Source: a bacterium (GTDB lineage: Bacteria > Bacteroidota > Ignavibacteria > Kapaibacteriales > Kapaibacteriaceae). From it: 38,406 bases of DNA. The notes beneath the pieces were generated by a model, which made no database searches, was not told the DNA's origin, and was given only the letters and a program-made list of their open reading frames with translations. Positions 1 to 38,406 of this stretch are shown here, piece after piece (the first letter of the stretch is position 1; each line of letters begins with the position of its first letter). Location: positions 1 through 38,406 of the forward strand of contig JANJTN010000130.1 in the NCBI GenBank assembly GCA_024711065.1, written 5' to 3'. Position numbers and translations under genes: made by a program.

Positions 1-996
1 GAGGGTCGGAGCGGTGGGCTAGCGTCACTGTTGCAGAACTCGCCCATCACGATGGGATTGGAAAGTGCTGGCGACAACCGATCGTCGATGGTGTTCAAGG
101 AGATCCTGGCATCGCGGACCTTGATCGAAGGAGTGGTGGATACGCTGCACCTGGTTGGTCATGCTCTCTATGGGAGTGCGGAACGGGACGAACTGGTGGA
201 ACTGCTGGCAGATCAGATCACGGTAGAGTCTCGTAAGTCCGGCGCATTGTCTGTCAGCGCCTCGGCTTCCACCGGGTGGTTCGCGCTGTTCGGTGATCAG
301 CCGGGCCTTGCTGCCCAGAATAGTGCCGACCTCGCCAATGCCTGCCGGATGGTCCTGGACCGTCTGAATCGAGAGAAGTCCGTGTCGCGAGCCCGGCAGA
401 CCCGGCGCTACATCGAGCGCGTCCTGGCGAACACGAAGGAGCAGATCGATACGCTGCAGTCCATGATGGAGACCTTTCAAACAGAGAATAAGGTCTTCTC
501 TCTGGACGAGCAGATGGCGGCGATCGTTGATAACGCCGTGACCATTGGATCACAGCTGGCCCAGGCGGAGATCGAGCTCACGCTGGCTCGACAGGACTTC
601 CAGGTCACCTCCCCGCAGATCGCCTATCTCGAGAAGAAAGTGCTCTCTCTGCGCGAGCAGTATGATCGCGTGCAAACAGGGGGTCTGGTCACGACCGACG
701 GGTTCTCGATCCCCTTCGACCGTGTGCCGGACCTGATGCGGACGTACGGCAACCTGGTGAGAGACATCAAGATCAAGGAACAGATCAATGCCTATCTGGA
801 AACGCAGCGACTGCAAGAGCTGATCCAGGAGGCAAAGGACGTGCCGACGGTGGTAGAGTTGGACTCTGCCATTCCACCCAAGCGGAGAACGTCTCCGGCA
901 CGCACCGTGATGGTGCTGCTTACATGGCTGCTCGTAACCATCGGCTTTGGCATCTGGGTGCCCGGGCGCGACGTACTACGCACCTATCGGCGCTAA
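1..996 (+). CDS. Wzz/chain-length-determinant-like polysaccharide co-polymerase, 3' part (5' end outside window)
   Basis: Frame 1 is open back to base 1 (GRSGGLASLLQNSPITMGLESAGDNRSSMVFKEILASRTL). Coiled-coil middle and C-terminal TM segment (TVMVLLTWLLVTIGFGIWV) are typical of the Wzz/GNVR family. The listed start at 31 is only an internal TTG. Confidence 0.75.
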   Translation, partial: EGRSGGLASLLQNSPITMGLESAGDNRSSMVFKEILASRTLIEGVVDTLHLVGHALYGSAERDELVELLADQITVESRKSGALSVSASASTGWFALFGDQPGLAAQNSADLANACRMVLDRLNREKSVSRARQTRRYIERVLANTKEQIDTLQSMMETFQTENKVFSLDEQMAAIVDNAVTIGSQLAQAEIELTLARQDFQVTSPQIAYLEKKVLSLREQYDRVQTGGLVTTDGFSIPFDRVPDLMRTYGNLVRDIKIKEQINAYLETQRLQELIQEAKDVPTVVELDSAIPPKRRTSPARTVMVLLTWLLVTIGFGIWVPGRDVLRTYRR

Positions 997-1613
997 CCCA
1001 GGTACTTGTTGGATTCGAGGCGGATCTTGGCGGCCAAGGCATGGAGTTGCGGAGAGCCGGACCGTTCGGCAAGCGGCACGTAGCGCTCCAAGGTGTTGCG
1101 CAGATAGACCAGTGGGTTCCGTTTAAGGTTGAACGCCAGGCACCGCACATTGTCCAGGCGAGCCGCCAGCTTGATCATCAAGCAGTCTTCGCTGGCCTTT
1201 GCCAGCAGCGCAGCATGCTCCACATCCACCTGATCCGGATCGAGTCGTGCGCGTTCCAGATCCTTGGTCAGGGTTTCCACCATGTAGGCCACGTAACTGC
1301 CAAAGTTGAACTCCAGGACGCCCCGCGTGATCGTGTCGGAGTCTTCGAGAACGTCGTGCAGCAAGGCCGCTACCAGGATGTCCGTGTCGCGTACATGCAG
1401 CTCGTCCAACAGGATCTTCACCGTTCGCGTACTGTGCCAGAAGTACGGTGTGCCGTCATTCCGCTTCTGGAACTCGTGCACACTGTTGGCCATTTCGAAG
1501 GCGTCGAGTACGCGCGACAATCCGATCAGGTCGCCTCGTGCCGAGAGGCGAGCTTCGAGCTCCTCATAAGAGAGAAACGTCTGGTTGTACGAGGGTCCGT
1601 CCGATTCCAACAT
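993..1613 (-). CDS. RelA/SpoT-type HD domain protein (HD-only, small alarmone hydrolase-like)
   Basis: NDGTPYFWHSTRTVKILL...DILVAALLHDVLEDSDTI...MIKLAARLDNVRCL resembles the SpoT/Mesh1 HD domain. No synthetase, TGS or ACT region. Confidence 0.8.
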   Translation of the reverse strand: MLESDGPSYNQTFLSYEELEARLSARGDLIGLSRVLDAFEMANSVHEFQKRNDGTPYFWHSTRTVKILLDELHVRDTDILVAALLHDVLEDSDTITRGVLEFNFGSYVAYMVETLTKDLERARLDPDQVDVEHAALLAKASEDCLMIKLAARLDNVRCLAFNLKRNPLVYLRNTLERYVPLAERSGSPQLHALAAKIRLESNKYLG

Positions 1614-1659
1614 GTCTGGTCCAAGCTTCGCAGTCCAAGATACGCCGTGGTCCGCTAGT

Positions 1660-3324
1660 TCAGGTGCGTGTGGGCGACATCAGTTCTTCAGCCCCTTTCA
1701 GAGTTGCCTCGGAGATCTCTGTGCCGCTCATCAGTCGTGCCACCTCCACGACCATGGAAGGTCGATCGATCACGGTGGCTGTGACCGTTGCGCGGTCGGC
1801 AGCTTCCTGTTTCTCTACGCGGATCATGGTCGTAGCCAGCGATGCGATCTGGGGCAGGTGCGTGATGCAGATCACCTGATGGTGGGATGCCAATGAACGC
1901 ATTTCCTCGCCTACCTTACGGGCGATCTTGCCGCTGATCCCCGTGTCGATCTCATCAAAGACCATCGATCCGATGGAGGTGTCGGCCACCTGGGCTTTCT
2001 TGAGTGCCAGCATGAATCGGCTGAGTTCGCCTCCGGAGGCGATCCGTGCCAGTGGCCGAGGTTCCTCCCCGGCGTTGGCAGAGAACAGGATCTCCACGCG
2101 ATCGGCACCCGTGGGACCAAGATCGGTTGCTGCCACGTGGATCTGAACGCGCGCGGACGGCATACCCAGTGCCGTAAGCGTGGAGGTGATCGATGCTGCC
2201 AGTGGTTTCACGGCAGCAGCGCGTTGTTTGTGCAGCTTGGCCGCCACTCGTTCTGCAGCCGTCTTGGCCGATGCCACTTCGGCACGGCCTCGTTCCAGAG
2301 CTCCGTCCAGGTCGGTCAGCTGTTCCAGTTCGGCGGAACGAAGCGCCCTCACTTCCAGGGCTGCGTCCAACGAGCCATACTTCTTTACCAGTCGCTGCAG
2401 CGCGGTCAGGCGCTGCCGAAGTTCGTCCAGCCGTTCCGGGCTGAAGTCTTCCACATCAGCCAGCTCCGCCAGGGCTACAGCGCCTTCCTTGCAGGTGGTA
2501 GCGGCTGCCTCCAGTTCGTCCAGAACACCTTGCAACGAAGCATCGAACGGGATCAGCGTGCGAAGATGATCCCGCGCCGACACTAAGAGTTCATACGCCG
2601 ATGGGCTCTCGGCATACAGAGCGTCGCGCGCTGCTACGGCTGACGTCAGGATCTGCTCACGCGACTCTGCCCGGCGAAGCTCGTCGATGATCTCGGAGTC
2701 CTCTGTGGTACTGCGCGGAGCGATCTCGGCGATCTCGCGGATCACGAATTCCAGACGGGCCCGTTCTTCATCTGCCGACGCGGCCATGGCACGAAGCCGA
2801 TCATAGGCCTGCGTGGCGTGTTGGAGGTTGGCCCAGGTCTGGCGCATCTCGTTACCCAGCGAACCAAGCCCGGCCAGGCCGTCGAGGATCGTCAGATGCT
2901 GGCGCGTATCCAGCAAGCCATAGGTGTCGTGCTGGCCATGAAAGTCCATCAGCAGGTCGGCCAGCATTCGCACGACCGACACCGTGGAAGGTGTATCGTT
3001 CACAAAACAGCGAGACGTACCGGAAGAGGTGAGTTCACGCCGAAGGATCAGATGCTCCTCTTCCCAGTCCAGATCGGCCTGTTGCAGCGTTTGCCGGATG
3101 TCCGAGCGCCCGCGCACATCGAAGATGGCCTCCACCACCGCTTTCCGAGCCCCGGGGCGGATCAGATCGGCCGCCATGCGGCTGCCAAGGGCGGCAGACA
3201 AGGCATCGATCAGAATGGACTTACCCGCACCGGTCTCTCCGACGAGGCAGGTCATGCCGGTGCCGAACGTGAGATCGATCTCGTCGATCAAGGCGAACGA
3301 TCGAATGGACAGTTCCCGAAGCAT
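1660..3324 (-). CDS. recN: DNA repair protein RecN
   Basis: MLRELSIRSFALIDEIDLTFGTGMTCLVGETGAGKSILIDALSAALG, ...LARIASGGELSRFMLALK..., VFDEIDTGISGKIARKVGEEM, VICITHLPQIAS. Confidence 0.97.
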   Translation of the reverse strand: MLRELSIRSFALIDEIDLTFGTGMTCLVGETGAGKSILIDALSAALGSRMAADLIRPGARKAVVEAIFDVRGRSDIRQTLQQADLDWEEEHLILRRELTSSGTSRCFVNDTPSTVSVVRMLADLLMDFHGQHDTYGLLDTRQHLTILDGLAGLGSLGNEMRQTWANLQHATQAYDRLRAMAASADEERARLEFVIREIAEIAPRSTTEDSEIIDELRRAESREQILTSAVAARDALYAESPSAYELLVSARDHLRTLIPFDASLQGVLDELEAAATTCKEGAVALAELADVEDFSPERLDELRQRLTALQRLVKKYGSLDAALEVRALRSAELEQLTDLDGALERGRAEVASAKTAAERVAAKLHKQRAAAVKPLAASITSTLTALGMPSARVQIHVAATDLGPTGADRVEILFSANAGEEPRPLARIASGGELSRFMLALKKAQVADTSIGSMVFDEIDTGISGKIARKVGEEMRSLASHHQVICITHLPQIASLATTMIRVEKQEAADRATVTATVIDRPSMVVEVARLMSGTEISEATLKGAEELMSPTRT

Positions 3325-3348
3325 GCAGGGGGCTGGTGGGATGCTGCG

Positions 3349-3513
3349 TTAGATCCGTGTGATCCGCGCCTTGAACAGGCGAATGCCGGCGTACACCAGG
3401 CCGGCCGCCAAGACCACGGAGATCAGAGGATGGAACTCTTGACCGATCACCACCAGCGAGATGGTGAGCAGAAACACGGATGTTGCGATAAGGCCGATCC
3501 AGAGGGCTGCCAT
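3349..3513 (-). CDS. small hypothetical membrane protein (54 aa)
   Basis: Read directly from the reverse strand: MAALWIGLIATSVFLLTISLVVIGQEFHPLISVVLAAGLVYAGIRLFKARITRI*. Two hydrophobic segments; fits the hflX-recN gap. Confidence 0.6.
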   Translation of the reverse strand: MAALWIGLIATSVFLLTISLVVIGQEFHPLISVVLAAGLVYAGIRLFKARITRI

Positions 3514-3519
3514 GTGTTC

Positions 3520-4818
3520 CTATGCCGGTTGGGTGTCGATGAAAGCTTCGTATTCGCGTTGGAAGGCCGACAATTTATCGGACGGGACCTTGACCACCAA
3601 GGTCGTCCCCAGGTCGCCGTCTTGCCGGTCGAGCACTTCCGATCGCTCGTAGATCCGAGAGACCATTTTCGAGTTCGCGTAGGGGATCGTAAGCGTGCGG
3701 ACAACAGAGAGCGCCTCGATGGCCGTCTGCATCGCCTGGAGGAGTCTGGGAACATTGATCCCGCGGACGGCAGAGATGAACAGGCTTCCGGGGTACTCCG
3801 CCTCGGTGTCATCGATCAGATGCCGATCCTCGATCAGGTCGATCTTGTTAAAGACCAAGAGCACCGGTGTGTCGGTTGCGCCGAGCTCCGTAAGTGTCTG
3901 CTCGACCACGGCGATGTGGTCACGAAAGTGTGGGTGGGAGATGTCTACGACATGCACCAGAACGTCCGCCTCGAGGGTCTCCGCCAGCGTGGATCGGAAG
4001 GAGGCTACAAGCTGGGTCGGCAGTTTTCGAATGAACCCGACCGTGTCGCTGAGCAGGGATTTTTGTCCGGATGGTAATTCGAAGGCCCGCACAGTGGTAT
4101 CGAGTGTGGCGAACAGGCGGTCTTCTACATACGAGTCGGACTCTGTAAGCAGGCGCATGAGCGACGACTTGCCGGCGTTGGTGTAGCCAACAAGGGCAAA
4201 GCGGGGGAGTTGTTCACGTCCCTTTCGCTGAACGGCGCGCTGAACGTCGATCTCTGCCAGCTTCTCACGGAGTTTCTGCATGCGACCGCGGTACATCCGT
4301 CGGTCGGTCTCGATCTGCGTTTCGCCGGGTCCCTTGGTCCCAACGCCTCCATACTGTTTGGACAGGTGCGTCCACATCCGCGTGAGCCGAGGTAGCAGGT
4401 ACTCCAACTGAGCCAGTTCAACCTGGGTCCGCGCTTCCTTGGACCGAGCCCGGGCGGCAAAAATGTCCAGGATCACGCCCGTTCGATCCAACACTTTCAC
4501 ATTGAGAGCTTCTTCCAGATTCTTCAGTTGCGTCGGCGTCAGGTCGTCGTCGAACACCACCATCTGTACCTTGGTGTCTTCGACCAGGGCTAGAAGCTCC
4601 TCGACCTTGCCCTTGCCGATGGCCGTGGACACGTCGGGCTTAGCGCGCTCCTGGTACATGCGCATCACCACGTCGGCCCCGGCAGTATCCAGCAGCAGCT
4701 CCAGTTCGTCGAGGTGCTCGCTCACGATCTCGGGGTCGGTGCCCTTGGGCACAACGGCAACACAAATGGCGCGCTCGCGCGGGAGTTCGCCAACACTATG
4801 AAGTTCTGAACGGGTCAT
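3520..4818 (-). CDS. hflX: GTPase HflX
   Basis: GVGTKGPGETQIETDRR, FALVGYTNAGKSSLMRLLT, DTVGFIRKLPTQLVASFRSTLAE, VFNKIDL. Start chosen at MTRSELHS rather than the upstream extension. Confidence 0.96.
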   Translation of the reverse strand: MTRSELHSVGELPRERAICVAVVPKGTDPEIVSEHLDELELLLDTAGADVVMRMYQERAKPDVSTAIGKGKVEELLALVEDTKVQMVVFDDDLTPTQLKNLEEALNVKVLDRTGVILDIFAARARSKEARTQVELAQLEYLLPRLTRMWTHLSKQYGGVGTKGPGETQIETDRRMYRGRMQKLREKLAEIDVQRAVQRKGREQLPRFALVGYTNAGKSSLMRLLTESDSYVEDRLFATLDTTVRAFELPSGQKSLLSDTVGFIRKLPTQLVASFRSTLAETLEADVLVHVVDISHPHFRDHIAVVEQTLTELGATDTPVLLVFNKIDLIEDRHLIDDTEAEYPGSLFISAVRGINVPRLLQAMQTAIEALSVVRTLTIPYANSKMVSRIYERSEVLDRQDGDLGTTLVVKVPSDKLSAFQREYEAFIDTQPA

Positions 4819-4828
4819 AACAGTTGTG

Positions 4829-4836
4829 CAAACATA
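4829..4836 (-). promoter_or_regulatory. TAnnTTTG promoter element (TATGTTTG) upstream of hflX
   Basis: Exact match 10 nt upstream of the hflX ATG, correct orientation. Confidence 0.5.
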
Positions 4837-4859
4837 CCATGTGTCGTGCAAGGTGTCGG

Positions 4860-4867
4860 TAGATTTG
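4860..4867 (+). promoter_or_regulatory. TAnnTTTG promoter element (TAGATTTG) upstream of the OstA-like gene
   Basis: Exact match in the hflX/OstA-like divergent intergenic region, correct orientation. Confidence 0.5.
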
Positions 4868-4931
4868 GACGCGGCGGACCTGCTCCGCATCGTAGATCGG
4901 CAACTCGGTTCTTGTGCATCTGGTATCGTTC

Positions 4932-6296
4932 ATGGTCATCTTTCGCATCCTCACGCTGCTGTTCATGTTCTTTTGGGCACAGCATGCCGTGCACGCTCAG
5001 CCTGCGCGCTCGCAGGACCCGATCGTTCTGGAGTGGGCCGACAGCCTGGTTGGTACCGGTGCCACCGATGTCGGGATCAAAGAGTTCGCAGGACACGTGC
5101 GTTTTCGGCAGGGAGATGTGACGGTGACCTGTGATCGAGCGCTGCACGACGCTGCCAGGAACCACGCCGACTTGTTCGGCAACGTGGTCGTTACCCAGGG
5201 AGGGCTTCGGATGACGGCACCCCGTGCCTCCTTTGATGGAGAACGCCATCTGGCTTCGGGAAGCGGCGGTGTGCGACTGGTTGATGGCCACCGGCGACTG
5301 ACCGCCAGAAGCGGAACCTATGAAACCACAGAGCGAGTGGCGCGATTTCGAGATTCGGTGAGGATGCAGAACGACACGCTCACGGTGTGGTCCGATCGCG
5401 CGATCTACTGGAAATCGACGGGAGAGAGTATGGCATCAGGGCGCGTGGTTGCACGCGACTCGGTGCGGAATGCCGTTGTACGAGGCGACTCGATGTATCA
5501 TGATCCACGCAGTGACGCAGTGCGGATCGCCGGATCGGCCGGGGTGTGGACGTGGGATGCCGCAGTCGCAGAGGGCGATACGGCTGCAGAGCCCCCTGAC
5601 ACATTGTATCTGGCTGCGGACACGATCGATGTGCTGCACCAGCCGGAGGAGCGCTATATCGCGGTAGGGGATGTGACCGTGGTCAGGGGGCTGGTTGCGG
5701 CGCAGGCCGATTCCATGGATCATGTCTTGTCGGAAGGGACGTTCGAGCTGTTCGGATCGCCGATCGTCTGGGCCGATGGTTCACAATTACGCGCCGACAC
5801 GATCCTGGTGGATGCACCGGAGCGCGTCCTTCGGTCGATCACCGGGGTTGCCCGTGCCATACTCGTGAGCCGGTCCGATTCACTGCGCCCGGATCGATAC
5901 GACCAGATCAGCGGTTCGGTGCTCGTGTTGCGGATCGAGGCCGATACGCTTCGAAGCCTGTTGGCCTATGATCAGGCGCAGAGCATCACGTGGCGGGTCG
6001 AGGATGACCGCCCGGAAGGGCTGGCCAAGTTTGCCAGCGACTCGATCAAGGCCGAATTCGCCGAGGGAACCGTTCAGGATGTGTACTGGCTGCGCGGTGT
6101 TGCCGGTGAGCACCATCCGGAAAACGTGGTCTCCGGCCGGGAGGCTCAGTACCTCCTGCGCGGGTTCTCGTGGGAGGTGATACAGCCCAAGCGACCGGAG
6201 ATGCCTGTACCCTTTGGAACCAGCCCAACTCGGCCTGCCCGAGCCGGCCGGAGGGATCCGGAGGTCGGGAATCCGGGGCCGATAAAAAACGAGTAA
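4932..6296 (+). CDS. OstA/LptA-like outer-membrane biogenesis protein
   Basis: Signal peptide MVIFRILTLLFMFFWAQHAVHAQ, then OstA-like repeats (VRFRQGDVTVTCDRALHDAARNHADLFGNVVVTQGGLRMTAPRASFDGERHLASGSGGVRLVDG). Confidence 0.8.
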   Translation: MVIFRILTLLFMFFWAQHAVHAQPARSQDPIVLEWADSLVGTGATDVGIKEFAGHVRFRQGDVTVTCDRALHDAARNHADLFGNVVVTQGGLRMTAPRASFDGERHLASGSGGVRLVDGHRRLTARSGTYETTERVARFRDSVRMQNDTLTVWSDRAIYWKSTGESMASGRVVARDSVRNAVVRGDSMYHDPRSDAVRIAGSAGVWTWDAAVAEGDTAAEPPDTLYLAADTIDVLHQPEERYIAVGDVTVVRGLVAAQADSMDHVLSEGTFELFGSPIVWADGSQLRADTILVDAPERVLRSITGVARAILVSRSDSLRPDRYDQISGSVLVLRIEADTLRSLLAYDQAQSITWRVEDDRPEGLAKFASDSIKAEFAEGTVQDVYWLRGVAGEHHPENVVSGREAQYLLRGFSWEVIQPKRPEMPVPFGTSPTRPARAGRRDPEVGNPGPIKNE

Positions 6297-6349
6297 CGAA
6301 AGTCCGACCTTCTGGTTATCATTCGCCTCCGGGTTCCCCTAAGGAGTCG

Positions 6350-9300
6350 ATGACACGTCCCCTCTGGATCGCTCTTCTCATGCTGTTCGCTACCACATCG
6401 GTTGTAGCGCAGGTCGAGCGTGTGCTGCCCCGCAAGGGAGGCGGCTCCAGCCTTGAGGGTACGGAGTTCCTGGTCGGCTTCATGCAGAACGAGATCCAGG
6501 AGTCCGATACGGATCCACGCCTGCAGATCTTTATCTGCTCACAGTACGATGCCACGGTAAACATCAAGTTCCCGGGTCAGCCGTTCACTCAGATCCGAAG
6601 GATCGCTGCCAATACGGTACATGTAGAGACGGTGCTCCCCATCTTTGAGGCTACGGCCTCGGAGTATGTGCAGCGCAAGTCGATCAGCATCACCTCTGAC
6701 GTCCCCATCGTGGTCTATGCGCTCAGTACGTTGGCAACCTCGACCGACTCGTACACCGCGATCCCGGTCAAGCACCTGGGGACCCAGTACCTTACCGTGA
6801 ACATGCCGGCCGACCAGTATCGGATGCGCAATCCGCTGATCCCCGAGCTGGATACCACCAAGCGCCGCGCCGAGTTCATGATCATGGCCGTGGAGGACCG
6901 CACGGACGTCACGATCACGCCCACGGTGCAGACCGAACAAGGGAGGCCTGCCAATGTCCCGTTTCAGGTGCAACTGGATAGCGGTGAAACCTACCTGGTG
7001 AAGGCGGCACGAACGCTGGTCGGTTACGGCGACCTGAGTGGCTCGCGCATCAATGCCGACAAGCCGATCGCTGTGTTGAGCGGCCACATGCGCACCAGCG
7101 TTCCAACGGATGTGAATGCCTCCAAGGACCATCTGGTCGAGATGCTGCCACCAATGCAGACCTGGGGAATGGAGTATGTGACCACACCGTTTGCGATGGT
7201 TGAGGAAGGCGACGTTGTTCGGCTGATGACAGCCGACGTGGATACGCACATCGAGATCATCACCGAAGATGGTCTGGTGGATCAGTTCTTTACCCGTGCC
7301 GGGGAATGGCGAGACGTTCGGCTGATGAAGCCGGCGTATTACCGCAGCAACAAGCCGTTCTTCGTGATGCAGTTCATGCCGAGCAGTCGGCCCTTCGCCG
7401 GAACCAATCCCAACTATGATCCGGCCATGGTGGTGGTGCCGCCACTGGATCAATACGTGGAACGCGCCCTGTTCCAGTTCCCGATCCTGGACTCCACCCC
7501 TCAGATCGGCTCGGCACAGCGATTCTACTACTTCATCAACGTGGTCGCCGAGGCCAAGGCCATTCCCAGCATGCGGGTCAATCAGTTGCTGGTAAAGGAC
7601 ATCGCACCCGAGATCGAAACCCAGCAAGTGCCGGGCACCGATCTGTATTGGGCGACCGTTCCACTGACCCCGGCGGTTTACACCATCACAGCCGACTCTG
7701 GTCTGTTCTCAGGCGTGATGTACGGGACGTCCTATGCCGACTCTTACGCCAATCTGTTCGGCGTGGCGTACGAGCCTCTACCCCAGGACGACCGCTCGCC
7801 GCCGGAATACGCGCTTGACGTGAGTTGTGGGGATATCGATGGCCTGGTGGTGGATGTGTCTCCGGATTCCGCGCTGCTGACGGAGGTGATCGTCCAGACC
7901 GCGCAGACCTTCAACTATCGCTGGGCGATCTCGAATCCGCTGGACGAGTTTGGCAAGACCCAGATATCGGCGTGGGTCCGCGATCGCTGGCAAGACGCCC
8001 GGTTCGTGGTGCATGCCTACGACCACAAGGGAAATGGCCGCGAGTGGCTCTTTGAGTACGATGCGCCGGCGATCTCCGTTCCGGATCGTATCGTCCTTGA
8101 GGCCTCGACCGGAGACACGATCTGTGTGCCGGTTTCCGTGGTCAACGTCGACTCTACAGCCCGCACCATTTCCTCCATCAGCCTTTGGCTTCCGGGCCAC
8201 TTTTCATTGAAAGACACCGTGGCTGCCGGAACCGTGGTGGCCCCGGGCGACAGTGTTGTGGTAACCCTGTGCTACGTCAGCGATAGCACCGGGCTGCAAC
8301 GGAGTGCACGCCTCATCGTGGATCTGGGCTGTGGCCTTACCAAGGAGATCGAGCTTGTCGGGCGAACCACCACCTCCATCGAGACGGCAGATCATGATTT
8401 TGGACCGGTCCGCCTGGGCGACACGGTATGCGTTGACCTGCCCATCGTGAACACCGGTATCGCCGCAATAAGCATCGATTCGATCGTGAAGGGGGCTGGC
8501 CAGGACTATTGGTATGATGTTGCGTCTGTCCCGCTGCCGCGGATGCTGCAGCCGGGCGACACGATCTGGGTACGTGTTTGCTATTCGCCATCGGGAGAGG
8601 GATCGACCGAGCGCACCGACACCGTGGCAACGGCGCCGCGCCTTGGAGCTACCATGTGGATCCGTGGGAGGGGAGTGGCACCACTAGTGAGGCAGATCTT
8701 CGTTGATTGGGGGAAACGCCGTGTTGGCCTGGACTACGATACCCTGTCGCGCCTCCACAACGACGGCTCCGGTGCATGCCGCGTGACTCCCGGTGCCCCG
8801 GTAGTGGGAGAGGCGGCTTTCGATGTGACCTCGATCACCTCCAGAGCGGCCTTCGGTCTGGCTCCTGGCGAGGGGATCGACCTGCCATTGCGATTCTCGC
8901 CGTCGCGCGAGGGTCCGTTCGCTGATACGATCCCGTTGGTCGTGGATTGGGCGCTGCACCCCCGGGTCGAAGTGATCCTCCTTGGCCAGGGCATGCTACC
9001 CATTGCAGAGCCGAACGACATCGACATGGGCGACGTGGTGATCGGTCAGCAGCGGGATTCCGTGGTAGACTATCTCCGATCCATTGGCAGCGAGGATCTC
9101 GAGGTGTTCGCCATTCGCCACGTGGGACCCGACGTTACGGCGTTCGTGGTCGATCCAGCCGTGGACGCCATGCAGGTGCTTCCGATGGGCAGCACGGTCG
9201 TCGGCAACCTGCGGTTCACGCCAACACGCCTTGGACAGCATACGATGGAGATCGAGGTAGACCATGCAACGGTTGGCAACGACACCATCACCTCCGTGAT

Positions 9301-10342
9301 CCGAATTCGTGGGAACGGTATCGATGAACCCGTGCGTTCTTGGGCGGCAGCTCTCCGGTGTCCCGACACGGTGGACGCTTGCGTTCAGGACACCTTTGTG
9401 GTGGTGGTGACCAATACGGGTACGTTAGACATCACTCCGGTACGCGTGGACATCGAGATAATGTCTACCCTTCGCAGCTTCACGGATCAGTTGGGACCTC
9501 TTCGCCCGGGAGCAGAACGCACCTACACGTTCACGGAGATCTCTACGCGGGCTTCAATATCTCGCGACGTGCGGGCCGTGGTCTGGCTCGACGATGGTGA
9601 ATCGATCACCATCACCAAGAACGTGGAGCTACGCTCGTCGGAGCCGGACTTCGATCTGGAGATCTCTGATCCGGTTGCCAACGGGGGCTCGGTGGTGGTG
9701 TCGTTCTCGGCGCAGCGAACGGATTCGCTGGATGTCCCGGAAAACCTGGAGATCTTGCTCACGGCTCCGGCGGATCGGTGGGAGCCCAACGTGTCTCCCA
9801 TCCCGGTTCGCGTAACCGATCGGACAGGAGTGAATCGTGTCGTGATGGCAGCCGTTACCCGAATCGCTGATCGTACCATGATCGTTCTGAGCGAACCCGT
9901 GCAAGCCCCCTATGATCTTCGCGGAGAGCTGGTGGGCACACCCCTGTGGAGGGACGTGAACGGGATCGTGTTGGACGGTCAGGTCTCGGCCACCTCGTGT
10001 TCGGATGAAGTAACGGACCGTTTGCTGCTTACCGTAGAGGCCTGCGGCGGGAATTTGCGCTCGGTCTTGTTTGATGCACTCCCTCAAGTGCGGGTCTCGA
10101 TTGTGGGCCACCCGGTGGGCGATCAGCTAGATTTGTTGATCGAAAGTTCGCACGAGACCGAAATCCAATTACATTTGCTATCTGCCACGGGAGAGGTTGC
10201 AGTCCTTGCTGATAAATTCCCGTTGCAAAAGGGGATACACCATTGTAATTTCTCGACTTCCGATCGAGCTAGTGGATTCTACGGCCTGATCGTACGGTAT
10301 GGGAGCGGGGAGCAGATCCTTCCCGTAGTCTTGGTCAAATAG
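6350..10342 (+). CDS. large secreted protein: IgGFc-binding-like N-terminus, HYDIN/choice-of-anchor-D-like repeats, T9SS-type C-terminal domain
   Basis: Signal peptide MTRPLWIALLMLFATTSVVAQ; GTEFLVGFMQNE...; repeats such as DHDFGPVRLGDTVCVDLPIVNTGIAAISIDSIV; C-terminus GFYGLIVRYGSGEQILPVVLVK. AAGGAG lies just 5' of the ATG at 6350. Confidence 0.8.
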   Translation: MTRPLWIALLMLFATTSVVAQVERVLPRKGGGSSLEGTEFLVGFMQNEIQESDTDPRLQIFICSQYDATVNIKFPGQPFTQIRRIAANTVHVETVLPIFEATASEYVQRKSISITSDVPIVVYALSTLATSTDSYTAIPVKHLGTQYLTVNMPADQYRMRNPLIPELDTTKRRAEFMIMAVEDRTDVTITPTVQTEQGRPANVPFQVQLDSGETYLVKAARTLVGYGDLSGSRINADKPIAVLSGHMRTSVPTDVNASKDHLVEMLPPMQTWGMEYVTTPFAMVEEGDVVRLMTADVDTHIEIITEDGLVDQFFTRAGEWRDVRLMKPAYYRSNKPFFVMQFMPSSRPFAGTNPNYDPAMVVVPPLDQYVERALFQFPILDSTPQIGSAQRFYYFINVVAEAKAIPSMRVNQLLVKDIAPEIETQQVPGTDLYWATVPLTPAVYTITADSGLFSGVMYGTSYADSYANLFGVAYEPLPQDDRSPPEYALDVSCGDIDGLVVDVSPDSALLTEVIVQTAQTFNYRWAISNPLDEFGKTQISAWVRDRWQDARFVVHAYDHKGNGREWLFEYDAPAISVPDRIVLEASTGDTICVPVSVVNVDSTARTISSISLWLPGHFSLKDTVAAGTVVAPGDSVVVTLCYVSDSTGLQRSARLIVDLGCGLTKEIELVGRTTTSIETADHDFGPVRLGDTVCVDLPIVNTGIAAISIDSIVKGAGQDYWYDVASVPLPRMLQPGDTIWVRVCYSPSGEGSTERTDTVATAPRLGATMWIRGRGVAPLVRQIFVDWGKRRVGLDYDTLSRLHNDGSGACRVTPGAPVVGEAAFDVTSITSRAAFGLAPGEGIDLPLRFSPSREGPFADTIPLVVDWALHPRVEVILLGQGMLPIAEPNDIDMGDVVIGQQRDSVVDYLRSIGSEDLEVFAIRHVGPDVTAFVVDPAVDAMQVLPMGSTVVGNLRFTPTRLGQHTMEIEVDHATVGNDTITSVIRIRGNGIDEPVRSWAAALRCPDTVDACVQDTFVVVVTNTGTLDITPVRVDIEIMSTLRSFTDQLGPLRPGAERTYTFTEISTRASISRDVRAVVWLDDGESITITKNVELRSSEPDFDLEISDPVANGGSVVVSFSAQRTDSLDVPENLEILLTAPADRWEPNVSPIPVRVTDRTGVNRVVMAAVTRIADRTMIVLSEPVQAPYDLRGELVGTPLWRDVNGIVLDGQVSATSCSDEVTDRLLLTVEACGGNLRSVLFDALPQVRVSIVGHPVGDQLDLLIESSHETEIQLHLLSATGEVAVLADKFPLQKGIHHCNFSTSDRASGFYGLIVRYGSGEQILPVVLVK

Positions 10343-10351
10343 GGTGCATGT

Positions 10352-11158
10352 ATGAGGAGACTGTTCGTCGTCGTCGTTCTGCTAGCCACGGTAGCGGGCG
10401 GGGAGCTACTAGCCCAGCAGGAGCTGGCGAACCCACTCGTTCCGGCAAAGGGGCGCCCTCGCGTCTATGTCGGTCCGGTTGTTGGTTATAACCGATCCCT
10501 TCACTCATCCGGATTCCAGTCCGTTGCCGGGGACGTTCTGTGTCCGGTCTTCGAAACGGGAACCGGGAATGGGTATTACGTAGGGGGCTCGTTCGAGTAC
10601 CTCCTCGGCTCGCCCAAGGACTCCAAGTCTTCGATCATCGCCAAGGTCCTGTACAACTATATCCCGGCGTTCTACGACGAGGAAGGCGACCGACTGCCAT
10701 CGCTTGATCCGAATGGCGATGTTGTGTACAGTACGGTTCGCCACGTTGCAGAGATCAAGTACTCCACGATCGACCTTGAAGTGCTGTACAAGCTCAACTT
10801 GTTCGATAGCTACTTTGGCATCGTGGTTGGCCCGAGCGTGGGTCTGGTGATCGGCTCCGAGCGCGAGCAGCGGATGGAGCTGGTCGAGCCCCAGAATGCC
10901 GTGTTCGACCCGGCATTGGCCCCGGATGCGATTTACACCGACAATGGCCGGACCATCATCACGAATCAGGACGACCTGCCGGGTCACAACCCGATCCGTG
11001 TGGGCATCAAGGCCGGCGTCCAGTACGAGATCCCCATTGGGCGGGTGCTGTTGGTTCCGCACGCCTTCTATAACTACGGTATCACCGAAGTGAGCTCGGA
11101 TGATAACCTTCGGATCAATGCCCTGCAATTCGGTGTGGATCTTCGATTCGCCCTGTAA
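10352..11158 (+). CDS. outer-membrane beta-barrel protein (PorT/porin-family-like)
   Basis: Signal peptide MRRLFVVVVLLATVAGGELLAQQ; alternating barrel strands (YVGPVVGYNRSLHSS..., GIVVGPSVGLVIGSE, IRVGIKAGVQYEIPI); aromatic/Leu terminus NALQFGVDLRFAL. Confidence 0.7.
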   Translation: MRRLFVVVVLLATVAGGELLAQQELANPLVPAKGRPRVYVGPVVGYNRSLHSSGFQSVAGDVLCPVFETGTGNGYYVGGSFEYLLGSPKDSKSSIIAKVLYNYIPAFYDEEGDRLPSLDPNGDVVYSTVRHVAEIKYSTIDLEVLYKLNLFDSYFGIVVGPSVGLVIGSEREQRMELVEPQNAVFDPALAPDAIYTDNGRTIITNQDDLPGHNPIRVGIKAGVQYEIPIGRVLLVPHAFYNYGITEVSSDDNLRINALQFGVDLRFAL

Positions 11159-11194
11159 GGCGTCCCACCCACACATGATGTAGAATCGTGTCCC

Positions 11195-11227
11195 GATGCC
11201 CGCCTTCAGCGGGCATCGTTTGTTTTT
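11195..11227 (+). terminator. Rho-independent-type terminator hairpin
   Basis: GATGCCCGC-CTTCA-GCGGGCATC, a perfect 9-bp stem followed by GTTTGTTTTT. Confidence 0.85.
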
Positions 11228-11242
11228 GGATAGGTCTGAAGC

Positions 11243-11746
11243 ATGGAACGAATGTGGTCACCCTGGCGGTCGCACTATGTGGGTGCCGCCGATGCGTCGA
11301 ACGATAGTGGATGTTTCCTGTGCGAGTGTGGGAGTGCGCCGGAGGGTACGCCAGAGAACCTGGTTGTGGCGCAGTTCGAACACTGCGTGGTGGTGTTGAA
11401 TCGCTACCCCTACAATGCCGGACACCTTCTGATCGCACCAAGGGATCATGTGGCCGAGTTCGAGGCGTTGGAGAACAGCGTAGCCGTGCAGATGACTCTC
11501 GTGACGCAACAGGCGATTCGTGTGTTGAACCAGATCATCCATCCTCATGGTTTCAACTTTGGGGCGAACCTTGGTCGCTCAGCTGGTGCCGGCGTGCCTG
11601 ATCATGTGCATTGGCACCTGGTACCACGCTGGAACGGCGACACGAACTTCATGCCCACCATTGGGGACACGAAGGTGATGTCGCATGCCCTGGAAGACCT
11701 CTGGGAGCAGTTCAGTCGTGGTTTTTCGCAAGGGCGCGGAGGATGA
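11243..11746 (+). CDS. HIT family hydrolase
   Basis: VVLNRYPYNAGHLLIAPRDHVAEFE and HIT motif VPDHVHWHLVPRW. Confidence 0.93.
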   Translation: MERMWSPWRSHYVGAADASNDSGCFLCECGSAPEGTPENLVVAQFEHCVVVLNRYPYNAGHLLIAPRDHVAEFEALENSVAVQMTLVTQQAIRVLNQIIHPHGFNFGANLGRSAGAGVPDHVHWHLVPRWNGDTNFMPTIGDTKVMSHALEDLWEQFSRGFSQGRGG

Positions 11747-12570
11747 AGCCGTCTCTTGCACCGAAGAAGCGCCTGAGTCAGAACTTCCTCACGGATAGCC
11801 GAACCGCACAGAAGATCGCTTCGTTCCTTGAAGCCCGACCGGACGATGTGGTGCTGGAGATCGGACCTGGTGGCGGAGCATTGACCGAACACCTTGTTCG
11901 GACCAACGTTGGTCGAGTCGTGGCGGTCGATCTGGATGAGCGCGCGGTCGATGTGCTTCAATCGCTCGTAAAGAGTGCGGCCGGTCGGCTGGAAGTTCGG
12001 CGAGGGAACGTTCTCCAGCTCCGGGTTCGCGACGTCTTTCCTTCAATTCCGGCGCACCACCGATTGGTGATCGGCAACATCCCGTATGCGATCACGTCCG
12101 AGATCCTATTCTGGTTGTTCGATCAGCGGCACGACCTGCGATCGGCCGTGATCATGATGCAGCGCGAAGTTGCCAAGCGCTGCGTGGCACGACCTGGCAG
12201 TAAGGACTACGGGATCCTGAGTATCGCAACCTGGTATGCCTCTAGCGCAACGATCGTGGCAACGGTACAGCCCGGGTCGTTCTTTCCTCGTCCGTCCGTC
12301 ACATCGGCCGTTGTGCTGTTCCAGTTCCGCGACCAGACCCCAACATCAGCCCCCTTCGCCCCATTCATGGAGTTTGTGCGGGCAGCGTTTGGGCAGCGTC
12401 GAAAAGTGATGACCAACAGTCTGGCCGGCTGGGCCCGGCAGCATGGGGCAGATCTGCAGTCACTGGTGCTGCCGGACGGGCGCCGATTGAGTGATCTGCG
12501 AGCAGAGCAACTGTTCCCTGATGAGATCGCGCAGGTGTATCTGGGTCTCGTGGAAGGGCCTATAGCATGA
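11743..12570 (+). CDS. rsmA: 16S rRNA dimethyladenosine transferase RsmA/KsgA
   Basis: MKPSLAPKKRLSQNFLTDSRTAQKIA, VVLEIGPGGGALTEHLV, VIGNIPYAITSEILFWL. ATG overlaps the HIT stop (ATGA). Confidence 0.96.
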   Translation: MKPSLAPKKRLSQNFLTDSRTAQKIASFLEARPDDVVLEIGPGGGALTEHLVRTNVGRVVAVDLDERAVDVLQSLVKSAAGRLEVRRGNVLQLRVRDVFPSIPAHHRLVIGNIPYAITSEILFWLFDQRHDLRSAVIMMQREVAKRCVARPGSKDYGILSIATWYASSATIVATVQPGSFFPRPSVTSAVVLFQFRDQTPTSAPFAPFMEFVRAAFGQRRKVMTNSLAGWARQHGADLQSLVLPDGRRLSDLRAEQLFPDEIAQVYLGLVEGPIA

Positions 12571-13562
12571 GTACTCATCGAACAGCATCTGCCGGCATGC
12601 GAGAGGTGGCAGATCGGGCCCTGCGTCACATCGTCTCGTACGACATCTATACCCTTGTCCTGCTTACGATCTTCGTGATCCTGTCGCTGATCTATTACCC
12701 CCACATTCCCGTGGCACTCAGCAAGGTGCTGCTGGATGTCTTCCTGGCGTTTGGCATCGGGGCTCTGGTGGTGCTCCATGCCCTGACCGATGCACCGCTG
12801 TTTTCGCTGCTGCGTCGGTTCTATGTGATCCCGATCATCTACCTGATGTACGACCAGGTACACGTGTATGTGCCGGTGGTCCATCCGGTGGACTACGACG
12901 ACCTGCTGATCGCGGCCGATCGCTGGCTGCTGCATGCCGATCCCACCGTTGTCCTGGGTTCCTACGCGTGGCCGCTGCTGACCGAATACCTGCAGATCTG
13001 CTATTTCCTGTTCTACGTGCTGCCGATCATGCAGGCCGTTGAGCTGTGGCGCAAAGGAGACCTGCAGCGGCTGGACCTCTTCGCCCGAGGGATGGTGTTC
13101 TGCTACTTCGTTTCGTACCTGGCCTACTTTGCGATGCCGGCTATCGGTCCCAGGTTTACGCTGCATCCGTTCTCGGCACTCGATACAGAACTGCCCGGGA
13201 TCGCCCTTACGCCGTGGATACGGGAGGTGATCAATGTAGGGGGCGGGGTAGCCGTAGGGGCCTCGGATCCGGCCGGCGTGGTGAACCGTGATTGTATGCC
13301 CAGCGGGCACACGATGATGACGCTCGTGAATATCATCCTGGGTTTTCGATTCCGCTCCCGATACCGATGGGTTTTTGTTGTGATCGGCGGAAGTCTCATA
13401 TTCTCAACGGTTTACCTGCGATACCACTACGTCGTGGACGTTCTCGTTGGCATTGTGTTCGCCGTGATCTTCCTACCGTTGGAGCCGGTTGTTGACCGGT
13501 GGGTCGGAAAGCTCGTTCGCTCAGTCGGTTCGCGGTGGATAACTCCTGCCGGGGAGGTGTAA
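12567..13562 (+). CDS. PAP2-superfamily membrane phosphatase/phosphotransferase
   Basis: Multiple TM segments plus CMPSGHTMMTLVNI and YLRYHYVVDVLVGI. ATG overlaps the rsmA stop. Confidence 0.88.
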   Translation: MSTHRTASAGMREVADRALRHIVSYDIYTLVLLTIFVILSLIYYPHIPVALSKVLLDVFLAFGIGALVVLHALTDAPLFSLLRRFYVIPIIYLMYDQVHVYVPVVHPVDYDDLLIAADRWLLHADPTVVLGSYAWPLLTEYLQICYFLFYVLPIMQAVELWRKGDLQRLDLFARGMVFCYFVSYLAYFAMPAIGPRFTLHPFSALDTELPGIALTPWIREVINVGGGVAVGASDPAGVVNRDCMPSGHTMMTLVNIILGFRFRSRYRWVFVVIGGSLIFSTVYLRYHYVVDVLVGIVFAVIFLPLEPVVDRWVGKLVRSVGSRWITPAGEV

Positions 13563-13646
13563 CTCTCTATGCATATATGTGTTATTCACGCGTACGGGGT
13601 AAAGGTGCGACGAGTGAGATAGTCACGAAGGTGATGATTCCGGTAG

Positions 13647-13676
13647 TTGCATGTGCCACGATAAATCGTATATTAT
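13647..13676 (+). promoter_or_regulatory. candidate promoter of the giant surface-protein gene
   Basis: TTG (13647-13649), 19-nt spacer, TATATTAT (13669-13676), inside an AT-rich leader. Resembles TTG-N19-TAnnTTTG. Confidence 0.45.
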
Positions 13677-13682
13677 TAGAAT

Positions 13683-13698
13683 GCTACAGGAATGTAGC
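13683..13698 (+). promoter_or_regulatory. 5'-leader stem-loop (GCTACA-GGAA-TGTAGC)
   Basis: Perfect 6-bp stem closed by a GNRA tetraloop (GGAA), about 6 nt after the candidate -10 box. Confidence 0.5.
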
Positions 13699-13755
13699 GC
13701 TGAATCTCCTCCGAAAATTTGTGTTCGTTTTGACCTATCAACCAGGAGTCATTCG

Positions 13756-16700
13756 ATGAGTTTTGTTCCAAACATTTTCCGGGGCATGGTAGCAACCCTC
13801 GTGTTGCTAGCGATGACTGCCGGAGCTGCTGTTGCGCAGGACGTAACAGAGAAGCGTGGAACGATGGGCCTGATGGAAGGTCGCCAGTATCTGGTGGCAT
13901 TCCCGCAGGTATGGGCAAGCCCAACGGAGAAGCCGTTGCCGAATCCGATGGTCTTGTTCATTTCCTCACGTTCGAAGGCGAAAGTGAAGATCACGACGCC
14001 GTCCGCGATCAACTCCGCAGCTGGGATCAATCGTGAGTACACGATTCAGCCGAACGAAGTGCTGCGCGTGCCGATCTCCACGGCCTACATGAACGAGGAA
14101 TCGGAAGCCCGTAACGGCTTCGGTATTTCCGTTACGGCGGACAAGCCCATCTCTGTCTCTACCTATCAAGCCTGGATGGGTAATGGCGAACTGGCTCGCA
14201 ACCTGCCGATCGAAGCGTGGGGACGGAACTACTACACGATGAACTTTTATCAGGATCGGTATGGTTCGTCCAGCCAAGGGTACAAGTATCGCCCGGCACA
14301 GATCCTGATCATCGCTGCAAAAGACAACACGGTGGTGTCCTACACGCCGACGTTCGATACCGAAGGTGGTCGTGATCAGCCGAGTGTGCGCAAAGGCCAG
14401 ACCGGCCTGGTCACGCTCGAGAAAGGTGAGACCTTCCTGATCAAGGCCAAGATCGACGAGCCGTACAACAAAGAGTTCACCACCGACCTTTCCGGCACCT
14501 GGATCCGTTCCAGCCGTCCGGTTGGCGTGATCTCCGGCCATACCAAGGTGGCCATCATGCGTTATCCGGACGTGCTTCCGCCGACCGGTATGTTCGCTGC
14601 AGAAGCACACTTTGTGCGTAACAACGTCCACGACGCCATGCTGCCGTTCGAAATGGCCGGCACGGAGTTCGTGACGGTGCCGGCTCAGTACACGCCAACG
14701 CGCGTTACGGGTCAGGCTTCGGTGGAATTCGGTATTGATGACGACCGTGGCGACGTGATCCGTTTCGTGGCGCTGGAAGACAACACCACGCTGACGGCTA
14801 TGCGCGAAGACGGTTCTGACTTCAAGAATATCAAGAAGCTGAATCGCGGTGAGACCTGGCTCGAGACCTCGGTCGAAAAGGCCACGTTCTGGAAAGCCGA
14901 CAAGCCGATCCTGATGGGTCACTATGGCAAGTCGTACGCCAAGATCCTCCCGCCGGCAGCCGCTTCGAAGAATGGCGATGCCACCCAGGGTCACCCGACC
15001 GTGGAGTCCGGCATGCCGATGCTTCAATATGTACCGTCCACCGACCGCTACGTGAATTACGCGGTCTTCCACTCGCCGGAAGGCATGGACAACTTCTTCA
15101 ACATTGTGTTCAAGCCGGAAGAAGTAGCCAAGATCAAGGTTGACGGTCGTTCGCTCAGCTCCGCTTTCGGTGGCTCGATGCGGATGCTGGCTGGCACGCC
15201 GTACGCCTTTATCCGCACGCCGATCGGTGCCGGCGACCACGTGGTCGAGTCCGAAACCGAAGACGTGAAGTGGATGGGTTGGACCTACGGCTCGCTGGAT
15301 GGTCTGCAGCAAGGTCGTGCCTACGGCACGCCGGTGGCTGTTGATCTTGCCATCCCGTGCGACGATTCTCTGGCCGTTGTTGAGACACTGCTTTGCGGCG
15401 ACGTTGATGCCGAAGGTAAGATCCTGCCGGAAGACTCCGAGTGCGGTTCGATCTTCACGGTATATGCCGAAAGCCTGGACAACTACGAACTGATCGTTGA
15501 CGAGAAGTTCGACTCCGGCGACAAGAAGGTGAAGTTCAATGTGAACGTTCTGGACAAGACCAAGGACGCCATGGCGGTCGTACGCGTGGTAACCCGCTCC
15601 GGCAAGTTCATTGAGAAGACCTATACCTATATCGCGGACAAGATCGACTGGGATCCGAAGAAGGTTGACTTCGGTACCATTCCGTTCAACACCGAGGTAT
15701 GCAAAACGGTCACGTTCACGAACCTTCGCACCGATGCACCGGTAACGGTCAAGCAACTCACCGCGAAGTACTTCCCTGGCAACTTCCGCTTTACTCCGAA
15801 TAACTTCATCATCGATCCGGGTGCTTCGTTCACGGTACAGGTTTGTGCCGTAACCAACGACACCAAGGAAAAGGTCGACACGATCATTGCTGAACTCGAG
15901 TGCTTCGACCAACTCACGGCTGAACTCCGTGTCCGTTCGGAAGCTCCGATCATTTATGTGGAAGATCAGACCTGGGTGAACATCCCGGCCTCGTCGCCTG
16001 GCATTCGCAAGCCGGTCCAGATCATCAACTCCAGCGATGTAGACCTGATCATCACCGGCTACGACAAGACGCTGCTCAATGCAACGAGCCGCTACTTCAA
16101 GAATCCGGAGAATCTGGACAACGTCCTGCCGCTGACCCTGCCGGGTGGCGCTCGTCACACGTTCCATGTGACCTACAGCCCGGAAGGTGAGTCCGGTGTT
16201 CAACACCGTATGGACGTTCCGTTCTACTCGAACGCTGTCGAGGTAGACTCGATCGCAGTCCTGATCGGTAACGGTGTCGACGTAGAGATCTATGCAGCTG
16301 CAGAACCGTGGAATGTCCGCGTGCTCGACAATGTGCAGACGGCACAGGGCATTACGAGCTATCCTCAGCAAGTAACGTTCGAGAACAACGGCGACCTCGG
16401 CGTTGAGTTCTCTCAGCCGATCATCCGTGGTGCCGACGCTGCCAACTTCCGCATCGTGGATAATGGCAATGTTGGTACGTTCCCGATCACACTGTTGAAG
16501 AGCGGTCCTTCGAGCAAGTACATCAACATCGAGTTCGTACCAACTGAGCAGCCCAATCGTGGTGCCGAGCGCAGCAACTACGAAGCGGAACTGGTGTTCC
16601 CGAACAACTCGATCGTACCTGAGTATGTTGTGGACCTGAGTGGTATCGCTTGGCAACCGCAGGTGAAGGGTGCCGATCAGAACTTCGGTGTCTTCAATCA

Positions 16701-18255
16701 AGGTGATGCCGTCGTAACGATGCAGATCCCGATCTCCAACACCAACTACCAGGATGTGACCAACCCGACAACGGGTAACACGAATGGTACGCATGATGTG
16801 GTGATCACGGACATCCGCATTGTGGGCGCCGCGAACAACTTCACGATCCTGAATGCACCGTCGCCGGCAGCGCCTTGGCGCCTGAGTGGTGGTGAGTCTC
16901 GCGACCTCGATGTGTCGTTCAACCCGAATGCTTCGGGCTCCTACACGGCTCAGTATGAGATCGTTACCCGTCCTGCCGACATGACCAACGGTGCTGCACC
17001 GTATACCCCAGTGTATACGCTGACAGCTGAAGTGGTTGGTGGCGACTACACGGTTACCGACGCATATATCGAGCAGTATGTGTACAACGCTGCAGAGCTG
17101 CAGGTCGTGGTTCGCCACACCGAAGCTCAAGCTCGTACGTACACCATCAGCTTGCCGCAAGGTCCGGATGCTTCGCGCTTCACAGTTGTAGAGCCGGCCA
17201 ATGGTCAGCTCACGGTCAACCCGGGTCAGGATGGCATCGTTCGTGTTCAGTTCATTCCTGACTTCGTTACCAAGATGCGCGCCGGTCAGACCATGGCTAC
17301 GCTTACGCAGAAAGGTGCCGGCTCGGCGATCAACTGGCGTGGCTCGAACTTCTCGGCTACGATCGACATTACCGACGATCTGAACCAGGAAGTCAAGACG
17401 GCTACGGTCAGCGGCGATGGCTTGTTCCTCGAGACCACCAACTTTGTTGGCGAATTCAACGAAGATGGTGCCCGTAAGACGTCGTACCGCGTCAAAGTTG
17501 GCGAGTCGGTGAACGTGGCTGTCAGCCTGGCTGCAGATCCTGAGTCACTGGACAACGCACAGATCAATGAAATGCGTGTACGTATGTCGTGGGATCCGGC
17601 CCTGGTCCGCCCACGTATGAACAAGGAAGACATCATCCTGAATGGTACGCTGGCCGAAGGTTGGACGATCCTGAAGGTTGAGCCGTTCACGCCGGCTGGC
17701 TCGAATGTGCCGAACTCTATGGAGATCGACCTGGCAGGTCCGACGCCGCTCGTGAATGATGGCGAAACGCCGTTCTTCCTGGTCACCTTCGACTCGTTCC
17801 TCGGAACGGGTTCGGATCAGACGAACCTCTTCCGTACCCCGGTATCGATCTATTCGTACACGGTGGACTTCGATGGTTCGGATGTTCAAGGTGTGAGCAA
17901 GGCTTACGTCCTCTTCCGCGACATCAACGGCGAGATCGAGATCGATCCGGATTGTGCCAAGTCTCTGCGCCTTGTGAGCATCAGCTCCACGCAGTTCTCG
18001 GTCAAGCCGGCAACGCCGAACCCGGTCACGGGTCCTGCTACGATCAACTACTCGATCGGTCTCGACGGCCGCACGCGCATCGTCCTGTACAACAACATGG
18101 GTCAGCGTGTGATGGATCTGATCGACCAGAATCAGAGCCGCGGCGAGTACCAACTGTCGCTCGATCTTACCACGGTCCCGGCTGGCACGTACTACTACCG
18201 CGTGATCTCCGGTCCGTTCGTCAGCGAGCCTCAGGTGATCACGGTCGTGCACTAA
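13756..18255 (+). CDS. giant secreted surface protein (about 1499 aa): IgGFc-binding-like N-terminus, HYDIN-like repeats, cohesin-like segment, T9SS type A C-terminal domain
   Basis: Signal peptide MSFVPNIFRGMVATLVLLAMTAGAAVAQ; FGTIPFNTEVCKTVTFTNLRTDAPVTV...; KPATPNPVTGPATINYSIGLDGRTRIVLYNNMGQRVMDL...PAGTYYYRVISG. AGGAG precedes the ATG. Confidence 0.85.
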   Translation: MSFVPNIFRGMVATLVLLAMTAGAAVAQDVTEKRGTMGLMEGRQYLVAFPQVWASPTEKPLPNPMVLFISSRSKAKVKITTPSAINSAAGINREYTIQPNEVLRVPISTAYMNEESEARNGFGISVTADKPISVSTYQAWMGNGELARNLPIEAWGRNYYTMNFYQDRYGSSSQGYKYRPAQILIIAAKDNTVVSYTPTFDTEGGRDQPSVRKGQTGLVTLEKGETFLIKAKIDEPYNKEFTTDLSGTWIRSSRPVGVISGHTKVAIMRYPDVLPPTGMFAAEAHFVRNNVHDAMLPFEMAGTEFVTVPAQYTPTRVTGQASVEFGIDDDRGDVIRFVALEDNTTLTAMREDGSDFKNIKKLNRGETWLETSVEKATFWKADKPILMGHYGKSYAKILPPAAASKNGDATQGHPTVESGMPMLQYVPSTDRYVNYAVFHSPEGMDNFFNIVFKPEEVAKIKVDGRSLSSAFGGSMRMLAGTPYAFIRTPIGAGDHVVESETEDVKWMGWTYGSLDGLQQGRAYGTPVAVDLAIPCDDSLAVVETLLCGDVDAEGKILPEDSECGSIFTVYAESLDNYELIVDEKFDSGDKKVKFNVNVLDKTKDAMAVVRVVTRSGKFIEKTYTYIADKIDWDPKKVDFGTIPFNTEVCKTVTFTNLRTDAPVTVKQLTAKYFPGNFRFTPNNFIIDPGASFTVQVCAVTNDTKEKVDTIIAELECFDQLTAELRVRSEAPIIYVEDQTWVNIPASSPGIRKPVQIINSSDVDLIITGYDKTLLNATSRYFKNPENLDNVLPLTLPGGARHTFHVTYSPEGESGVQHRMDVPFYSNAVEVDSIAVLIGNGVDVEIYAAAEPWNVRVLDNVQTAQGITSYPQQVTFENNGDLGVEFSQPIIRGADAANFRIVDNGNVGTFPITLLKSGPSSKYINIEFVPTEQPNRGAERSNYEAELVFPNNSIVPEYVVDLSGIAWQPQVKGADQNFGVFNQGDAVVTMQIPISNTNYQDVTNPTTGNTNGTHDVVITDIRIVGAANNFTILNAPSPAAPWRLSGGESRDLDVSFNPNASGSYTAQYEIVTRPADMTNGAAPYTPVYTLTAEVVGGDYTVTDAYIEQYVYNAAELQVVVRHTEAQARTYTISLPQGPDASRFTVVEPANGQLTVNPGQDGIVRVQFIPDFVTKMRAGQTMATLTQKGAGSAINWRGSNFSATIDITDDLNQEVKTATVSGDGLFLETTNFVGEFNEDGARKTSYRVKVGESVNVAVSLAADPESLDNAQINEMRVRMSWDPALVRPRMNKEDIILNGTLAEGWTILKVEPFTPAGSNVPNSMEIDLAGPTPLVNDGETPFFLVTFDSFLGTGSDQTNLFRTPVSIYSYTVDFDGSDVQGVSKAYVLFRDINGEIEIDPDCAKSLRLVSISSTQFSVKPATPNPVTGPATINYSIGLDGRTRIVLYNNMGQRVMDLIDQNQSRGEYQLSLDLTTVPAGTYYYRVISGPFVSEPQVITVVH

Positions 18256-18286
18256 GCGCAGACCGTAGATCCTGATACGGAACTTT

Positions 18287-18322
18287 CAAGCCCCCTTCTG
18301 GCGTATGCCGGAAGGGGGCTTG
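18287..18322. terminator. terminator-like long hairpin, both arms containing the AGGGGGCT octamer
   Basis: CAAGCCCCCTTCTGGC-GTAT-GCCGGAAGGGGGCTTG, 16-bp stem with one G.U pair, 31 nt after the 18255 stop. No strong U-tract. Confidence 0.7.
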
Positions 18323-18364
18323 GTCTTGATGTCCTCGCAGTGTGCCATTCTCGAAGTTGTGAGT

Positions 18365-19888
18365 ATGCGTATTACCCTTTGTACCGTCTTCGCCTTCCTG
18401 GTCATAGGAGGATTACATCTTGTCCGTGCTCAAGGAGATATCCCTTGGACCCCGGTGGTCGATACCGGGCTTGTGCGGACGACGATCACGGTTCCTCCGC
18501 AGTTCGCCGGTTTAGGACTCGACCCACAACGTCACGTGGTCTTTATTCCACGTGGGTGGACGGCGCACGTGTACTTTGCCGGCTCTGCATTGGATAAACC
18601 GCGCTTCCTTGACTGGGGGCCGGACAGCGTGTTGTACGTGGCTGATATGGATCGCAATGCTGTCTATGCACTGCCGGATCTCGACGGCGATGGTGTTGCC
18701 GACGAGGCAGTGATCGCGGCGCGTACAACGGCAGTCTGTGGCGATGTCAAGTTCTACCGCGACACGATGTACACCGCAGCCGAGGCAGGCGTGGTAAGGC
18801 GTTGGCGCTCGGCCGGTATAGGGTACAACTACGATCAGAGTACGATCGTGGTCAACAAAACGCAACAGCCGGATCAAACCGGTGGTAATCACCGGACGCG
18901 GACCGTGGTATTGGACTCCGTACACGGAAAGCTCTATCTGAGTGTTGGTTCAAGGGGCAATGCCGATCGTGAGCCTACCAGAGCGGTGATCGAAGAGTAC
19001 GCCTGGGATGGTAGTGATCGCACGGTTTACGCTCGGGGTGTGCGCAATGCCGTAGGGATGACGCTCCATCCACGGACCGGTGTTCTCTGGGCCAACAATA
19101 ACGGGAGCGATCTGCAGGGAGACAACATCCCACCGGAATGGATCGACATTGTCCGACCGAACGGGTTCTACGGCTATCCGATAGCCTATCATCAGCAGAA
19201 CTGGTTCAACTTCTCCGCTCCTGGCTATAGCGATCTTCTTCCGATCACGGCCAGTGACAGTTCCGATGTGAACGCCATGGTGCCGCCAGCCGCCCTCGTC
19301 TGGGCGCATTGCGCACCCATGGAACTCGAATGGAGTCATCCCGGCATGCCCGACCGTTGGAAGAATGGTCTCTTCGTGGTCCTGCGCGGATCCTGGAATC
19401 GATCACCCGTTAGTGGTGCCAAGGTCGTATTCCTGGAGTTTGATAGCGATCAGGATACCATCGCCAATGCTGTCCACGAGTTCTGCACTGGCTTTATCAT
19501 CGACTCCAATCGTGTGGATACCCGATGGGCACGGCCCGTTGGAATGGCCTTGGCTGCAGACGGAAGCGTCTATATCAGCAGCGACGACCTGCATGCGTTC
19601 ATCCTGAAGCTTACCCCACCAACGCCCGTTTCGGTGGATGAAGGATCTGTTGGTTACATCGATCTCCATGCAGTGCCGAACCCGGCAGACGACCATGTAA
19701 CGATCACAGCGCCAGTGTCAAGCGGTACCGTAGAAGTGATCGATGGTCAGGGTAGGGTAATGTTGCAAGGGGCTCTCCAGGATCACGCCGCAACGATACC
19801 CACCTCGTCGCTGCCCACAGGCGTGTATCACGCCGTGGTTCGAGCCTCTTCGACCGTTGGGCAAGCCACCTTCAGGGTCGTTCGATAG
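18365..19888 (+). CDS. secreted PQQ-type sugar dehydrogenase/sorbosone dehydrogenase-like beta-propeller with T9SS C-terminal domain
   Basis: VYFAGSALDKPRFLDWGPDSVLYVADMDRNAVYALPDLDGDGVADEAVI, LYLSVGSRGNADRE, RGVRNAVGMTLHPRTGVLWANNNGSD; tail LHAVPNPADDHVTITAP...LPTGVYHAVVR. Confidence 0.85.
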   Translation: MRITLCTVFAFLVIGGLHLVRAQGDIPWTPVVDTGLVRTTITVPPQFAGLGLDPQRHVVFIPRGWTAHVYFAGSALDKPRFLDWGPDSVLYVADMDRNAVYALPDLDGDGVADEAVIAARTTAVCGDVKFYRDTMYTAAEAGVVRRWRSAGIGYNYDQSTIVVNKTQQPDQTGGNHRTRTVVLDSVHGKLYLSVGSRGNADREPTRAVIEEYAWDGSDRTVYARGVRNAVGMTLHPRTGVLWANNNGSDLQGDNIPPEWIDIVRPNGFYGYPIAYHQQNWFNFSAPGYSDLLPITASDSSDVNAMVPPAALVWAHCAPMELEWSHPGMPDRWKNGLFVVLRGSWNRSPVSGAKVVFLEFDSDQDTIANAVHEFCTGFIIDSNRVDTRWARPVGMALAADGSVYISSDDLHAFILKLTPPTPVSVDEGSVGYIDLHAVPNPADDHVTITAPVSSGTVEVIDGQGRVMLQGALQDHAATIPTSSLPTGVYHAVVRASSTVGQATFRVVR

Positions 19889-21116
19889 CGATCGAGCTAT
19901 GAACCTTCTCGGCATACTGATCGGCACTTCCGCTCCGCTCCTGCAACCACTCTGCGGCTAACAGGGAAATGGCAGCTCGACGCTGATCGTTCAGGACCGC
20001 GTTGTGGACCCACGCATGCAGTTCGGCTGCCGTGGACACTGTGGTCAGGATACCACGAACTTCCAGAGAACGCGCATCTGAAGAGCGGCTGATGCCCGGT
20101 CCGGAGGCGATCGGGATGCCGAGTGCTGCCGGTTCCGTGGTGCTGTGCACACCAGCGCCGAAGCCCCCTCCCACAAACGCTGCTGTTGCTACGCGGTAGA
20201 GTTCAACCAGGATGCCCATACGGTCAACCACGATCGGATCTTCGCAGGGGCCGACGACCGCGGACAAGGGCACCGCTGAGAACAGTGTGCAGGACTGTGC
20301 GATCGACTCCGGAGTGAATTGGTGGGGTACAACGAACAGCTGGAGGCGCTGTCGTAGACCAGTCGTATACACTTCACCCCACAAGCGCTCATCGGCCGGC
20401 CAGGAACTTCCGATCACCACTACCGGCCTCGACGTACGCAGGTACTCGAAATGATCTGGTGTCGCGGCTAGGCGATCCCGCACGCGATCCACTCTGGTGT
20501 CCGGCAGCACCGCAACGGAGAGGCTTGGCTCCATCCGATGCAGGCGTTCGGCATCGTGATCCGTAACTGATGTGACGGATGAGAGCCGGCGGTACGAGTC
20601 GGCTACCCAATGATGCAAGACAGGAAGTGTTGCCGACGAAGGGACCGTGGCATTCACCAAGACGATCGGCACGCAGGCACGGTCGAGTTCCACGATCATG
20701 TTGCGCCAGAGGTCATAGCGATCGATCACACATACGGAAGGTTGGATCGATCGCACAAGTCGACGCATGGTCGATCTCCGATCCAACGGTAGCAGAAATG
20801 CGCAGTCCACGTTCGGCATGCGACGTGCATGGTTGATGCCGGATAACGACGTGATGCTAACCACCACCACCAGGTCGGGAATCCGGCGCTGCAGGCGATC
20901 GATGATCGGCATGGCCTGCTCAAATTCACCCATGCTGGCAGCATGGAACCAGATGCGAGTACCAGGTGGAAGTTCGCCGACGCTAGTCTGCCATTGCTGT
21001 TGCTCTACATGCCAACGTCGCCACGTGTCCGAGAACAAGCCGAGAAACCAAGCGGTGGCTCTCGCCAGGGGAACAGCGACGGTAGAGTAGACGAGGTCGA
21101 TCAGACCAACGAGCAT
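19872..21116 (-). CDS. kdtA: 3-deoxy-D-manno-octulosonic acid (Kdo) transferase
   Basis: WFHAASMGEFEQAMPIIDRL, VVIGSSWPADERLWGEVY, VATAAFVGGGFGAGVHSTTEPAALGIPIASGP. Start taken at MLVGLIDLVYS, 7 bp after the upstream enoyl-CoA hydratase. Confidence 0.9.
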   Translation of the reverse strand: MLVGLIDLVYSTVAVPLARATAWFLGLFSDTWRRWHVEQQQWQTSVGELPPGTRIWFHAASMGEFEQAMPIIDRLQRRIPDLVVVVSITSLSGINHARRMPNVDCAFLLPLDRRSTMRRLVRSIQPSVCVIDRYDLWRNMIVELDRACVPIVLVNATVPSSATLPVLHHWVADSYRRLSSVTSVTDHDAERLHRMEPSLSVAVLPDTRVDRVRDRLAATPDHFEYLRTSRPVVVIGSSWPADERLWGEVYTTGLRQRLQLFVVPHQFTPESIAQSCTLFSAVPLSAVVGPCEDPIVVDRMGILVELYRVATAAFVGGGFGAGVHSTTEPAALGIPIASGPGISRSSDARSLEVRGILTTVSTAAELHAWVHNAVLNDQRRAAISLLAAEWLQERSGSADQYAEKVHSSIAIERP

Positions 21117-21123
21117 TGCCGGC

Positions 21124-21903
21124 TCAACGTCCCGACCACGAGGCGGTCCGTTTTTCGAGGAAGGCCTGTGTGCCTTCCTTGAAATCCGCTGTCCCGCACG
21201 TACGACCAAAGATGCTGGCCTCCATGTACAAGCCCTCGAGTCCAGACACATCACCGGCGGCTTGCACGGCCTCCAGGCAGGCGTACAAGGCTAGTGGAGC
21301 CTTGGCTGCGAGGGCTTCGGCGAAGGCCACCGACTGTGCCACCAACTCTTCCGGTGCATAGAGTCGGTTGACCAGACCCAGTCGGTGTGCTTGTGTTGCA
21401 TCGATCATGTCGCCCGACAAGACGAGTTCATAGGCCTTTGCCATGCCCACCAGACGTGGCAGCCGCTGGGTACCACCATATCCGGGGATGATCCCCAGGT
21501 TGATCTCCGGCTGCCCAAAGCGAGCCGTAGTCGAGGCAAAGCGCATGTGGCAGGCCATGGCTAGCTCGCATCCGCCGCCAAGCGCGAAACCGTTCACGGC
21601 TGCGATCACTGGTTTACCCAGACGTTCGATCAGATTGAACACGCGCTGGCCCCGCTCGGCGAACCGTTTGCCCGACGGGGCGTCTTGTTCATGTAGCTCG
21701 GAAATGTCGGCACCGGCGGCAAAGGCCTTGGGTCCGGCACCCGTGATCACAACGGTGCGGACGTCGGCGTCGGACGCCAGGCTGGTGAATGCGTCGTCCA
21801 GGGCATCTAGCACTTCAGCATTCAGGGCATTCAGCTTGTCCGGGCGGTTCAGGGTTACCACGGCGATGCCGTTGGAACGTTCCAGGGTGATCACAGTAGA
21901 CAT
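21124..21903 (-). CDS. enoyl-CoA hydratase/isomerase family protein
   Basis: VVTLNRPDKLNALN, KAFAAGADISEL, AAVNGFALGGGCELAMACHMRFASTTARFGQPEINLGIIPGYGGTQRLPRLVG. Confidence 0.95.
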   Translation of the reverse strand: MSTVITLERSNGIAVVTLNRPDKLNALNAEVLDALDDAFTSLASDADVRTVVITGAGPKAFAAGADISELHEQDAPSGKRFAERGQRVFNLIERLGKPVIAAVNGFALGGGCELAMACHMRFASTTARFGQPEINLGIIPGYGGTQRLPRLVGMAKAYELVLSGDMIDATQAHRLGLVNRLYAPEELVAQSVAFAEALAAKAPLALYACLEAVQAAGDVSGLEGLYMEASIFGRTCGTADFKEGTQAFLEKRTASWSGR

Positions 21904-21938
21904 ATCGATCCGTTCGTTGCAGGTGAAATCAGTGGGGG

Positions 21939-21946
21939 CAAAGCTA
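21939..21946 (-). promoter_or_regulatory. TAnnTTTG promoter element (TAGCTTTG) upstream of the enoyl-CoA hydratase
   Basis: Exact match to the Bacteroidota -7 consensus in the correct orientation, 36 nt from the ATG. Confidence 0.5.
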
Positions 21947-22009
21947 CGAACCCCCTTGGTTCGTTATGCCTGTGGATTACTCGGGTTGCCGCCTCAGCGC
22001 GCTGCGTGT

Positions 22010-23377
22010 ATGTTCGAGTTCGTGGATCATCGTTGCTCACCGATCTTGCCCCTTCGGATCATCCTGCTTGGCTGCATGATGCTGGTAGCCGTTTCAGGTC
22101 TGCAGGGGGCGAACACGCCCGTAAAACGCCTGATCGTTCAGCAGGAACGCGAGATCGCCCCGGGAGTTCGCTATGCCGAATACAAGACCAACGGGCGGCG
22201 TCCTGCGGTCGTGCATGTGGTCACGCTGGATCGTACGATCGCCGGGAATGCCATTCGCGTGGTCAAGGGGAAAGACCACGCGTCGAGCCGCGAAATGATC
22301 AAGGCCATGTCCGACCGGTATGGTCGGGAGCGTGGCGATGCGGTGTTGGCATTGGTGAACGCCAACTTCTGGGCCTCCGTGCGGAATAACCCCATCGGAC
22401 CCTGCGTGATCGATGGTGAAGTGATCGAGATGGCACCGTACAAGGGTTGGTCGAGCGCCTGGTTCGATGTGCGCAACCGGATCTATATCGACACCTTCAA
22501 GATCCAGGCCGTAGCGTCCTGGGGGCGAACACGCATCAGCATCGGCAGTGCCAACCGTCGGATGGACTCTCTCGGCGTGGTCTTGTATAACCGCTTTGCC
22601 GGGGAGACCGTACCGTATGTCACACCCGACCAGGTAGAGTGGTTGTTCAACGAGGCGATGAAGGACACGTCCTTCCTGAGCGACGATTCCACGGAGGTCG
22701 AACTGTCTCAGGCCGTAATGCGCCAGGAGCTGGCCAAGGCCCAGATCGAGAACTCACGGGAGTATCCCACCATCAAGATCCGCATGCGGTACCTGCGATC
22801 ACCCGGCGTGAATGTGCCTACGCCATGCCGCGTGATCGGGATCGACACCGGCAAGGTGCAGATGCCCTTGCGTGGATGCATCCTGAGCATCCCGCGTGGT
22901 GCTCTGGCGGGCCCCCTTCCATCCGTTGGAGACACTGTGATGCTGGAGGTGGGCACCAATCTGCATTCGGAGACGCGGTTCATGAATGCGGTCTGTGGCA
23001 CACCGCGGATCGTTCGGGACGGCAAGGCCAAACAGGAGGCTGCACAGGAAGGGGTCACCGGGAGGCGCTTCATCCGCAAGAATCTGGCACGAACGGCGAT
23101 CGGGACCGATCGTACCGGCAACAAGCTGATCATGGTGGCAGTGGAGCCACCGTTGCGAGGAGGGACCGATGGGTTGACGCTGGATCAGCTGGCCAGCGTG
23201 ATGCAGCTCCTGGGCGCTCATCATGCCATGAATCTGGATGGCGGCGGGTCTACCGGCATGGTGGTGGAAGGCGACCACGTGTTCTACGAACCCGATCCCG
23301 ACACTCGGCCAGTATCCGTTGGCCTTGCCATCGTGCGACTCACGCACATTCTGCGGAGCCGTCAGTACATCAAGTAG
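22010..23377 (+). CDS. phosphodiester glycosidase family protein (NAGPA-like)
   Basis: Signal-like N-terminus; ALVNANFWASVRNNPIGPCVIDGEVI; C-terminal HHAMNLDGGGSTGMVVEG motif. Confidence 0.88.
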   Translation: MFEFVDHRCSPILPLRIILLGCMMLVAVSGLQGANTPVKRLIVQQEREIAPGVRYAEYKTNGRRPAVVHVVTLDRTIAGNAIRVVKGKDHASSREMIKAMSDRYGRERGDAVLALVNANFWASVRNNPIGPCVIDGEVIEMAPYKGWSSAWFDVRNRIYIDTFKIQAVASWGRTRISIGSANRRMDSLGVVLYNRFAGETVPYVTPDQVEWLFNEAMKDTSFLSDDSTEVELSQAVMRQELAKAQIENSREYPTIKIRMRYLRSPGVNVPTPCRVIGIDTGKVQMPLRGCILSIPRGALAGPLPSVGDTVMLEVGTNLHSETRFMNAVCGTPRIVRDGKAKQEAAQEGVTGRRFIRKNLARTAIGTDRTGNKLIMVAVEPPLRGGTDGLTLDQLASVMQLLGAHHAMNLDGGGSTGMVVEGDHVFYEPDPDTRPVSVGLAIVRLTHILRSRQYIK

Positions 23378-24585
23378 GGGAGTCGGCGCAGCTCGAACTC
23401 CCGAAGTCCCTGCCGGCACAACGGCTCGATCGCCGACCAGCGATCACCGCGGTACAAGGCCTCGATGATCCGCTCGGTCCCTGAGGTCTTCACGAACATC
23501 TGTCCTCGATTGGAGGTGCGTACCTCCGGCGTGAGCACGGCCGGAAAGCGATCGCGCAGATGCACGATCAAGGCCATGGCGGCATGAAAGGGTTTGAACG
23601 TGGTATCGCGCTTGAAGGCCAGATGATATCCCTGACACTCTTCCTTGGCGAACTTGCCCGCAATGGGCAGGAAGTGACCACGCCGGGCGATCACGCCATA
23701 CGTGCGCAGGAGGGCAACCAGTTCCGGATCTTCCGGGAAGGTTGGTGCGCCGATCATGGTGAAGGGGGCTGAGGTGCCGATCCCGATGCTGGCAAGGCCC
23801 AGCTCGCCGCACAGTCCCGTAACGGCATAACCGCGAGCTGCATCGGCCGAGGGAATGTTGGGCGACGTGGGATACCAATCCAGGCCGGTCTGCTCCCACG
23901 ACATGGTTCGCTTCCACCCCGTGCATTCGATCACCTGCAATGCGCAGCGCCGCGTACGGTCGCCACCCGAGAGCCAGTCCTCACCATTGGCCATGTTGGC
24001 CAGTTCACCCATGGTAAGGCCATGGATGTATGGCACCGGAAGCCTGGCAACAAAGCTTTTGATCTGCGGGTCCGGCAGCGCGCCGTCTACCACCACGCCT
24101 CCAAGAGGATTGGGGCGGTCCAGGATCATCAGCGGTACCTGATACTCGCCGCAGGCATCCATCACCTCGGCCATGGTGCTGATGTAGGTGTACGAACGGG
24201 AGCCGATGTCCTGCAGGTCCAGCACCACCAGGTCGGCATCGGTGATCATCGCTGCCGATGGACGCCGAAGAGCGCCATAAAGGGAAAGCACAGGCGTACC
24301 CATCACCGTGTCGTCGTCCACGTGGGCTCCGGCTCGGACCACGCCATAGTATCCGTGCTCGGGAGCCAGCAGACGCAGGACCGTTACATCACGTCGACGC
24401 AGGAACTCCTCTGCTGTGCTGCGCCCTGTAGAGGCTCTGGCGGCAGCATGCGTGACCAGCACCACCTTTAGCCCCCTCACATCGCGGAATTGGCGATCGA
24501 TCAACACGTCGATGCCGGTACGCACCGCGCCGGATGTCGACGAAGGACACAGCGTCAGCAACAGGCCGATCAACAGTACGATCAC
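23362..24585 (-). CDS. DUF1343/NamZ-like exo-beta-N-acetylmuramidase
   Basis: TGIDVLIDRQFRDVRGLKVVLVTHAAARASTGRS, LLAPEHGYYGVVRAG, VVLDLQDIGSRSYTYISTMAEVM, LDRPNPLGGVVVDG, GLDWYPTSPNIPS. Confidence 0.92.
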   Translation of the reverse strand: MIVLLIGLLLTLCPSSTSGAVRTGIDVLIDRQFRDVRGLKVVLVTHAAARASTGRSTAEEFLRRRDVTVLRLLAPEHGYYGVVRAGAHVDDDTVMGTPVLSLYGALRRPSAAMITDADLVVLDLQDIGSRSYTYISTMAEVMDACGEYQVPLMILDRPNPLGGVVVDGALPDPQIKSFVARLPVPYIHGLTMGELANMANGEDWLSGGDRTRRCALQVIECTGWKRTMSWEQTGLDWYPTSPNIPSADAARGYAVTGLCGELGLASIGIGTSAPFTMIGAPTFPEDPELVALLRTYGVIARRGHFLPIAGKFAKEECQGYHLAFKRDTTFKPFHAAMALIVHLRDRFPAVLTPEVRTSNRGQMFVKTSGTERIIEALYRGDRWSAIEPLCRQGLREFELRRLPYLMY

Positions 24586-25532
24586 GTGGACGCCTTTCGC
24601 GAACGGGGGTGGAACAACGTGTGCACTTCCTTGACGTATTCCCGGTCGATGTGGGTGTAGATCTGCGTGGTGCCGATGTCAGCATGGCCCAGCATCTCCT
24701 GTACGGCCCGCAAGTCGGCGCCACCCTCCAGCAAGTGTGTGGCAAACGAGTGCCGAAACATATGCGGATGCACATGCACTTCCAGGCCGGCGCGAGCAGC
24801 CGCCTTCTGGATCATATTCCACACACTCATGCGGGAGAGGGGCTTGCCGCGATGATTCAGGAACAGCACGTCGTCGGTCTGGGCCGTGGTCAGGAGTCGA
24901 CCCCGTGCTTCGAGCTGATAGCGCTGGATCCACCGCAGGGCGGTGCTGCCGATCGGTACCAGGCGCTCCTTGGACCCCTTGCCGAGGACACGCAGGAGTT
25001 GCACATCGGTCAGCACATCATGTTGTTTGAGTGTGAGCACTTCACTCACACGCAAACCGCAGGCATAGAGGGTTTCCAGGATCGCGCGATCACGAAGCTC
25101 GTAGGCCGATGGAGCTACGCCGGTCTCTGTTGGAGCGGCCATGGTCTGCAGCAACCGGTCCATCTCCTCCACTGAGAGGGCGTCGGGCAATCGACGCTTG
25201 GTGCGGGGAAGTTCGAGCGATTCGGTCACGTCTACCGAACATGCTCCGCTGGACGTAAGGAACCGAAAGAGGTGTTTGATGGACGACAGATATCGTGCTC
25301 GCGATGTGGTTCCCAATCCTGCATCGGCAAGGGTCTCGAAGAATCCACGAAGGGACGTCCGTTCTACGGCTTCGAACCGATCGATGCCGCGCTCGGCCAG
25401 AAACTCGGCAAATCTTCGCGTGTCTCGCTGATAGGCGTCAAGTGTTTTCTCTGCCAAGCCCCGTTCCAGTCGGAGATATGCCTGAAAACTCCGTAAGGCC
25501 CGAGTGAGTCCGATCGGCAACTCGGGCTCCAT
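24582..25532 (-). CDS. xerD: tyrosine recombinase XerC/XerD family
   Basis: LYACGLRVSEVLTLK, GKGSKERLVPIG, HVHPHMFRHSFATHLLEGGADLRAVQEMLGHADIGTTQIYTHI. Confidence 0.93.
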   Translation of the reverse strand: MEPELPIGLTRALRSFQAYLRLERGLAEKTLDAYQRDTRRFAEFLAERGIDRFEAVERTSLRGFFETLADAGLGTTSRARYLSSIKHLFRFLTSSGACSVDVTESLELPRTKRRLPDALSVEEMDRLLQTMAAPTETGVAPSAYELRDRAILETLYACGLRVSEVLTLKQHDVLTDVQLLRVLGKGSKERLVPIGSTALRWIQRYQLEARGRLLTTAQTDDVLFLNHRGKPLSRMSVWNMIQKAAARAGLEVHVHPHMFRHSFATHLLEGGADLRAVQEMLGHADIGTTQIYTHIDREYVKEVHTLFHPRSRKAST

Positions 25533-27670
25533 TATGCCCCGCTCTCGGTCCGTGTCTGATCTTCCGTACCGGAATACCGGATCCGCTTGTGCGACATGCC
25601 GATCAGGCTCTTTACGAACGACGCACGGATGGCATCCAGATCCTGCAGCGTAAGCGGTGCGTTGCTGAGTTGTCCGTCCATCATGCGGTCTACCATGATG
25701 GACTCCACCGCCGCGGAGAGCGTGGTCCGGTTGGACGTGTCTTCCAGGCGAGACAGCGCCTCGACGGCGTCGGCCAGCATCACGATGGCCGTTTCGCGGG
25801 AGTCCGGCTTGGGACCAGGGTAGCGGAAATCCGCTTCGTCTACCGTGCTGTCCGTGCCCTCGGCCTCTTCCAGCGCCAGATGGTAGAAGTGTTTGATCAA
25901 GTTGGTGCCATGGTGCATCGGGATGAACTTCCAGATACGCTCCGGAAGCCCGTATTCCTTGGCCAGCTCCAGTCCGTTCTGGACATGCTGGCGAATGATC
26001 GCTGCGCTGCGTTTCGGTGGGAGCTTGTCGTGCTTGTTGCCGATGTTCATCTGGTTCTCCACGAAGTATTCGCTCTTCTCGAGCTTGCCGACATCGTGGA
26101 AGTACGCTCCAACACGGGTGAGTAGGGCATTGGCTCCAATGGCGATGGCAGCGGCCTCGCTCAGACGAGCCACGGCAAGCGTGTGCTGATAGGTGCCCGG
26201 AGCCTGGTCGTTGAGCTTCTTGAGCAGGTCGTGATTCAACGAGTCGAACTCTTCCAGACGCATGTCGGTAGCCACATTGAAGAGACGCTCGAACACGATG
26301 ATCACGGCAAAGGTGATCAGCGGAGAGATCACGGCGTTGGCCGTAGCCATCAGCAGTTTGGGCCAGAGCGTGGCCACCGGTGTTGTGCGTTCGAGTTCTA
26401 CGGCCAGCGTGGCAACGGTCAGGCCGATAAAGATGGCGATGATCGACGTGAAGATCTGTGTACGGCTGTGCACATTCTGGGCGCTATAGACACCCAACAC
26501 GCCCCCTGCCAGAAGAACGAGAACGATGCCATAGTCATCCGCGCGAGCAGCCCCGGCAGACAAGGCCATGGCCATGGTGATCACCAGTGCCGTACGTGCT
26601 TCGTACAGGATGGTCACGATCATGCTCAGCGCCGGTACCATGATCAGATACTCGTAGGGTACCACGGGTTCCAGGCGGATCGACAGCCATCCGAGTGCGC
26701 CGGTCAGAACCGGCAAGGCCAACAGGCTCCCGAGCTGTCCGGTCCGCTCGAACGAGCTTGGACGCAGGATCAGCAAGTACAGCACCACAAAGGCGGCGAT
26801 CAGGATCGCATGGCCCAGACTGCCGAGCAGCATGTAAAAACTGAACGGTGTTTCCGACCGTAGGTACTGAGCGTTGCGATAGCCGGCTAGCCGGCGCAGT
26901 GTGCCTTCGTCCAGCCGCTGCCCCTGAGCAACGATCAGATCGCCCTGTCGGATGATCTCGGCGGTGGTGGAGACCGAGGCCGCAGCCGCCTCGCGAGCTG
27001 CGGCAGTGGCGATCGGATCCACGGCCCACGTGGCGTCGATCAGCGGACGCAGGGCAGTGCGTACCTCGCTGCGGACGCTTGTCGGAGCTGCAGCGAGCAA
27101 TCGATCGATGGTCGCACTTACGGCTGAGGTGTCTGCGATCGTAGACGCCTCGGCGATGCGTTCGGATCCATCGGCAGTGCGCAGCACCACCACAGAGGCC
27201 GCGGCACTGTCGGTCAGTCCTGCCACGATCGGGGCTCGATCGAATGCTTCACGCAGGTTGGGCCAATGCTGGCGTACCCAGCGCCGTGCGTCTTCCGACA
27301 ATCCACCAGTGGCAGTGCTGAGCCGTGTAGCGATCGGTATCGTGGGGCCGGTCACCTCTGCCAGAATGATCGGTGTGTAGCGCCGTGCCGAGTCCTGCTG
27401 GCTACGCAGGCGATCGGCATCCTTGGCTACCGGAAAGGTATACTCGGCACTGACGGATTCCTGGGTCCATGTGGTGCCAAGAAGTGTGCGGTCGAAACCA
27501 CCAGACTGTGTATCCAGACCCGACCGAGGGAAGCACAGCGTCATGGCCACCACAGCGAGCGCTACCAGCAGCCACCGGAACGTGGCCGACGTCCAGAACG
27601 TAGCATGTACCACCTGCGCGGCTTCTTCATCGCGGATCTGGGCGAACAAGGACTTGGTCTGTTTGGCCAT
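25532..27670 (-). CDS. 7TM-HD family (PgpH-like) phosphodiesterase
   Basis: N-terminal TM and 7TM-HD extracellular region (IRQGDLIVAQGQRLDEGTLRRL), multiple TMs, then HD domain GAYFHDVGKLEKSEYFVENQMNIGNKHDKL...MHHGTNLIKHFYH. Confidence 0.92.
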   Translation of the reverse strand: MAKQTKSLFAQIRDEEAAQVVHATFWTSATFRWLLVALAVVAMTLCFPRSGLDTQSGGFDRTLLGTTWTQESVSAEYTFPVAKDADRLRSQQDSARRYTPIILAEVTGPTIPIATRLSTATGGLSEDARRWVRQHWPNLREAFDRAPIVAGLTDSAAASVVVLRTADGSERIAEASTIADTSAVSATIDRLLAAAPTSVRSEVRTALRPLIDATWAVDPIATAAAREAAAASVSTTAEIIRQGDLIVAQGQRLDEGTLRRLAGYRNAQYLRSETPFSFYMLLGSLGHAILIAAFVVLYLLILRPSSFERTGQLGSLLALPVLTGALGWLSIRLEPVVPYEYLIMVPALSMIVTILYEARTALVITMAMALSAGAARADDYGIVLVLLAGGVLGVYSAQNVHSRTQIFTSIIAIFIGLTVATLAVELERTTPVATLWPKLLMATANAVISPLITFAVIIVFERLFNVATDMRLEEFDSLNHDLLKKLNDQAPGTYQHTLAVARLSEAAAIAIGANALLTRVGAYFHDVGKLEKSEYFVENQMNIGNKHDKLPPKRSAAIIRQHVQNGLELAKEYGLPERIWKFIPMHHGTNLIKHFYHLALEEAEGTDSTVDEADFRYPGPKPDSRETAIVMLADAVEALSRLEDTSNRTTLSAAVESIMVDRMMDGQLSNAPLTLQDLDAIRASFVKSLIGMSHKRIRYSGTEDQTRTESGA

Positions 27671-27682
27671 GGGGTAGGGGGC

Positions 27683-28468
27683 TTATCGTCCGGTGAACTT
27701 CGGAGCACGCTTTTCGATAAAGGCCTGCACACCTTCGGCGTAATCGGCACTCTCGCCGGCGCGCTGCTGGAGATCGCATTCGAGCTCCAACATCTCGTCG
27801 AGCGTAGCGGTCATACCCTGCTGCAGCAAGTGCTTGACGAAGCCATAGGACTGTGTGGGGCCGCTGGCATATTGCGCCGCCATCTTGTAGAGGGCCTCCG
27901 TAAAGGCCTTGGGATGGACCACGGTGTTCACCAATCCCAGACGCAGGGCTTCTTCTGCGGAAATCGGCTGATTGAGTGTGGCGAACTCGAAGGCTTTGGC
28001 GTAGCCCAGCATGCGCGGGTAGAACCAAGTGGCCCCGGAGTCGGGGATCAAGGCGATGGCGATGAAGGCTTCCACCAGCCGTGCCGAGCCACTCATCACG
28101 CGTAGATCGGCGGCAAGAGCCAGGGACAGGCCAGCACCGGCGGCCACGCCGTTGATGCCGGCGATGATCGGCTTCGGCATCGATCGCATGGCGCGGATGA
28201 TCGGATTGTAGCGGCGCTCCAGGGAGTCGCGCAGACTGCGCTTGCCTCCACCGGTGGGAGCGTCCTTCAGGTCCTGACCGGAGCAGAAGGCCTTGCCGGC
28301 GCCCGTGAGCACCAGCACACGTACCTGGTCGTCGGCCGCGGCCTTGGCCAGAGCATCCTGCAGGTCCGTGGTCAGTTGTTCATTCGCGGCATTGAACGAG
28401 TCCGGCCTGTTCAGCGTGATGGTGCCGATACCGTTGCGGACCTCATACAGGATCGTGTCGTACGCCAT
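27683..28468 (-). CDS. enoyl-CoA hydratase/isomerase, PaaG-like
   Basis: MAYDTILYEVRNGIGTITLNRPDSFNA, FCSGQDLKD, GVAAGAGLSLALAADLRVMSGSARLVEAFIAIALIPDSGATWFYPRMLG. Start coupled to the upstream stop as TAATG. Confidence 0.9.
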   Translation of the reverse strand: MAYDTILYEVRNGIGTITLNRPDSFNAANEQLTTDLQDALAKAAADDQVRVLVLTGAGKAFCSGQDLKDAPTGGGKRSLRDSLERRYNPIIRAMRSMPKPIIAGINGVAAGAGLSLALAADLRVMSGSARLVEAFIAIALIPDSGATWFYPRMLGYAKAFEFATLNQPISAEEALRLGLVNTVVHPKAFTEALYKMAAQYASGPTQSYGFVKHLLQQGMTATLDEMLELECDLQQRAGESADYAEGVQAFIEKRAPKFTGR

Positions 28469-29250
28469 TAGTGTCCCTTCCATTCGGCTTTGCGTTTGTT
28501 CACGAAGGCATCCATGCCTTCCTTCTGATCCTCGGTAGCGAACAGGAGATAGAAGTTCTTGCGTTCGAACTCCAAGCCCCCTTCAAGCGTAGTGCTGAAG
28601 GCCTTCAGAACGGACTCCTTTGCCAGACGCGTGGCGATCGGCGCCTTGCCGGCGATCTCCGAGGCCAGAGCGAACGCTTCTTCGAGGTACACAGCTGCCG
28701 GCACCACGCGATTGACCAGGCCGGCTTCCATGGCACGGCGAGCGTCGATCGTGCGTCCGGTCAGCACGATCTCCATGGCCAGGGCCTTGCCGACTGCACG
28801 GGTGAGGCGCTGGGTTCCGCCGGCGCCGGGCATGACGCCGATGTTGATCTCGGGCTGACCGAATTGTGCCGTATCGCTGGCCACGATCATGTCGCACAGC
28901 ATCGCCAGCTCGCACCCGCCTCCAAGAGCAAAGCCGCTCACGGCAGCGATCACCGGTGTCTTGGTCTGGCGGATCCGCTCCCAGCGTGCGAACTGGTCGC
29001 GCTGCAGCATGGTCACGGCCGTAGCATCGGACATCTCCGTGATATCGGCTCCGGCGGCGAAGGCCCGTTCGTTGCCATGCAGTACGATGCATCGCACGTC
29101 CGGGTCGGCATCAAAGGCCTCGAAGGCCTGCACCAACTCGATCATGGTCTGCAGGCTAAGGGCATTCAGTACGTTCGGTCGGTTCAGGCGGATCGCCCCC
29201 ACGCCGTCGACCGGACGGTATGTCTCGATACAGGTGTATTCTTGTGTCAT
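28468..29250 (-). CDS. enoyl-CoA hydratase, PaaF-like
   Basis: MTQEYTCIETYRPVDGVGAIRLNRPNVLNALS, AFAAGADITEM, SGFALGGGCELAMLCDMIVASDTAQFGQPEINIGVMPGAGGTQRL. The longer N-terminus in the ORF track reads antisense/intergenic DNA. Confidence 0.93.
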   Translation of the reverse strand: MTQEYTCIETYRPVDGVGAIRLNRPNVLNALSLQTMIELVQAFEAFDADPDVRCIVLHGNERAFAAGADITEMSDATAVTMLQRDQFARWERIRQTKTPVIAAVSGFALGGGCELAMLCDMIVASDTAQFGQPEINIGVMPGAGGTQRLTRAVGKALAMEIVLTGRTIDARRAMEAGLVNRVVPAAVYLEEAFALASEIAGKAPIATRLAKESVLKAFSTTLEGGLEFERKNFYLLFATEDQKEGMDAFVNKRKAEWKGH

Positions 29251-29325
29251 GGCTCCATCGGTGAATGGTCGCGAATACGACCAAATTACGCCAATTTCGA
29301 AGAGCCATCCGGACCTTGCTGTTGT

Positions 29326-30030
29326 ATGGATCACTGCTTCTTCGATGCCCTGACCACGGCGATCGCCGTGTTTGAACCCGAGGCCGATCTGCGTCGGCAT
29401 CTCGAAGCCCTCCGTGTACGCGATGGAGAGCCGATCCGACTGTTCAATGGTAAGGGGCTTGTAGCGACCGGCCGCATCGAGCGGGTCGACCGACAGGTGC
29501 GGATCCATGTCGTAGAGCACCACTACGTGCCGGAGCCAGTGCCGTTGATCCTGGCGCTCGGCGGACTGGATCATCGCGATCGACTGGAGTTTGCCGTGGA
29601 GAAGGCCGTGGAGCTCGGCGCAACCCGCATCGTGCCGTTGGACTCGGACCACGTTCAGCGCCGCCGTATCCATCCTGAGCGCTTGCACGCCAAGGCCGTG
29701 GCTGCCCTAACGCAAAGTGGGAATGCCTGGCTGCCACGGATCGATCCTCCGACGTCGGTAGCCGGTCTGTTGTCGATCGTCCCCGGCGATCTTCGCATCC
29801 TGGTTGGCGACGCCGGCGGAAGAACCCTGAGCACCAACGATGTACGAGGTCCCGTATGCTGCGCCGTGGGCCCGGAAGGGGGCTTCAGCGAACCCGAGAT
29901 CGCACTGCTTACGAGTGATCCCCGCACCGTACTGATCGCGGTCGGCCGCCTCCGCTTGAGAGCAGAGACGGCCGCGGTTGCCATGTTGTCTGTTTGCGCT
30001 GCCTTCAGGCAGCTGGACGTTAGCGCGTGA
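29326..30030 (+). CDS. rsmE: 16S rRNA (uracil1498-N3)-methyltransferase RsmE
   Basis: VPLILALGGLDHRDRLEFAVEKAVELGATRIVPLDSDHV, AVGPEGGFSEPEIALL, LRLRAETAAVAML. Confidence 0.93.
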   Translation: MDHCFFDALTTAIAVFEPEADLRRHLEALRVRDGEPIRLFNGKGLVATGRIERVDRQVRIHVVEHHYVPEPVPLILALGGLDHRDRLEFAVEKAVELGATRIVPLDSDHVQRRRIHPERLHAKAVAALTQSGNAWLPRIDPPTSVAGLLSIVPGDLRILVGDAGGRTLSTNDVRGPVCCAVGPEGGFSEPEIALLTSDPRTVLIAVGRLRLRAETAAVAMLSVCAAFRQLDVSA

Positions 30031-31801
30031 TCATCACCGGCAGCGTGGTGATCGCTCGATCGATCATCACACGCAACGTGTAACGTCCCGAAGCCAGATC
30101 CTGCACCGGCAGCTGCACCACACGGATCTGTGCCGGCACCACTTCGTTCACCAGCTCCAGGGCCTGCCCCATCGGCGTGATCAGTGCGACCTGCACGTGG
30201 CCGCCATCGGGTACGGTGATCTCGGCCATGCCGTGATCGATCATCGGGTTCGGCGCTAGCCGCACCAGTGCCGTGGGTGCCGAAGCGCCTTCGTGCACGT
30301 TGGTCACCGGACTCGCGAAGTACCGCGAGGTGACCGGGAGGTGATCCGAGACCGTCGAGGAGTAGCTGGACAGGTAGGCCTGTGGCGACTCCAGATAGGT
30401 GCGATGATGGAAGGGGGCTGCATCGTTCGTTGCCAGGACGTGGTCCAGAAACTGGCCACTGAAACCAACATACGACTTCAGGCCGCGCTCTTCCAGCGGG
30501 AGCGTTGGAGACCACCACCGTGCAACGTCGTCCAGGAAGATCTTGTATGGAGAGGGGAGCGTACTGTCGACCACACTCTTCGTGAGCACATCGTTGTAAT
30601 CGCCGATCACGAACGCCGTGGTATCGCTGTAGAAGTCGGCCAGATACTGATGGAAGGTCTCGGCGTCGGCCTTGCGCCGTTGGTAATCTTCCTGTGCCGT
30701 GGTATCACCGGTTGCCTTGCCGTGGATGTTGAAGATCACCATCCGGCGCGTGATGCCGTCGATGGTGGCGTCGAACGTCAGGCGGAACGGATAGCGTCCA
30801 CCAGCCCACGCCTGCGAGCCGCCGTTCACGGCCAGACCGTTCGTGATCGGCGTGATCGTTTCGGTGTTGTAGATGTAGGCCATTTTCTGCGTACTCGGTA
30901 CCGCGGAGGCGAACAGATTGGCGTAGCTGCCCTGGAGTGAGTCGCTCAGGGCATCGAGCGCTTCTTGCGTTAGGACTTCTTGGAGCGCGTACACGTCAGC
31001 GCGGGTGCTGTCCATCACCTGGCGAATGCTGCGGCGCTGTCGTTGCTTGTCGCGCGGACCTTGCGTGGTGTCCGTCGAACCATACCACTCCAGATTCCAA
31101 GTGGTGATGTCCAGGGTACGGGAACGCGAGACGGTGTCTTCTTCAACGGACAAGCCAATGTCGCTGGCAAAGCGTGGCAGGATCTGATAGGCACCACGGA
31201 ATTGCGAAACGCAGCCGATCAGGTCCACCTCGTCCTTGGGGATCTCCAGAGCGTTGATCGCGATCTCGGTTGAGCCGTACAGTCGCACCGGCATTTCGTT
31301 GCCAAAGCTGTCATTGATGTAATAGGTCACCTCGCCCTGGAACGCACCACTCTCCTGAAACTTCACACGACGCAGACGAACCAGCGAACCTTCGGTCGAC
31401 TCGCCGATCAGCGGAATGGTGGTGGTTCTGGCCCGTGGTTCTTCGCGCTCGACCGGTACAACGGTGAAGCGCAGGCCCGTTCCGGCCAGCTCGGTGTAGC
31501 CGGTTCCCGGCGCGCCCGTGGTCTGGCCGAACTCGATCAGCGTGGCATCTTCGATCACCACGGAATCGCCTACCTCGACGGCCTGGATGAAGGCCGAGTT
31601 GAAGATCACGATGCCGGCCGTTTCATCCTGGATGAAGGCAATGTTGCGGAACTGGTCCGAGGCGGTAACCCGGCCGGCCACCTTGGAGATCGTTGTGCCG
31701 AAGTCCAGTTTCTTGACCTCAGCGATCGGCATTGGGTCCTGTGCAAGGCCAATGCAGACCGCGAACACAAAGAGGAGATTGGCTGTAGCGAGCGTCTTCA
31801 T
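30020..31801 (-). CDS. secreted endonuclease/exonuclease/phosphatase-family protein with N-terminal OB/DUF5689-like region and T9SS C-terminal domain
   Basis: FQ-type OB motif FRNIAFIQDETAGIVIF; EEP motifs TTWNLEWYG, YALQEVLT, VIFNIHGKA, VIGDYNDVLT, SDHLPVTSRY; tail VRLAPNPMIDHGMAEITV...LASGRYTLRVMI. Confidence 0.87.
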   Translation of the reverse strand: MKTLATANLLFVFAVCIGLAQDPMPIAEVKKLDFGTTISKVAGRVTASDQFRNIAFIQDETAGIVIFNSAFIQAVEVGDSVVIEDATLIEFGQTTGAPGTGYTELAGTGLRFTVVPVEREEPRARTTTIPLIGESTEGSLVRLRRVKFQESGAFQGEVTYYINDSFGNEMPVRLYGSTEIAINALEIPKDEVDLIGCVSQFRGAYQILPRFASDIGLSVEEDTVSRSRTLDITTWNLEWYGSTDTTQGPRDKQRQRRSIRQVMDSTRADVYALQEVLTQEALDALSDSLQGSYANLFASAVPSTQKMAYIYNTETITPITNGLAVNGGSQAWAGGRYPFRLTFDATIDGITRRMVIFNIHGKATGDTTAQEDYQRRKADAETFHQYLADFYSDTTAFVIGDYNDVLTKSVVDSTLPSPYKIFLDDVARWWSPTLPLEERGLKSYVGFSGQFLDHVLATNDAAPFHHRTYLESPQAYLSSYSSTVSDHLPVTSRYFASPVTNVHEGASAPTALVRLAPNPMIDHGMAEITVPDGGHVQVALITPMGQALELVNEVVPAQIRVVQLPVQDLASGRYTLRVMIDRAITTLPVMITR

Positions 31802-31831
31802 ACGGTACGGTGAATGGTGTGAGGAGTCAGG

Positions 31832-32515
31832 TCAGAATGCGGAAAGGGCAACGGAATCAAGAACAGGGGGAGCAGCGTCCCAGGCATACAGCACGTAGGC
31901 CTTGCCACGCTCCAGCGATAGTGTCAGTTCGGCAGCAACGTTGGTGCTGCTCCATTCGCGGACTTCAAAAGTATGAGGGCCGGCCGAAAATGGACGGTAC
32001 GACGAAGCGATGCCTGGATCGAAGATCTCCGGGAACGCCTGCGAGCCCCCTTTCTCCCACACTTCCAACGTCACGAACTGGTCGGTATTCTCGGCCATAT
32101 GCACGAATCGCACCACGGGGTCGGCATTGGCGTCGATCACTGTGTCCTGCAAGGCGCGACGAAACTCTACCAGGCCCGACGTAGAACCTCGGGCGAACAG
32201 GATCACACGGGCCCCACCACCGAGGGTATAGAAGAGGGTGTCTCGCCGAAGGTTCTGCCCATTGGATTTGAACACGAATCCTACCGGCCGACCAGCAGGG
32301 GCCGGTACAGCATCGGCCGCAGCACCACGCGCAGCGTTCACGGACACCGATCCATCCACGACGGTTTCGAGCAGGGCCACATCTTGTGTGGTGTTCACGA
32401 TCCGGACCGAAGCCGGCTCCGGCGTGGGAAACACCAGGACGTCTTCGGTGCAACCGCCCACGATACTGGCCAACAGTAGAAGTGGAAGGACGTGGGATCT
32501 GAGCGTACTGGTCAT
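31832..32515 (-). CDS. DUF4397-like lipoprotein
   Basis: Lipoprotein signal MTSTLRSHVLPLLLLASIVGGC; PASVRIVNTTQDVALLETVVDG...VVRFVHMAENTDQFVTLEVWEKG. Confidence 0.7.
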   Translation of the reverse strand: MTSTLRSHVLPLLLLASIVGGCTEDVLVFPTPEPASVRIVNTTQDVALLETVVDGSVSVNAARGAAADAVPAPAGRPVGFVFKSNGQNLRRDTLFYTLGGGARVILFARGSTSGLVEFRRALQDTVIDANADPVVRFVHMAENTDQFVTLEVWEKGGSQAFPEIFDPGIASSYRPFSAGPHTFEVREWSSTNVAAELTLSLERGKAYVLYAWDAAPPVLDSVALSAF

Positions 32516-32526
32516 CGCGTAAGGGA

Positions 32527-35500
32527 TCAGAAGGTGTAGCGAATGCCGAGCTGCATCCGCCAGCGTGAGTAGAAATTATCCACGGTGTAGATACCGGCCT
32601 GACCATTCGTGACGGGTTCGGCATAGGTCATCCGCAGGCGACCCTGATCATCGAAGGGATTGGTGCCGATCGGCGCGATCCCGAAAAGGTTATAGCTCTG
32701 GAAGTTCACGAAGCGGACCACCCCCCAGTCGTTATTGAGCAGATTCAACAGATTCTGCACATCCCACGTGAGCTGGATCTTGTGATCACCCCAAGCCGGT
32801 AGGTCCTGGGTAAGACGCAGGTCCAGTTGATACCGCCAGGGTTCACGCAGCGCATTGCGTGGCAGGATCTGTCCTTGATACTCTTTCAGGATCGGGTTGG
32901 CGTCGATCAGGGCCATCATCTGCGCCCAGACCTGCTCTGGCGTGCGCAGGTCGGTACCCTGAGGTTGGGGGATCACGACGCGTGTGTTGTAGTCGTCCGC
33001 ACGCGGAATGTAGAGCAGGTCGTTGCCGCCGGTGGCATTGTCGCCATTGTAGTCCTGGATATACGACACGGAATACGGGCGACCGGACTGCGACGAGAAG
33101 AAGACACCGAACGTGGTGCGCACGTCGCGGCTCCAGCCGATCGTATAGGCAGCGTTCATCAGGAGGCGGTGGGGGACGTCGAAATTCGAGCGACCGACCG
33201 TGGCGTTGTTCGGATCGATGATGTCGTTGAACTGCCACTGCGAGCTGGCCGTGGCCGAGACCGAGGAATTCAGGTCCTCGGATCGACCATAGGTATAAGA
33301 GATCATGGCCGACAGACCAGGAACGAATTCGTTGGATGCTTCGAGTTGCAGTTGGCCGGAAACCGACCATTGATGTCCGGCATCTCGGCTGCGCAGGAGC
33401 AGAACCTGGGTGAACTCGCGCGCTACCACAGAATCGGCGTTGGTGCCGGCATAGAGCGGCCGACCGTCCACCGGACTCACGCCCACGATCGTGTCGCCGT
33501 TCACGATCCAACTGCGGCCGGAACGTTGCAGGTTGATGTTGGCGTAGTCCACCTGATTCAGGAATGCGCCATACATCCCTTCGAGCGTAAAGGAGAGCCC
33601 CTTGCCCAGTTTCACATCGGCGGCAAGCGTACTCCGCCAGACTTGCGGCATTCGGAACTCTTCTTCGGTGATGTTGATCGCCGAGGTATTGATGGGCGCA
33701 CCCGGGTAGCCGGCATCACCAGGCTGGGGCGGCGGGATGGCCAAGTCCCAGCGAACGGGCTCGCCGGTGAGCGGATCGGTGATCGGCGATTGCCCGTTGA
33801 AGGTGCCGAGCTGTGCCCGATACAGATCGATGCCGGTATTCGAGTACTGGTTGGAGAGCCACACGGCTGCGACACGTCCGGAGAACACGCCGGTACCACC
33901 GCGCACTTGAAGTGCACGATCTCCGGTAACATCGTAGTTGAAGCCCAGGCGAGGTGCCCACAGTAGCGTGGCCTGTGGGACTTCGGAGGTAGACATTCCC
34001 GGAAAGCGTTCACTGAACAGGGGATTGTCGTACGGCTGCGTCAGAAAGATGGGAACATCCACCCGAAGGCCGCCAACCAGGCGCAGTCGATCCGTGACCT
34101 GCCATTCGTCCATCGCATACAAGCCGGCCTGAAGCATCCACCAGAGTGCTCGTGGCTGGTCCGTACCGGTCACCGGCAGGTTGGCGTAGCTCACCTGATA
34201 GTTGTTGGCGGTACTGTCGGCAAAGGCTTCAACGTTCGGATACTGGTAGGTGCCGTAGTAGTCGGCAATGAACAGGTTGTTGAATCGGGACAGTTCGTTG
34301 TGCGTGCCGATGGTAACGGTGTGGTTGCCTTTGAAGATCGTGAAGTCGTCCGTAACGGAGATCAGCGTCTGATCCAGCGCATTGGCATGGGAGTTTCGTT
34401 CGGGACCCAGAAGGACCTGCTGCCCGGAGCCGACCTGAATGCGCACCTCCGGAAAGGGCGTTCCGGTGAGCACGCGGTCGTCGTTCGTTTGTGTGTACGA
34501 TACGCGAAGCTCATTGGCCGCATCGGCTCCGAGGATGGTGTTCCACTGCAGCACCGTCTGGTTGTTGATGCTGGTGAAGGTGTTCACGCGGTTGCTGAGC
34601 GAGAATGAATTGTTGGTACGCGTGAGGTTGCGGTCCTGAATGGCGTACGTGAAATTGTGGCGCAACTGTACCTTGTTCTGCTCGTCGATGTTCCAGTCCA
34701 GACGCGCGATCACGTTCACCGTGTTGTTTCGCACGTTGTACGGATCGTACGTGCCGGGGTCGTAGCCATACTGCTGCTTGGAGATGGCAATGATCTGATC
34801 CAGTGTGCTGGTCGGCACCGGGAAGTTGTTCAGGGCATTCGGGTCATTCACGGCCACGTCGAGTGGCGTGGAGCGCAGGCGGCCTTCGGCGGTGACGTGG
34901 AACAGCAGTTTGTCTCGTACGATCGGGCCGCCGAGGCGTCCGCCGAACTGGAAGTCCTGGAAGGATTCGAACGGCCGACGATACACGTCCGGGCTGGGAC
35001 CCACCAGATCCTGGTTCCTTCCGTAGAAGAAGACCGAACCATGCAGGTCGTTCGTACCACCTCTGGTAATGGCGTTCACGAGGCCGCCTGTGAAGCCGTT
35101 CTGGCGGACGTCGTACGGTGAGACCTCGACCTTCAAGCGCTCGATGGCGTCCAGCGACACGAAGTTGGAGTTCGCCTGCGACCCCGCTGTACCGGCGGTA
35201 CCGAGGGCGAACAGGTCATTGCTTACCGCGCCATCGATCTGAAAGTTGTTGAATCGCGAGTTCACACCCATGATGCTCACACCCTGCAGGCCGTCGCTGC
35301 CGGCCGTCTCGGTCTGCGTGGTGTAGGGGTTGATCCGCGCCATGTCCGAAATGCTGCGGTTGATGGTTGGCGCTGCAGTAATGGTGGCTTCAGAGATCGT
35401 GGAGGACGATCCGGTCCTCGACCGGTCGAACACGTCGCTGCCGGATGCCGTAACGGTCACCACATCCTTGTCTGCCCCAACGGGTGCCAGCACCACGTCC

Positions 35501-35838
35501 AGCGCTGCCGTCTCGCCAACCTCAACAAGCAGACCGCTGCGGGAGAACGACCGATAACCCACATACGAGGCGGTTACGGTGTACGACCCAGGGCGCATAC
35601 CGCGGATCGTATATCGGCCATCCTGACGAGTAATGGCGCCATACACCGCTCCGGTGCGCACGTCCGTTGCCTTCACGGTGGCGCCGGGTAACGGCTCGGA
35701 CCGAGGTGTTTTCGTGGAGGCCGTATCCAGCAGCCCCCGCACGGTCCCCGAGATGGAGCCGGTGGTTACCCCCTGAGCCGATAGGGGAGCAGAGATCAAC
35801 GTCAGGACCGCAAGAACAATACTGAAACGAATGATCAT
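32527..35838 (-). CDS. TonB-dependent receptor (Oar-like) with carboxypeptidase-regulatory-like N-terminal domain
   Basis: GSISGTVRG...PGATVKATDVRTGAVYGAITRQDGRYTIRGMRPGSYTVTASYVGY; SDGLQGVSIMGVNSRFNNFQIDGAVSNDLF; EVSPYDVRQNGFTGGLVNAITRGGTNDLHGSVFFYGRN; barrel end RWRMQLGIRYTF. Confidence 0.92.
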   Translation of the reverse strand: MIIRFSIVLAVLTLISAPLSAQGVTTGSISGTVRGLLDTASTKTPRSEPLPGATVKATDVRTGAVYGAITRQDGRYTIRGMRPGSYTVTASYVGYRSFSRSGLLVEVGETAALDVVLAPVGADKDVVTVTASGSDVFDRSRTGSSSTISEATITAAPTINRSISDMARINPYTTQTETAGSDGLQGVSIMGVNSRFNNFQIDGAVSNDLFALGTAGTAGSQANSNFVSLDAIERLKVEVSPYDVRQNGFTGGLVNAITRGGTNDLHGSVFFYGRNQDLVGPSPDVYRRPFESFQDFQFGGRLGGPIVRDKLLFHVTAEGRLRSTPLDVAVNDPNALNNFPVPTSTLDQIIAISKQQYGYDPGTYDPYNVRNNTVNVIARLDWNIDEQNKVQLRHNFTYAIQDRNLTRTNNSFSLSNRVNTFTSINNQTVLQWNTILGADAANELRVSYTQTNDDRVLTGTPFPEVRIQVGSGQQVLLGPERNSHANALDQTLISVTDDFTIFKGNHTVTIGTHNELSRFNNLFIADYYGTYQYPNVEAFADSTANNYQVSYANLPVTGTDQPRALWWMLQAGLYAMDEWQVTDRLRLVGGLRVDVPIFLTQPYDNPLFSERFPGMSTSEVPQATLLWAPRLGFNYDVTGDRALQVRGGTGVFSGRVAAVWLSNQYSNTGIDLYRAQLGTFNGQSPITDPLTGEPVRWDLAIPPPQPGDAGYPGAPINTSAINITEEEFRMPQVWRSTLAADVKLGKGLSFTLEGMYGAFLNQVDYANINLQRSGRSWIVNGDTIVGVSPVDGRPLYAGTNADSVVAREFTQVLLLRSRDAGHQWSVSGQLQLEASNEFVPGLSAMISYTYGRSEDLNSSVSATASSQWQFNDIIDPNNATVGRSNFDVPHRLLMNAAYTIGWSRDVRTTFGVFFSSQSGRPYSVSYIQDYNGDNATGGNDLLYIPRADDYNTRVVIPQPQGTDLRTPEQVWAQMMALIDANPILKEYQGQILPRNALREPWRYQLDLRLTQDLPAWGDHKIQLTWDVQNLLNLLNNDWGVVRFVNFQSYNLFGIAPIGTNPFDDQGRLRMTYAEPVTNGQAGIYTVDNFYSRWRMQLGIRYTF

Positions 35839-35866
35839 GAGCCACGTGGTGAGTGATCAAGACCGA

Positions 35867-35874
35867 CAAAAGTA
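35867..35874 (-). promoter_or_regulatory. TAnnTTTG promoter element (TACTTTTG) upstream of the TonB receptor
   Basis: Exact match about 28 nt upstream of the receptor ATG, correct orientation. Confidence 0.5.
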
Positions 35875-35914
35875 CGGCATCCAGTGCACCCGTCCGCCCG
35901 TGCTATATTCGCTC

Positions 35915-37621
35915 ATGGCTTCGTCCGATCCCATCCCGAGTACCGACCTGCGGTCCAGCCGCCTGCACATGGCGTCGCTTCTGGACCTCAGCTCCCGGGT
36001 CACGGAAGCCGACCCGATGGACATCCTGAACGTGGCCGTCCTGAGCCTGATGGGACGCCTGCGGGTGCAGCGCGCCTGTGTGCTCCTGCCCCAGGCCGGC
36101 CGGCTGGTGGCGGAAGCCCGATTGTGCAAGGGTGTTGCACCGATGGCCATCCCGTTGATCGATGTGGCCACGACCGAACCGCTCGACGCCGAGCGTGCGG
36201 AACATCGGGATCTGATCGCCGCCGGGCTGGAGCGGATCGTTCCGCTGACGGCGTCTCGAGGGTTGATCGGCATCCTGTGTCTGGGCCCCACCCTGGTACC
36301 CGATCCGGATCCGGATGCGACCCTGGCCTACCTGGATCTGGCGCGCACCATCATCGGCACCGCTGTCCACAACGCCGAGATGGTTCGATCCCTCGTAGAG
36401 ACCACCAAGGAGCTCGAGGCACGATCGCTGATGGTGTCCTCACTGTTCGAAACGGCCAGGGATTTCACCGGTGCCAAGACTCGAGACGAGTTGCTGCGCA
36501 TCATGAGCTATCGTCTGATGGGGCAGCTGATGGTCAGCACGTTCGGTCTGTTCCTCACCGAGGAGCTCGATGGCGGAAGCGTGATCGTGAACCGACGCGA
36601 AGCCGAACACCTGGCCGAGGCGTTCGAGGATGTGATGAGTATCGAACAACCAATGAGGACCGCAGACCTGGACGATGGCGATCCTCGCAAGGAGCGTTTG
36701 CAGGCACTGGACCTTGCCATGGCTGCACCCATGACGGTCCACGGCGTTCGCAAAGGCGTTCTGGCCACCTGTGGCAAACTCAACGGCCAGCCGTTCAGTT
36801 CGGAAGAACTCTCGTTTCTGCAGGCCATTGGTACGACGGCGATGACGGCGATCGAGAACGAGCGACTCATCCAGGAAGAACTGGTCAAGCAGCGCCTGGA
36901 GAACGAACTCCAGATCGCCGCCGAGATCCAACGGAAGCTGTTGCCGGAAACGTTGCCACAACTGGACGGATTGCAGATCGCTGCATCGGCCGAGACCAGC
37001 CGCGTGATCGGTGGGGATTACTATGACGTGATCCCGCTGGATGAGTACCGCACGTTGTTCGCCATCGCGGACGTGGCCGGCAAGGGCATCCCGGCGGCTC
37101 TGCTCATGGCCAACGTGCAGGCAGCCTTGAACGTGCTCGCCTGGTCGGAGCTGTCCCTGACCTCGTTGGCTGAAAAGATCAACGTCCTTGTGTGCCAGAA
37201 TACCGAACCCGAGGTCTTCATCACGATGTTCCTTGCGGTGATCGATACCCGCACACGGGGGATCGAATACGTAAATGCCGGTCACAACCCACCGATCCTG
37301 ATCCATGGATCGGATGTGACGCTTCTCTCAACCGGCGGCGTACTGACCGGCGTGATCCCGGATCCTCCACCGTATCGTCTGGGTGTAGGTTCCTTGGCCG
37401 ACGGCGACCTGCTGGTGCTGTACACCGATGGCGTGACCGAGACGCGGAACGGACGTCAGGAGTATGGGGTCGGCGCACTGGTAGAGACCCTGCACGCGAA
37501 TGTGGGGAAAGGGGCTGACGAGGTGCTGCAAGCTGTGCAGCGGTCACTACGGGCGTTCGCCGGTCAGCAGGCCTTGGACGACGATACGTCCATGGTGGTG
37601 ATCAAGGTGGTGCAGCGCTAG
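35915..37621 (+). CDS. GAF-domain PP2C/SpoIIE-family serine phosphatase
   Basis: Two GAF-like regions; ELQIAAEIQRKLLPETLPQLDGLQIAASAETSRVIGGDYYDVIPLDEYRTLFAIADVAGKGIPAALLMANVQAAL; GIEYVNAGHNPPIL; LVLYTDGVTETRN; LDDDTSMVVIKV. Confidence 0.93.
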   Translation: MASSDPIPSTDLRSSRLHMASLLDLSSRVTEADPMDILNVAVLSLMGRLRVQRACVLLPQAGRLVAEARLCKGVAPMAIPLIDVATTEPLDAERAEHRDLIAAGLERIVPLTASRGLIGILCLGPTLVPDPDPDATLAYLDLARTIIGTAVHNAEMVRSLVETTKELEARSLMVSSLFETARDFTGAKTRDELLRIMSYRLMGQLMVSTFGLFLTEELDGGSVIVNRREAEHLAEAFEDVMSIEQPMRTADLDDGDPRKERLQALDLAMAAPMTVHGVRKGVLATCGKLNGQPFSSEELSFLQAIGTTAMTAIENERLIQEELVKQRLENELQIAAEIQRKLLPETLPQLDGLQIAASAETSRVIGGDYYDVIPLDEYRTLFAIADVAGKGIPAALLMANVQAALNVLAWSELSLTSLAEKINVLVCQNTEPEVFITMFLAVIDTRTRGIEYVNAGHNPPILIHGSDVTLLSTGGVLTGVIPDPPPYRLGVGSLADGDLLVLYTDGVTETRNGRQEYGVGALVETLHANVGKGADEVLQAVQRSLRAFAGQQALDDDTSMVVIKVVQR

Positions 37622-38406
37622 CAGCGACGTTCCTGTGCCCAGCCGAACACGTCGATGTACACCCTGGCTGTTCGTTCAATGGAGTGGTCCTGTGCCATGG
37701 CGTTGCCGCGAATCCGGTCCCAGTGTGGAGTCTGGCGATAGAGCCGAAGAGCGCGGTCGATCGCTTCTGAGAGATCGTCCACATGCAGACGATTGAACCG
37801 AACGCCGGTACCAGCAAACGTCACAGGGTCGTACTCCTGTACGGTATCTGCCAAGCCCCCTACCGCCCGAACGATCGGGACGGTGCCGTAGGCCAGGGCG
37901 AACATTTGCGTTAGACCACACGGCTCGAACTTGCTGGGCATCAGATAGAAGTCCGAACCAGCCTGGATCCGGTGAGAGAATGGCTCGTTGTATCCCGTGC
38001 CCACAAAGACCATGGTCGGGTGACGATCGGCGAGTGCCTGAAAGGCCTCTTCATAGCGTCGTTCGCCACTGCCAAGCATCACAAACCGCATCCGCCCATC
38101 CAGCAGAAAGGGTTCCAGCGCGGCTGGCACGATGCCCATGCCCTTCTGCTCGGTCAATCGTGTGACCATGCCGACCAGGGGGATCGGACGAGAGGCCTCT
38201 TCCAGGGACAGTCCGACCTCGAGCAACAGCGAGCGTTTGTCGGCCTCCTTCTTACCAAGCGAAGTAGCATCATAGGGAAGCGGGATGTTCTCGTCGGCGG
38301 AGGGAGACCATACAACCGGGTCGATTCCGTTCAACACGCCGATCAGATCGGCGCCCCGAGCCTGCAACGCCGACTGCAGCCCCATTCCTTCCGGCGTCCA
38401 TCGGAT
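37618..38406 (-). CDS. glgA: glycogen/starch synthase, C-terminal part (5' end outside window)
   Basis: ADLIGVLNGIDPVVWSPSADENIP, PLVGMVTRLTEQKGMGIV, DFYLMPSKFEPCGLTQMFALAYGTVPIVRAVGGLADTV. Frame stays open to the window edge (IRWTPEGMGLQ). Confidence 0.95.
   Translation of the reverse strand: MRWTPEGMGLQSALQARGADLIGVLNGIDPVVWSPSADENIPLPYDATSLGKKEADKRSLLLEVGLSLEEASRPIPLVGMVTRLTEQKGMGIVPAALEPFLLDGRMRFVMLGSGERRYEEAFQALADRHPTMVFVGTGYNEPFSHRIQAGSDFYLMPSKFEPCGLTQMFALAYGTVPIVRAVGGLADTVQEYDPVTFAGTGVRFNRLHVDDLSEAIDRALRLYRQTPHWDRIRGNAMAQDHSIERTARVYIDVFGWAQERRC

Follow-up and report, generated by a model that had tools for sequence, protein, structure and literature searches.

The question raised by this locus is whether a hairpin whose two arms carry inverted copies of an abundant genomic octamer is a terminator built from DNA uptake signals, or a hairpin that exists without the word and has come to contain it. 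The hairpin lies in the 38,406-nt stretch of DNA analyzed here (the window), which comes from a family of uncultured, Kapaibacterium-type Bacteroidota, on the + strand at 18286-18323, with arms at 18286-18302 and 18307-18323 that form a 17-pair stem closed by a GTAT loop (18303-18306). Both arms carry AGGGGGCT, an over-represented word of the genome, the left copy at 18289-18296 on the - strand and the right copy at 18313-18320 on the + strand. The stem begins 30 nt past the stop codon (18253-18255) of a gene encoding a giant surface protein of 1534 aa (13651-18255, + strand), in which Pfam recognizes IgGFc_binding, ASPM/SPD-2/Hydin-type Ig-like and T9SS C-terminal sorting domains. It is followed on the same strand by a gene (18365-19888, +) assigned by Pfam to a secreted GSDH-like protein with a T9SS sorting domain, whose likely start lies 42 nt past the hairpin. 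The gene order around the hairpin is shared by the family orthologues of this downstream gene.

The initial annotation had described a hairpin of terminator type that directly follows the giant gene, with the octamer in both arms and no strong U-tract, and all of this holds. The sequence that it quoted at 18287-18322 matches the window exactly, the surrounding 60-nt stretch folds with -36.7 kcal/mol (z -6.7 against shuffles), and none of 200 shuffles reached the stability of the hairpin. The tail, TCTTGATG (18324-18331, + strand), is weakly T-rich, with 4 T in 8, and falls short of the strong U-tract of an intrinsic terminator. This is ordinary for the genome of the window, where weak T tails are the rule and stop-proximal hairpins have a mean of 2.8 T in 8. 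A simple terminator scan with a threshold of at least 5 T in 8 did not report 18286-18323, and an Rfam scan of the window at the gathering threshold gave no match to an RNA family. Like intrinsic (Rho-independent) terminators, the element combines a stable GC-rich stem and a short loop directly after a stop codon with a structure conserved by compensatory change; unlike them, it has a weak U-tract, as do the equivalent hairpins of most relatives, an exception being G005 with 10 T in a row.

We have compared the equivalent intergenic gap in relatives that share the downstream gene, in a set of 19 family members including the window. The relatives from public genomes are Kapaibacterium/'Ignavibacteria' metagenome-assembled genomes, placed in Bacteroidota by NCBI. 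One of these records, JAGFIZ010000022.1 (L218, the same place as contig C29 of G005), is titled 'Bradyrhizobiaceae bacterium'; G005 falls in the genus of the window, and the label looks wrong. All 19 members carry a hairpin of 12-18 bp shortly after the stop codon of the giant gene, but the orthologous hairpin contains an octamer pair in only four of them (G000, G004, G005 and G006, from genera g1 and g2), so that what is conserved is the hairpin, the octamer being restricted to a lineage. These four are found among six sampled g1/g2 members, whose orthologue proteins are only ~55% identical. In G001 and G002 one compensated pair (GC to AT) differs from the window at the octamer, and in the remaining 13 orthologues the arms differ and the hairpin is built from other pyrimidine-rich/purine-rich arms. 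Most stem positions show many pair types among the orthologues. As judged from this comparison, compensatory change appears to have kept the hairpin through the family, and the octamer pair appears to be a local add-on and not the reason for the existence of the hairpin. The locus thus shows clearly how a word of the genome can enter the stem of a hairpin that is also present where the word is lacking. Some selection may also act on the octamer within the hairpin, given the pairs in four of the six g1/g2 members and the intergenic enrichment of close pairs described below.

The orthologues also indicate the strand on which the element acts. Under a scoring that treats G-U and A-C equally, the coding strand of the 19 stems contains 15 G-U wobbles and no A-C wobble, which indicates selection on the + strand RNA; as the orthologues share ancestry, this 15:0 count represents fewer than 15 independent events. 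The coding-strand fold is more stable than that of the other strand in 13 of the 19 cases, tied in five and weaker in one.

The hairpin is therefore real and conserved, and functionally it is ordinary. It is likely to be the conserved RNA 3' end of the giant-gene message, or to terminate this message in part, with the octamer put to a secondary and lineage-limited use. We infer that it terminates the message or protects its end, and that part of the transcription reads through. The + strand transcript would fold the hairpin soon after the stop codon, which would define the end of the giant message or stop part of its transcription. The stem, which is long and GC-rich and has a purine-rich 3' arm, would stall or release RNA polymerase with little contribution from the U-tract, as is the rule for this genome, and would shield the RNA end from 3' exonucleases. 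Partial read-through probably feeds the secreted GSDH-like gene 42 nt downstream, since little promoter space is left after the stem. In fact, an in-frame ATG of the next gene lies at most 46 nt from the stem in 10 of the 19 genomes, leaving scant space for a separate promoter. A sigma-70 scan from the hairpin to the next gene found no promoter, although Bacteroidota promoters deviate from that consensus. In the four octamer-bearing members of g1/g2, the outer arms at the same time match the genome-wide signal of the family, GGNARGGGGCT.

Intercistronic hairpins that stabilize mRNA or terminate in part are known, e.g., from malE-malF and the puf operon. The present hairpin resembles them in being stable and in standing between a structural gene and a co-directional downstream gene with little promoter space; differential decay or read-through is their feature, which for the present hairpin would be a prediction.

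The octamer itself is a genuine genome-wide signal, as the initial annotation had claimed. AGGGGGCT occurs 18 times in the window, against 1.06 expected, and 1,293 times in the 2.56-Mb genome (625 and 668 on the two strands), against 26 for the reversed word. The extended word GAAGGGGGCTT that had been proposed is correct only in part: it is GGNARGGGGCT that is enriched, and there is little information at the positions 3' of the octamer core. In addition, the variant AAGGGGCT is enriched 26-fold (211 seen, 8 expected), next to 49-fold for AGGGGGCT, and most other one-base variants of the octamer are near or below expectation. About 91% of the octamer sites fall within coding sequence. Most members of the family show this enrichment, and the other families of the order do not. 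The literature searched contained nothing relevant on this octamer, nor on uptake sequences of Bacteroidota. A replication-strand (KOPS-like) signal was considered and rejected, as the octamer shows no polarity along G004, a complete genome, nor relative to the local GC skew in G000.

If inverted pairs of this word were a standard way of making terminators, they should stand out in the genome, and Neisseria gives the measure, with 226 inverted pairs in one orientation and 5 in the other within 10 nt (Kingsford et al., 2007; PMC1852404). The whole-genome count of close inverted pairs (gap of at most 30 nt) gave 18 in the orientation AGCCCCYT..ARGGGGCT and 14 in the opposite one, with ~16 expected for each, and thus no excess over chance. 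Summed over 18 family genomes, the two orientations do differ mildly (167 vs 118, p 0.004). This mild excess is not specific to hairpins: an unbiased sample of G000 shows an orientation ratio of 1.5-1.9 at distances of 38 to 600 bp, but of 0.99 at distances below 38 bp. An apparent enrichment of '-+' pairs at hairpin range was discarded, because it came from a sample with contigs chosen for pairs and the unbiased ratio is 0.99.

The close pairs are distinguished by their location. Intergenic positions hold 7 of 18 and 5 of 13 close pairs in the two orientations, vs 8% of single sites; the pair of the window was entered by hand as intergenic, as the gene caller had over-extended the start of the next gene into the hairpin. 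This bias indicates that a handful of gene-end hairpins contain octamer pairs, in both orientations. Besides the pair studied here, ~11 further pairs are intergenic, and the majority lie near gene ends, so that the expectation of the initial annotation that inverted pairs would be found at other gene ends is borne out. On contigs C36, C66, C113, C202 and C209 of G000, pairs of the type ARGGGGCT..AGCCCCYT form intergenic hairpins, several of them near gene ends. In 483 kb not chosen for pairs, 44 strong hairpins have a stop codon at a distance of at most 100 nt, and one of these hairpins contains an octamer pair; the genome-wide estimate is ~9 octamer-pair hairpins among 233 stop-proximal ones (~4%). 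The density of the octamer alone would yield an estimated 1-2, and the excess, although small, is real.

We have weighed three other explanations of the arrangement against these data. The initial annotation had read it as an uptake-signal terminator in the Neisseria/Haemophilus sense, i.e., the octamer would be a DNA uptake signal (DUS or USS) whose inverted pairs have been widely co-opted as terminators. The likeness is considerable: a hairpin after the stop codon, arms made of an inverted abundant word, a long stem, few T, the preference of close pairs for intergenic positions, and a density of ARGGGGCT (about one per 1.1 kb) that resembles those of DUS and USS, with 1,471-1,965 copies (PMC1852404). 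However, the word is found in 54-57% of the terminators of Neisseria and in 17-29% of those of Pasteurellaceae (Kingsford et al., 2007; PMC1852404), and the large share (17-57%) that this reading predicts contrasts with the ~4% estimated here genome-wide. Close pairs occur at chance frequency and have no strong orientation preference, the mild excess in the family not being confined to the hairpin range, and 15 of the 19 relatives keep the hairpin without an octamer pair. The machinery points in the same direction. We found the secretin domain (PF00263) in none of 15 genomes of family f1, in a search where control genomes gave the expected results. The secretin PilQ forms the outer-membrane pore of the known DUS/USS organisms, and its absence from 15 of 15 genomes suggests that this route is unavailable. 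ComEC is present in 14 of the 15, which would favor uptake, but it is also present in the E. coli and Bacteroides controls, and thus its presence does not discriminate. Altogether, we regard the uptake-signal terminator as an unlikely explanation of the hairpin, and the arrangement, which had been offered as systematic backing for the uptake reading, does not provide it. This result removes one argument for the octamer as an uptake signal, since inverted pairs, a prominent source of terminators in Neisseria, are no more frequent here than expected by chance. The octamer as such may or may not serve in uptake; natural competence exists in Bacteroidota, in Riemerella (PMC8383284), so that uptake could follow a route other than PilQ.

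The opposite extreme would be a chance overlap, in which two copies of a very frequent word happen to have arisen at the site of a terminator, octamer and hairpin being unlinked. The total of close pairs equals chance and the arms of most orthologous hairpins are unrelated, just as this would predict, but it accounts poorly for the ~9 octamer-pair hairpins where density predicts 1-2, and for the retention of the pair in four of six g1/g2 orthologues despite the low identity of their proteins, and we consider it quite improbable. The arms are nearly perfect palindromes and consist of a motif found throughout the genome, which could also suggest a DNA-level element, either a cruciform or a protein-binding palindrome such as a double recombination site, instead of an RNA element. 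The G-U wobbles of the coding strand, with A-C never appearing, speak against it, as does the fixed position after the stop codon of arms that vary freely while their pairing holds, and this explanation retains very little probability. A conserved RNA hairpin at the end of the giant message, with a lineage-limited octamer in its arms, accounts best for the locus.

A better lead to the role of the octamer, and a testable one, is its strand-specific spacing, observed in two genomes. It was measured on 800 kb of G004 and, for G000, on 483 kb from contigs selected without regard to pairs. Same-strand copies of ARGGGGCT at most 600 bp apart number 40 vs 116.8 expected in G000 and 19 vs 56.1 expected in G004, i.e., 0.34 of the expectation in both. 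Opposite-strand copies show no mutual avoidance in either genome, and neighboring octamers alternate in orientation, the same and opposite orientations being found 134 and 266 times in G000 and 123 and 259 times in G004. This strand dependence has to be accounted for by any valid explanation of the octamer. A Chi-type recombination signal would be a frequent, strand-specific word with a cognate AddAB/RecBCD enzyme; in the present genomes, the strand-specific spacing is accompanied by a PDDEXK_1 nuclease domain in 15 of 15 genomes and by no replication polarity. We would give even chances to the proposal that GGNARGGGGCT is a previously undescribed, family-specific and strand-acting signal of Kapaibacterium-type Bacteroidota, with a same-strand exclusion of ~600 bp, that acts independently of the secretin/type IV pilus route, either as a Chi-like recombination mark or as a one-strand uptake mark, and is co-opted into a few conserved terminators, the present one included.

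Two further observations concern other repeated words in these genomes. In G009, which belongs to the same family (genus g5), the family octamer is weak on contig C100, where the words AAAGGGGC (25 vs 1.9 expected) and AAGGGGCA (25 vs 2.6) are enriched instead; they look like a dialect of the family signal. No word like these is enriched in G008 (genus g4). Moreover, G000 contains on many contigs short tandem arrays of the hexamer TTGCTG or the heptamer TAGACGC (L006, L009, L025, L026, L041, L044 and L053, among others).
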